NCBI GenBank assembly: GCA_025201375.1
Contig: JAIWZP010000003.1
Coordinates: forward strand, 620,001-684,000
Direction of reading: 5' to 3'
DNA length: 64,000 nucleotides
Origin: Gongronella butleri
Lineage: Eukaryota > Mucoromycota > Mucoromycetes > Mucorales > Cunninghamellaceae
The position numbers and the translations under genes are program-made. The notes under the pieces were generated by a model. The model did no database searches and was not told the origin of the DNA. It was given only the letters and a program-made list of their open reading frames with translations. Shown here piece by piece: positions 1-64,000 of this stretch (within the stretch, counting starts at the first letter, position 1; each line of letters begins with the position of its first letter).

Positions 1-1219
1 TTTTCCTTTTACTTTTAATTTCAAGCGGCCAAATGACATGCACGTGAGTAACTTTTTTCAGATATTTATGGGCAGAAAGCACTTTGAAATCATCTTTGCG
101 TCTTTGCACCCTACTGTACCTACATTCCATATATAAGCGCCGCATCATAATGGACAACAATAGATAGAGAGGGTCCAAAATGGCGCACCGCTTTGACAGG
201 CATCATTGGGTTTCATTTGGCGCACGTGTGGCTCTTCCAAGAACAATGTGGATTGTAGTTGCTCATGGTCACCGGATTTGCAATGAGCGCGTCCAAGTTG
301 TTGTTTCGCCTGGAAAAAAAAAGACAGTAAAATACGAATTTGTGCTTTTTCTCCGCAACAAGTTACCGTATTCCAAAGACACGAAGCCTATGGTATTGTA
401 TGTTTTGAGTCTCGCAACACCTAGTTCTGTTCATTAAAATACTGTAACATACATATTGGAGATCGAGTACAGTAAGCAGTTGCCGAGAAATTGTCTTGCT
501 TTTATCATAGCAGCTTTATATGATACAGTAGTTCTAGGTATACAGTATGTGTTTTACAGTATATACAGTATTAGTCGTTTGCCGACGAAAACGCATCCTA
601 CTGTACTACAAAATAAAATTTTATGTTTGAATTACTGTAACAACTCCTCCAAGTGCTCTCGTCAAATGAACCCATGATTGGGCAGCTGCGTCTGCTGGAT
701 GGCGCACAATAATGATGTCGATGATTTTCGAACTAAAACCACGAATTTTCCAAGGGGGGTGCAGTCGATCCCCGGAAAATCGTGAATTTAGATTGCTCGT
801 CAGATCACCACGCCATTTTCACTGTCATGTGAAGGCACCACATTTACCGGCAAAAATGCTATACGTACAGTACTTTAAAAAAACGGACGTGCTGCATTGG
901 TGGGCTCGGGCGTACAGTAGTAAATTAACGTTTGGGGCTTTATCATATTACAGTATTTTCGACACAGGTAGGGACAACTCAACGAAAAAAAGATAGAGCT
1001 TGCCCAACAACAGAAGAGTATCATAATGTCACGGCCCACCAGCTTGTGTCAAGAGGCAAACGCGCGCAAAAAAGGGCGCGCGAGCCCACGAGCTCGGAGC
1101 CACTGACGCGTAGTAGTGGCGCGTTGAAAAAAAAAGAAAAAAGAAAGAAACAAAAAAAATTGACACCACACCACGACCAGATCATCCTGAAAGCCCAGTG
1201 CTCAAGCCGGACGCGTTCG
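1..1219. other. Repeat-rich intergenic DNA, no supported gene
   Basis: AT-rich spacer with only short, unconvincing open frames. It carries twelve TACAGTA/TACTGTA heptamers (for example at 112, 440, 468, 524, 541, 555, 564, 599, 633, 866, 913 and 949) and one TACCGTA at 364. Positions about 665-860 are a degenerate copy of a dispersed repeat also seen near 24.2, 25.8, 37.7 (inverted) and 46.7 kb; the shared core reads ACGAATTTTCCAAGG followed by a CAGTCGA-like block. Confidence 0.6.
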
Positions 1220-1227
1220 ATTTTTTT

Positions 1228-2432
1228 TAGGGATGTTAAATCGAGAATCTCGCTCGAAAAACTCGAGGGTTCGAGACGAGATCGAGACGATCGAGACGAC
1301 TTGAATCTCGCTTGTCTCGATTGACAAGAAAGTAAAATCTCGCTCGTCTCGCTCGAATCACAATCTCGAACAAAAAAATTAGGTTATGTTGTATTTGCTG
1401 CTTGCAGAGCGTGATCTCATTAAGTAAAAATCACAATGGACGCATCCATGTGAAAGAGAATGTGCGATTACCCTAAGTCTGACGCGCTGGCCGTGTCTGG
1501 ACTGGTATTTCACAAGTTGTGAAAAAAGAAAAAAAAATAATAAAGCTACGCGATGCAAATCGCGTCGTGCATTCTCTGTGCCGCATCCCTGGATTCAAAT
1601 CCAGATGGCCGGGCACTTACCTAGTCCGGCTAATTAAGCCCCGCTCACACAATGGCTGCTGTCGCCAGGTCTTTACGTTTTAATCGCGATTTTACCATAC
1701 ATGAAAGGATAGCGCACCCTTTCCCTCATTTGCTCTCTTGTACGCACCCATGCTAAGATGCCTCATTCGCTATGTATGATCAGAGATTGCATTGACCAGG
1801 ATCTGGGCAGATGCAAGCCTGAGAAAAATAAAAAAAAATAATAATAATAAAAATTCTCATTTGCTTGCGATCACACAATGTCCCACTTGGCCATACGCGT
1901 CTTTACGCGCCCTTGTGCATTCATGCCACGGAACCATCATCTCTGCATCGTTTGCATATCCGAGGAACAGCTCAATCGCTGATTGAGCGCGGCTCATATT
2001 CAATTCATGCCTCGGAACGCTTGTATGCTTGACAGCCACTCATTGAAGCATTTCTTTGCATCTTACATCCCAAACCCTAGTTTTTACAAATTGTCTATAT
2101 AATAGAGTCCTCACTTTTTCTTAATAAACGGTATCAGATTCTCAATCAGTTTCCTGTTTTCCCTTTTTTATCTTCTTTTTCTCTCAATATCTCAGGTTAG
2201 GCGTAATGTTTCATCATGTATTTTAGATTACTGTAGTGGTGGTGTGGTGCAATGGGAAAAAGCTTTGTCTTGGCACTCTGGATGTGAAAGGTTCAGCTCT
2301 TGTCTTTGTGTCGACTTTTTTTGGTGGATTTTTTCACTCCACCAGCAGACAAAGTTTTGAAGAAAAATGCTCGAGTTTTGTCATGTGACATTTTCGAATC
2401 TCGCTCGAATCTCGCTCGAATTAACAACCCTA
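1228..2432. mobile_element. hAT-like MITE, copy A, split by a solo LTR
   Basis: The ends are imperfect inverted repeats: TAGGGATGTTAAATCGAG on the left and CTCGAATTAACAACCCTA on the right. An exact 8-bp duplication, ATTTTTTT, lies at 1220-1227 and 2433-2440. A paralogous repeat near 35187 carries the same flanks joined by one ATTTTTTT, so it is an empty site. An 8-bp duplication is characteristic of hAT transposons. The interior is made of CTCGCTCGAATCTCG-type repeats plus about 200 bp of unique sequence and has no transposase, so the element is non-autonomous. It is interrupted at 1387-2194 by a solo LTR. Confidence 0.75.
1387..2194 (+). mobile_element. Solo LTR (808 bp) nested in the MITE
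   Basis: The insertion is absent from the second MITE copy at 3428-3896. It begins TGTTG, ends TCTCA (TG...CA) and is flanked by the 5-bp duplication GGTTA (1382-1386 and 2195-2199). Near its right end are TATATAA (2096-2102) and AATAAA (2123-2128), the usual promoter and polyadenylation elements of an LTR. It has no coding capacity and is not related in sequence to the 231-bp LTRs of the chromovirus at 4260. A tRNA-like arm near 1590-1608 inside it does not fold as a tRNA. Confidence 0.7.
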
Positions 2433-2440
2433 ATTTTTTT

Positions 2441-3185
2441 GGATTCGAAAATGCCAAAAACCTCCTCCTATTTGTACTACAGTATTTTTGCATTCATCTC
2501 TCCATCTGTATGGTCGACCCTGCTCAAAAACAGTCGCATCGAATTCAGCGCAAAATTTGCAACAAAAAAGCTTAAACCCCCAACGCTCTACGATCGCTTT
2601 TGAAAAATTCAGGGGTCACTCAGGGGTCACACATTTCAATCTCAGAAAGTGCCAAATTTGGGAAATTTTAAACTCCGGGTGATCAATGCATCCCAAGCAG
2701 GTAATTCCGACAATTTGCTGTTGGCTGACAAAATGACAGGTCGCACCAAACCAGGAAAAAAATCCAAAGAGTGACGCATGAATGGCGATTGACTGCAAAA
2801 ATTTTCTACTTTGGGCAAAATTTTTTGTAAAAATTTAAGGTTTAACACTTCCAATTTAAGGAGATGGATTGCATGGAATTTTTATTTTTTTTACTTTTTT
2901 TTATTTTTTTATTTTGCACATTTTCTGCACTGACCGGGCTGCAGCCTGGTGAAATGACACCGATGCAAAAAGTTAAAACCCAAGCTACCGCGTTGCAAGT
3001 CATCCCATTACTTGCTTTGCCCCCCTGTTTTTACAGTAGTAAAACTGCAATAAAAATTTGGGATCGGCAAGATCGTTGTCGAGCAAATCGAGATCAAAAA
3101 TTTTGATGAAAAAGTGAAGTTTCTCTGCGAGTTTTAGCCATCATCCATCGATGAAACTGGTCTCATTCGATAGAGATGCAAGCGG
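2441..3185. repeat. Dispersed repeat R2, copy A
   Basis: This is homologous, at roughly 80% by eye, to 35189-35970. The homology continues on the far side of the hAT-like MITE (about 1190-1219), which shows that the MITE inserted into this older repeat. Copies A and B differ by small insertions at TA dinucleotides: TACAGTA at 2478 and 3032 here, against plain TA in copy B. No coding capacity was recognised. The purine and T runs around 2880-2920 are low complexity. Confidence 0.75.
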
Positions 3186-3427
3186 CGCCTTTGTTGACAC
3201 GTTAAAAGCGCTGTATGTTGTCTAATCCGTTGCCGAGAACATCGAGGTTGAAAATTTTTGTAATGTTTGAACGATTTTCACGAGCGTGCAAAGGTCACGC
3301 ATCAGCCAAATTAAACAAACATTCTGGAAATGTCGTCCAAACCCGTCTAATTCGAACAATAATGCAAGTTTCGTTGCGATCGAATAAGAATTTGACCAGC
3401 ATTATTGTTATTAACAATAATGCTTAT

Positions 3428-3896
3428 TAGGGATGTTAAATCGAGAATCTCGCTCGAAAATCTCGAGGGTTCGAGACGAGATCGAGACGATCGAGACGAC
3501 CTGAATCTCGCTCGTCTCGATCGACGAGAAAGTAAAATCTCGCTCGTCTCGCTCGAATCTCGAACAAAAAAAAATTAGGTTAGGTGTAATGTTTCATCAT
3601 GTATTTTAGATTAGTGGTGTGGTGCAATGGGAAAAAGCTTTGTCTTGGCACTCAGGATGTGAAAGGTTCAACTCTTGTCTTTGTGTCGACTTTTTTTGGT
3701 GGATTTTTTCACCCCACCAGACAAAGTTTTGAAGAAAAATGCTCGAGTTTTGTCATGTGACATTCTCGAATCTCGCTCGAATCTCGCTCGATCTCGCCTA
3801 GGAGAATCTCGATCGAGATCGAGATGACCCAAAATATTGACGAGACGAGACGAGACAAGGTGAATCTCGTCTCGCTCGCTCGAATTAACAACCCTA
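3428..3896. mobile_element. hAT-like MITE, copy B (469 bp)
   Basis: Same terminal inverted repeats as copy A (TAGGGATGTT... and ...AACAACCCTA) and the same interior order, but without the solo LTR. The flanking octamers, atgcttat and attgttat, match at 6 of 8 positions and may be a decayed target duplication. At 3612 this copy has a plain TA where copy A has TACTGTA (2229-2235). Confidence 0.7.
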
Positions 3897-4259
3897 ATTG
3901 TTATAATAAATGTGGGAATATCGATATTTTGGATTCATCTACATAACGACTCAGCTGACCTCTGGATTTCAACGCCATGTCGAAAAAAAACGCGGCAAAA
4001 TGGCATAATGAAAAAAAATTGGAGGCGATCAACCATGGTTTGAAATCTTTAAATTTGCGATTTGTGAAAATCTTCGAAATGTTGCCAATTTTTTTACAGT
4101 AATGATTAAAAAATAAACGTGCTAAAATTGTCCAATAATAATACTGTACAGTACAGTATGTTACTGCTTTGACAATGATCCAACTCTCATTTTCGGCGTT
4201 CAGCCTTCAGCGCATCGGCTTTGTCAGATTAGGACAAAATGTTCATTGTGCGCATCTCA

Positions 4260-4490
4260 TGTGAATGAGAAAGGACAAATGATAGGACTAAAGGTAGCTT
4301 TTTATGTCAAAAGTGAGAGAGAGAGAAAAGAAAGGGAAAATAGAGGGGAAAGAGACGTTTAAATAGGCTATGGAAATAGGCTATGAGGCGAATTAGATGT
4401 CAGGCATCACACGTCAGAGCGTGTGTGCAACTGAGCTTAAATGCAGGTCTGATCTGCTGCGCATCATCCAGATCAATGCCAAATTTGACA
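4260..4490 (-). repeat. 3' LTR of the chromovirus
   Basis: 231 bp, TGTG...GACA on the plus strand (TG...CA in both orientations). Identical by eye to 10704-10934. On the element's strand this copy lies downstream of the chromodomain frame and is therefore the 3' LTR. Confidence 0.93.
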
Positions 4491-5023
4491 TTGCCCCCCA
4501 CCAAGTTGGACACACGGTCTGACTTTTGAGGCAGGGAAAAGAATAAAATGAATGTGCAAGAGGTGCACACAATTGAGCGTCAAAATGACACAAGTATAGT
4601 AGCTCTGCAAAGCAAGGCAAGCCAAAAAAGCACGCAAAAGCGGCAGTGGGCTGCTTTTTTTTTTTTTTTAAATTTAATTGGCGCACGGGGGGGAAATTGG
4701 GTGCCAAGCCGCATGGGTGATCAATCCGGCGGTCCGACAGCAATTTCAACTCCGGCGGGGAGATGCGGTAAACAGAGTCGAGACGGGCAATCGCGCAATT
4801 TGGGCGTCTCTTGCTTTCTTTTTCTCGTTTTTATGTCCTTTTTCTTGACCTTATTGTCCATTCATACTTTTATACACATATAGACACTAGTAGTACCCTG
4901 TGTGGTCTGAGCAAGGTGCGAGACCACGTGCATCACAACAAAAAGCACAGCTAAATTCCGATAGCAGGGTAAAACGGTGTTTTTTTTTTTTTTAGGGGTT
5001 CAACAACGAGCCGAGCTCAATCT

Positions 5024-5671
5024 TTATTGCTTGCTACTGGGTTGGCCACGCCAATAGTTGTTAATAAGCGTCATTCCATCAAAGTTTTGCGGAGGAATCC
5101 AAAGATTGTGCTTTTTCGAGTAGCCACGCCATTTGACGAGATACTCGTACTTGCCCTTTTTGATTTCACGATGCGCCAGGATCTTCTCGACATGGTACGA
5201 GTTTCCTTTGGAGGGCGCATCTTCCTCAATATCACTGCTGTCATCAAATAAAGGATCATGCGATACAGGTTTGAGCTGATGCGGCGCAAAACGCTCAGGC
5301 AATCGCTCATTTATATGGTAATTTTCGAGGCGATATGATCCACCTTTTGTGCGCTCAACGACTCGGAAGGGGCCGTGATACTTGGGCTCAAGTTTGCGCG
5401 TCATGAGTGGGTCTGCAATGGCTACAAGGGAGCCAACTTGATATTCAACTAGCTTGTGCTTCTTGTTGAAGCGAGCCTGGGCGGCTTCACGCAGCTTGCG
5501 CTGGCGGCTAGCAATGGCAGGACGGATCACCTCTTGGATTTCCTTGTAATGGCGCTCAATGTCATCCGGATTGTACGAATACGTGGGGACATGCTTTTCA
5601 ATGGTGTCAGCGGGATCAACATTGCTTGTAATCAATGAGACCATTTGCGCGACGTGCATAAAAAAGATCAA
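5024..5671 (-). CDS. Integrase C-terminus with chromodomain (frame 3 of the element)
   Basis: This frame continues the integrase after a frame shift. It carries the basic linker, the GPY/F-type module (KYHGPFRVVE, about 5350-5380) and a C-terminal chromodomain (YHVEKILAHR...EYLVKWRGY...LWIPPQNF, about 5045-5200). In chromoviruses this domain guides integration to marked heterochromatin. The first ATG (5671) lies inside the overlap with the upstream frame, so the segment is probably expressed as part of the polyprotein and not from its own start. The shift from the upstream frame is +1 and falls within about 5620-5665. Confidence 0.85.
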   Translation of the reverse strand: MIFFMHVAQMVSLITSNVDPADTIEKHVPTYSYNPDDIERHYKEIQEVIRPAIASRQRKLREAAQARFNKKHKLVEYQVGSLVAIADPLMTRKLEPKYHGPFRVVERTKGGSYRLENYHINERLPERFAPHQLKPVSHDPLFDDSSDIEEDAPSKGNSYHVEKILAHREIKKGKYEYLVKWRGYSKKHNLWIPPQNFDGMTLINNYWRGQPSSKQ

Positions 5672-8600
5672 AGGGAGCGCTGCCAGTAAGCGAGTGTGGC
5701 TGCAAATTGTAATAGTAGCTCACAGTGTCGACATATTCATCCCAGTCCTTAAGACGGGAATCGACCAATTTCGCCAGCATTCGAGTGGTAGTCTGGACAA
5801 CGCGTTCTGCCGCACCATTGCTTCTAGGCGAGTAGGGCGTAATGAGACGCGAGTCAATTGATCCACATTGATGAATGAGCTTTACTAGCTTATTTACGAA
5901 TTCAGTGCCGTTGTCACTGGTGATTCGTTGAGGAAAACCAATGCGCATGAATATTTTCAGCAGTGTGCGAGCAACTGACATAGCTGTTTTGTCAGGGAGA
6001 GGCTCAAGCACGACAAATTTTGAAAAAATATCAATCACTACTAGCATAAAGTGGTTGCCAGAGTGCGAGGAATTGAAAGGGCCTGCCAAGTCAATTGCGA
6101 GATGGCTGAGCGGCTCTGTTGCTTCAATGCTTTTCAATGGATGGTAGCCTTGGCGAACCACAGAGAATTGCAAGCATTGAGGGCAACCTTGAACATGAAA
6201 GACAGCGTCGTCTCGCATACCAGGCCAGTCATATCCGAGGAGTTTCAAGGATTTGACCATGGCATCTGCACCAAAATGGCCTTTTAGGTGCTGGTCGCGG
6301 ATCAATTGCTTTTTTAACGACGCGTCGACTGGGTCATGCCTCGTCTCAGTGTCTAAAACACGTATTTGTGATGCATAAATGTCAGAGCACGAGGATTGTT
6401 CATGATACCAGTCTCCAAAATAGGCATCAATTGTGTCCAGATTCACGGGAATCATGTCAGGGCACGAAAAATCATCATGTGCAGCAAGCTGCATTTGATT
6501 GGCTGCCATTTCGGGGAAATGGGCAATCGATGATGACTGCACTATTTTGTTTTGTTCACTTTTTTCTTTTACTTTTTGTCTTTTGTCGTCGCCATGGCAA
6601 GTAACATGCTGGTCAACTGTATTGAGCTGGCGTTTATTCGCCCCCTCCAGCTCTATTTGGTCTTCAAATAGGCGAGAAAGGCTGTCAGCGATAATATTCA
6701 GCTTGCCTGGCAAGTGCACGACACGAAAATTGTAATCGAGGAGAATATCCAGCCAATTGGCCATGATAGCATTGACCTCAGCTTGGCTGTGCATGTATTG
6801 GAGCGCGCGATGATCCGAAAACACGGTGAATGTGGCGCTTTGACCCCAGAGATACACGCGGAACTTGCGCAGTGCAAAAACAACGCTCAATGTCTCCCTT
6901 TTCGTGGTACTATAGTTGCGCTCGGATTTCGACAACGAGCGAGCGACAAAAGATATGTATAAATGACGACTTTCATCCTTGGGATCGAGCTGATACAGAC
7001 AGGCACCAATGCCAGTCTTTGAGGCGTCGCAAGCGACGAAAAATGGACGCGAAAAATCAGGATGTGAGAGCAGAGGCGCTGACACAAGGAGAAATTTCAA
7101 CTTTTCAAAGGCACGCGTGTGCTCGACGGTCCACAGATGCTCGATTCTGCCCTTGGAACGCAATTGGTCCAGAGGATGCATGATGGTCGCAATATCCGGC
7201 ACGTAGTCACGGAAAAAATTGACGAAACCGCAAAAACGCATGATATCCTTGCCCGTACGCAATTTTGGCCACTGCGAGAGATTCACGAGCTTGGCCGGAT
7301 CAATGCGCGTGCCGTGGCCTGAGACAACGAAGCCGAGGAGGCGCACAGATGCATGGGCAATGAAGCATTTTGCAGGATTCAATCTGAGATTGGCAGAGGT
7401 TAGCAATTGGATCACTTGACAAACATGTTGCGTGTGCTCCTCCAACGAGTTTGAGAAAATAATCAAATCATCGATGAAATTGAGGACAAAAGGAAGTCCA
7501 TGGAGAAGGTTGCTTAGGGCTCTCTGGTAACGGTTAGATATGGGCTTAACGCCGTAGGGACAAGAGATAAAGGAATACTGGTGCATGCCAAAGGTGAAGC
7601 TTGTCTTGATCTGATCCTCATCGGCGATCTTAAAGGCTGAAAAAGCCTCGGCCAAATCAAGGGTAGAAAAAATTGACGCAGATGCAAGGCGCAAAAAGAT
7701 GGATTTCGTCGTGGGAATTTCGAAAAAATCATCAGGGATGAGCGCGTTGACACCGCGGATGTCAAGACAGGTTCTATGCCCAATCGTTTGACCAAACATG
7801 TTTTTCTTGGGGACCACGAGCAGCGGTGAATTCCACACGTTGCCGGGGTGGTTCAAACGACGGATGGCGCCTGTGTCAAGCCATTTTTGCACTTGTTTTT
7901 CCACAATAGGAATCAAGGCGGCTGGGATTGGATATTGGCGTCTGTATGCATATTTGCCCTCTGGAGTGGGCAAGGGCACGACTGCTCCTTTGACATTGCA
8001 AAATGAGCCTGGTGGGATTGCCTGATTGGCATCCACGATTGGCTGAATACGCGCCATCATAGCAGCGCGTTCTTTTTCTGTGCCAACAGGGGATTCACCC
8101 GCTGTGGGCAATTGATCATCGCCTGCCTCCGGATTAGGCGTGTTTGTTTTTTTATTTTTGTGAAACGGCAAGAGGCCATACAAACCCAAACCGAGCTTGT
8201 GCCAAATGTCGGTGCCAATGGACACTTTGATGCCATTGGGCATTTTTAAAAGCTCTAAAGAGTGCTTAATTGTGAAATCACCATGGGTGATCTTCAATGG
8301 CTCAGTAGACCCAAGACGAGGGCGTGTCACGCCTTCAATGGCAGTGTTGATGAGTCCCGGAGCGGGAGGAAAGAGCTTTATTTGTAAAAAATCAGCGTAT
8401 TCAGGAGAGATCATGGAGCGATTTGCACCACAGTCCACAAAAGCGAAAATATCGTCATCCTGAATGGTCACCGCAGTGAAAAAAGAATCACCGAGTGAGA
8501 AATTACGCGTGCCATCATTGATCTTCGCTTCCATCATGTGGATTAAAAGACGAGAAACAATTTTTTCATTGTTTTCTGGGGACTTACCGGAGGTGGTGTC

Positions 8601-9767
8601 CATGTGGGCATCAATGTAGGCCTGCGTGGGCAAAGGCGAGCTAATGGCAGGGTTCACTTGGGCCACCGCATTGGACATGCGATTGTCCACCGCGCGATTG
8701 TTGTGAGTTTCCGGGCGACGTGGGCAACTACGGAAATGACGACGACGATCATACCCGGCAGCCATGGGAAAAGGTTGCATACACCAATCGCAAAATTGGG
8801 GTCCCTTGGATGTGCCTTGGTCGGACACTTGGGCCTGGCTCACATTGATGTGGCCACCATTGCCATTGTTGTAATTGGTGCGCTGGCCGCCATTATACGG
8901 GCCTCGCTGCTGTTGCTGCTGATTGCCACGATGGTTGTTGTTATTGTTGCGCTGCTGCTGAGCATTGCCATTGTAGCCCTGATTATTGGGTTGTTGATGG
9001 GCGTTGGCATTGGCCGAATGCTGGCCATTTCGCTGTTGATTGCGATTGCCACGCTTGTGACGGTCGCTCTTGCGTCCCTGGCCCGATGATTGCTGCGACA
9101 CCTGCTGCTGCTGTTGCTGGACACCGTTGCCTGATGCCGAGGCAGCACCTTTGGTCGGTGGAGGGCCATCATGCAAAAAGAACAGTTGGTAGTGTGCACT
9201 TTTTTGCAGATCCCGGGCGAAAGTGACCAACTGAGAGAGCGGTGGATCAGCCGTTCGTGCAAACTCGCCGATGAACATGCTGTGCGTGGCGCGGTTGGCG
9301 ATCAGTGTGGTGATTGCCTGATGGCCAGCCTGATTCGCGCTCTCGGTGCCAGCTTTGCGGGCGAGCTCATAATAACGTTCCATGTAATCAACAATGGATC
9401 GCCCTTTTTTGAGTCGCATGGCTTGCAAAAGCTGCGAGTAATGAAGTGCACGGCTTGCACCGTCAAAAAGCTTGATGAGCAGCGGCTCCACATTGGCACG
9501 CCACTTCCACGCTGAGGTGTCCACGCCCTGAATGGCAACACGCCATTGCGAGAGTTGAGCGCGCGTTAAAGCAGCCTCAATGACTTGGTCCCAGGCGTCA
9601 TCCAGTGCAATACCTGCGCGGGCCATGACTGGTGTCAATGCCTGTAGGTACGCTTCGACATCCTCATAGAAATTGGTGATGGGGCGTCCTTTGCGATCAA
9701 GCTTAGCGTCTTTGTCTGACGAATCGTCGACAGAATCGCGGTGGTAGTCAAATCTCAGAAGGGGCAA
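5616..9767 (-). CDS. Gag-Pol polyprotein, main frame
   Basis: About 1380 codons. In order: a retrotransposon gag/capsid-like region (about 9200-9680), a Gln/Asn-rich stretch, a C2HC zinc motif (about 8730-8800), an aspartic protease with DCGA in place of D-S/T-G (about 8410-8450), reverse transcriptase with FIDD at the catalytic site (about 7460), RNase H (SDHRALQYM, about 6800), then integrase with an HHCC zinc domain (about 6170-6310) and a DDE core (AIDLAGPF, TSDNGTEF, SNGAAERV). The listed start at 9767 is a TTG codon. The frame is open upstream to about 9800, so it is more likely entered from the gag N-terminal frame by frameshifting than by independent initiation. Confidence 0.93.
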   Translation of the reverse strand: MPLLRFDYHRDSVDDSSDKDAKLDRKGRPITNFYEDVEAYLQALTPVMARAGIALDDAWDQVIEAALTRAQLSQWRVAIQGVDTSAWKWRANVEPLLIKLFDGASRALHYSQLLQAMRLKKGRSIVDYMERYYELARKAGTESANQAGHQAITTLIANRATHSMFIGEFARTADPPLSQLVTFARDLQKSAHYQLFFLHDGPPPTKGAASASGNGVQQQQQQVSQQSSGQGRKSDRHKRGNRNQQRNGQHSANANAHQQPNNQGYNGNAQQQRNNNNNHRGNQQQQQRGPYNGGQRTNYNNGNGGHINVSQAQVSDQGTSKGPQFCDWCMQPFPMAAGYDRRRHFRSCPRRPETHNNRAVDNRMSNAVAQVNPAISSPLPTQAYIDAHMDTTSGKSPENNEKIVSRLLIHMMEAKINDGTRNFSLGDSFFTAVTIQDDDIFAFVDCGANRSMISPEYADFLQIKLFPPAPGLINTAIEGVTRPRLGSTEPLKITHGDFTIKHSLELLKMPNGIKVSIGTDIWHKLGLGLYGLLPFHKNKKTNTPNPEAGDDQLPTAGESPVGTEKERAAMMARIQPIVDANQAIPPGSFCNVKGAVVPLPTPEGKYAYRRQYPIPAALIPIVEKQVQKWLDTGAIRRLNHPGNVWNSPLLVVPKKNMFGQTIGHRTCLDIRGVNALIPDDFFEIPTTKSIFLRLASASIFSTLDLAEAFSAFKIADEDQIKTSFTFGMHQYSFISCPYGVKPISNRYQRALSNLLHGLPFVLNFIDDLIIFSNSLEEHTQHVCQVIQLLTSANLRLNPAKCFIAHASVRLLGFVVSGHGTRIDPAKLVNLSQWPKLRTGKDIMRFCGFVNFFRDYVPDIATIMHPLDQLRSKGRIEHLWTVEHTRAFEKLKFLLVSAPLLSHPDFSRPFFVACDASKTGIGACLYQLDPKDESRHLYISFVARSLSKSERNYSTTKRETLSVVFALRKFRVYLWGQSATFTVFSDHRALQYMHSQAEVNAIMANWLDILLDYNFRVVHLPGKLNIIADSLSRLFEDQIELEGANKRQLNTVDQHVTCHGDDKRQKVKEKSEQNKIVQSSSIAHFPEMAANQMQLAAHDDFSCPDMIPVNLDTIDAYFGDWYHEQSSCSDIYASQIRVLDTETRHDPVDASLKKQLIRDQHLKGHFGADAMVKSLKLLGYDWPGMRDDAVFHVQGCPQCLQFSVVRQGYHPLKSIEATEPLSHLAIDLAGPFNSSHSGNHFMLVVIDIFSKFVVLEPLPDKTAMSVARTLLKIFMRIGFPQRITSDNGTEFVNKLVKLIHQCGSIDSRLITPYSPRSNGAAERVVQTTTRMLAKLVDSRLKDWDEYVDTVSYYYNLQPHSLTGSAPFDLFYARRANGLIDYKQC

Positions 9768-10351
9768 ATCGTCAGGAAGTGCTTTTTTCTTCTTTTTTTC
9801 ATTTGACTTTTATTTGACTCGTCGCCGCCCAAGGTCTCAAGAACTTCATCCTGGAACTTAATTTCAGCACGCCATTTAGCTATGGCGCGCTCACAGCGAG
9901 CAACTTCCTCTTGGTCGCCATTGCGGACAGCCGAGGTGCGTTGCGTGGCGGCATACGTAAAACACGCCAAAGCGCGTTCACGTTGGCTTTTTGCCGCGCG
10001 ACGAGTGTCCTCAATGGACGAGGGTGGCAGCACCACATCGCCATCCATGGGAAAATCCCATGTTGAGGAAGAAATTGGGCCTGCTGCTGCCGAGTTACCT
10101 TCAATCCCTTGATGGGAGGCCTCGGTCATTACAGTGTCCTCAATGGCGCCCACAAGGGGTGCCAAGGAAGACGACGGCAAAGGAAGAGGTACCACTCGAT
10201 CGCTAAGCGAGAGGGTAGAAAGGCTATCCATGGAATTGGATGCTAAAGCAGATGGGCTACTGCCCAAATCCGCTGATGATGTTGCAGATGGAGTGTCCAC
10301 AACAGACGTGGGTGCCGATGACACGACCGATTGCGAGAGGGAGGACGACAT
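9755..10351 (-). CDS. N-terminal Gag frame
   Basis: A 198-codon frame starting with ATG at 10351, rich in Ser, Pro and Ala, with a C-terminal helical, charged segment. It ends 12 bases into the main Gag-Pol frame. It has no recognisable capsid domain, which lies in the next frame, so it is best read as the N-terminus of Gag separated by a -1 shift. The overlap contains the A-rich heptamer A_AAA_AAG in the correct phase (9788-9782). Confidence 0.75.
   Translation of the reverse strand: MSSSLSQSVVSSAPTSVVDTPSATSSADLGSSPSALASNSMDSLSTLSLSDRVVPLPLPSSSLAPLVGAIEDTVMTEASHQGIEGNSAAAGPISSSTWDFPMDGDVVLPPSSIEDTRRAAKSQRERALACFTYAATQRTSAVRNGDQEEVARCERAIAKWRAEIKFQDEVLETLGGDESNKSQMKKRRKKHFLTICPF
9782..9788 (-). 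other. Candidate -1 frameshift heptamer A_AAA_AAG
   Basis: In the frame of the N-terminal Gag ORF the codons read AGA AAA AAG CAC. Slippage by -1 over A_AAA_AAG leads directly into the main Gag-Pol frame (AAA AAA GCA CTT). The phase and position are exact. A homopolymer indel or assembly error would give the same picture. Confidence 0.5.
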
Positions 10352-10703
10352 TACAAGAGGGGAAATGGTGTCCTGAGCGGAGTGAAAATTTTTTCACTTT
10401 GGTGAATCGACCAAGATTACTGGTGAATGAACAAAAAGAGCGCGTCGCGATGCGAACCGAAGCAAAAATCAAGACGTGGTTGGTTGATTCAATGGCGGAC
10501 TGACGTGTTGAGATGAGTCAGGTCGATATTGGTGTGGGAATCGATGCAATGATACCCAAAAAAAAAGATGTTTTGCTGTGTATGTAGTAAAAGTGCTGTT
10601 TGTCGACGTACAGAGCGATTGACGTGCGACAGTGATCGAATGTGGGTGTGTAGGGGAAGAGTGTGTATAAAAGAAGAGATGACGTAGAACTTATCAAAAA
10701 AAA

Positions 10704-10934
10704 TGTGAATGAGAAAGGACAAATGATAGGACTAAAGGTAGCTTTTTATGTCAAAAGTGAGAGAGAGAGAAAAGAAAGGGAAAATAGAGGGGAAAGAGAC
10801 GTTTAAATAGGCTATGGAAATAGGCTATGAGGCGAATTAGATGTCAGGCATCACACGTCAGAGCGTGTGTGCAACTGAGCTTAAATGCAGGTCTGATCTG
10901 CTGCGCATCATCCAGATCAATGCCAAATTTGACA
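10704..10934 (-). repeat. 5' LTR of the chromovirus
   Basis: 231 bp, identical by eye to 4260-4490 and followed by the target duplication TCTCA at 10935-10939. On the element's strand it precedes gag. The next bases inward are a T7 run followed by GATAAGTTCTACG, which is not a standard tRNA-derived primer site. Confidence 0.93.
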
Positions 10935-11050
10935 TCTCATGCCGCGTGTAAGTTTTCAGCATGACCGAATAATAACAAATTACTGTAGCGCGCCAGAATC
11001 GAAATTGTGAATTTCTGGAGAAATACAGTACCGTACTGTACAGTACAGTA

Positions 11051-12061
11051 CAGTGCCCTAGCAAAAAAAAGTTTACACTTTGGCTATTGCTCCACAGTGT
11101 GAGATGTCAAGCAATCACGTTAATCTGTTCTGTATTGATCAATAATGGCTTAAATGACATGAAATTTCGTAGAAACAATGTTGTAAAAGTATAAAAACAA
11201 TTCTAAAATTATGAACAGGCTATAGCAAGCGGATTTTGAAATAGACTAAAAAAGGGGTACCTGACGCGTCACGCGACGCGACGCGTACCTACGCGTATAC
11301 AATGGCCTGTGGGGATGAAATGATGACAATATGAACACCATCTCCAAATTTTTCTAAGACGGGTTCAATGGTGCATGATTGTATTCTATGAATCAATTTC
11401 ATGTTACATGCATCACATCGGTGCTGTGATCGACAAATGTAAAATCATCATGTGACACGCGTCACGCGTCAGGCGCATCTGAAATAACAATTTTCATTTT
11501 TGTCATTTAATTTTAATCCCTAGTTGACTTAAAACCATTATAATACATTAATTTGAAGGACTAGAATAGGCTGTTATCAATTGGTTGACCAGTAGGAGCA
11601 ATACGACCATGTTAGGAAGAAAATCGCGACTTTGACGCGTCTGACACGTGCACGCGTCATATAATGATTTTACATTTATCGATCACAGCACCGATGTGAT
11701 GCATGTAACATGAAATTGATTCATAGAATACAATCATGCACCATTGAACCCGTCTTAGAAAAATTTGGAGATGGTGTTCATATTGTCATCATTTCATCCC
11801 CACAGGCCATTGTATACGCGTAGGTACGCGTCGCGTCGCGTGACGCGTCAGGTACCCCTTTTTTAGTCTATTTCAAAATCCGCTTGCTATAGCCTGTTCA
11901 TAATTTTAGAATTGTTTTTATACTTTTACAACATTGTTTCTACGAAATTTCATGTCATTTAAGCCATTATTGATCAATACAGAACAGATTAACGTGATTG
12001 CTTGACATCTCACACTGTGGAGCAATAGCCAAAGTGTAAACTTTTTTTTGCTAGGGCACTG
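11051..12061. mobile_element. Fold-back element with Tc1/mariner-type ends
   Basis: A 1011-bp element with inverted arms of about 400 bp (11051-11455 and about 11655-12061) and a centre of about 190 bp. The ends are CAGTGCCCTAGC... and ...GCTAGGGCACTG, flanked by TA on both sides (11049-11050 and 12062-12063). CAGT ends and a TA target are characteristic of Tc1/mariner transposons. There is no transposase frame, so the element is non-autonomous. Both flanks are runs of TACAGTA units, and several ACGCGT motifs lie within the arms. Confidence 0.8.
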
Positions 12062-12063
12062 TA

Positions 12064-12637
12064 CAGTACAGTATCGATTTTTGCATCGGCAGCTTGATTG
12101 ACCCCCGGCTATTTCTTTGTCTTCGAGAAGCAAGTCGCCAAAACGCACAAATGACAATAAGATTCAAGGCTGGGAGGGCACTTGATAGCGAGCTGTCTTG
12201 ATGATGTTAATAAATTGAGATTTCCTAGCGATTTTGCAAGGGGGTCGGTCGCTATTATTTTATGTAGAGCAGTAAAATTTAGGTACTCGAATCGCTGCGC
12301 CACTCACATCCCGGGTAAACATGCCTGTTTGTCTACAAAAATGAAATAAAAATCAAAGGTTTGTTATCTGATTTTGACAAAAATTTTGATCCGCTGACTT
12401 TTTATTGAAAAATATAAAGGTTAAAACGCTGTTTTGAGGTCTCTCGTGGCTCCGCTTGATGATGCACTGTTGTCTGCATGCATGCTGTTGTGCGTCGCCT
12501 TTTTTATCCCTGTAGTTAGTCTAATCTATCATTTTTCTTTAAAAAAATAAAAAAATACAGTATGATATCATAAAAAAAGCTTTGTAAGATCACAGGTCAC
12601 TGCCAACAACGCATAACTCTGAGTGATCCGATGATTT

Positions 12638-12677
<40 letters not shown>

Positions 12678-13158
12678 TGTCACCATTGGAGCCTCAAGTC
12701 GACTATATGATATACTGGTCTATCATAAATTCAAAGCCACGAGGTCGGGCTCATTGGGAGAAACGCATACAGTATCATAAAAGTAATATTTTTTGGCTCT
12801 AGTGGCAGCGCGCGTGATTTAAAAACGAGCTTAGGTGCCCGAAAGCCGTGTTTTCCGCACAGCGCTTTTTTGAAATTCGAGCATCTTGTGCTTCTCTATT
12901 GTACACATGACATGATGGTTTTGATGGCTCGTGGATCATTATTGATTTTGGTGGCTCTGGTCTCCTTTTTGATAGAGAATGGCATGATCTTCATTCATTT
13001 TCATTGAACCTGACTCGTCTCATGGATGCATGAATGGCGTGTATAGTATGATATCGTATTGCAGTAAAATGATGTTTTTTAATTCTGTAACAGGGACAAT
13101 TAATATAATCATAGCAAATGGGACGGGGAATGAACAATAAAAATAAAAAAGAGGGAGA
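12064..13158. other. Intergenic DNA, no gene seen
   Basis: AT-rich spacer. It contains two more TACAGTA sites (12556, 12768) and an A-run of about 36 bases at 12640-12675. The run could be the tail of a retroposed sequence, but I see no clear target duplication or RNA-gene body next to it. The last 50 bases are the 3' flank of the RasGEF gene. Confidence 0.5.
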
Positions 13159-15975
13159 TCACTGGCCATTGATGTCAACGTCGTTAAGGGTTTCCAGCGT
13201 GTACCCTTGCCAATCGTGTTGTTGGGCCTTTAGAGCTGTTTCGAGTTCCCATGTTGCCTCCATTTTTGCGGCCTGGTAGCCCTTCCATTCATCTGACACG
13301 ACTGATTGCAGGGACCCGCGTCGGGCCATGGGTGCGGCAAGCGGTGGGGGCGACGTGGAGTTGGCGGCTGTGGTGGTCATGACGCCGGCAACGCTGTTGT
13401 GCTTTTTGTTTCGAATATAGTCGGCGGCGAACTGTCTAAAGGTGAGTCCCGTGTTGTTGGGCAGCTCGACGCTGGCGTGCGGGGCGGGGGCCATGGCGGT
13501 AGTTTCCGCGGCGGCGATTTTGTTGCCGACGGGGTAGCCTGTCCAGACGTCGTCGTCATCTTCTTCCTGAGAGGACGAGGGCTGTTGCTCGTGGTGATCG
13601 TGGTGCAAAGCGTCCTTTTCCGTGGACTTGTCCAAGGCGGGCATGGGGTATCCCTTCCATTCTTCTGAATCGGTGGTCGAGTGGGTATTGCTTGTGGGGC
13701 GCTTTGCATGGTGGTGGACATTGTCGCCGACGTAGGACGACGCGGGCGACACGGCCATGGACGAAGGGGCGCGCTTCGTCGGTACGGGGGCTGCTGCAGG
13801 CAATGCGTCCATGGTTGGTGCCGGTGCTGCGGCCACGTGCTCGTGCGACGACGCAGACACGCTGGCAATGCGCTGCAGGGTCGATGGTATAAATTCAGGA
13901 GCGGTCGGCGACAAGATAGATTTCTTTTGCGCAGCCGACGACAAGGACAACACGGGCGATGTTGCGTTATCCTCGTTCACATGGCTGGGTTCGGGCTCGG
14001 GCGAGTCGGCGCCTCGCTTTGTCGTGTCGGACACGACGTCGTCCTGTTTTCCGTCGTCATTGTCGTCCTTGGCTTGCTCGAGCAATGGCTCGACTTTTTC
14101 TTCGTTTGCGTCTTTTGCGTCTTTTGCGTTATTGGCGGCATCATTGGCGGCATCATTGGCGGCATCATTAGCGGCGGGCTCTTGTTGAGTGGACGGCAGT
14201 GCCGGCGAGTGCGGTAGCAAAGCAATGTCGCGGTCAATCAAGGACGAAAGGTCGGTGGATGAATGGTCCAATTCGTCGTCATTTTCGTCCACACGGTCAT
14301 TTTCCACTGCTTCTTGTTCCTTTTTCTTTGCCGGCTCGTCGTTGTCCCTCCTATCGCCGTGATCATCGTCCTTTTCGTCTTCTTGTCCTGGAACCTTTGA
14401 TGCTGGCGGCGGCATGAACATGGCGGCAGCGACGTCGAGGTCATCGTCATCATCATCGTCATCATCGTCGTCGTCAACTTGACCACGATTGTCTGTTTTG
14501 GCGATGTCCTTGTCCAAGTGTGCTGCTGGGGTAGGCATGGATGCGGCGAGCACGTCGAGCATGACGAGGGACGAGAAGAAGAATGGGTGCTTGTCCTGCA
14601 TGATGGCGTGGATGGCCTGGTCGTCTGCGGCCATGATATCCTTTGTCGCGTGGATGATGTCGTTTGAGTCTTTTCCGGGGACGAATGGGTAGACAAAGAG
14701 CGACTCGTCCATGAGCTGCTCCATTTCGAGGTAGACGCGCGACACGAGCCAATGGTGGAGCAGCAAGTCTCCCGGGGGCAATGTGCTCAAATCACTGACC
14801 ATGGGTACATCACCTAATCCGGGCTTGGATGTTGCCACGGCCAGCATCGATTGCCTCTTGAGGCGCTTGCCCATGGAAAGCGCGTCCGACGATGAATATC
14901 GCTGGTGATGATGTTGCTGTTGTTGCTGCGGTGGCAGCCATGGGCGCAAATGATCCTCGAGAATATCCATTGGCGAGGATGGCGATGATGATGACGACGA
15001 CGACACGATCATGGCGCCGTCGTTGGTCGCGGAGGAAGGCGGCGACAACATGAGCGATGCAGAAGCGCGACAGGTTTGGCATTGCTCGAGAAGGGCCATG
15101 GTCACGGCCAATTTCTGGAGTCCCGGTGCAGAAAGGACCAATTCCGGTCTTTCTGGCGTGGCGGCCACGGCATAGTCTTGGACAATGGCGTACAGGGACA
15201 GCAAGTGCGGTTGGATCCACGGTACTACGACCATGCGCGACATGGACGACGATGACGACACGTCGGACGGCTTGGACGCCGCAGAAAAGAAGAATCGCGC
15301 CAGATGCTGGGACAAGACGTTGCGGTACGCCTGGTATTGCTGATCCGGGTGCATCAGGTGCACCATTTCCTTGAAGATATCCTTGGATTGCGACGGGCAC
15401 GCCTTCCAAAGTGCCCTCAATCGACGCGTCTGTGGCAGCATCAATGCTTTCATCACGGCCGCAAACCCGGACAAATCGCGATACGAGTGCAGAAGATACT
15501 GGGCGACCTTGATGAGATGTGCCACCAAATTGGACGACGACGAGGCCGATTGCGGCTGCGATGCGACGTAAATCAGCTGGTGCGCTAGGTTGTGCGTCAA
15601 ATACCGGTGAAAATCCAAGAATCGATCGAGTTGCGTGCCCTTGAGATCCCATTGACACAACATTTGCTTGTCTAGCACCACACGCGCAAACAATTGTCCA
15701 TCCAAAATGGCAATTTGCTTGGCAAACACGTCGGCCGGCCAGTCCAATGGACTCTTTTGCTGCACAGACTGAATTTGTTTGCAAAAGTGCTCGTGCCGAT
15801 GCTGCTCGATACTCAGTTCCTCCAGAAGCTTGCGAAGCACGTTCACCTCCACAGATGGCTGCTGCAACTTGGCCGCCGCCACCGACTGTTGCTGCCGCTC
15901 CAGCTTGGTCCGGCACTGGAACCAAGCCTTGGCAATAGGCGATAAGGGAATCTGAGGCAACCCCACGGCCGTCAT
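13159..15975 (-). CDS. RasGEF (CDC25-type) protein with four C-terminal WxGY motifs
   Basis: 938 residues in one exon from ATG at 15975. That ATG sits directly after an acceptor-like CTTCTCGACAG, so a 5'UTR intron or a small upstream coding exon reaching ATG 16230 is possible. Residues about 80-335 resemble the catalytic RasGEF domain, which exchanges GDP for GTP on Ras-family GTPases (AKQIAILDGQLFARV near the start; VAHLIKVAQYLLHSYRDLSG and ALMLPQTRRLRALW further on). The rest is Ser/Pro/Asp-rich and probably disordered, with an Asp run and repeated Ala-Asn-Asp blocks. Four short motifs, WKGYP, WTGYP, WKGYQ and WQGYT, stand at W773, W811, W897 and W922. The gene diverges from BLOC1S1 across a 427-bp shared upstream region. 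The exact target GTPase cannot be read from sequence. Confidence 0.85.
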   Translation of the reverse strand: MTAVGLPQIPLSPIAKAWFQCRTKLERQQQSVAAAKLQQPSVEVNVLRKLLEELSIEQHRHEHFCKQIQSVQQKSPLDWPADVFAKQIAILDGQLFARVVLDKQMLCQWDLKGTQLDRFLDFHRYLTHNLAHQLIYVASQPQSASSSSNLVAHLIKVAQYLLHSYRDLSGFAAVMKALMLPQTRRLRALWKACPSQSKDIFKEMVHLMHPDQQYQAYRNVLSQHLARFFFSAASKPSDVSSSSSMSRMVVVPWIQPHLLSLYAIVQDYAVAATPERPELVLSAPGLQKLAVTMALLEQCQTCRASASLMLSPPSSATNDGAMIVSSSSSSSPSSPMDILEDHLRPWLPPQQQQQHHHQRYSSSDALSMGKRLKRQSMLAVATSKPGLGDVPMVSDLSTLPPGDLLLHHWLVSRVYLEMEQLMDESLFVYPFVPGKDSNDIIHATKDIMAADDQAIHAIMQDKHPFFFSSLVMLDVLAASMPTPAAHLDKDIAKTDNRGQVDDDDDDDDDDDDLDVAAAMFMPPPASKVPGQEDEKDDDHGDRRDNDEPAKKKEQEAVENDRVDENDDELDHSSTDLSSLIDRDIALLPHSPALPSTQQEPAANDAANDAANDAANNAKDAKDANEEKVEPLLEQAKDDNDDGKQDDVVSDTTKRGADSPEPEPSHVNEDNATSPVLSLSSAAQKKSILSPTAPEFIPSTLQRIASVSASSHEHVAAAPAPTMDALPAAAPVPTKRAPSSMAVSPASSYVGDNVHHHAKRPTSNTHSTTDSEEWKGYPMPALDKSTEKDALHHDHHEQQPSSSQEEDDDDVWTGYPVGNKIAAAETTAMAPAPHASVELPNNTGLTFRQFAADYIRNKKHNSVAGVMTTTAANSTSPPPLAAPMARRGSLQSVVSDEWKGYQAAKMEATWELETALKAQQHDWQGYTLETLNDVDINGQ

Positions 15976-16402
15976 CTGTCGAGAAGAAATAAAAAAGAAA
16001 ACGAGACAAAAAAGAGGCGAAAACAGCAATTTGCCTCTCCTCCCCCCCTTTTTTTTTTGGTCATTTTGTGCCTTTTTGCCTCCCAATTTGAAGCACCGCG
16101 AGGTCCTTTTTTTTTCCAGGACAGCCTTTTGAAGGCCGGCACCAGATGGGCCATGTGGATAGGCTGTCGCCCTTGGGGAACGGGGTGATTTGGGTGATTT
16201 TGAGTGATTCGGGGCGTGATTTGCGTGCATGCAGTGCAGTGCTGCAATGGCCTTCCCGACTCGAAAACCTTCGATGCCTCAACGAGCGACGCGGGGTGAC
16301 ACAAGATCCGACAACTACAGTACCAGAGGCGGAGTTTGATCGGTTCTGTTTCTTTCTTCTTTTTGTCTCCCCCTTTTTGCCAAAACAACGTCATTTCTCG
16401 CC

Positions 16403-17138
16403 ATGTCGCTGTCGCAGCTCCTCAAAGACCATCAGCAGAAGCAAGCTGACGCGCGCCGTACGAATGGTAATTTCAACGTGCATGCCATTCTGTGAAATTG
16501 GCGGAAAAAGATATAAACTTGTCTAAATTTGTCGTTTTTTTCACATAGAGAGGTTAAGACGAGATGTCGTGGACGCAACGACGACGCTCACAGACACGCT
16601 GACGGACCACGTCAACCAGGGGTGAGTTACGCGTGCGCCCGGAGGAGCCATTGGAGGGAGGGAGCGCGATGAAAAGGTGGGAAACGTGAAATCTCATGCG
16701 TTTTATTAAGGGTGTCGACGCTGTTTGCCAAGCAAAAGCAACTGGAAAAGGAAGCCAAGGCACTCGCTGACCAGACGGCCGCATATGACAAGCAGACCAA
16801 GCAATGGGTCGCGCTTGTCGACGACTTTAATGACGCACTCAAGGTAATTTTTTTCTTTTTTCTTTTTTTTTTTTTTTTTTGCATTGCTCATCCTTTGCCC
16901 CATTTATAGGAATTAGGCGACGTGAAGCATTGGGCACAGGTGATGGAGCAAGATATGAGGGCCGTGATGGCCACGTTGGAATTTGTGCATGATGGTAAGG
17001 CATCTTTTTTTTTTTTTTCACGACTTGCCGCGCATTGACACGCAATGAACACCATTTTTTTTTTCTTTGTCATTAGGCAAGACTGAGCAAGACGTCAGCC
17101 ATTTAGCTCCGCCGAGTCACGCGCTCCGGCATCGATGA
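16403..17138 (+). CDS. BLOC1S1: BLOC-1 subunit 1 (GCN5L1) homologue
   Basis: Five exons: 16403-16466, 16549-16621, 16711-16843, 16910-16994 and 17077-17138; 138 residues, close to the usual 125-150. The sequence follows animal BLOC1S1/GCN5L1 throughout: SQLLKDHQQKQ at the start, then TDTLTDHVNQGVSTLFAKQ, KQTKQWVALVDDFNDALK, and ELGDVKHWAQVMEQDM near the end. The family is a small coiled-coil subunit of BLOC-1/BORC, which position endosomes and lysosomes; the animal protein also has a mitochondrial acetylation role. BLOC-1 in fungi is endosomal. All introns are GT-AG and short, with T-rich tracts. The start is the first ATG and gives the conserved N-terminus. Confidence 0.93.
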
Positions 17139-18999
17139 GGGACGTGTTTGACCGGTCGTCACTCTAGCGGATCAGTTGCACCGACGTGGGCCCCAACACC
17201 TTTGTGCCAACGTAGAAACTTTGAGCTACTTTTTTTCATGTCGTCGTTTGTTCAATCCAAAAAGCGATCTGTGCGGGCTTGGCCCAGGTCGGGGGGTGGG
17301 GGAGGAGAGGAGGAGGAAAGGAGGTTGGGGGGGGGTGACTCACGGCCATCTCTGTCTCGATCTCTTTCATCGTTTCCCAAGCGCCAATGGACAACGCCAA
17401 CCCGTGGCAATGGGTCCCCCTCTTTGAAAAGGCGAATGCGCTCGATGCGCAATGTCACTTTCTTGTTTTGTTTGCCGAGCATGGGGATGCGTGCCCATAT
17501 AGAGGGGGGCCAATTGGGGGCGCGCCGGGGGTTCGTTCGCGCGTGCGCGCGTCTTTATGCTTTTTTTCTCCGTGCGCGCGTGTTCTCTTGCCCTTTGACC
17601 ATCGTGCGCTTCCTGCGCTCCATGGCCCTCCCTGCCTCCCTCCCCCCTTTCCCTCCCCCCTGTAGCGCCCGTCCGCTCACACACACGCGTCCATGTTGTC
17701 ACACACAAACACATAAACCCATTTTGACTCGTGGTTTGATGCAAATGACATCGTGTCAGTCCCCCCCCTTCTCTTCTTCCAATGACAGAAATAAACTTGC
17801 TCTCCTATTTGCTTGTTATTACGTTTTTGGTGATGCGGCTGCGGGGTCGCTTTTTTATTTTATTTTTATTTTTCTGGTTGTGGGAGGATTGAACCTTGTA
17901 AGTGATTGAACTTTTTTTTGTATCCATGAAACTCTCTCACTCTTGCTTTCGCTCTCACACGCGCACATAGTGCTGTCAAAAAAGATACAATGGTGCGTCG
18001 ATTATCATGGTCAACATCTATGGTATTTGTTGTTTTTGGCGACCAATGTTCTTTTTGGATCAGCAAGGTCATGTGCGCGCGCCCTTTTTACGCACACTCA
18101 CGCATCGTCACTGCTTTTTTTTGTGTCACTTTGACTTTGTGTGTCACGAGCGGTAGCTGAAAAAAGGCACTGCCAACGAGGGAGAGGCATCCGTTTGGCA
18201 TTTTTGCAACTTTTTTTTTTTTCACTCTGTTGGGGGGTCAGGCCATGAGTTGAACGAGAGGAGGGGGGGAGAGGTCATCCCCCTTGCCAGTCATGATCAC
18301 ACACGTATACGTACAAAACAAAAGCACACAAAAACAAGACCAGAAAAAGCGGGGGATCGACAATGGGAGAAAAAAAAACCAGCCATCCAAAAGGAGGGAC
18401 GGGAAAAACATGTCATGGACATTGGACAAAGGGGTAGATTGCCAAGATGGGAGATCGCAAAGGACAAAAAGGAGAACACAGCACCCAATGGAGGGGGGAG
18501 GGTCGGGGGAAAAGGGGGGGGGGTCCATTGGACAAGGAGAAGGACCTTTTGTAAAAGGGCAACCCCATTCGTGCGCAAAAAGCAATAGAGAAGAGCCATG
18601 CTTCCACTGTCAATTGCCTTGCGAACAATAGAGTTTAAACGACGCCTTGCCATCCCTCCTTTTTTGGCAAAGTCTCACTTTTTACACGCAAATCAGCCAT
18701 CTTCCATGGCCCCGCTTTTTTTTTTTTGTTTCCAGGCGCCAGGATAAAAAAAAAAAAAGTGCGGGGTAGCATAGCCGCCCGCTTTTTTCCAACAAAAAAA
18801 GTGTGTGAAGCAAATTGAGGAACGCCTCTTTTTTTCGCTTCTCTTTTTCTCTGTTTTTATAACTCTTTTCATTCTTTTTCTCTTTTTTTCGCTTTTTTTT
18901 TTTTTTTGGTTTTCTTTTCTTTTTTCTTTTCTTTTTCTTTGGTATCCCCTCCCCCCTGTCCTTTTTCTCTCGCTCCTTCCTACTGACGACTGTGGAATC
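17139..18999. other. Spacer between BLOC1S1 and the CSL gene; pyrimidine-rich leader
   Basis: No convincing gene. Long open frames here are low-complexity artefacts. The first part is the 3' flank of BLOC1S1. Positions about 18805-18990 are an almost pure T/C tract ending about 25 bases before the CSL start codon, presumably the core promoter and 5' leader of that gene. G/C homopolymers around 17290-17340, 17640-17660 and 18490-18530 stand out. Confidence 0.5.
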
Positions 19000-21900
19000 A
19001 TGTCTGACTATCAATCGATGCCCCTGTCCACGGATTTCTTCGACGTCAATGGACACGAGCTGAGCACGGAGACGAGAGAATCACGCAAGCGCAAGCAGCG
19101 CGCATCGACGACGGACGCTTATTTTGCGGATTACCAATGGCAGCAGCAGCAGCAGCAACATCAGCAGCATCAGCAGCAGCATGTCCAGGCGGCTCCTTCT
19201 GCTCCGGCGCAGCAAGACATGAGGCATCAACAACAACATTGGTCCAACACGATGGAGCAGGGCAACATGCACTCGGCAACAGTGCTTCCATCGCATGCGC
19301 CGCACGAATTGAAGATGGAGACGCAAGAGCTTGCTTCACATCATTCACAGCAGCAGCAACAGACGCATCATCCACAACAACAACAACAACAACAGCAGCC
19401 ATTTGCATTCGACGATTTCCATCAGGATTCCCAGGCGTTTTTTGACCAATACAAGTTCAATGCTATGGATACCTCGCACCCGGGCGCCAATACTGCTCCG
19501 ACGCACCCGCACCATCATGATCCGCAGCAGCAACCGCATCAGCAGCAGCATCAGGTCGCCTCGCACCACCAGCAACACCCACAAACCCTCCAAAACCAAC
19601 AACAAGCCGACCACGCGTCATCTCTTGACACGCTGCACTCGCTCTTGGCCTCGGACCCATCGTCGTCCATGCCATTGGCACCCTGGGACACGGATGCGTC
19701 GACAACATCGACATCCACTGCCTCTGCACCGCCTCCATCGTCCACAGCGTCCTCCATGGCCTATGCCCCGCAATCCGCTTTTTCTCCCGATGGATTCCTG
19801 GACTCGTTTGACAACAAGGTCCTGCAAAAACACGACTTTGATCTCGTCGGCACCCTGAGTTTACATAACAATACGGTAAAAAAAAAAAAAAATAGAGAAA
19901 ACTTGGAAAAAAAACTAGGAAAAGACGAGGGGGAAAAAAAAAAAGGCGCGGCTCGCGCGCTCATGCTCCCTTTCTTGAGCCTTTCTTGGGCCTTGTTTTT
20001 TTTTCTTGGGTTTATCGTGGTGCGACAACGTGGCTCATCCTTTTGTTCGATTTTGTCCGTGTTTTTTTTTTTTTTAGGTGACTGATCGATTGCCCACGTC
20101 ATCGGCTCCTCCTCATGCGGCGAATATGATGATGCTGGCGCACCAGCAGCACCAGCATCAACAGCAGCATCCACCGCAGCACCAACACCAACATCAACAA
20201 CAACAGCAGCAACAACATCATCCACCGCCGCCATTGTCCACGGGTGGCACGCCTCCATCGTCACCTGCCACCCTTCCATCCACGACGTCCAGCCCTGGTA
20301 TTTCTCCCATGTATGGGCGTCTCAATAACCTGTCGATTCGGCAACAGGCGCCCAATTTGCCCAATGCGCCATCATTTGCCGCAGGGATTCCCATGCCCTA
20401 TGCGAAGCCTGCCGAAATGGATATGATGATGGACGCGTCCATGTACGATGCGGGTCCTCCTTCTGCTCCGCCTCATCCTCATGCGCCTGCTCATCCTCCT
20501 TCGTCGCTCGACTTGGCAAATAGTCCGAATTCGGCGCCCAACACAATGTCAATGCACAAAACACCGCTCCCCCCGCGTAACCTGCATGCCGTCGCGACGG
20601 CACGCGTCATGCAACAACAGGCAACCGCCACAAAGATCAAGCCCATTATTCAACAATACTTGCATAGCAATGACCCCATTGCATTGGGCGAAAAGACAGT
20701 GATTATCATGTCCAGCAAGGTTGCACAAAAGAGCTATGGCACTGAAAAAAGGTTTGTTCCCTTTTCTTTTCGTCTCCCTCACACTCCCTTCCCCCCCCCG
20801 CTTTTTTTTAAAAAAGCCAAAAAAAAAAGCCTAGTTTCTTATTTTTTCTCATCCCTTAACTTTTTTTAGGTTTTTATGTCCCCCTCCCACGGCCATCCTC
20901 GTCGGGTCAACATGGTGGCCCAAACGGCCTCTTTCTGACAAGACAAGCATGGCTCACAACATGATGATGGATGCCTCGTCCTCGTCCACCGGTCATCCGC
21001 ATCACGGTGCACCACCTTTAGCTGGCGCATCGTCTACACAGGCCGGCACCGCGCAGTCGTCACAAGATCAAGATGACAATCCGTCGTTCCAAGAAGGCCA
21101 TGGTGACACCGCTTGCCTTGTCACACCCCCCAAGATCACCGTCTGCATCTCTGGGGAAGCGTCGTCTCAGCCGGGGCAGATCGAATGGTACACGCAGGCA
21201 AATGCCGGTGTCGTTGGCCAGACCGGATTTCCACGCCAGCCCGCCGTCCAAGCAAGCTCGCCTTCATCTGACGGTGCATCCACAATGTCCGCTGGAGGTT
21301 CATCCACGCGCTTCAAGAGCCACACACTCACTGAAACTCGCAACAATGGCAACGATTGGTACCACAATCCGCGCATGGAACCCATGGGCGGTGGACGATG
21401 CGTCTCCAAGCAGCTCTTCATCAATGACGCCGACGAGAAGCGCAAACGCGTCGAATGCCTCGTGAAAATCAACATCCGCGGCCTATGGCAGGGCACACTC
21501 GCCGGAAAGGGCATCAAGGTCATCTCAAAACCCTCCAAAAAGCGCCAGAGCGTCAAGAACATGGACTGTAATAGAAATTATGAAAAAGAGAGAGAGAGAA
21601 AGAGAGATAGAAAAAAAAGGATAAATCTGACAATTGACCCCCTTTCCTCCCTTGAAAAAATAGTGTGCATTCACCACGGCTCCATTGTGTCGTTATTCAA
21701 TCGCATCCGGTCGCAGACCGTGTCCACAAAGTATCTTGGCGTGTCCAATGGTGCGGACTCGCCTTTTGCGTACCCTGGACAGCAGGTGAATGTCAATGAC
21801 TCGACCAAGCCTGGCAACGAGGGTAAGAAAATGAGGACAAAAAAAAAAAAAAAAAAGAAAGGTGGGGAAGGAACCCTTATTTTGCTCATTTCCTTCTCTT

Positions 21901-23664
21901 TTTTACTCATTTCCTTCTCTGTTTTTCCTCATTTCCTTTGTGTTTTCCTCATTTCCTTTCAAAAAAGGCACTTGCTTTGTGGCACGGACAACGTCGTGGG
22001 ACCCGTTCATCATTTGGCTGGTGGACACGTCGCGGCCTCCGGAGCAGCAAAAATTCAGGGACGAAAGGCATGCGTCGTATCAGCCCGAGGACTTTATCGG
22101 GCACCGGTCGTTCAATCCAAGCGTAAAATATCCACCGCCTCCAGCCATTGCGCTGCGCAACACGTCGCAACAGCCGCTCGCCATTCACTACAATCAGCAC
22201 ATTGTGCTTCAATGCCTCACCACAGGCCTCGTCAGCCCCGTCATGATCATCCGCAAGGTGGACAAGGCATCGACCGTGGTGGGCGGTGCACGGTGCATGG
22301 ATGAGCCGCTGCTGGCCAATGGCGGCGAATTCGGCGACGAGATTTTGGGCGATCCCGTGTCGCAATTGCACAAGGTTGCTTTGCAAATTGTCCATGACCC
22401 TTCGCACAATGCACATCCCTCGTATCAACAGCAACATGCTGGCGCCGACCTGATTGCCGGCATCATGGAATACATGTTGCCACGTTATTCCGCACCCGTC
22501 TCGTACCTCGCTTGTCTCAATGATATGGTCGGCATGCACAAAGCCACCGAACACAGGCAACCCATCTTGAAAAACCCTCCGCCACCACCGGCTTCATCCT
22601 CTGCACAGCCCATGCATTCAAATACAGGGGCAGGCGCCGTCAATGCGCCCTATCACGAAGAATTGATAGAGGAAAATGGCAGAGTTGTGCGAAAACGCAA
22701 AGTTTCTGCGTTTGCTACACCCATGGCGTCCATGTCCGCGTCAACTGCCCACCAGATGCCGCCCATGGCGCCCAATCACGACGTGTTCCAGGTTCCCCGT
22801 CGTCGTGGCAACAGCTATGACGAATTCGGGCTTGTCCAGCAACAACAGCAACAACATCCACAACATGTCCAGCATACGCCTCAACTGCCGCAACAGCCAT
22901 CCCCGCCTTTTGGCCAAGACAATGCATGGCAAAATCCGGCAACCACGAATAGTAGCAGCACAAGCAATAATCACCGCGCACGGTCCGTATCGTCCATTGA
23001 TGATCATCGACGTGTTTCTACCAGTTCATCCGCGTCGTCGGGTGGTGCGTCCAATTCATGGATCAATGGCCCTCTCGGTGGCGCCTACTGGTCCGAGGAC
23101 GTGTCCGATGCCGCTGTCTGGACCCTTGTTGGCACAGACATTGCCACATTTACCTTTTTGCCACCACCGTACACCCGACATGACCCTGTTTCATCGATGA
23201 ATGCCTCGTTCTCTTCGTCGGCCGACGAAAACGAGGCAACCACCCCACCATCGGCAGCATCCATGTCCTCGTCACACCGCGGGTCCATGTCCACCAACCC
23301 ACCAAACACCATGTTCCCACACTTGTCGCATTATACCACGCTGCCCGACGATTTGCTGCAGCTCCATGGCGAAAACCTCACACGCGACATGCAGGTCTGG
23401 TTCGCAGACGTCAAATCCCCGCACGTAGAATACAAGAGCCGCGAATGCGTCCTTGTAAAGATCCCACCACGCAAAGATCTCCTCGAATCGGCCCACGTTG
23501 ACAAGCAACCCGACGACCCAATGGCATCCGTAGCTGCCACACACACCGCGCAACAGCGTCTCCCGAGGACACCGTCGCCACAACACTCCCACAAAGTATC
23601 GCTTTTGCTGGTCAAGGCGGTCGATGGCATCATCCACAAGACAGGCATCCATTATGCGTTTTAA
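19000..23664 (+). CDS. CSL-family (CBF1/Su(H)/Lag-1) transcription factor
   Basis: Exons 19000-19875, 20078-20751, 20870-21567, 21664-21822 and 21968-23664 total 4104 bases, exactly 1368 codons (1367 residues). The N-terminal 500 residues are Gln/His-rich and look disordered. The DNA-binding core follows: VAQKSYGTEKRFLCPPP bridges exons 2-3, SKQLFINDADEKRKRVECLV and DLCIHHG...LFNRIRSQTVSTKYL mark the LAG1-type and beta-trefoil domains, and the C-terminal Ig-like (TIG) fold runs about residues 1000-1290. CSL proteins bind GTGGGAA-like sites; in fission yeast Cbf11 and Cbf12 act in adhesion, lipid metabolism and cell-cycle control. Length and a long disordered N-terminus are typical of fungal CSL proteins. 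An insert of about 60 residues separates the first two conserved blocks. The upstream in-frame extension is low-complexity leader, so I chose ATG 19000. Confidence 0.93.
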
Positions 23665-24189
23665 AAAAAAATCAAAAATCTTTTTCCCCTTCCCCCCCCT
23701 TTTTTTTAAAGCTACTTAATTTGATCTCTTTCTCTTCCTCAAATTGACACCCACCTTGTATGATACGCCCCCCACTCTTGGTTGACATTTTGTCTATGAT
23801 TTTCTTTCCTATTTTTTTTTGTTTCTTTACGCGCCATTTTCTATGCTTTACCCCCTCCCCTGCCTCTCTTTTTCAGTCTTTTCTTTTCCAATTCTTCACG
23901 TCCACCCTTCCCCTTGCACACGATATCATGCCCCCGCAACACCAACACCAACACCTTTGTACAATACTCGAAATTTACCTTGAAAATAAAAAATGGATTC
24001 CTTGTTTGCTTTTCTTTCAATTTATTTTTGTGACTATCTTTTTTTTCTGATGACGGTTTGCATTTCTGCGCCCATCAGGGATTCTATTATTCGCATCGTT
24101 GGCCAACAAATGACTAATATAGCGTTTTTAGTGTATTTTGATCGTCGCCAATGAATAGCCAATCTCTACAGGCGTGTTTTTAATGTTTC
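23665..24189. other. 3' flank of the CSL gene, no gene seen
   Basis: T-rich 3' untranslated and intergenic sequence. AATAAA-like signals are present around 23986. Nothing else was recognised before the R1 repeats begin. Confidence 0.5.
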
Positions 24190-27050
24190 TCCGGCGATCA
24201 TGAGTGTTCTCGTTCAAACGTGTCCATCCCTGACGCGCTGCGACCACTGGACGGTGTGCAAATCACCACTTTTGAAAATGGCGGATTTTCCAAGGGGCAC
24301 AGTCGACTCGCGGAAAATCGTCAAATTTAGGTCCTCGGATCGCCATGCTACTTCAACTACATGGTGATGTCACTCCAATAACCAACACAAATGCAATAAA
24401 AAAAGGGGGTGCATCAGTTGATTGCCACGTAAATGCAATCTGCCTCTTTTTTTTCGCCTCAAGGAAAAGTCGACGAAAATTGGCCATCGAGCCGTGAAAC
24501 AGAGACCATCAGAAAGGGCGCGGCCTTTTGCGTACGTGAATGTCAATGATCACAGCAAAAAGCGAGTTCCAGGAAGATTTTTCGCGAGCAGTCCGTCTGC
24601 AGCGAAACTTTGTCGCGTGATAAACCGCGTCAGGCATCGAGGAACACGCGTGTGTTCTTAAGACAATAGATGCATCTGGCGTCTCTCTTTCTTGTGAACG
24701 TGCTTGCGCGGCTTTATACGTGCGTTTTTATTGTGCAATTCGCTGTTGAAATTTAAACCAGAATCGCTCATTGCTCGTTCGTGAGCAGGGTGACCACACT
24801 CTTTTTTGTCATTTTCCGCGGTTTCTCCACGATGCCCCTTGTGTGCAAGTTCCACGCCATTCTGGAGACCTGGGTTTTCGATTTCGATTTTGCGGGCCCG
24901 CCACGACATTTGCATGTAGCGCGCTCAAGTGAATTGCAAACATGCTGCGGATTGACTTCCGTTCGGGGTTTCCAGCTTGCTCTTTCACGCTGACAAGCTT
25001 TTTGAATCTAGCGGTGCTGGCGTGGGGGGAACTTGCCTATATACTCATCCTTAAATACTATTTTTGATGATTCTCTCCAGAAAATACGCTTTCCAAATGG
25101 TCCCGCGTTTAAACCAAACCATTGGTCCGCACAAGAGCTCAACAACGTCAAGCTATCGCAACAGCAATTCATTCATTGGAACGCGAGTAAATTCACAAAT
25201 TGTTGTATTTTGACATTTTTCGCCGATTTGGCTGGGACACCACGAACGACGACGCGCCGATACTGCTGTGGTTGCTTCTGTTCACTCTCTGGCCGGTATT
25301 ACATAAAAAAAAAGAGCCGACCCAAAAGATGATTGCCGAGAAAATGAGTAAATAAACTCTCTTTGCAGCTATTTAAAAAAAATCTGTGGCCAAATAACGC
25401 ATGGATTACAGAAAAAATATGCTTCACATCGCAGGGCCGTTCTTTCGAAGCGTCCATGTAATGTTTGGGCCACTTTGGTTACAAACTGCACCTATTGCAA
25501 ATTGATGCTTTAATATTTTTCGATTTCCATGACTTTTTTGCCCAATATGAATTAATCTCACTCAAATCTCACTTCTCAGAAATAAATGGCGTGTCAGATC
25601 TTTACTTGCTGTTAAAACAAAAGATGAATACAAATAACATGATTGTCGACAATATTGCGATTTGAGAGGTTTTGGTGTCTTTTGGTTGCATGTCCATACA
25701 TCCGCAGGATACATTGGCATTAAAAGATTTACATCCATTATTCTAAGCCTTCTCGTTCAAATGAGCTCACCCGCAAGGCGCTGCGGCCCCTGGACGGCGT
25801 GCAATGGCCATGTTCAAAAACCACGGATTTCCCAAAGGGTACAGTCGAGGACTTAAATTTAGGACGTTCAATTGCCACGCCATTTGCACATATGGTGAGT
25901 GGCGCCACTTCACCGATGAAAATGCATTAAAAACAAATGGTCAATAGGCTGGTTGTCGCGTAAAAAGCAAAAGGCTGTAAATTTTCATCTCAAGGTAAAG
26001 TCAGCGAGGACTAGCCGCAGCGCCCTGAAATTCATGTCAACAGAAAGCGCATGACGTGAAGCGTGCGTAGCCTCGGGTGATCATTAAAAAAAGATGAGTT
26101 TCGGCAGAATGAACTTAAAAATAAAGCTACGCGTGAAGATTCCACGCGTGAAAACCCGCGTCAAATATTGAAATTCACGCGTCCTTTTTAATTCAAATCC
26201 ATGCATTAGAAGCACGACTCGCTGAAGGACCCGTCAAACGTAGGTTCACGTTGCGTTTGGGTGGCGCTATTCTCGTGTAAAGTTTAAAGCCAAAACGCTC
26301 TTTGCTCGTCAATGAGCAGGTGAAGCATGTTTTTTTTTTGCATTTTCGGTGGTTTCTCCATGCTGCTCATGTAGTGTGCAAGTTTGGTGCGATTCTGAGG
26401 ACCCAAGTTTTCAATTTTGGATTTGAAGGCTCAGCGTGACTAAATTTTGATTGGAGTGTGCCACGCCCAGGTACTTTTGTAACATCTGCAAATGGACTCC
26501 CATTAGAATTTCCGGCCTTGCCATTTCACGTTTGGGATTATTTTGAGGTCCTGCAGTGCGAAGGGGGCCAAGTTGCCCATGTACGAATCACCAAAAATGA
26601 TATTCTTAGTGATTAAAGTCAAACACTTTCTCAAGTGGACCTTTTGTTTAAATCAGCACATTATTCACACAAGCTCTGATCAACTTCAAGCTTCGTCGGC
26701 CGAGATTCCATCATTTGAAACTCGAGCCATCCGCGTATTGAGATCTTTTTGCATTGGCCATGCTATTAGTCTGGAACACCACGATCCATCGAAGCGCCAA
26801 ACTTGCTTCAGACGCTTTAGTCCTCTATTTGTCGCACGCTGTGCTCAAAAAAGGGGCGATCCCAAAAGCTGGTCACCGTGAAATGAGCGTATTTGGCCAT
26901 CTTTCTGAACAACAAGATCCATCGACATGCTAAACTTGCTGCAAACACTGTAGTTCTCTATTTGTCGCACACTTGTGCTCAAAAAAAGGTCGATCCCAGA
27001 AGACAGTTCGCCGTGATATGAGCAAATGAGGCCACTCTTTGCAGTCTATT
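24190..27050. repeat. Tandemly arranged copies of dispersed repeat R1
   Basis: Two direct, diverged copies of a unit of about 1.2 kb: about 24190-25400 and about 25740-26900. A further duplicate of the last 130 bp follows (about 26900-27040; both end in a block with CTATTTGTCGCAC). Shared landmarks are CTCGTTCAAA near the start, a TTTCCAAGG...CAGTCGA block, a CTCAAGG block and GTGCTCAAAAAA near the end. Other fragments lie at 665-860, 46600-47300 and, inverted, 37640-37800. No coding capacity or terminal structure was recognised. Confidence 0.65.
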
Positions 27051-28169
27051 TGGCAATTTCTCTATAAGTTATTGGGAAAAAAAGTGATACCACCGCATAG
27101 AGGCGTTCTTTGCAACATCCGCGTAAGTTTGGAAACACTCGAGTTGAGTGAAGCTCGAAAAAAAAGGGGTAAGCAGAGGCGGGGAAACGTGTATTTTTGG
27201 CATTTGGGTTGAGATGAGATCGGCGTGGTTTCCTCGTTCTCTCCCCTCCCCCCAATCCCTGCGCGACAACCAAGCGTGGCGGTCTTTTGTTGATCTTGTG
27301 ACGGATGAAGTCGTTAGAGTGTGGGGTAAAAGCGGGGGCCAAGGGGATGGGCAATTTTCTTTTATTGATGTTTGCGGTCGGTGCGACGTTGCGCCGCACG
27401 TGAACTAGTCCGGATTTGTCCATGAAACCGTCCATTGTTCGTTGGTCGGGGGTTGGGTTGCATCAAGCATCCATTTTTTTTTTTTTGTTTGTGTCCCTTT
27501 TCAAGAAAGATTTGCTTGCTTGCCCCACGTGCCGTTTGTTAAAACATGGTGCGTGTGACCCTGCACCACTGTAGCTCCCACACATCCACGCGCGCTCACT
27601 GTTGCCTTGCGGCAAAACCATTCTTGAGGGGTGATGTTGCTTGGCAATGCTCACACGCTGCCACACCGTGAAGAAAAATGAACACAATTGGTCTTTTTAT
27701 CGTCGTGACGTCAAGAAAAAAGGATATCAATAGAAAATGGGAGAGGGGGAAGACTATGTACCGAGCTCGGAGGAGACAACAATGGAAAGGAGAAAGAGGC
27801 GGAGGCGGAGGGGGGGGGTAACAAGGGGAATGATCTAAAGCAAAAAACGAAAAAAAAAGAGAAAGTGTACAATCTAGGGAAGTTGGCGTCCAATTGCTGT
27901 CACAAGGGTGGTGGTGGTGGTGGTGGAAAAGAATGAAATGGAAGAAAAGGAAAAGAGAGGGAGGGGGGAGAAGTGATACATGAGAAGACGCGCTCGCTAG
28001 GATAAAAAAGGGGAATGCGACGCGCAGCAAAATAAAAAAAAAAAAAAAGAAAAAAGAAAAAGTAACTAAGAAAAAATACACCGGATTTTGCCACATGCAC
28101 GACGAGGGGCGGGCGAATGGCTAGTAATCAATACTATTAGGGAAGTAAGGGGGTGGGGTAGGGTTGAGG
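27051..28169. other. Spacer with purine-rich strand, no gene seen
   Basis: Between the R1 repeats and the 3' end of the phosphodiesterase gene. From about 27720 to 28080 the plus strand is strongly purine-rich. Long open frames here encode only Phe/Ser/Pro runs and are not believable. Position 28170 is the stop of the PDE gene on the other strand. Confidence 0.5.
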
Positions 28170-31100
28170 CTATTGAATGAAGCATTGGCAATAGACGGGT
28201 CCGTCGAGCCAACCCGGGGGCTGTTGTGTGGATGGAAACTGGGACAGGGATGACAGGTCGTCCTCGACTTTGAGGTGGTAGCCTGTCATTGCCATGGCAG
28301 GCATCCTTGTCAGTTCGCTGGTGGTGGTGTCAATGGACAATCGCTGGCGCAGCGCCACGGCGGCCGATGGATCGGACGCGTGCTCGCCGCCACCGCCACC
28401 AGCCGCCTTGCTGCTGGGCGTGCTTGGCGCGGTTGCGGACGTGGGCGTCGTGCCATTGGCCGTCGCCTTGGCCGATTTTCCATCACCCGCATCCACATCC
28501 ACGCCACCGCTGCCGCCCACCGCGTCCCCATGCAATTGCTGCTTGTACTGCTGCCACAAATGCAAGTTGCCCTCCATCTGATCCACAGCAAAGCTCATGT
28601 CTAGGGTGGGAAAAAAAAAAGAACAATGAGCCTCGACTGCCTTTTTTTTTTTTTTGCGCCCTCCCCCTTTTTTTTCTGCAATGCATTTTACCTTGCATGG
28701 TGTCGCGGACCTGTTGAAACAGGCCCATGGCAACAAAGCGGATGAAGCCAATTTGCGAATCTTCCAAGACGACCTTGTTGCGGTCATTGACGGGCGACAC
28801 CGGCATGCCCATGGCCTTTTCAAGGTCGCCCTGACACGCAAACTCTTCGACCAGCAGCTCCGCCCACTTTTTCGCCTGCGCAAAGGGTCGCGCCTTTGAA
28901 AAAGAAGAAAAATGGGTTATTATGTGCCCATATTAATGCCTATTTTGCCCCATTTAGCCCCATTTGATCCCTTACCACGTTGCTAATGTCGGCGCATTTG
29001 ATGATGGCGCTGCAGAGCAACAGGCGTTCCTGGTCGTCGTCGAGCGCCGAGGTGGAATTCCTTAGCCTGAAGGTCTGTTCTTTGAATTTAGCGACATAGT
29101 CATTGTGCAAGGACATGTCCGTGGCAAGGATGCTGGTGACCACGGTCTTGCGGAACTCTGATCATGAAAAAAAAGGAAGGGGCCGTCATTGGTATTGCGT
29201 CCGACGTCATTGCGCCACGCTTTTTTTTTTTTACCTTGGTAATTGGCGCCAGGAACATCCGCTTGTGCAATTTGGTCCAAATGATGCTTTTTCATGAGCT
29301 GGAAGAGCGTCATGGAGTGGAAGCTTTCCAGCACCGATCGATCATTGTACACCATGGCCAGTGGCGTGGATGAATTCACCTGACAGATGATAAAAAGATA
29401 AAAAAAAATGAGCAAATGGGGCCCCCATTGTTTCTTTTTTTTCGCGCACGGTGGGGATGAAGAATGATGGATGATGCTGTTTGTGCTCCCCTTTTTTTTC
29501 CCCATTGTCGCGCTCGCAATCGGCGCGTGACCCGTGCCGTCACTCGTATTCCCCCCAGTGTTTGTTCTCTTTTTTTTGTGTTTTTTTGCTTTTTTTTTTT
29601 TGTTTTTTTTGTGTTGCATGCTTACCAAGAACAGATTGTTCACACCGGGATGGGCGGCGTCATGGCCAATGGCGGCAATGAAGAGGGCAAGCAGATCGAT
29701 GGGGCGAAGTAGGTCCTGGGGGCGCTTGATTGGATGCGGGCGAGATGGGTATGGCAGCAATCCAAGTTGGCGCACAATGTAATACGTGCATTGTAGAACG
29801 TCGACGGCATGGGCAAAGTTGTGATAGGGATTCGCATCATGGTACACGCTCGAGAGGTCATTTATAAAGTCGTACAATTGTTCTACAAGAATGAAAAAAA
29901 GAAAAAAGAAATTAGAGTTCACCTGGGGTATGGGCTCCTGCTCCATAGCTCTCTCCTATGTCGGCCTTTTGTATCACCGTAACGTGAAAAAAAACGGCAT
30001 GGTCATCCCCTCTCTCTCTCACTCGCTTGCCTCTCCACTTTGTTTTTTGGCGCATTGGCTTTTTTGGCTTTTTTTTTAAGCTATTTACCTTGGGTCAAAA
30101 GAAGGCATTCCAAGTCCTGGCAGGCAAGCAATGGTTTGAACATGAGGATCACGCAATGGATCAGATCCTGATGGCTCATGTCAAAGGGCGAAAAGTCCCA
30201 GCGATCGATCTTGTCTTGCAGCCAAGAGCGATGATCCCTTTGGAAATAAAAAAAAAAGTGTGTGTGAGAGAGAGGGAGGCAAGGCCTGGTGACACAACCT
30301 AAAACCATGTTTCCATCCTCCCCGCGCACCCGCGTGCACAACGTGTTGCACTTGCTGTCAAAACAGAAGCTGGTCGTCGCTCTTTTCGCTCTGTTTTTTT
30401 TTTGTTTTACCTTGATAAGGCCATCTCAATGGCAGCGGGCGGGGCCGGTGCATAAATGTCCAACACGGTTTTGGCAAAGCTAAAAAAAAAAAAAAAAGTC
30501 AAAAAAAAAAAAAAAACGATTGAGCATGCATGGTCCGGCCGGCCCACTTGCTCACGTTATGCTTTTCTCATGCTTTACATGGTATCTTTGTGCACCAAAT
30601 CCTTGACACGGTGTTTAAGGCCGCCACATGCGTTCAATTGATGCGGATCTTGCAGACTGGTCGGTGTGATGGGTGTTGTGGCTGTGGTGGCCGTAGTGGT
30701 GGTGGTTGTCGTCGTGTTGGTGGTGGTTGTGGCGGCTGGCGAGATGACATGGTCGCTAGACAGCGTGGGTGTGGAGCTCTCGTGAATCTTTGAATGCATG
30801 CGCTGGCGATGGAGTGACTAGAAATAAAAAAAATTCAGGGGGAGCCGGTGAGATCATGAAAATGAGGGGGAAAGTGCCATTGCAAGTGTAGGGGAAGGGG
30901 AATTCCATTGTTACCAGAAACAGTGTTTTGACGACATCGTGCTGCATTGGCTTTAGAATGTAGTCGGTGGCACCTGCATGGACACAATCGAGCATAAAGG
31001 ACGGCTGATCATTGCAGGAACAGACTAGAAATGACACCAAAAAAAAAAGAGTCTAGCAAGCCTAGTTTTTCTTGTTTTTTTTTTTTTGTTCTCGCGTTTT

Positions 31101-31779
31101 ACCTATAATGGGCACATTATCATCGTCGACGAGTTGCACGAGGGTGGCAATCCATGTGGTGTTTGCAAAGTCGCCGAGGGAATCGTCGTGTGCATCATTG
31201 AGGTCTAAGAGCAGCAGTGTTGATGGCTGTTCCTTGATCCATGTCAATGCTTTGCTCTTGTCCGAGGTGATCGACACTACAAAACGTGAAAGGTTTCCGT
31301 CAGTAAAAAGGCCAAAGCGACACAAGGAAAAAAAAAAGTCGCTCATGTCACACAAACACTAGGCCTTTTTCATCGCCTCCCCCCCTCTTGTATTGAAAGA
31401 AAAAAGAAGCCTCCTCCTCCTCCTCGTCCCTCGTCCTCCCCCCCCCCACCTCCCCGCCCCGCCGCTCCACATCTCCTTTTTACCACCACGCGCCTCCCCT
31501 TCATTCAGAAGCCCGTGGGTGGCCATTCATCGCATGGCCCTGTTGTCAAGCGGGTGCCCTTTTTGTTCGTTTTCCCCCCTTTTTGCCCATTTTGCACTTT
31601 TTCTTTTCTTTTTTTTGGGCCTTACCTTGGGCAAACGTCGAGCTGAGCAGGGACAAGTAATCGGGCGTGGTTGTTTCGTCGGCAGTGGGTGCGGGCGAGG
31701 CGTCGGCGCTCTCAATGACAAAGGGCTGAGGCGCGGCATGTTGTTGTAAAATGACGACGGTGCAATGAGATGGATCCAT
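28170..31779 (-). CDS. RegA-type cyclic nucleotide phosphodiesterase with N-terminal receiver-like domain
   Basis: Eleven exons: 31779-31626, 31276-31103, 31024-30915, 30817-30579, 30479-30411, 30237-30089, 29882-29626, 29379-29235, 29157-28976, 28893-28692 and 28600-28170; 2112 bases, 703 residues. Residues about 50-145 look like a two-component receiver: LLLLDLN with the candidate phospho-Asp D76, VPIIVCSCND with S112, and the hallmark ATDYILKPM with K134. The usual acidic pair of the first strand is not evident. Residues about 215-560 are a class I HD phosphodiesterase: YHNFAHAVDV (H319, H323), IGHDAAHPG (H372, D373) and KCADISNVARPF (D489). The tail is Gly/Ala/Ser-rich. The family hydrolyses cAMP/cGMP. 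Dictyostelium RegA has the same order and is switched by phosphorelay; whether this receiver is active is inference. Confidence 0.9.
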
Positions 31780-32392
31780 GATCGTAATTCGAGGCGGCAA
31801 AATGAAAGCGTGAGTGGAGCAAATTAACTACAGGTGCATAAAATAAGGTATCTAAGAGGGAAAGGGGGTGTGAAACAAAAAAGAGGCGCGTGCTTTGGCT
31901 AAAAAAAAAAAAATTTGGCAAAAAGGCAAGCAACAAGGGCAAGATGGAGGGCAACCGAGAGACAATGAGAAGCGTCACGGCTTGGAATGCAATGAGGTGA
32001 GAGAGAGGAGGAAGGGGGGATGCAACAAAGGTGGAAAGAGGGAAAAAAGGGGACGTGGGCGCTACAACAACAAGGTCCCGAGAAAAAGACGAGGCCAGAA
32101 AGAGAGTGCGTGAAGTGAGTGAGTGAGTGTGAGTGTGTGTGGTGCGTGTGTATTGGAACAAGAGCCGAGTAAAAAAAAAAAATAAGGGGGGAAAGCAACA
32201 CACCCAACGAACAAGAAAGCAACAAACAAAGAGAAAAAAGAGGAAGAAGAAGAAGAAAAAAAAAAGAGAGGGAGACCAAAAAGAAAAAAAAAAGGGGGAG
32301 ACAGGGAAAAAGGAGCAAAGCGAGCGACCAAAGGTTACACAAGTCGGCCAAATGTGGGTAATGCTGTTTGGTTTGACGCCCTCTTTTTCTTT
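31780..32392. other. Promoter region of the PDE gene, CT-rich on its coding strand
   Basis: 613 bases between the PDE start and the stop of the CM1 gene; both genes run on the minus strand. The plus strand is almost all purine from 32160 to 32320, with a GTGAGT/GTGT microsatellite near 32110-32150. No gene was recognised. Confidence 0.5.
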
Positions 32393-33600
32393 TCATTGCC
32401 GCCATCTGCCTCTGTATTGGGGCGAGGCAATATGCACGCGCTGCTGGAATTGGTCACAGTCGATCTCATCGTACTTGCTTGCCTCGTGAGCAACGGCTGA
32501 CGCCACGTGCCGACCCAATTGCCGTGAAATCAGGCCAAACGACGCGGCATCCGATGGAAAGCGCGTTTTTTCTGCCGTCGCACCAATGGCGGTGGTGATG
32601 GGGGTGTCCATGCGCGTCTCCGGCCCTGAAGATGCAGCATTCATTATCGGCAGCTCGTCGGTCTGTGTGCCCTTGGAATCACATGAGATGCCAAAGCGCA
32701 CGGTTTCTTTCAGATGCGTCAATTCGTCCTCGAGCGCTTCAACTTGACCATGTTTCATTTCCACCTCTTTTTGCAGCCGCTCGTTCTCGCTCTGCAGCCA
32801 GAATTTGTCCATTTCCTTGGTCATGGCGCTCTCCAGGTGAAAAAGTCGCAATTTCAGGTCGAAATTCTCGCGTTTCAAATCCGTCAGCAGCTGGAATAAA
32901 AAAAAAAGAGAATGGAAGCCTGATGAGCATACCTTTTCGTTCTGTCCATGGTCACACAAGGTGCCATTTGCCTCTCTCTGTTTTCTCCCCGCACAAAATA
33001 ATACACACGCACACAGTAAGCACACACGCATACATACACAACAAATGCACGCGCCATTTCTTGTGCGACCAATGTCAATGGACTTACTTTTTCCAGCTCT
33101 TTCATTGGTACCGTCTTGTCCTTGGCCACTGACGATGGCGACAGGCCTGTAACACCGCTGCTGGGCTTGGCACCGGACCTGCTGCTGCTACTGCTGGTTG
33201 AGTTGCTGCTGTTGCTTGTGATGGGCGGAGTGGCGCGTTTTGCTTGGTATTGCGGCGGTGGCACGAGCAAATGTGGGTGCACGCTTGGCGACGCGCCCGT
33301 GGATGACGATGCCGACGATGACGCGCTTGTGGACGACGACGGTGGCGGCCGTCCGAGCGAGTGGCGCCGCGACAAGGTCGAATGCCGCGATGAATCGACG
33401 CTGCTCGCGTGCGACCGCGCCGGCTGTGACGTCGCCGATGCCGACGACCCCGTCGAGTGGCTGCTGCTGCCCGGACCACTAAAACTCGGCAATGGAGACA
33501 CCGTCGCCCGCCGAGGCAACGACGATTTAATCGATTCCCACGGCGTCGACGTCGTGTGCCGCCGCCGCGACTTTGGCTGGATGTGCACAGACAATGACAT
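32393..33600 (-). CDS. CM1 (centrosomin N-terminal motif) protein
   Basis: Exons 33600-33088 and 32890-32393; 1011 bases, 336 residues. The first 160 residues are Ser-rich and basic, probably disordered. Residues about 165-195, assembled across the splice junction, read KELEKLLTDLKRENFDLKLR. This is the CM1 motif of centrosomin, CDK5RAP2, fission yeast Mto1 and related proteins, which recruits and activates the gamma-tubulin complex. A coiled coil follows (about 195-245). The protein is far shorter than Mto1 (about 1100 residues), and no MASC or C-terminal targeting domain was recognised. The likely site is a spindle pole or cytoplasmic microtubule-organising centre. The function is inferred from the motif alone. 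Confidence 0.82.
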
Positions 33601-35140
33601 GTTCAAAATAACAAAACAAAAAAAAAACCGGCTTGCAATTGGCACAATTGACAGTGGGTGCGACAATCAAGGCACGACAAATAAAAAAAAAAAAACAAGA
33701 AAATACTCTGAATCGGCACCAGTGTTCGTCGTTTGCTCTTTTTTTTTTTACGAGACAAACGACACGACGAACGGAGAGAAAAAACAACCGAAGATGGAAG
33801 CACAGCGAGTCTCTCCCCTCTTTTTTTTTTTTTTCTCGAACGACACCACGGAACATTTCCCGCTCCCTTTGCGCATTGTTCCCCTTTTTTTTCCTTCTCC
33901 GCATGTTGCGCAGTAATGACCTCGCCTGACCCGCTGCCCGTGTATTTTGATGTCATCAACTTGAGACCCCTGACATACCCTGTGACCTCATTTTAAAGCA
34001 AAAACAGGCGAGATGCGCGCGTAAAATGAAAATAAAGCAGAAAAACGCGTCTCCAGCGACAAGCTGGGTGTCAACAGGCTCCGATATGATCGTTACTATC
34101 CCGATGTGAAGGATATTTACGCAGAACCAGTCCCAAATGATTCAGAAAAAGGCTCATCGAAACATTTTTTTTAATTAGAAGATGTGTTGTCTAGAAATCT
34201 AATGAATACAATTGAGCACATCCTTTCCAGGAGATCCCAGCAAATATCATCATACAGTAGAACGGCGCGTCAGTTGGGTCATCCTTTGGGTCCCTGCCAC
34301 TATTTTTTTGGCTTACACGGCGACAACAAGCGAATGGACAAATGATTTTTTTGGCCTCGTCAGCTTGCCTTCAAGCACAACAATCTTAATGATCTCAAAC
34401 CGGTTCAAGTGATCTCTGATCATGACACAGATGCTGACCAAAAAAAACTCAATTCACGATGCATGCCTTGAACAGAACCACCTTTTTTATTACAAGAGCA
34501 ACGATTGCGATCTTTGCGGTGGCGGATGGGAGATTTTTCTCCAAGGCGTTAAGACCAACGAGCGACGTCAGACCGCGGCGCAGCAGTGACTGCAGGCGTC
34601 AGCGAGGGCTGAGTATGATACTGTATCTTCAGGGAACAGGCATCATGATGGACGCGAGCCAATTACCGTAATTTAGTATGATACTGTTGTAGTCCTTGAG
34701 TTTGACAAAATGCCATTGCCACGAGCAGCGCAGCACCTGCATCATCGGTGATTCTGTTGATGCACAACACTTGGATCTCAATCTCTGTAATCTACTAGAA
34801 GCTTTGAATTTCGTTAACCAGCCAGCGCCGGAAAATACTGTACATACGCACAAAAGCATTACGTACTGTATGATTTTCATTTTTCAAGTACTGTATTTTA
34901 CATGCAATTGGTGGGACGCTCAGTCAACAACCTCTCCATGTTTTTAGCACATTGGAGGATAGAAAATGACGCGCGCTTTCATCACAGTATCTTTAGCAGC
35001 GCGCAACAACACACAAAACATCACACATTTGCTTTTGAAATCAACAAGCAAGGCGCGTTTTCCGGTCTTTGCCGACTTGCTGAGCCTCCAGAAGAAGTTT
35101 TTTTACAACCTGCTCGCCCGCCAATGAAACCTGCATCAGC
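33601..35140. other. Upstream region of the CM1 gene and repeat-rich spacer
   Basis: No supported gene. The first 300 bases are the CM1 gene's 5' flank, with A- and T-runs. From about 34250 the DNA carries TAC(A/T)GTA sites at 34253, 34619, 34836, 34864 and 34889 and a TACCGTA at 34664. Confidence 0.5.
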
Positions 35141-35970
35141 GTACGTAAACTATGGCCCAGTGTTCAAGACGAACCCGCCCGATTTTTTTGGACTTCAAAA
35201 GACCAAAAACCTCGCATTTGTACTATTTTGCATTCATCTGGCCACCTGCATGCATGGTTGACCCCGCTCAAAAATAGCCGCATCGAATTCAGTGCAAATT
35301 TGAAACAAAAAAGCTTAAACCCCCAAAGCGCTACAGTATTATGATCACTTTTGAAAAATTCAGGGGTCACTCAGGGGTCACACATTTCAATCTCAGAAAA
35401 CGCCAAATTTGGGAAATTTCGAACTCCGAGTGATCAATGCATCCCAAACAGGTAACTTCGACAATTTACTACTGGCAAACAAAATGGCTGGTCGCCCAAA
35501 CTTACATAAGAAAAATGTCCACAGAGTGACGCATGAACGGCGATCGACTGAGAAAATTACCGTATCTACCGGTACTTTGGGCAACTTTTTTTTTTGCAAA
35601 AATTTAAGGTTTGACACTTCCAAATTAAGGTGCGTACGTAAATCGCATGGATTTTTTTGTGCTGTATTATTTTTTAATTTTTTATGATATTTTGCACATT
35701 TTTGTGCGCTGCCGCCGCGTGGGCTGCAGCCTGGTGAAATGACCGATGCAAAAAGTTAAAACCCAAGCCAGCGCGCCGCAAGTCATCTCAAGAAGATTAG
35801 GTGCTTTGCCGACCTATTTGTTAGTAAAACTGCAATAAAAATCACAGGTTTATTAGACCATTGTCAAGCAAATCGCGACCAAAAATTTTAATGACAATAA
35901 GCGAATTTTCTCTGCGAGTTTTAGCCATCCATTGATGAAACTGGTCTTATTCGATAGAGATGCAAATTAC
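35141..35970. repeat. Dispersed repeat R2, copy B
   Basis: Homologous to about 1190-1219 plus 2433-3185. It serves as the empty-site reference for the hAT-like MITE (single ATTTTTTT near 35181-35188). It also serves as a mutual reference for TA-site insertions: plain TA at 35224 and 35822 where copy A has TACAGTA, and TACAGTA (35332), TACCGTA (35558) and TACCGGTA (35567) where copy A has TA or a near-TA. Another TACCGGTA lies at 35968 at the repeat's end. Confidence 0.75.
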
Positions 35971-35975
35971 CGGTA

Positions 35976-36514
35976 TCTGCTGTATCGTATTCATCTTCTA
36001 CTCTTTTCTATTACTGTACTTGTAAGAAATTGACACCCGAAGAAATAAATGGATCTTCTTCAGCAAAACGCGCTGCAAGCAAGCACACTGTTAGGCCCCC
36101 AGATCCGCAGCACAGATTGCAGAAGATCACTCTATTTTATTTTTCTTTTCTTACGCGCTCGCTGCGCCATCTCTGATCTAGATGACGCTCCTCGCGCTTC
36201 CATAGACCTTCCTAAACGCCCATCTTTCCATCTACCTTTCCAAACGCCCACATTCCATCTTGCACGTTCCAAAAGGTCAAAACGCCAATCATGATCCACA
36301 CAAAACGCCCATCTACAATCGCCAAGACGCGATGGACCATTCTAGATCGAAACATCCAAATAGACGCGTCTTGCCGCAGGCTTCATATTAGAATATTCCC
36401 TTAATTTCAAAACTATAAAAGGACACCCGCTTCGCGGATGTCCTTCCCCCTTTTTCCTTACCTCTTCCATCTGTTACTTTTCCCCTTGTACCCTCTTCTT
36501 GTACAAAATAAACG
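35976..36514 (+). promoter_or_regulatory. TATA box and hairpin upstream of a small putative gene
   Basis: TATAAAA at 36414-36420 is followed at once by a near-perfect 10-bp hairpin, GGACACCCGC-TTC-GCGGATGTCC (36421-36443), then a CT-rich leader and the ATG at 36515. A TGTTAGGCC at 36089 and an AATAAA just before the ATG resemble parts of an LTR, so this could equally be the remains of a solo LTR. I could not fix its ends. Confidence 0.4.
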
Positions 36515-37475
36515 ATGCCTTATTACGACAAGTTTTTTGTGTTGACCCATCACGTGGCCGCCTCCTCGTCGGGCCATGACACACACACCACCAACGATTT
36601 TGGTGCAAAATACTGTACCAACATCGCCGTGGGTAGCCACATTATTCAGCAGCAACAGACAACAACAACCGTGGCAAGCACAAGCGCTGTTGTTGTTGCC
36701 AGTACCAGCTTTGGCCCGTCAGTCATGCAGCAGCAGCAACAGCAATCTGACGGATTGGAGCTTTGTTGTTCGGAAATGTAATGCCATTCTTCTTATTGCT
36801 TGCTTGCTTGTAGTAATTGCAACTACCACCATATACTGAATGATGATAAACATCAATCAATCATCATGATAGATACTACATATTATTTTTATTACTGTAA
36901 TAGTTTGGAGAACGAGGAAGTCAAGGTCCAGGAGCCACGATCGGACGACCGTCTACCGGTATTCTGGTTGTTGTCGACGGCGTTGACATTTCTGCTGGCT
37001 TTGCCAATTTCCAGCGACAACAAGTCCTCGAGTTGCCACTGATGATGCAGCTTCATGAAAAAAACGCATGTTCACCATCTTTTGTAGGCGAAATACAACA
37101 AAAAAGAGGCCATTGAGTCTTCTAATTTGTGATATTTTGTTCACTTTTTATTATAGGTCGCGTTCATCAATTCTTCTTCTGCAGTCAAAGAGCGTGGTGC
37201 ACGCAGATGCTCACGCGTCACTGCCACCTGCGGCGGCCATTGCGGCACTGCAGCGCAAGAAGCTTGCCCGCGACATGCGTTTGGACGCGTACCTTGCGCC
37301 CCCAGCTGCCATGCACAACGTGGCCTCAATCGTCCAAGTAAGATTGATATTGTTTCTTCTTTTTTTTTTCATCATGACCATCATGACGATGCAATGTTTA
37401 TGATATCATCGTCATGATTAAAAAAGGAATTATTACCATACTGTACTACTACTGTTGTACATGACAGGAGTGAAG
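36515..37475 (+). CDS. Putative small gene, structure uncertain
   Basis: Exon 1 probably spans 36515-36777 (88 codons, Gln- and Thr/Ser-rich, first residues MPYYDKFFVLTHHV), with a GTAATG donor. Later coding-looking pieces are 36905-about 37040 (LENEEVKVQEPRSDD..., then a hydrophobic stretch) and about 37158-37338 (ALQRKKLARDMRLDAYLAPP). The latter ends at a CAA|GTAAG donor, and a possible last exon at 37470 gives an immediate stop. I could not find one splice pattern joining all pieces in frame with good signals. No family was recognised. TAC(A/T)GTA or TACCGGTA sites lie in exon 1 (36611), near the exon 2 acceptor (36894) and at a possible donor (36955). It may be a pseudogene or repeat-derived. 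Confidence 0.35.
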
Positions 37476-38273
37476 AACTGACGATTTTTTGTTTTTTACT
37501 TATTGCACCATCATCATCAACAACATTGCGGTGAGTTCTCGTCGACTTTGCCTTAAGATGAAAAAATAAAAAAAAATTGCGTCTTACTCGAAAACTTGTC
37601 AATGGACACCTGTATTTTTTTGCAATTTTATTCCGTGAACAGGTGCCACTTTCCGTGTGTGAGAATGGCGTGGTGGCGACCCGGTAATCTGGATTTTGCC
37701 AATTTCAAATTCACGATTGTACCCCTTGGAAAATTCGTGATATTGAAAATGGTGATTGCGCGCCTCCTAGCTGTCGCAGCACTTCATGACCGGGTGCATT
37801 CGAAGGATATATCGCAGATTTGGCTGTTCATAGAGCAGGTATCCCTGTAAAATATTAAAATTACGAAAAATGATCCATAAAATAGTAAAATGTCGACATT
37901 GGCGATTTAGTGAAAGGATGTCAGCCATCGCGATATCCATGCAGAGATCAATGATGCTAAAACGCGCAGCATTTCTGTGAATGCGGATTTCATCCCTATC
38001 GAAAAAATGTTTAGCGAACCAGGCCAAATCGCACAAAATTGGCAAATTTTGAATCTTGGCGCAATTACGAAGCATTCAGAGCATACTCGCGCGAATTTCC
38101 ACATGGTGGTGGCAGTGTTTGAGCTCGTTGCTACTGACTAGGGCAAGCCGTGTCCTCGTGCCTGGACATTTTCGCGAGGAACGACCAATTTTTTTTAAAA
38201 TTCTGCAATTTTTTCGTTTATTTGCCAATAGCACGTGGATCAATGACATGGAAATGGGCACGCTGTTGTTGTT
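37476..38273. other. Spacer with an inverted R1 repeat fragment
   Basis: Positions about 37640-37800 read on the minus strand as the ACGAATTTTCCAAGG core of repeat R1. Nothing else was recognised before the Bub2 stop codon at 38274. Confidence 0.45.
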
Positions 38274-39685
38274 TTACAGAGCACGCGTCAAATAAGCAGG
38301 AATTTCATTATTAGCATTGGGTTTGCCAACGGACGTCGCGATGCTGAGTTGTTTGGCAACCGACGCGTCCGTCGCATGACGCACCAATTGGTCGTACAAA
38401 TCAGGCGGCAAATTTCTCATACAGGCGCGCGTAATCTTGACGATTTCGGCCGCATGCAAGGGCGGAAACTTGCGAAGCAGCTTCATGGGGCTAAAAGCGC
38501 AAAAAAAAATATGTATCAGCAACACACTGGAACGACGACATGTTCATTAGGTGCATATGCGGAAGACCCATTTTACCTCGCGCTCGCCAGCAGCTCGTCG
38601 CGCATCAATGCGACCTGAGCAATGACAAAGAAAATGCTCAGGTGTATGCCATAGGAAAACATAATATCCCAGAGCAGAAGCACTTGATCCAATGGCGGCG
38701 TGCACGCGCTGAACGTCACGAGGGCTAAAAGAGAACCGTATTCAGCCAACAGTCGCCGAGTTTTCTCTCGTTTTCCTTTTGTGATCCCTTTTTTCCTTTT
38801 TCTGTTCTCTTTTCTTTTTGCAGCATGGCATGGCAACGTACAAGGCAGAGCATAAATGTTGGCGGTCAGTCCCTTGCTGAGCAGAAAATAATACAGCTGC
38901 GGATCAAGCTTTTTAAGGCAGAGATCAACAAGCTAAAAGTGGAAAATGAAGATAAAAAGCAAAAGCTAGATGAGCGACGCACAGCGGCATACGTTTGACA
39001 CCAATACCTTGGCAGCGCAGTGCACGCCAATCATATTGGGTTGCACATATAACGGGCACTGTTTCCAGATGAACGTCGAAAAGGCGAAAAATGCATCCAT
39101 TTCTGGCATCACCTTGAGAAAGGGCGCGACAACCACGTTCATGCCTTGCACATAGGTAATGCCGTTTGCTGGGAACCACGCTCTGAGCAGGCACCTGAAT
39201 TTGTGCTCGTCCACCGAGTCGTTTGCCTCGCCTTCTGTGTAAAAAAAAAAAAAGACAAAAAAATTGGCAAAAGATCAGGAAGCACGCGTCGAATGAGGTT
39301 GAATCGTACCTGGTGAACTGATCCAGATGAAAGAATTCAAGGCACGGATGAGCATGGCCTCGGTGACGCTCTCGAGGAATTGCTCGTCGGTCGCGAGAGT
39401 CCTAAACGCGTCATTGCGAATTTTGTCGTACATGGCGCTGGGACCACGTGAGACCAAGGACACATAGGCGGCTGCCGACGTCTCTTGCACGCGTAAAAGG
39501 AGCTTCCACACCATGCAGCGTCTCTATGAATGCCATTGGATCAGAAAAAAAGACAAAAGTGTGGCTATGGGCATCACCTTGTCGGATATGTCGCTGGAAA
39601 GAAGCGACACGCGGATGTCCATTAGGCTGTTTTCCGAGTCGACCGGGTGCTGGTGCTTGCGGGCGAGAATGGAGTCCAAATCCAT
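38274..39685 (-). CDS. BUB2: Bub2-like TBC-domain mitotic checkpoint protein
   Basis: Six exons: 39685-39578, 39523-39310, 39234-39008, 38932-38842, 38724-38577 and 38490-38274; 1005 bases, 334 residues, near yeast Bub2 (306). It is colinear with Bub2/Cdc16 of fission yeast: RRCMVWKLLLRVQ, AMYDKIRNDAFRT, GITYVQGMNVVVAPFL, PLDQVLLLWDIMFSYG and LRKFPPLHAAEIV. Bub2 with Bfa1/Byr4 forms the two-part GTPase-activating protein for Tem1/Spg1 at the spindle pole, holding back mitotic exit and septation. As in Bub2 proteins, the segment that carries the catalytic arginine finger in other TBC proteins is shortened. The start gives a 36-codon first exon with no in-frame upstream ATG of note. Confidence 0.93.
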
Positions 39686-39856
39686 GGTGATGGCACGAAG
39701 AAAGAAAAAAAAAGTAAAATGTCGTTAAAGGCGTAGCGCGTTTTGTCTTTTTATACGCTGCATGCGCGGTACCCAAAGACAAAGAGAAATAAATTCAGGG
39801 GTAAGCGGCGTGCCAATCTCGGAAGGAGAGCAATTACGATGGCGTTGTTCCCATCT

Positions 39857-39887
<31 letters not shown>

Positions 39888-39936
39888 CGGGGTAAACAAA
39901 GAGATGTGCTTCCGTTTTTATTGTATATTGTTTAAA

Positions 39937-41593
39937 TTACACGGTGACAAAGAAGAAGAGACGCTTGCGGAAGTAGCGCAGCAGGTCTTGTATCCTTGGA
40001 CCGACGTAGCCGATGATGTCATAGGCGATGGGTGAGCGGCGCCTGAGAAGAAGCATGAAGACGAGAAACAGGATGACGAGGTTGATGAGTGCGTGTTTTG
40101 CGACTGTTTTGGTCATCCACAGCCACGACCAGCGCATCTGCCGTTTGTGCTCTTCCTTGGCGACGAGGCGCAGCTTCATGTGCTCCAGTTGCTCAGTCAA
40201 GGCGGCGACCTGTGTCTGCAATGCTTCGAGCGCTTGCTCCGAGATGGACAGGTGCGATGCCGACGACGCGGCCGCCGTCGATTTGCGTCGCCTGCGCGTT
40301 TCTGACACGGTCGCTGTCGACCGCGTCGGTTCGGGTACGGGATTATCGCGCAACAAGCCATTTCCGTTGATATTTCCATTGATTTGGCCATTGTTGCTGG
40401 TGGAAGGCGTGCCATTGGTTGCGTGTTGCAATGCACGCGCCTGCAGGCTGTAGTAGGGACTCTGTTCGGGTGACACAAGGCCCAGACCCGACGTAGTGGC
40501 GGCGACCTCGCGGTCCAATGTGTCTGCATCGGAAAATCCATCGTAAAACGCGCTGTCTTGGTGCGCGCGATGCTGGTGGAGCAGCGCGTGTGATCGATTG
40601 CGATCGTACCATTGCTGCTTGCGCTGCTGCAGCTGGTGTTGTTGGCTGGGCGACAAATCCGGGGTAACGGGATAGGTATACGTGCTGGCAGTCGTGCTGT
40701 TGGATGATTGGACCGGCCCAGCGAGCATGCCCACGTTGTCATCCTCGGTCAGCTCATGTGCCTCGATGTGCTGCAGCAAACGATGGTCAGTGTCGAGCGA
40801 CGCATTGGCAAGCATCTCTTAAAAAAAAAAAGCAAAAATGGGAAAAATCACAAAAAATAGAGCATGTCAGATCATCCTGGGCATCATCTGGCCCAATTGG
40901 CCCCCAAAGGCTGCTCAAGCGCCAATTGCACGTGCGACCCACTTTTTTTTTTCCGTGCCAAACACGCGGCGCGTGATCTTTTTTTTTTTTTTTTTTTTTT
41001 TTTTTGTCACCCACCCTCACTGATTGTGCCATTGTTGGATTGGACGTATTGGAGGGACCGCTGCAGGACAGTGGTCATGTCATGATGCGGCAGGCGGCTG
41101 ATAAACTAAAAAGAGATAAAAATGAGACGCAATGGTCGTGAAATGGCAGAAATGGTCACTTTACATCGTTGAGAAGGCTGATGAGAAGGCGCACGTACTC
41201 TTTTTGGGCATCGATTGGGCTGACATGCCGGAGTTGGTCCCAGGCTTTCCTACAAAGCGCAAAAAAAAAAAAGTAAGTTTTCCTGGGAACACGACGAAAA
41301 GCTATTAGTCATAGAAAGAACCACGACCAACAGATATAAACGAGCAATTCAAAGTAGTATATGCGCAAGAGGTGGCACGTATTCGGTGTCAGAGGCACTT
41401 ACCATTTGGCGTGCTGAACAATGAGGCGAGAAGAGGGTCGTGGTTGGTTACAGTCGCCTTGCGTTGCCTGTTTGAAAAGCCCATAGAGCCGGAGCTTGTC
41501 GTTTGCTGAAGGCTGGCACGGACTCTCGATAGGCATGGCACGCACCACCGTCAGTGCCCGAGAGAACTGGAGCTGTGTCTCAAACGACGTCAT
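39937..41593 (-). CDS. Tail-anchored acyl-CoA-binding protein (ACBD5/Atg37-like)
   Basis: Four exons: 41593-41403, 41249-41165, 41105-41015 and 40817-39937; 1248 bases, 415 residues. Residues about 5-95 are an acyl-CoA-binding domain (KLRLYGLFKQATQGDCNQPR, then AKWKAWDQL...EYVRLLISLL). The middle is Ser/Gln-rich. Residues about 320-350 form a short coiled coil, and about 366-381 (INLVILFLVFMLLL) form one membrane segment followed by a basic tail. This layout matches Atg37/ACBD5, peroxisomal membrane proteins that bind acyl-CoA and act in pexophagy and organelle contact. The location here is inferred. Upstream of ATG 41593 is an acceptor-like T-run plus AG, so a 5'UTR intron is likely. A T-run of about 33 bases lies just beyond the 3' end (39858-39890). 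Confidence 0.88.
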
Positions 41594-42374
41594 AAAACTC
41601 GGCTAAAAAAAAAAAAAAGTGGGGAAGAAAAAGAAAAAGACGTGGTCGGACTCATCTGAGTCTTTTTTATGTTTTTCCCCACATGCCCGCCTTTTTTTTA
41701 CGATCGTCCAGGCTCATGCGCCTTGTGTTTGTCCAGATCGATCCGAGATGCATTGCTTTATCTGTACATCCCCATTGCATAAAAAAAAAACTCAAATTGC
41801 GCAAAAACAGCGATTGTTCGCGCCCCATCTAGTCGTTTGCTGTTAAACTCGTATGAAAACAAAGCGCTGAACGATTTTTTTACGTACTTTCAGCCATTGC
41901 ACTTCGCTGTACATTGCAATTGCTCAAATATTGTGCGTGCAAATCATTAAAATCGTTTTTTTTCATTTTCTCTTTTCATAGGTGTACAATCACCTTCCTA
42001 TCCCTAATGCAATTTGGAAGATGAAATATGCAGCTTCTGATTGATGCTAGTGCCATCTGGGCAGGGTGCGTTTTGAACGAGTAGATTCACTTTTAGCAAA
42101 TTTTCACGGGTTTGATCCAAAGGGCGCGATAGATTGAATTTCTCAAAGTCAATACAGCTGTGAAATGAAAGAAAAGCACGGATGCTTTCTCAGATGAGCC
42201 ACGTCTTTGTCCATGTGAAGTGTGTTGGTCGTCTTTTGATTATTTAAAAACGGACCGTCGCGTGTCAGGCATGGTCTGAGCTTGAAATGATTTGTTTGGA
42301 AAAGCTGCGCCCTGGAAGCCCAATTGCGCGTTTTTACACTTTTTCTTGTCCCCTCCTTTTTTTTCTTTGTGGCC
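41594..42374. promoter_or_regulatory. Divergent upstream region between ACBD-like and BARD1-like genes
   Basis: About 780 bases between two start codons facing away from each other. It is AT-rich with several A- and T-runs. No gene or specific factor site was recognised. Confidence 0.45.
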
Positions 42375-43806
42375 ATGACGCCGACTATTGACTTTCCAGA
42401 ATCGATCAGCAGCGTATTGACGCATATGAACAAGGAGCTGACATGTGCCATATGGTAAGCTGTGTTTATAGGGGTTGTTCTTGGCTGATCTGCTCTTTTT
42501 TACTTTAGCTTGAATCTGTTTACTGAGTGTACATATGCACCGTGTGGGCACGTGTTTTGCCGCGCGTGTATTTTGCAATCGATGGAGGTTACTGCGCGAT
42601 GTCCTCTGTGCAAAAAGCCAATCACGACGCGACGCGCTTTGTGTGCAGCGACCACGGTGGATTCGATTGTTTCCGAGTTCCGCGAGCTGCGCGAAGGCTA
42701 TGAGGCCAGAAGTGGTCAAGGTAAGTAAGGGCGAAATCACGTGAAATACCGCGCTCAGCACCCCTTTTTTTCTTTTTTTCAGTCTTGTCACAGATGCCTC
42801 TACCAGTGTTCCAGCCATCGCTGTCCATTTTGCCGCAGGACGACATGGAGCAGGTGAATAATGACGAAAATGAGGCACCTGGCAGCCCAGAGTTGACCAA
42901 TGGCGACACCGATGCGCCGCCGGTGTCCCTTTTGCCGCAGGACGCTGTGGATCAGATGGCACAAGACGAAAACGAGGCGTCAGACAGCCCAGCACCATCC
43001 AATGGAGACCAAGAGGCGACAACACCCATTAGTTCGGCCCTTTCAACCCCGCGATCGACCAATTCGCCTTTTGAACCACCACCCATCGGTCCTGACGCGT
43101 CCACGACGCCATTGGGCCCGCCACCGGTCAATGGCGCACGCGTCATGGCAGTTTCAACCACGCCACTGATGCCGCCACCTCCACCACGCCCTTTATCTGA
43201 GCGCCTTGAAGCACATCGTGCATTAGATACCACGCGTTCCGCCAGTGATGGACGCGATGATGACGAGTACAGCGAAACATCGACATTGGATGGCACGACG
43301 CTGGGAAGCAATCCCATTTACGGTAATGGCGCCCTTTTGCCCAAATGGGAGGGCTAACCAATTTGTGTGTAACACGACGCATTTCTCACTTTCCTCTTTA
43401 CCTTCCTGATCCAGCTACTTATCCGTCGCCCATCCCCGCCCGACACACCCTCCCTCAATCTATACCCACCGCCGCCCGATCCATCTCAACAACACCATTG
43501 ACGCTCAGCTTGCACGACGAGCCACCAGCTCACTTTCTCATCCACCCAGCCGACGATCTGCAGCCCAGCACGGTAACACAAGACGATAAAAAACACAAAA
43601 AAACGACGAAAAGAACGCGCCACACTCATGCAATCGCGGCCCTAATTCTTTTTTTTTTTTTTGATCTGGACCCATAGTTGGAATGTCTCTCGGCGCTAAA
43701 ACAGCGAGGTCTTTGCGACGTTACCGAGGCCAGCAGCATGGCCGTTACCCACTTTATCTTCCCACGTACGAGTCGACGCGATGAAATGGCGCCATTTGTG
43801 TCTTAC

Positions 43807-43845
<39 letters not shown>

Positions 43846-44481
43846 AGCCAATGGCAAACAGATCAAGACCTGTTACTTTTTTGCTTTGGTGCTTGGCAAG
43901 CGCATGGTCGCTGAGGAGTGTAAGTGGCCATACGCTGCGCAATGCTTGGCTGATTTTTTCTCCTTTCTCTCCTTTTTGCAATTTAAGGGGTAGTGCAATG
44001 CCATCAAGCCAATGCCATGGTCGACGCCGAGCCCTATTTCTTGCACCAGGTGGGTGGCTTTATTGGCGGCCCTGAGCGATCACGGATGAGCTACTTGCGC
44101 GGCGTAAGAAAAGAAAAAGAAAGAAAAAGACGCGTCGCGCTCGCGCTCTTCTCACCCCATCTTTCATAGGAGCCCAAGCTGTTTTATCGCAAGCGATTCC
44201 ATTTGCACTCGACTATTCCAGCGAAGCACGCGCTTCAATTTGAAAAAATGCTTATAGCAGGCGGCGGTCGCGTGATCAAGCATGCCAAGGACGTGACGGA
44301 CAAGACATTGGTGCTTTGCTCGGGTACGATATTGCCGCGCAGCAGCAGCAACAGCAGCAGTGCGGCTTCCGAGGCTTTGACTACACGTAATGTGCATTTT
44401 AATTGGCTCCTCAGGTCGATCCTTGCTTACAAACTTATGGACACACGCGATTTCACCGTGGTCATTGAATCGACGCCGTGA
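42375..44481 (+). CDS. RING-BRCT protein of the BARD1/BRCA1 type
   Basis: Eight exons: 42375-42454, 42509-42720, 42783-43322, 43415-43572, 43678-43765, 43848-43919, 43988-44103 and 44170-44481; 1578 bases, 525 residues. Residues 24-61 form a C3HC4 RING (C24, C27, C39, H41, C44, C47, C58, C61) in a BRCA1-like context (VLTHMNKELTCAICLNLF; CGHVFCRACILQ; ARCPLCKKPITTR). A Pro/Ser/Asp-rich linker includes two SILPQDD/SLLPQDA repeats. Residues about 325-520 are two BRCT repeats (THFIF...YFFALVLGKRMVAEEWVVQC; GPERSRMSYLRGEPKLF; MLIAGGGRVIK; HFNWLLRSILAYKL). The GP-RSR...PKLF...AGGG pattern is closest to BARD1. Animal BARD1 has ankyrin repeats between the two ends; none is seen here. The family pair is an E3 ubiquitin ligase in homologous recombination. 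Whether a BRCA1 partner exists cannot be seen here. Confidence 0.9.
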
Positions 44482-45029
44482 TTCCTCTCCTATTTTTCTA
44501 TTTTTTTTTTTTTTTTTTTTTTTGCCAATGCGCGGTCCAATCTTCAAATAAAGCAAGCAATTGCGATGGAAAATAGAGTTTTCATAGATGGGAAATGCAA
44601 TGTACAATGTGACGCACCCAATTTTTTGACGCGGGTACGCGCGCCGCGGTGTCTCATTTTCCATGGCTCAAGGCCTCTCTCCGCTCTCGCGCGTCTTGTC
44701 CCTCCTGCCTTAATCCCCCCTCAGCATAATATTTTTTTTTTTATAAAAAGGGCTCTTTTTTATTCCTTTTTTTATTTTATTTTGCAATCTTTTTCTGCTT
44801 TTTTTCAACTCAATTCCCACCATTCTCCTCTTTACCCCCCTCCTCGCCTACCCGATCGGCGCATTGAAAGCCCAAAACGAAGCGGAGACTATGCTGGCAA
44901 GTCCACGATCAGCTGCTTGTAAACTGTAACGAATTGAAAAGCAGAAGCTTTGTTCAAATATGCCTGGAATCTCATTTTTTTTCCATCCTTCTTTCTTTTT
45001 TTCCAATTGTTTTTGGCTCTAGAAGAGAG
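44482..45029. other. Spacer upstream of the p23-like gene
   Basis: T-rich 3' flank of the BARD1-like gene with a T-run of about 23 bases near 44500, then CT-rich sequence. A possible acceptor (GGCTCTAG at 45014-45021) just before the next ATG suggests a leader intron. No gene was seen. Confidence 0.45.
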
Positions 45030-45674
45030 ATGGCCATTGACAGCAATGACGCAGACAAGCGCGATTCTCAGACACATCCTTGCATTCTCTGGTCGCAGAC
45101 CAAAACACTGATAATGATATCCATCCAATGTCCTTATGCCGTACGTTGCAAATCAAAAGCAAAGGAGAAGGGGGAAGAAACCGGGGAGCCCACGCGTTGC
45201 TGAGACAACCCTTTTTGTTTTTTTTTTGTTTTTTTGTGCGTGATCTCCAGGTGGGCTGCGTGTTTTATCCGCATTGCCTAATTTTGTCGCCTGTGGACGA
45301 GCCTGCTCAGCAAACCATCTTGACCTTTTACAAGGACGTGCATCACCAGGCAAGCAAAGAAAAAAAAAACAGGGCTTGGCCCGATCATGGATGGGTGCGC
45401 GCGCACAAAAGCAAAGCGCGGCTCATCCCCTCCCTTTTCTTGTTTCTTTTAGCCAATCAAGATGCGTACGCTGGAAGACGATACACAAGTGATCTGGCTG
45501 CGCAAGACATCGAGTGCCATGTGGCCACGCCTGTTTGAAAACGAGCATCTCGTGCACCTGGTTTACATAGATGATGGCTCTGCTGCCTTACCGCACGATC
45601 AAGACGTAGACGACGTGATCGACTTTGACGAAGTTGTTAATAGGAATGGAAATAAAACGGGTCTTGAAATGTGA
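45030..45674 (+). CDS. p23/Sba1-like CS-domain co-chaperone
   Basis: Exons 45030-45140, 45251-45349 and 45453-45674; 432 bases, 143 residues. The CS-domain pattern is clear: HPCILWSQTKTLIMISIQCP in the first strand, then CLILSP, DDTQVIWLRKTSSAMWPRL (the WPRL motif of p23) and VHLVYIDD. An acidic tail (HDQDVDDVIDFDE) follows, as in p23. The family binds the ATP-closed N-terminal domains of Hsp90 and slows its cycle. The second intron begins with GC (CAG|GCAAGC) instead of GT; the reading frame requires it. The only in-frame ATG near the conserved start is at 45030. Confidence 0.85.
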
Positions 45675-48047
45675 GCAAAAGCGCAACGGACTCCTCGGAC
45701 CGAGCACACAATATCCCTAAATTGGGACGGCCAGGAACCGCCGTAGAAAAAAAAAAAACAAGAACTTTAATTGGGTGTCCCTGCAACTTTTTAGCGATCC
45801 GCCGCATTTCTTTCCTCCCTCGCCATACGGTACTCGTTCCCTCGCTTCTCTCCGCAAAAAGCAACCCTAAATGAAAAACGAGGAAGCACAAATGAGCAAA
45901 AACATGCTAGACCTCGGCCATTTTCCTTGAATTAGGACGCTCGCTGTGCGGTCCGGCCTCGCTGCGAGCCATCAAGATCTTGCATAATGTGCATTGTGGC
46001 CGACCAATGGCAAATGGGGACATCGCACTCGCCCGTAGTGCACCGAAAACGCTCCATTTACTCCTTTCCAATTGCTCGGAGCCATTAGGTGCGAGGCACC
46101 CCGTGAAACAAGAAACTTTGAAGCACGCCTGCATGCAGCATGGACGGCGTGTGCGAGGCACATTTTTCGTCACCTTAAAACAAGGCAGAATCGCCCACCA
46201 TCTCGCTTGGAGCCATCAAGATCTGCTGTGATCTGCACTTTGGCCATCCTTTTGCAGTGTGCTCGCCCGCGATGCTCCGAAACATGCCATGCTCCATGTC
46301 CATCGGACTTTTTGGCTCATTGCTAGGCACTTGACCCTATGTGCTACGAGTCATTGGTAAGCCAACAACCCCGAATTACTAGTGTATTTTGGGTATTTGA
46401 TTTCAATCCCGGCATTGGAAGGAGTTGATGTGAATCAAACACGCTGAATAATCTTCATTCATCCATCAGGTTCATTTTATGCAATTGAAATGAAGATCGC
46501 CTAGATGAATGTCGAGAAATTCGTGATTGATACTCATTTTTAATGTTTTTGTTCGTCTGCGAATGAATTCCTAAGCTTCAAGGGTCATCTGCTCTTTGAA
46601 CTTGAAATCCCAAACTCTGTCGTTTGAATGAGCCCCCTTTTGGGATGCTCCTGCAGCTGGATGGCCCGCAATGACGATTTTCAAAAATGACGAATTTTCC
46701 AAGGACAACAGCTGAGGATTCGAAAACGGCAAAATTTTGGTCCTCCAATCGCCACGCCATTCAATCCTACGGTAAATCCACTGCAATAACCGATAAAAAG
46801 CCAATAAAAACAACAGGTGCAATGACTAGTTTCTGCAAAAAACACAAAAAGCTGCGAAATTTCACCGCAAGGTAGACTCAACGAGAATTGGTCACAGCGC
46901 CTTGAAAGTTACATCATCCGAAAGAGCACGACGTGAAGCGTGCGTAGACATCCGTGATCACTTAAAAAGCATGTGTTTTGGAAGAATTAACACGGAAACA
47001 AAATTGTGCCTACGACTTGGACGCATGGAAAACCGCGTCAAACATCGAGCGAGACGCGTCTGCTCCTAATTCAATAAATGCATCTGGTGTCTCTCTTGCT
47101 AATGGACGCATCGGTGCGCGTCCGGGACGCGTTCTCGCTGCACTATTCACGTTTCAAATTTTAACCAAAATCGCCCATTGCTCGTTCTTGAGCCGATGGA
47201 TCATGGTCTTTCTTGGCATATTCTTTGGTTTCTCCATGCTATCCTTCTAATGTGCAAGTTTGGCGCCATCCTGAAGACATATGTTTTCGATTTTGATTTG
47301 GGACGCTCGTCACGCCCAAATTTTTATTTTTGTTTTTCATCGCCATGAGTGCACACTGCGGTTCCAGACTTTGCAAAGTGCTTTCAGGGCACAAGATTCA
47401 CAAAATGATCTGAATTTTGTAAGAATCGAATCATTGCAAAGCCAGCAATCTTAAATGTGCGTTCTTTTGACCATTTTGATACACAGCACAGATATTTTAT
47501 GAGCTAATGTGCATCACGCCCAGGAAAGCGGCTCGCATAAGCGTTCGCCGGGGTGTTTGGGCACCAAAAGTAGAGCCAAGATCAACGCGGTGGTTGCCGA
47601 GATATCGCGAAGTCGTTTGATTTTGGCATTTGAGAAACTCATCCATGTATTTTTGATGGTAGACAGGCTCATTTTCGATGGAAGCAATGCTTGATTTTCA
47701 GTCGGTGCCAAACTGGCTTTTTGTGACGCGCAGCGACGCGTACAAAATGGCCCTGATATTGGGCGATTTGAGGTTGTGTGCCAATCGTTCTTGGGCGGAC
47801 TCAACCACCCAATGCCCAAAAATCGAGCGGGGTTTGGACAAGATTCCCAACCGTGGCACTCGCTTTTATTCCATCATGGAATCTCATCTAGAAACAAAGA
47901 ATTTCAAGAAAGACGCGTTTGACGCGTGTTTTTTATGAAGAGAATCATAAGAGGCAAGCGAAGGGGGTATGCGTTCTGTATTTACAGGCGAATAGATATA
48001 AAGGGAAAAAAGAAAGAAGAGCAAAACGAGGCAGATTGAGGAGGGGA
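45675..48047. repeat. Repeat block with R1 fragment, no gene
   Basis: About 2.4 kb without a supported gene. About 45958-46020 and 46195-46260 form a diverged direct repeat (both with GAGCCATCAAGATCT and a GTGCA..TGGCC block). About 46600-47300 is a copy of repeat R1, with TTTCCAAGG, AACCGATAAAAAG-like and GACGTGAAGCGTGCGTAG blocks shared with 25.8-26.1 kb. Nothing was recognised in 47300-48040. Confidence 0.6.
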
Positions 48048-50335
48048 TCACGATGTGGTGTAGCGTTGGTGCTGGGCATAAGTTGTGTTTTGTGGGAAAT
48101 TGGGTGATGCGGCGGAAGATGGCTGCGCTGGGAGAGTTTCCTGGCGCGACGCGTAATTGGACGATGACGAAATGCCGGTGGTGGACGACGGGCGCTGTTT
48201 CGGGGTCTGTGTGGAAGATGTGACGCTCGCAGGGGCGGATGCGGCGGTGGATTCCATGCCATTGGTCATGTTTTCGGATGCAATGGCATTGAGGCTATGG
48301 GACGACGTGACGGACGGCAAGCGCAACGATTGATTGGGTGTGGCGTGTGTTGGAAGAGGTGGTGGCGGCGGTAAGTTTGGCGCCGCCAATGGGTGTGGAC
48401 GCTGCTGTTGTTGTTGCAATTGATGCTGTTGCTGCCATGCACGGCGCACAAGGCCAATGTCCCTTTGCGATGCAGGGCTGGGCGGGCTGCGTGTATCGAT
48501 CTTGTGCCAATCCATGTCGACAAAATTGCTTGTACGGCCAAAGACACTTTCCTCCAGCTTCATCAACTCGGCGACAAAGCCAATGTTGGGCGAGACCCAC
48601 GGTCTAGCCTTGATCACGTGCCGGTATGCACGCCGCAGCGACCATCGCTCACACAGCACGAAATACGCCAAAATCACGGCAACCGACCGCGATTTGCCCG
48701 CTTTGCAGTGCACATAGATGGGCTCGTGGTGTTTTTTCGCCTCCTCTATTAAAGAAATATAAAAAAATGAGCCATTCAGTCGAATTTCCATCGAATTTGC
48801 ATTGCATGCCGCCCCCCTCATTCTTTCTTCTTCTTTTTTTTTTTTTTTTTACCAATGACGGCAACGGCTTTGCGTAGCGTGGCCTCAACATTTTGCATTT
48901 CCACGGTATCCCTTGCGGCGACCTTTGTGTACTTGAACTGTGCCTTGAGTCCAGGGACGTCGTCGTCGCATTCCTCGGCCATGTTGAGGATGCGGCGGAT
49001 GTTGCGCTGCTCAAGGCCATGCATCTGGTCGATTGTGGCGATTTCGGGCCCCAAATATAAAAAGTCCGGCACAATCGCCGACACGATGAACGCGTACTCA
49101 TTCTCGGTCAATGGCGTGGGCTCAGGTTCCAACTCGAGGTCGCTGGCGGCCGCTGGCGGTGTGGGCGTGGCAGATGATAGCGATGGCGACGACGATGACG
49201 ACGAAAACGTCGATGGCGGCACAGCTGACGGGTCCCTTGGCATTTGTGTCTGTGGCGTGAATTGATGAGGTGGCACGGGTGGCGGGGGAACGGGTAGAAA
49301 AGCCGACGTGGCAGGATGCGCGGACATGGGCTGCAAAAAGGCGCGCGATTTGCCGGACAATGTCTGCTGCTGGTGAGCGGGCGTGGCCGTGTCAGTGTCC
49401 ATGGCCACGTCTGATGAAAAAGACGACGATGCGGCCGATGGCATTGCCTGTTGCTGTTGCTGTTGCTGTGGTTGATGTGGTGGCAATGGATGTTTGGACA
49501 ATGCACGCGATGCTTTGCGGACATTGGACGTGTCAAGGGTAAAAAGGCTTGCACGGCGCTGAACATTGGTGCCATTGTTGTTTGGAGGTTGCAATGAGCG
49601 TGAAAAAGTGGTTGCACTGCGAGAGAGATGCGGGACAATCTTTGGTAACGTCGATGAATTGGAAGAAACAGGTGGAGGTGGCGAAGCTGCGCCATCCACA
49701 AGATAAGGCGCGGCTGGATCCCAATTGACCATGGCATCCAATCCACCCTTTAGCCAATAGACGTCTATTTTGGCATTGGAAGCCACGGCCATGCGAGACA
49801 AGGGCGATGAAGGGACCAAAGTATCGCACGAATCGGACGATGGGGCAAAATACGTGGCAAGCGCGCCCACGAGCGTCCACGCCGATGTGGACAGGTCGTC
49901 CTCGTCCATTGTCTTGTCATACACGACAATTGTCTTTGGGGACGGCGCAGCGAGCCATTGCATGTAGTGATCGGTGGCATCGGCTGTGGTGATGAAGCTC
50001 TCCAGGTTGAAATTGGCCATGGTGCCTCGTTTATATCTTTTGAGCAGCAATGAGGGGATATTCAGGTGGATGGACCTTTGCAGCCGTCGTCCGTCATATG
50101 CAGGTTGCCCACGCATATCAATCAAAAGCGGCAAAGACCCCATGGCAAGCAAAGAAATCACTTGTTCTCGCGTCATCGCAGGCACCTGCTCCGCTACTTT
50201 GATAGGCGCAGAGCTACCTCCTTCAAAAGCGTCCTCGTCTTCTGGATGCGACAAGGACGTCTTGTTATAAAAGCTCGCAACAAGATGATCAGGACTATCG
50301 TGCGGCCCGTCTGCCGAGCGTGGAAGGTGCGGCAT
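48048..50335 (-). CDS. Dual-specificity MAP-kinase phosphatase with rhodanese domain
   Basis: Exons 50335-48853 and 48745-48048; 2181 bases, 726 residues. Residues about 50-230 resemble the rhodanese/CH2 kinase-docking domain of MAPK phosphatases (LPLLIDMRGQPAYDG, TIVVYDK, VYWLKGGLDAM). A Ser/Pro/Gln-rich linker follows. Residues about 410-560 are the catalytic domain: FLYLGPEIATIDQM, RRILNMAEECDDD, the general acid D476 in AARDTVEM, and the P-loop VHCKAGKSRS with C508 and R514. The sequence is close to the Msg5/Pmp1/Rok1 group, which dephosphorylate Thr and Tyr in the activation loop of MAP kinases. The second exon ends in a Gln/Pro-rich tail. Start ATG 50335 follows a CCCAG acceptor-like site, so a leader intron is possible. 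Confidence 0.9.
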
Positions 50336-50641
50336 CAGACGGCAGTGAGACCTGGGCAAAAAAAAAAGAAAAAAGAAAAGAGAGAGAGAGCGGGTATGAA
50401 GAGAAGAAAAAAATAAAAAATAAAATCGGGCGTCGTGTGAGGAAAGAAAAAAAAAAAAGGAGAAAGTGACACCGTCGTCATCGTCCAGCATTTCTCAGCC
50501 AACAAAAAAAAAAATCTATTTTTGGAACACCGACCGTATTTTTAATTTCAAAGTTTCGTGTCTCCTTGACCCCTTGAGACGTGAAACAGATCAACGCGTT
50601 AGAGAAACAGGGTTTTTTATGCTTTTTTTTTATTGTTGATT

Positions 50642-51263
50642 CTATTGTGACAAAGAGCCTCTGCGCTGCGCTAATTGCTGCTGCAGCTCCTTGATATGAG
50701 CCGTCTGCTTATCAATCAAGCTCATCATTTGCTTCATCCGTGCGTAGCATTGCGCCTGCACAGCGCGTGATTCTTGCAACTCACGTTGCAATTGGCTCAC
50801 GTAATCGTCCGCAGGCGCGCCCGACGTGCCCAGCAGCGAGGATGATGCCTTGGAGTTGTCCGTCTATGGGAGGGAAATAGAGAAAAAAAGAGAAAAAAAG
50901 AGGAATTGGGGTGAGATCATGGCATACTTTTCTTGTTTTTGAGTGCCAATTTACGTTGAGGCTCTGCAAAAAAGATGCTGTCGGCGCCGTTGAGAAGGAA
51001 TAGTCCTCCGGGACCGAGGATGAAGCCATTGAGGCGAGCTGGCTGCTCGTTCGCGCGTGCGATGGTGCTGTTGCCGGTCCCATAGCCGTTTGCACGGGAT
51101 TTGCATAGGGGTGATCGTCGAAAAAGGGTCCAGGAGGCATTGGTGGCTGCTGTTGCTGCGTAGCCAAGGCCATGGACACAGGCGGCAGGCTGCCTTGAGG
51201 AAAGTAAACGTATGACGCCTCCTGTGGGTACGATGAAGATGCTGTGTGTGTGTGATTGGCCAT
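50642..51263 (-). CDS. Small coiled-coil protein, unknown function
   Basis: Exons 51263-50955 and 50863-50642; 531 bases, 176 residues. The first half is Pro/Gln/Ser-rich and likely disordered. The second half, from about residue 120, is a coiled coil (DDYVSQLQRELQESRAV...MKQMMSLIDKQTAHIKELQQQL). No family was recognised. Intron borders are GT-AG and the frame is kept, so the gene call is better supported than any function. Confidence 0.7.
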
Positions 51264-51768
51264 GGAATTGAAGATACAAATGTGAAAAAAAAGAAAGGAC
51301 GATGTTAAAAGTGTAGAGTCAAATGTCAATCTCGCTTTTATATGTATGCATTGTCGCGGCAAAGAAAAAAATAGCCAATCGCAGACGGGATAACCCTGAT
51401 GATTAACCGCGCCCAGACGGCAATGCGGGGACACACGGTCTCATTGGCTTGGAACCTTGGCTTTACCCGCATGGACACCTGGCTCATCCCAAAAAAAAGA
51501 GCCGTGTGGCGCAATTCATATGCAGTCGGAGCCAAGATTTCAGGCTTTCTTGTGTTCAACTCTGATTTTTTTTATTTTTTCAAGCCATTGGGGGTGATGC
51601 AATTGAAATAAGAAGAGCGGGGATATCCAGGGCTGCCACAAGAGAGGAAAAAAAACGATGCGATATAAATACATAGAGAGGGGAGAAGAATAAAAAGAAA
51701 AAATGGCTCAATAGGGCGCCTGATGACAGAGAAAAACAAAAAAAAAAAATTAAGGTCGGAGCTCGATT
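51264..51768. other. Spacer, no gene seen
   Basis: 505 bases between the coiled-coil gene start and the DnaJ stop. The 5' part is the promoter of the coiled-coil gene. The rest is AT-rich with purine runs. Confidence 0.45.
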
Positions 51769-53470
51769 TTAAGGCTTTTGCTCGGCGGCAGTCGAAGAGG
51801 AAGGGCGCTTGTTTTCCTTGTCCAGTTGAATCTCAGGGGTCACGTCCAAACGCACCTTTTGAAAGATGCCACCAATGATCTTGAGCGCAATTGCACGCTG
51901 TTTGCGCGTTTCCTTGCTCGCCGTCGCGTCTGACAGCACGACATCGCACACGTCACGCAGCACGCTCTCCACCTCTAGCTTGGAGCCGCGCCAAATCGCT
52001 TGCAGGCCCTGCAGGAAAAAAAAATTGATGTTGTTGGATGCATTTTTTTCTTTTTCTTTGATTTCATTTACCTTTTCGGCGGCCTCTGTCTCGAGTCTTT
52101 GGCGCTCCTCGTCGGACAGGCCCTTTTCTTCGGCCTTTTGCAATTCGCTAAAGCTGGATTGCAGATCCAATGCTGTGCGCAGCGTGCCCACCGTCTCGCT
52201 AAAGATGTAGCCCTTTTCCTTGACGCTGTGGAACATGCCACCGAGGCCAAACGCGATGTTCTTGTTGAGGTATTGGTTCGCCTTGGCCACGTACGTGTAC
52301 CCAATGGAGTGCAAAAGCTCGATGCCGTGATTCTCCGTCTTTAGATCCTCGGCCTCGATCTGGATGATTGACGTAAAGGCCTGGACGGAGCTGGGCGACG
52401 TATCCGGCAGCTCCGTGTACAAGCTCAATTTGTTGATCAGCTTTTCCGCAAGCGTCGCCACGCGTTTCTCGCGCACCTCGGCGCGCTCCTTTTCTGATTT
52501 CTCGCGCTGTGCTTCTTTTTCGGCCTTTTCTTCGGGCGTCAGCTCTGTGTCGTCGTCGTTGGCCTCGGCCGTTTCCAGCGCGTCACGCATGTCTTTGCCG
52601 ATCGAAATCTCGCCAATGATGTCGACAAAGCGGTCGCCACCAAAGGATTGCTTGAAGAATTCCTCGGGATCCACTATTTTATATGAAAAAAAAAGAGTGA
52701 CAATGAGCCATTGATGCCTTGCACACATCCCCAAGATGCATATGATACTTACCAAAGCCTCCATCTGGCTTGACGCCATTCTCTTCGCCAAATTCATTAT
52801 AGCGCTTGCGCAGCTGAGGATCCGACAACACCTGATACGCCTCTGAGATCTTTTTGAACTATGGACACCAAGAAAAAAAAAAAAGAGGGAACGGTGAGCA
52901 GGGACCAATTGCACATCAAGAAACATACTTTCTCTTCTGCGGTAGGGTCGTCGCGATTCTTGTCTGGGTGGAATTGGATGGCGCGCTTGCGATAGGCTTT
53001 TTTGATTTCGTCTGCTGTGGCCTGGGGCCCAACACCAAGCAAGTCATAATATTCCGTGGACACAGGGTTGTCATCTAAAAAAGGTAGCAACAAGTCAGTC
53101 ATCATCATATGATCCAGGGCCACCTGTTCCCCCTTTTTTTCGCTCTTTTTTTTTTTGTTGTTGTCCGTGCTCTCTCGCTTCCTTGGTCGCTGTTGTTGCC
53201 CGTGCGCATGCTTCCAATGCCCTCCCTTCCCAATGGATTACCGGTGCCGCGCTTCTTGCTAAACTTGGGCTTGACCGACGAGCTCTTGGCGTTCTTCAAC
53301 CCTGTCCTGGAAGCGTCTAGTTCAAAGCTGACGATCTTGGCACACGCCCAGCACTTGACCTCCACGGTATCTTTCTTCTCTTGTGCACTCGGAAGGAACT
53401 CCAGCGGCGTCAAGCAGTCCTTGCACGTCGTTTTAATATATGGTTCAGGCTTGCGCGAGCTGTATACCAT
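51769..53470 (-). CDS. DnaJ (Hsp40) protein with X domain and N-terminal Cys4 motif
   Basis: Five exons: 53470-53242, 53074-52929, 52858-52753, 52673-52072 and 52008-51769; 1323 bases, 440 residues. Residues 16-43 hold a C-x2-C-x20-C-x2-C motif (C16, C19, C40, C43), suggesting a small zinc ribbon. Residues about 83-150 are a J domain with YYDLLGV and HPD at 112-114, so it should stimulate Hsp70 ATPase. From about 160 to 400 is the DnaJ-X domain ([53 protein letters not shown]) typical of the Caj1/Djp1 group. The donor GTAATC at 53241 was chosen because it alone links the Cys4 exon to the J domain in frame ([15 protein letters not shown]). Caj1 and Djp1 themselves begin at the J domain; the N-terminal extension occurs in some other fungal members. 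Confidence 0.9.
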
Positions 53471-53869
53471 AGTCTAGGATAGAAAGAAAAAGGAACAAAA
53501 GGAAGAAAAAAGGTCCATAGAGACCATGCTGGAAAAATATTTCTTTTTGGTGAGCGGAGTTACATGGGAGTTGGCCTGTCACAGCCGTTTCTTGGCCGAA
53601 ACGCCTAAAAATCGCAGGAGATACAACGTGAGCTTTTTTTTATTTTTATTGCCAGTGGATGAAACAAGACATCTGTACCAGAAAATGACAAGCTGGCTAT
53701 GAATGGCAATTGCAATTGAGAAGATGAATAGGATAAAACGAAATGGGAACCGATAAAAAGAAGAAAATATCAAGGGGGAGACGAATGCAATACACTGAAA
53801 TCATGAAAATGTTGATTGAAAAGAATGAATATCAAGAAAAAAGAGACTGGCAGTGGGGTAAGGGGGGAT
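53471..53869. other. Spacer, no gene seen
   Basis: 399 bases between the DnaJ start and the CCCH gene stop. AT-rich; nothing recognised. Confidence 0.45.
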
Positions 53870-54770
53870 TCAGTGATTCCAGGGCGACACTGGGCAATAC
53901 TGATCATCAAGGGTGAGATCCATGCTGTCCATCAGTGTATAGCCAAAGAGGGCTTGATCAGGGCTGGACGACGACGTCGACGATGACGCCGCGGGCGGCG
54001 CAGCAGCGGATGCCATGGCACCGGAAGGAAGCTGGCCAGGCACGCATTGATCCATGGTAAAGGACAATTGGGCATCTGAAGGCACCATGGCGTTGCGTGG
54101 AGGTTGGATGGGCTGCGTGTCGATGCGAAGGCCAAGCTTCGAGTGCCACACTGGCTCCTTTTTCTTCTCATTGACAAAGAAACGCGATTCAAAGCAGGGG
54201 ACAAGGCCCATGGTGGCACGAGGAGGCGGTGAGGACCCCATGGAAGCCGGTGCGGGTGCAACGACGCCTGAAAATGGCACCAAAATAGCACGACTGGTAT
54301 TGGTGATGGCCGTGAGCGGCGGCGATGGCACTGTGCGCGCGTCCGAGTCACTGGAGGAGCCTGTGGTAGCCGCCGACAAGGGCGTCAGACTCTCATCGTC
54401 ATGAATAAACGTGCAGCGGCTGCCATAGGGGCACGTACCATCGATGTGGTATGCGCGGCAAATCTGCGTCTTGTAACGCGTGTGCTTGGGCACAACACGC
54501 ATTTCCTCAATGCCATGCGCGTAACGGCATTTTTTGCCATATCTGCTCCACATCACCCCGAAAAAAAGCGTGTCAATTGTCGCCATCCAGTTTTTGTTTT
54601 TTATAAAAAAAACACGCTCCCCGCCACCACACTTTCTCACGCGCATTCTGCTCACTCTTTTTTTTTTTTTTTGGGATCGTTTTGTACCTGCAAGCGCCGA
54701 GTTCTTCCCAATTACGGCACAGCTCCGTCTTGTAGAGATGGTTCAGCTTGATTGAGGGCATTTCATCCAT
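53870..54770 (-). CDS. Tandem CCCH zinc-finger protein (TTP/Zfs1 type)
   Basis: Exons 54770-54688 and 54542-53870; 756 bases, 251 residues. Two fingers of exact C-x8-C-x5-C-x3-H spacing lie at C18-H37 and C56-H75, separated by 18 residues and preceded by YKTELC and YKTQIC. These are the defining features of the tristetraprolin family. Members bind UAUUUA-like elements in mRNA 3' ends and speed up deadenylation; fission yeast Zfs1 and budding yeast Cth1/Cth2 are examples. The fingers lie at the very N-terminus and the remaining 175 residues are Ser/Pro/Ala-rich. The single intron interrupts the first finger. An alternative start upstream has no ATG in frame. Confidence 0.92.
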
Positions 54771-55237
54771 CCTGACACAGCACGAGACCAAGGACAAGAA
54801 AGACCCTTGGCAAATGGTGGAGACAAAATAAAAAAAAGGAAAAAAAAGGAAAAACGAGTTGGAGAGACGAAAGAAAAGCATCGAAATGGGCGAACGACTC
54901 ACACTCACATCTATCAAAAAAGACCGCCTGCATGGCATCAATTTGATCCACACACACACCCCACCCCGTCCTCCCCCACCCCCCACCTTCTCCCCACTCA
55001 CACGACGACAGCGTATTTTTTTTTCTTTGCCTTGGCTCCAAACATTAGCGTGTCACACTAAATTCGATGCCAGTCCGCCACCACTCCCCATTGCATCTAC
55101 CCACTGACAACAATCCTACATCCCCACCAGCTCCGTTTGTTGTTCCAAGAGGTGACAGAGGCGCGCCAGGCTGGCCAATTCATTTTTTTTTTTTTTTCAT
55201 TGCTAATCACCAGTGATTCGATAAAAATAGAAAAAGA
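54771..55237. other. Spacer, no gene seen
   Basis: 467 bases, with a C-rich plus strand near 54950-55000 and A/T runs. It holds the 5' leader of the CCCH gene and the 3' flank of the LCL2 gene. Confidence 0.45.
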
Positions 55238-55633
55238 TCACGATAGAGGCAAGGTTGTCCGTTGAACCTCATCACAGTCCTGATCGCCGCGGATGCAGAC
55301 ATACCAATCAGACCCCAGGCGACATTTGATGTCGCTGACATTAGGGCACGGGCAGTCGATTGGCTTGGAAACGCATTTTTTGGATTTGGCACAGAGGTAG
55401 CCGTCTTGGCACACTATTAAAAAACATGCGCGAGTCAGTCCCACCACCATTTGTAAAGCATTGAGCTCGTGTTTACCTTGTTCTGGCGCCTTGGCACGCG
55501 ACTTGGGTATCTTTTGGCCGAAATGGTGTTGTTGTGGCCCGGTGCCCTGGTTGGAGAAGATGTTTTTGAACTCGAAACAGGTCACCTGAACGACAAGCGC
55601 CACTAACACTGCAACGAGCAGACTGGTTTTCAT
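55238..55633 (-). CDS. LCL2: LCL2-like secreted/ER protein
   Basis: Exons 55633-55477 and 55413-55238; 333 bases, 110 residues. An N-terminal signal peptide (MKTSLLVAVLVALVVQVTC) is followed by a short linker and a Cys-rich domain: VCQDGYLCAKSKKCV, DCPCPN, KCRLGSDWYVCI. The spacing matches the long chronological lifespan protein 2 family of fungi. Yeast Lcl2 acts in the ER and has been linked to ER-associated degradation. The protein is small and presumably stabilised by disulphides. The start ATG is the only one that gives the signal peptide. Confidence 0.85.
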   Translation of the reverse strand: MKTSLLVAVLVALVVQVTCFEFKNIFSNQGTGPQQHHFGQKIPKSRAKAPEQGKHELNALQMVVGLTRACFLIVCQDGYLCAKSKKCVSKPIDCPCPNVSDIKCRLGSDWYVCIRGDQDCDEVQRTTLPLS

Positions 55634-56293
55634 CTTGTGTGCGTGGAAAAACTGGATGTAGCGCGAACTAAAAGACAAAAAGAGAGGCACGAGAAAAACA
55701 CGGCAGGCAACAAGGCGAGAAAAACGTGCAACGTGGCCAAATTGTCGGAGCACTCGATTTTGGCAGGTCAACCTGACGCCGCCTGAATTGTCTGCCCGCC
55801 CTCGTCCTCGCTTTTTCATACGCACAAGGCCACAGACAAGTTCCTTGCGCATTTTGCGCACCCTTCCCGCGATTTAACCGCCCCCAAAGCAAGCACATCA
55901 AATGGAGACCACATAGAATCCACCCGTCTGTTGTTTTCAGTGACACTTTAGAATTATATGATATATTGTAAAAAAAAAAAAGCCGTGACAAAACAGTTTT
56001 TGGTTTTTTTTTTGCCTTATTTCCAGTCTCCCCCTCGCCTCCCCCTGCTAGACAATCATTTGAAACGCGAAAGCCATGGAAATATGATACATTATCACAC
56101 GAACTGCTGAAATTCCATCATTTTTTGTTGACCGTTGTAAATCGAAAATCAGCGTCGTTACGCCAGAACGCTCACCTGCTGATACATTTACAGTATCATA
56201 TCATAAAAATAATCAGGGGGCGGCGGATACAATGCGATGCAAGTAAATGTGTTTTATTGTTGATATATTAAACGTGCGTTGGGTCTAAAACAA
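55634..56293. other. Spacer between LCL2 and ABC transporter genes
   Basis: 660 bases. Upstream sequence of LCL2, then AT-rich DNA containing an isolated TACAGTA at 56189, followed by the ABC gene's 3' flank. No gene was seen. Confidence 0.45.
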
Positions 56294-59200
56294 CTAGGCG
56301 TCCTGTTCTGTGGCCAAGGTCGAGCTGTCGGCAGACGCAGGCCCGTCATCCAGCTGCTTTTCCCACATCTCGTAGTAGATGCCCGAGCCCGATTCCATGC
56401 CCTGGCGGATCAATTCCTCGTGTGTGCCCGATTCGGCAACACGGCCGTCCTTGATAACAAGGATGATATCCGCGTTAACAATTGTACTCAACCGATGCGC
56501 AATCACTAGGGTCGTGCGATCTTTGGTCATTGTGGTCAATGCATCCTGAATGTGGCGCTCGGTCGTCCTATCATCACAAAAAAAAAAAAGAAGGTAAGAC
56601 GACGTTTTCGTTTTAACAAGTCAAAAAAAACCTACGTGTCCAAAGCCGACGTGGCCTCATCCAGTAAGATCACCGGCGGGTTCTTGACAATCGTGCGAGC
56701 AATGGCCAGGCGCTGCTTTTCGCCGCCTGAGAGGCGCAGTCTTTGAGAAAAAATGGTAGATTTGGCGTCAATTCTGTCCATTTTCGTATTTTTTTTTGTT
56801 TGATAGTGCTTACCCTCGTTCGCCGACCTTTGTTTCATAGCCATCTGGGAATTGCATGATGCTGTCGTGGATTTGCGCGGCCTTTGCAGCCTGAACAATG
56901 TGTTCATCGGTGGCGTTGACATCGCCGTAGCGGATGTTGTACATGACGGTGTCATTGAAGAGGACAGTGTCCTGGGGCACGACGCCGACATTTTTGCGCA
57001 GCGACTCTTGTTTGACGAGGCGGATGTCTTGGCCATCGATCGAGATACTGCCGGACGACGGGTCATAGAAACGGAACAAAAGGCGCAAAATCGTGCTTTT
57101 TCCCGAGCCCGACGGGCCAACAAGCGCGACTGTCTTGCCGGCCGGCACCGTGAATGAGATGCCTTTGAGCGCCGTTTGGCGGCCGTCATAACTGAAGATC
57201 ACGTTGTCTATTTGCACCAAAAAAAAAAAAAAAAAAGAAAAAATGAGAAAAAATGCTATACAAAATGCGATTTACGTACCAAACACGACCTCGCCTTGCT
57301 TGACGACCAATTGCGTGGCATCAGGACTGTCCTTCACAGACTCCTCTTCTTGGAAGAGCTCGAGCATTTTCTCCATATCAATGAAATTTTGTTGAATCAT
57401 GCGGTAGTAAGTGCCAAAAAAGTGCAACTAGCATAAAACAATGAAGAAAATGGACAAAAATCCGCGTCAGTAGACGCGTATGAAAGAGCAAACGTACAAC
57501 AGCTTACAGGCGAATACAATTGGTTCAAGTACGCGTTGAAGGTGACGTAGTCACCTGCGGTAAAGCGGCCCTGGGCGACTTCCCAGGCACAGAGCACGCT
57601 GCCGACGAGGAGACCGAGCGAGATGACGGCATTTTGGGCGAGATTGAGCAGGTTGAGCGAGATGGACGACTTCCAATCGGCCTTTTGGTACTCAAAGATG
57701 GCAGAACGGTAGCGATCGACCTCAAACGACTCTGCGCCATAATACTTTACGGTCTCAAAGTTGAGCAGCGAGTCGACAGCCTTTGTGCGCATCTCGTTGT
57801 CAAGCTGGTTCATCTCGCGACGGAATTTGGTGCGCCAGGTGGTCATGCGGATCGTCACAAACAGATAAAGACCCATTGTCACAAAGACAATCAGGCCGAA
57901 CACAAATGAAAAGTGGATGGTGAAAAAGACGACGGCCACCAAAATGTTAGCAATAGCTGGGAACATCTGGAACACGATCTGTTGCAGCAATTGCACCACA
58001 CTGTTCGTACCGCGATCCATGACACGCAGCACCTCACCGGTTTTGCGATTGATGTGGAATGCAAGCGACAATGAGTGCAGGTGTTCAAACATCCTGATCG
58101 AGATCTCGCGGCTGGTGTTTTGTTGAACAGGCACCCACAGCCAGTTTTGACATGCTTGAATCAAGCCAGACTAGGTGCGACGCGTAAAAAAATAAAAATA
58201 AAAAGAGATGAGACGCGTTCAAAACCTTTTTTTTTCGCTCTCTTCTTATTTTGACCTCTTTTTTTTTCAAGTGTACGTACACCACCCTGGAGGAAGCGAT
58301 AGCCAACGTAGATGGAGACGACAGCCCAGGCGAACTTTCCAGGTCCATCGCTGATTTCATCGACAACCAGACCAATTTGACGCGACGTGAGGACATTGAC
58401 GACCATGCCGAGGATCATGAGAATGAAGCAGAGGAAGATAAGGCTCTGGAGACGCAGGTTGTTGTGTGGCCAGATGTATGGGAAGATTTGCTTCATCTTG
58501 TTCATAAAGTTGGCAATGCCGCTAGCATCGGTGTCTGGGGGTGACGACGTCGATGTCGTGCCACGCGCCTGGTTGCCACCCAGCAGCGGTTCGCGCTCGT
58601 CGTCGGACAAATCTTGTGTCGGCAAACGGGGTTCAACAAACATGTGCGTCATAGCGAGCAGGCACACAAGCACTTCGACAATGTAGCGCGCAATGAAGAT
58701 ACTCAGCCAAATCCTGTCGTACACGGTAAACACGGTCCCTGGAAAAGAAATCCGCACAGAAGATACGGCACGACAAGCCTGTAAGGTGACGCAATGGCTT
58801 TTTTTTTTTTTTTCCTTATTTTAGGGCATTTTTTTATCCATTTTTTTTTTTTTTTTTTACCGTTACGAGGGTGCTTGACGGCCATTGTCCATGTCCAAGC
58901 GGTGGTGGCATCGAGCAATGCAGCAAGTAGCCAAAACGCGTACTGAATCCAATACCATTGGCGGAAAACCTGCGCCTCGTAAACAAGCATGATCAATGCG
59001 AGTGTCCAAGCGAGATAGGAAGCGAGAATTGAGTAGGCGAGCACGGCGGATGTCCATGTGCCCTCAATAAATGCGCGAGAAACGAGGACAGCGGCGTCGG
59101 CCATATAAGAAAGGACGACAAGAAGGGTCAAATAGGCAATAAGCCTTGAAAAGGCGGATAATGGCTGTGTATCGGCGGAAGGGCGCCTCGGTGCTTGCAG

Positions 59201-59323
59201 GTAGCGCACACCGCCGGCCGTGGCCATGAAGACCAGCAGCAGTGTAGGCACAAACACAAAGGGCGACGCAAATGTCCAGTCGCCAGCCGAGTAATAGGGA
59301 GGAAATACGGGACTTGTCTTCAT
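56294..59323 (-). CDS. Half-size ABC transporter, Hmt1/ABCB6 type
   Basis: Seven exons: 59323-58861, 58738-58281, 58170-57508, 57427-57280, 57207-56814, 56740-56636 and 56567-56294; 2505 bases, 834 residues, almost the length of fission yeast Hmt1 (830). The N-terminal 180 residues contain about five hydrophobic helices (the ABCB6/HMT1 extra membrane domain). The six-helix core follows ([36 protein letters not shown]). The nucleotide-binding domain has Walker [10 protein letters not shown] (608-616), the signature LSGGE (712-716), Walker B VILLDE (732-737) and the H-loop IAHR. Hmt1 moves phytochelatin or glutathione-metal conjugates into the vacuole; ABCB6 has been tied to porphyrins. The substrate here is inferred only by family. 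Confidence 0.93.
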
Positions 59324-59593
59324 AGCACCAACAAGTGCATGCACCGAAAAAATAAAAAAAAAAAAGGCGAGGAAGAAAGAATGGCAACAAAAAAGGACTG
59401 GCCGCCTCGCCTGCCCGTGTTTTGCTTTTTTGAGCGCTCCACCCGGCAACGCCGACCTGTTTGTGTCACCTACGTCATTGCATGGATGGCCGAGCGCGCG
59501 CGCAGTACTCTGATCATCCCAATTGCTGCTCATTTCCATGCATCATGCACAGAACACCCATTTACAATAATACATTTCCTTGAAATGCGGGCT

Positions 59594-60993
59594 TAGGAGG
59601 TCGGTCCATTACTCCTGTTTACGACGCGTTCCCTTAATTTTAAGCAGAATTTTAGGCCCCCCTATGGTCCCAGGGAGGCTGTGTGAAAGGGCAAAATGCG
59701 TTCGGCCGGGGGGCCGAAGCGATTCGGGTCATTGGACATATTCTGCCCCCCTCTGCCTAAAGATCCCTTCTAAATCCACGTTTATCCATCCATCCATGAT
59801 TCAGGATGCAATCCCACATTCTTGAGCAACGTCCTTGGAAATTGGGGGCTGGCGGGACTATATGAAGGCGTACCGAATCTGTCCAATGGGCCCGAATCTG
59901 TCCAATGGCCCGAATCGCTTCGGCCCCCCGGCCGAACACATTTTGCCCTTCACAGCCTCCCTGGGACCATAGGGGCCTCTAAAATTCTGCTTAAAATTAA
60001 GCGAACGCGTCGTAAACAGGAGTAATGGACCGACCTTCTAGTTTGAAAACGGAATTGGTTTGTAATAAATGGGGCATTTTTTATGTGAAGAGAGATTATA
60101 GAAGGTGAGCAAATGATGAATAGTGAGACGTTGACACTTTTTCAAGATCTCGCGAGAAATTATTGGACGTTCCTTCAGGGAGACTGGCCAGTCGTTGAGA
60201 ATAAGAAGAATCACCGCTCAGAAATAAAGAGTATACACTACCTAACATGGAAGTGGCAAGAACTATGTGCTTGAACATTTGGGGTTTATCCCTATGTTTT
60301 TCTTTTTGGCGGTCTTGTTTAGCCGAAAGAACTTTCGGGGTCCGTATCGAGGCGTAGAGAAAGGCATCTTGATTTTGTATCACTTGCTTACAGGGAGACC
60401 ATAGCTCATATGGCGCAATTCATACCAAAGACCACTTTTAATACCTTGTATTATGAATTTTTACTGGAAACAGCAAGAATGACTTGATGAACAGCTTGAT
60501 AAATGCATTTTGCAAATGTTTTCTAATGTTAAAATACGGGTCATGTGTGCTAGAAACTGTAATCTCATTGGTTTTAACATGTTACTATGATGATTGATGG
60601 TTATGACTCACGAGCAGCCTATATCAATGCAGCAGATACAGCTCCAATAATTTCTCTTAAGATCTTGAAAAAGTGTCAACGTCTCACTATTCATCATTTG
60701 CTCACCTTCTATCATAGCTCTTCACATAAGAAATGCCCCATTTATTACAAACCAATTCCGTTTTAAAACTAGAAGGTCGGTCCGTTACTCCTGTTTACGA
60801 CGCGTTCGCTTAATTTTAAGCAGAATTTTAGGCCCCCCTATGGTCCCAGGGAGGCTGTGTGAAAGGGCAAAATGCGTTCGGCCGGGGGGCCGAAGCGATT
60901 CGGGCCATTGGACATATTCTGCCCCCCCTCTGCCTAAAGATCCCTTTTAAATCCATGTTTATCCATCCATCTATGATTCAGGATGCAACACCA
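59594..60993. repeat. Nested inverted-repeat structure
   Basis: A unit of about 150-220 bp occurs three times: direct at 59596-59816, inverted at 59893-60039 and direct at 60773-60993. Each contains GGTCGGTCC.TTACTCCTG, ACGACGCGTTC and the CGGCCGGGGGGCCG palindrome. The second and third copies extend inward by a further 125 bp or so, giving two long arms (59893-60165 and 60649-60925) around a loop of about 480 bp. The first copy makes a second, smaller inverted pair with the second. No transposase or clear target duplication was found. A 95-codon minus-strand frame at 60096-60383 has no recognisable family. Confidence 0.75.
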
Positions 60994-61376
60994 CAATCTG
61001 GACCAACCTCCTTAAACCTTTCTGTCGCAATAAAAAAAAAAAAGGAGAAAAGGGACCAAAGTACGCGGTGAAGTGCCAATTGATATATTTTGGACAGCAT
61101 CCGCACACGCCAAATGTCGTCATCGACATTGAAGCACAAAACCGGCGTAAAAACCACCATTACGACTTTTTGACGCCCTTTTATGCTTCTTTTTTTTGCT
61201 TTCTTTCTTTTTTTTTACGCGATGTTGGTAAAGTAAAATGCATCGCATTGCTTTTTTGGCAGCCAATAGCAAAGAATAGCTTCAATTTTTGCATTGCGCC
61301 GCCTTCGTCGCTTTTTTTTTTTTTTCTTTCACACTTTTTTTTCACACTTTTTTTTCACTCTTGATCTTTTGTCGCC
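60994..61376. promoter_or_regulatory. Upstream region of URM1
   Basis: 383 bases, with T-runs increasing towards the ATG and a TTTTTTTTCACAC repeat just before it. The region is probably the promoter and leader. No specific site was recognised. Confidence 0.45.
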
Positions 61377-61840
61377 ATGGCCGATCTTACTATCAACGTG
61401 GAGTTCAGGTATATTTCAAGCGTAAAACAGGGTGAGGTTGCAGCTGACGTTTTGCTTCTTTTTTTTCTTTTTTTTGTGTACAGCGGCGGTATGGAGCTTT
61501 TGTTCAACAACGAGCGCAAGCACAAGATCAGCATGCCCGCGCAGATCGACGGCCGCCCGACCAAGCTCCAGGATCTGCTTTTGCACATCCGCGACGATAT
61601 CATGACCGAGAAAAAGGACCTTTTTGTAGACAATGACACGGTGTAGGCGGCCTTTTTTTATGATTTCTTGTGTGTTTCGCCGGCCTGACGCACTCAATTT
61701 GTCTGTTCTTTCTTTTTTCTAGGCGCCCTGGCATCCTTGTGCTGATCAATGATGTGGATTGGGAGCTGTGCGATGAATTGGAATACCAATTGGAGGACAA
61801 GGATGAAATTGTATTCATTAGCACGCTGCACGGTGGATAG
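61377..61840 (+). CDS. URM1: Ubiquitin-related modifier Urm1
   Basis: Exons 61377-61408, 61484-61642 and 61723-61840; 309 bases, 102 residues, the normal family length. The beta-grasp fold is recognisable from FSGGMELLF at the N-terminus and [19 protein letters not shown] to [12 protein letters not shown] at the end. The free C-terminal Gly-Gly is where the E1 Uba4 adenylates and then thiocarboxylates Urm1. The protein supplies sulphur for 2-thiouridine in the wobble base of three tRNAs and can also be attached to proteins. Three GT-AG exons with T-rich acceptors fit without adjustment. Confidence 0.96.
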
Positions 61841-62361
61841 AGGAATAAATGGTCGATTTTTTTTGCACGATAAAATGGATTCTACGATGACCGTTGCGAT
61901 GGTGACGGACCTGCGGCGCGTCGGACCGGAAAAAGGTCCTTTGAGTCCGCAATTTGGCCAATTTCGCGAAAAAGTCATTGAGCACGCGCCCCCCGTCGTC
62001 CCCCTCGTCTCGGCGCGACTACCCAAAAAAAAAAAAATAGAAACAAAACATGCATGCAATGTATCCACAGAAAGCATTGGGTGCGCGTGGGTGGTTGAAA
62101 CAAGGAGTGGGAGAGATTTGGATGTGTGGCGAGCGCAAAGGAGGGCAAGGGGTGGGAGGTATTCAATGCCAATATGATATGCCAATTAGCCAGAGGTCCA
62201 GAATGAGCCAATCACAGCGGCGCAATAAGGAAAACGCTCTCCTTTTTTTTATGGCGCTTCCCCTTTTTGGCTCTTTTGCTCTTCTTCCTGCTTTTTTTTC
62301 TTTCTTTTTCTCAGTTCCCATAGCCTTTTTCCCTGTTTCCCCTCTCCCCCTTCCCTTTCTC
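61841..62361. other. Spacer between URM1 and the kinase gene
   Basis: 520 bases. 3' flank of URM1, then CT-rich leader sequence (about 62235-62355) before the kinase ATG. No gene was seen. Confidence 0.45.

Positions 62362-64000
<1,639 letters not shown>

Follow-up and report, generated by a model that had tools for sequence, protein, structure and literature searches.

Putative excision footprints of Tc1-type transposons in Gongronella butleri, and resident elements lodged between them

Scars and repeats in the 64-kb window

The window, that is, the whole 64-kb stretch of DNA that was analysed from Gongronella butleri, a soil fungus of the Mucorales, contains 40 occurrences of the words TACAGTA and TACTGTA (together TACWGTA), where 1.28 are expected (sd 0.96) and where none of 100 dinucleotide shuffles reached 40. 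We refer to these words as scars, in keeping with the reading argued for below. They lie among dispersed repeats and around a foldback element, and the features on which the analysis draws are the following.

112..955, + strand: cluster of 12 TACWGTA scars.
2229..2235, + strand: TACTGTA scar in the first of two copies (1224-2419 and 3424-3897) of a MITE that the preliminary description labelled hAT-like; the second copy has TA at 3612-3613, and the net difference of 8 bp consists of CTGTA and a GTG unit.
2428..3418, + strand: R2 copy A, a dispersed repeat with many copies, mostly at 71-84% identity, which serves as a ruler for indels.
2478..2484, + strand: TACAGTA scar in R2 copy A; copy B has TA at 35224-35225 (net 6 bp, with one extra T of a T run).
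3032..3038, + strand: TACAGTA scar in R2 copy A; copy B has TA at 35822-35823 (net 4 bp, less one T of a T run).
4095..4158, + strand: four TACWGTA scars, including a tandem of three (TACTGTACAGTACAGTA, 4142-4158).
11024..11050, + strand: scar array of five units (TACAG TACCG TACTG TACAG TACAG TA) to the left of a foldback MITE.
11051..12061, no strand assigned: non-autonomous Tc1-type foldback element (the foldback MITE) with ends CAGTGCCCTAGCAAAAAAAAG, 421-nt arms that are 99% complementary (the length as detected, flanking units included) and TA at both flanks.
12062..12073, + strand: scar array of two units (TACAGTACAGTA) to the right of the foldback MITE.
34253..37445, + strand: second cluster, of 10 TACWGTA scars, including that at 35332.
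35332..35338, + strand: TACAGTA scar in R2 copy B; copy A has TA at 2589-2590 (net 8 bp, with extra bases).
35683..35689, + strand: TATGATA scar (TCA/TGA class) in R2 copy B; the paralogues read TA in 8 cases and a TA-NNN-TA form in 1, and 12 are not callable.

None of the 40 scars lies inside an open reading frame of at least 180 aa on a mechanically produced list, and such frames contain 607 of the window's 2,051 TA dinucleotides; this absence is expected if the insertions shift the reading frame. Of the 22 words of the form TATSATA, one falls within such a frame. Several other repeats share the window. An insert of some 813 bases at 1389-2194 interrupts the first copy (1224-2419) of the MITE that bears the scar at 2229; the second copy (3424-3897) is without it. 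Identical direct repeats of 233 bp (4259-4491 and 10703-10935) stand around minus-strand open frames (5024-9767) that resemble, by eye, a Ty3-type polyprotein, and the repeats may belong to the LTRs of a young element. Interleaved direct and inverted repeats, several in number and 63-217 nt long, occupy 59594-61013. A protein encoded at 51769-52926 matches a Gongronella butleri protein at 93% identity over 78%.

The preliminary description of this DNA had singled out the four TACWGTA scars listed with paralogues above as places where one repeat copy carries a five-base insertion that duplicates the TA of the other. All four contrasts between TACWGTA and TA are present; however, local alignment of the paralogues gives net length differences of 6, 8, 4 and 8 bp, so none is an exact 5-bp indel. 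The site at 35332 is the least clean (CTACAGTATTATGATC aligned with CTACGATC). Because three of the sites carry an additional change and this fourth one is untidy, they suggest insertion of a scar without proving it. The R2 site that corresponds to position 2478 of the window seems to have been hit several times, since copies elsewhere with the same flanks read, in window orientation, CTG (locus L013), CAG (L027) and TATCATA (L014).

Five-base insertions, scar classes and genome-wide load

A larger set of paralogous comparisons was obtained from a 264-kb sample that comprises the window and 20 stretches of 10 kb picked around R2 copies elsewhere in the genome, rather than at random. All-against-all alignment of this sample yielded 854 unique insertion sites of 1-46 bp with good flanks. 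Forty-five of these insertions are five bases long, and 27 of the 45 turn TA into TA-NNN-TA (12 CAG, 9 CTG, 3 TGA, 2 TCA and 1 CGG) while 18 do not; the dinucleotide next most commonly duplicated by five-base insertions is GT, with six cases. Among insertions of 4, 6, 7 or 8 bp, TA is duplicated in only 7 of 80 (Fisher p 1.2e-9 against the five-base class). The excess of CAGTA and CTGTA indels at TA that the preliminary description had predicted is thus found (21 of the 45), and the random lengths and sequences that would have spoken against it are not. The further objection, that the plain TA might be a derived deletion, is largely answered by the polarity of the 27 TA-type sites: of 366 paralogue readings 222 are not callable, and the others give plain TA 114 times and a TA-NNN-TA form 30 times, which suggests that plain TA is usually the older state where a call can be made. 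The analysis also went beyond that description, to the genome-wide scale, to second (TCA/TGA) and third (CCG/CGG) scar classes and to nests of scars around elements.

These classes are visible in the spectrum of TA-NNN-TA words in the same 264 kb, measured against a first-order, composition-based expectation. CAG/CTG occurs 337 times against 6.6 expected, TCA/TGA 170 times against 11.8 and CCG/CGG 44 times against 6.2, with weaker excesses of CTA (14 against 3.5) and AAA (84 against 28.0); TATATATA (12 against 0.4) and TA-CG-TA (71 against 14.3) are raised as well. The TCA/TGA class contributes 5 of the 27 TA-type five-base insertions, and its word TATSATA occurs 9,529 times in the genome (reversed control 1,031). 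For TACSGTA the genome count of 1,999 is below that of its reversed control (9,577) and is uninformative by itself, so that the CCG/CGG class rests on the 264-kb spectrum and one indel. Two side observations concern the same sample. TA-CCGG-TA is enriched 28-fold (19 against 0.7; examples are at 35567-35574 and 35968-35975 of the window) and is possibly the 4-nt scar of another family. CWG and TSA scars are neighbours sharing a TA 47 times, against 12.4 expected from their numbers alone, and clustering in non-coding DNA may explain part of this excess. The source of the TCA/TGA scars was sought in the fetched sequences by looking for TCA/TGA-ended pairs and for the words that follow TATCA or TATGA, and the 15 best candidates were only inner pairs of foldback MITEs; no element with TCA or TGA ends was found in these sequences. 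DDE_1 (pogo/Fot1-type) elements were also considered as a source of scars; the genome has only three PF03184 matches, each with one or two internal stops, and their ends are unreadable.

Counted as a pattern in this one assembly, TACWGTA occurs 16,213 times in 33.0 Mb, about once per 2 kb; the expectation scaled from the 264-kb sample is about 825, and the reversed word ATGWCAT gives a high control of 6,355 but differs in its dinucleotides. Chains in which two, three or four TACWG units follow in tandem number 1,613, 695 and 301 (controls 12, 2 and 1). By subtraction there are 14,600 scar runs, of which 13,682 consist of one unit, 524 of two and 394 of at least three (918 runs of at least two), and 2,531 of the 16,213 scars (15.6%) lie in chains.

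Resident elements and the origin of the scars

The window's foldback element (11051-12061; 1,011 bp) is without any ORF of at least 180 aa, and each of its ends reads CAGTGCCC directly inside the flanking TA; relatives are present at loci L018, L025 and L026. As should be the case for MITEs derived from a resident Tc1-type element, the MITE ends (beginning CAGTGCCCTAGC and CAGTGCCCGGAC) match those of locus L065 and of autonomous copies. The transposase-bearing elements have open frames of 339-378 codons and begin with CAGTG immediately after TA, and the presence of elements with such ends in the same genome supports the interpretation of the words as scars. Pfam domains were searched in two proteins, those of L042 and L065, which match PF01498 (HTH_Tnp_Tc3_2; 58.0 and 54.9 bits, respectively) and PF13358 (DDE_3; 59.3 and 51.5 bits) above cut-off, and 34 residues separate the second D from the E, as in DD34E, in the L042 protein and in the 346-codon L041 protein (residues placed by motif). 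The window element, L018, L025, L026, L042, L065 and nine more autonomous copies sit at a duplicated TA and have terminal inverted repeats that start with CAGT; L066 has one disrupted end. By their domains, spacing, TA target and ends these elements appear to belong to the Tc1 group of the Tc1/mariner superfamily. Eight autonomous copies agree in the element part of their end windows, which suggests recent movement, and within the R2 family occupied, empty and scarred states are all found, since L018 has the foldback MITE within R2 and other copies are without it.

There are 74 DDE_3 matches in the genome, in groups that are alike in score and frame length. One copy of a second family (346 codons; L041+L063) was read; it has 212-bp inverted repeats that are 94% identical, ends that read CCGTGGCTC inside TA, and plain TA flanks with no scars directly adjoining. 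Unlike the CAGT-ended elements it begins with CCGT, and its ends would fit the CCG/CGG class of scars. At the highest-scoring DDE_3 loci (L029-L040), a search for terminal inverted repeats by TA-anchored 32-mers found nothing, and BLAST for inverted repeats gave no convincing pair of ends. Five of these loci (L036-L040, on G000 C5, C6, C15, C54 and C86) form a family with frames of 312-336 codons that is more than 99.8% identical over more than 1.2 kb, lies near contig ends without detectable terminal repeats, and is perhaps subtelomeric.

The indels, their usual direction, the excess of the words and the resident elements with matching ends and TA flanks are what we observed, and we consider it very probable that TACAGTA and TACTGTA are excision footprints of CAG-ended Tc1-type transposons. 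An element would insert at a TA and duplicate it. On exit the transposase would cut one strand 3 nt inside each end and leave 3-nt overhangs, C-A/T-G, on both chromosome ends; these would pair except at the middle base, and end joining would lengthen the empty TA by five bases, to TA-CAG-TA or TA-CTG-TA. This chemistry of cleavage and joining is modelled on Sleeping Beauty. The mismatch at the middle base would account for the two triplets left in a class, CAG with CTG and likewise TCA with TGA, and loss of that base from the joint could have given the TA-CG-TA words. In a second and less certain step, the inner TA of tandem scars would be either a favoured target of CAG-ended elements or a place that they leave less readily.

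Two other origins of the words were weighed. If TACWGTA were a functional motif, such as a protein-binding site, kept between genes by selection, its near-palindromic form and its absence from all ORFs of at least 180 aa in the window (0 of 40) would be accounted for; however, the word appears as five-base insertions at differing TAs of paralogous repeats, in mixed tandem chains and right beside transposon ends, and the other enriched triplets, TCA/TGA and CCG/CGG, share with it only the form TA-NNN-TA. We regard this explanation as highly improbable, and slightly more so the growth of a (CAGTA)n pentanucleotide microsatellite by replication slippage. The 918 runs of at least two units are of the kind that slippage makes, but slippage needs a pre-existing repeat, and 13,682 of the 14,600 runs are single; moreover, many arrays mix CAG and CTG units and are not copies of one unit, and the callable empty paralogues have plain TA.

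Elements between tandem scars

In the genome as a whole, CNG usually stands directly beyond the TA that flanks the element ends: 206 of 237 TACAGTGCCC motifs (103 and 103 of 119 and 118) read CNG-TA-CAGTGCCC. Reversed controls gave 29 and 22 occurrences of TACAGTGCCC and 1 and 0 of the CNG form, so that some of the 31 motifs without CNG may have arisen by chance. Of the first 100 places on the motif list, 84 pair up as element ends, 78 of them with CNG, and 16 are unpaired, 5 with CNG; both ends adjoin CNG in 36 of the 42 pairs, and the six paired ends that lack it have TA-CG (one), GA-CG (one) or other letters (four). As background, only 84 of 9,239 TAs (0.9%) in the 264 kb have CNG on both sides, and 1,368 (14.8%) have it on one side.

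The number of scar units at each flank was counted for 32 elements, 15 of them autonomous elements or MITEs met regardless of their flanks and 17 of them MITEs taken from the CNG-positive list; L066, because of its disrupted end, and L043, L044 and L015, which have another type of end, were left out. The 17 preselected pairs are uninformative about the frequency of CNG, for which the unbiased figures are 206/237, 78/84 and 15/15, the last being the elements not picked by their flanks, all of which have CNG at both ends (13 of 15 with at least one full unit on each side). At least one full TACNG unit is present on both sides of 28 of the 32 elements. In the four exceptions an abutting element takes the place of the unit (C28 and L093) or the CNG is not preceded by TA (C26 and L103); in C26 and C28 the left CTG has CA, not TA, beyond it. 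In three places (C28:217695/217703, C23:13938 and L015 8304-9322) two elements abut with one common TA and no intervening CNG. The word CACTGTACAGTG occurs 7 times (control 1), and of the three occurrences that were read two are abutting ends and one is the C26 end with CA beyond it.

The adjoining triplets are not uniform. The left triplet is always CTG in the eight autonomous copies read (C28 left out), and L042 has CAG; the right triplet varies, within one 1.3-kb family, among CAG, CTG and CGG, and the middle base of the CNG in 100 places from the CNG-positive list is A in 37, T in 55, G in 7 and C in 1. Of 38 MITE-sized pairs, 4 have a G and were not counted; in the remaining 34 the two flanking triplets disagree 22 times where 16.8 are expected, which is not significant (p 0.086). 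Nine of the 28 elements (32%) have one unit, and no more, at each flank, which is close to the share that double scars contribute to all tandem-scar junctions (524 of 1,613, about 32%), although this expectation covers chains with A or T as the middle base and the element count allows any base. An apparent excess of elements at the margins of long arrays was dropped as unconvincing, since a single unit on one side was found for 6 of the 9 elements with at least five units in total, against 3.8 expected.

Three accounts of these nests can be compared. The mobile unit might be longer than its inverted repeats suggest and carry the triplets with it (CNG-TA-CAGTG...CACTG-TA-CNG), inserting at any TA, with the lone scar as its own terminal triplet. 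Such a unit would account for lone scars at plain TAs, for the near-constant CNG at the ends and for the constant left CTG of the eight autonomous copies; on the other hand, the right triplets differ within the 1.3-kb family, all four bases occur in the middle position, abutting elements share one TA without CNG between them, and nearly all elements should have one unit per side, where 32% do, as for random tandem-scar junctions. We therefore think it unlikely, though it merits more weight than the idea that an element builds its own array by repeated exit and re-entry at one place. The latter is made conceivable by the long arrays beside some elements and by the re-insertion of a Stowaway element beside an existing footprint, described in passages of PMC1925063, but it predicts that one-sided states should be common, and CNG is present at both ends of all 15 unselected elements and at 78 of 84 paired ends; we consider it improbable. 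The empty R2 paralogues cannot decide between these accounts because other copies show the ancestral state and not that immediately before insertion.

With the triplet variation, the abutting ends and the scarcity of one-sided states against these two accounts, what is left is insertion into, or retention at, tandem scars. In this third account the scars themselves would be landing or resting places: Tc1 elements may insert preferentially, or stay, at the inner TA of CNG-TA-CNG, each excision adding a unit and with it new places, so that footprints would build up a stock of favoured sites and thereby hold the elements away from genes. We judge the case for this proposal to be evenly balanced. 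The lone scars (13,682 of the 14,600 runs) arose at plain TAs, whereas the CAG-ended elements now present sit at CNG-TA-CNG, and if both come from the same families the time of residence must differ between plain TAs and nests. On that assumption we estimate, from the standing counts of scars in chains (15.6%) and of paired ends beside a CNG (78 of 84) and not from a measured rate, that a stay in a nest would be some 30 to 70 times longer than at a plain TA; alternatively, an older, extinct CAG-ended family could have made the lone scars.

Among known systems, impala of Fusarium oxysporum is a fungal Tc1-type element with CAGT-type ends, and the elements described here are like it in these respects by description rather than by sequence; we know of no scar nests for fungal Tc1 elements such as impala. 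The footprint of Sleeping Beauty is TAC(A/T)GTA, and its footprints have been studied as single events in assays. Here, in contrast, about sixteen thousand words of the footprint form are present in one genome, with elements lodged between them, and they are known from sequence alone. The passages of PMC7827188 on Sleeping Beauty excision describe a Tc1/mariner element with a TA target that leaves 3-nt 3' overhangs on the donor, the overhang becoming the footprint. In the Stowaway MITEs of a beta-amylase intron of Triticeae, parts of PMC1925063 report several putative excision footprints at one site, a present element in a TA that an earlier element had occupied and left, and current elements enclosed in TA...GTA footprints. 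That case, as set out there, concerns one locus across species and another terminal sequence, whereas ours is a genome-wide pattern in one genome; it is the nearest printed precedent for the re-use of a scarred TA that we have seen. For ZB, a zebrafish Tc1/mariner element, excision footprints of 0-3 bp and a preference for AT-rich palindromic targets are given in PMC7913693, whose passages on target choice, unlike the nests here, describe no preference for the element's own footprint. Among the open-licence PMC papers searched, we recognised no report of a genome-wide footprint load or of scar nests in this fungus.

The footprint model, which we hold with high confidence, describes a familiar kind of event; the novelty lies in the load, in the presence of several scar classes and in the resident elements lodged between scars. 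Excision footprints are usually met singly; here, at about one word of this form per 2 kb and partly in chains, they can serve as a history of transposon movement. The TA-NNN-TA spectrum is likewise a simple bioinformatic hint to the ends of formerly active transposons, even where the elements are gone. If the elements truly lodge in tandem scars, the scars would be a safe harbour that a cut-and-paste element makes for itself.
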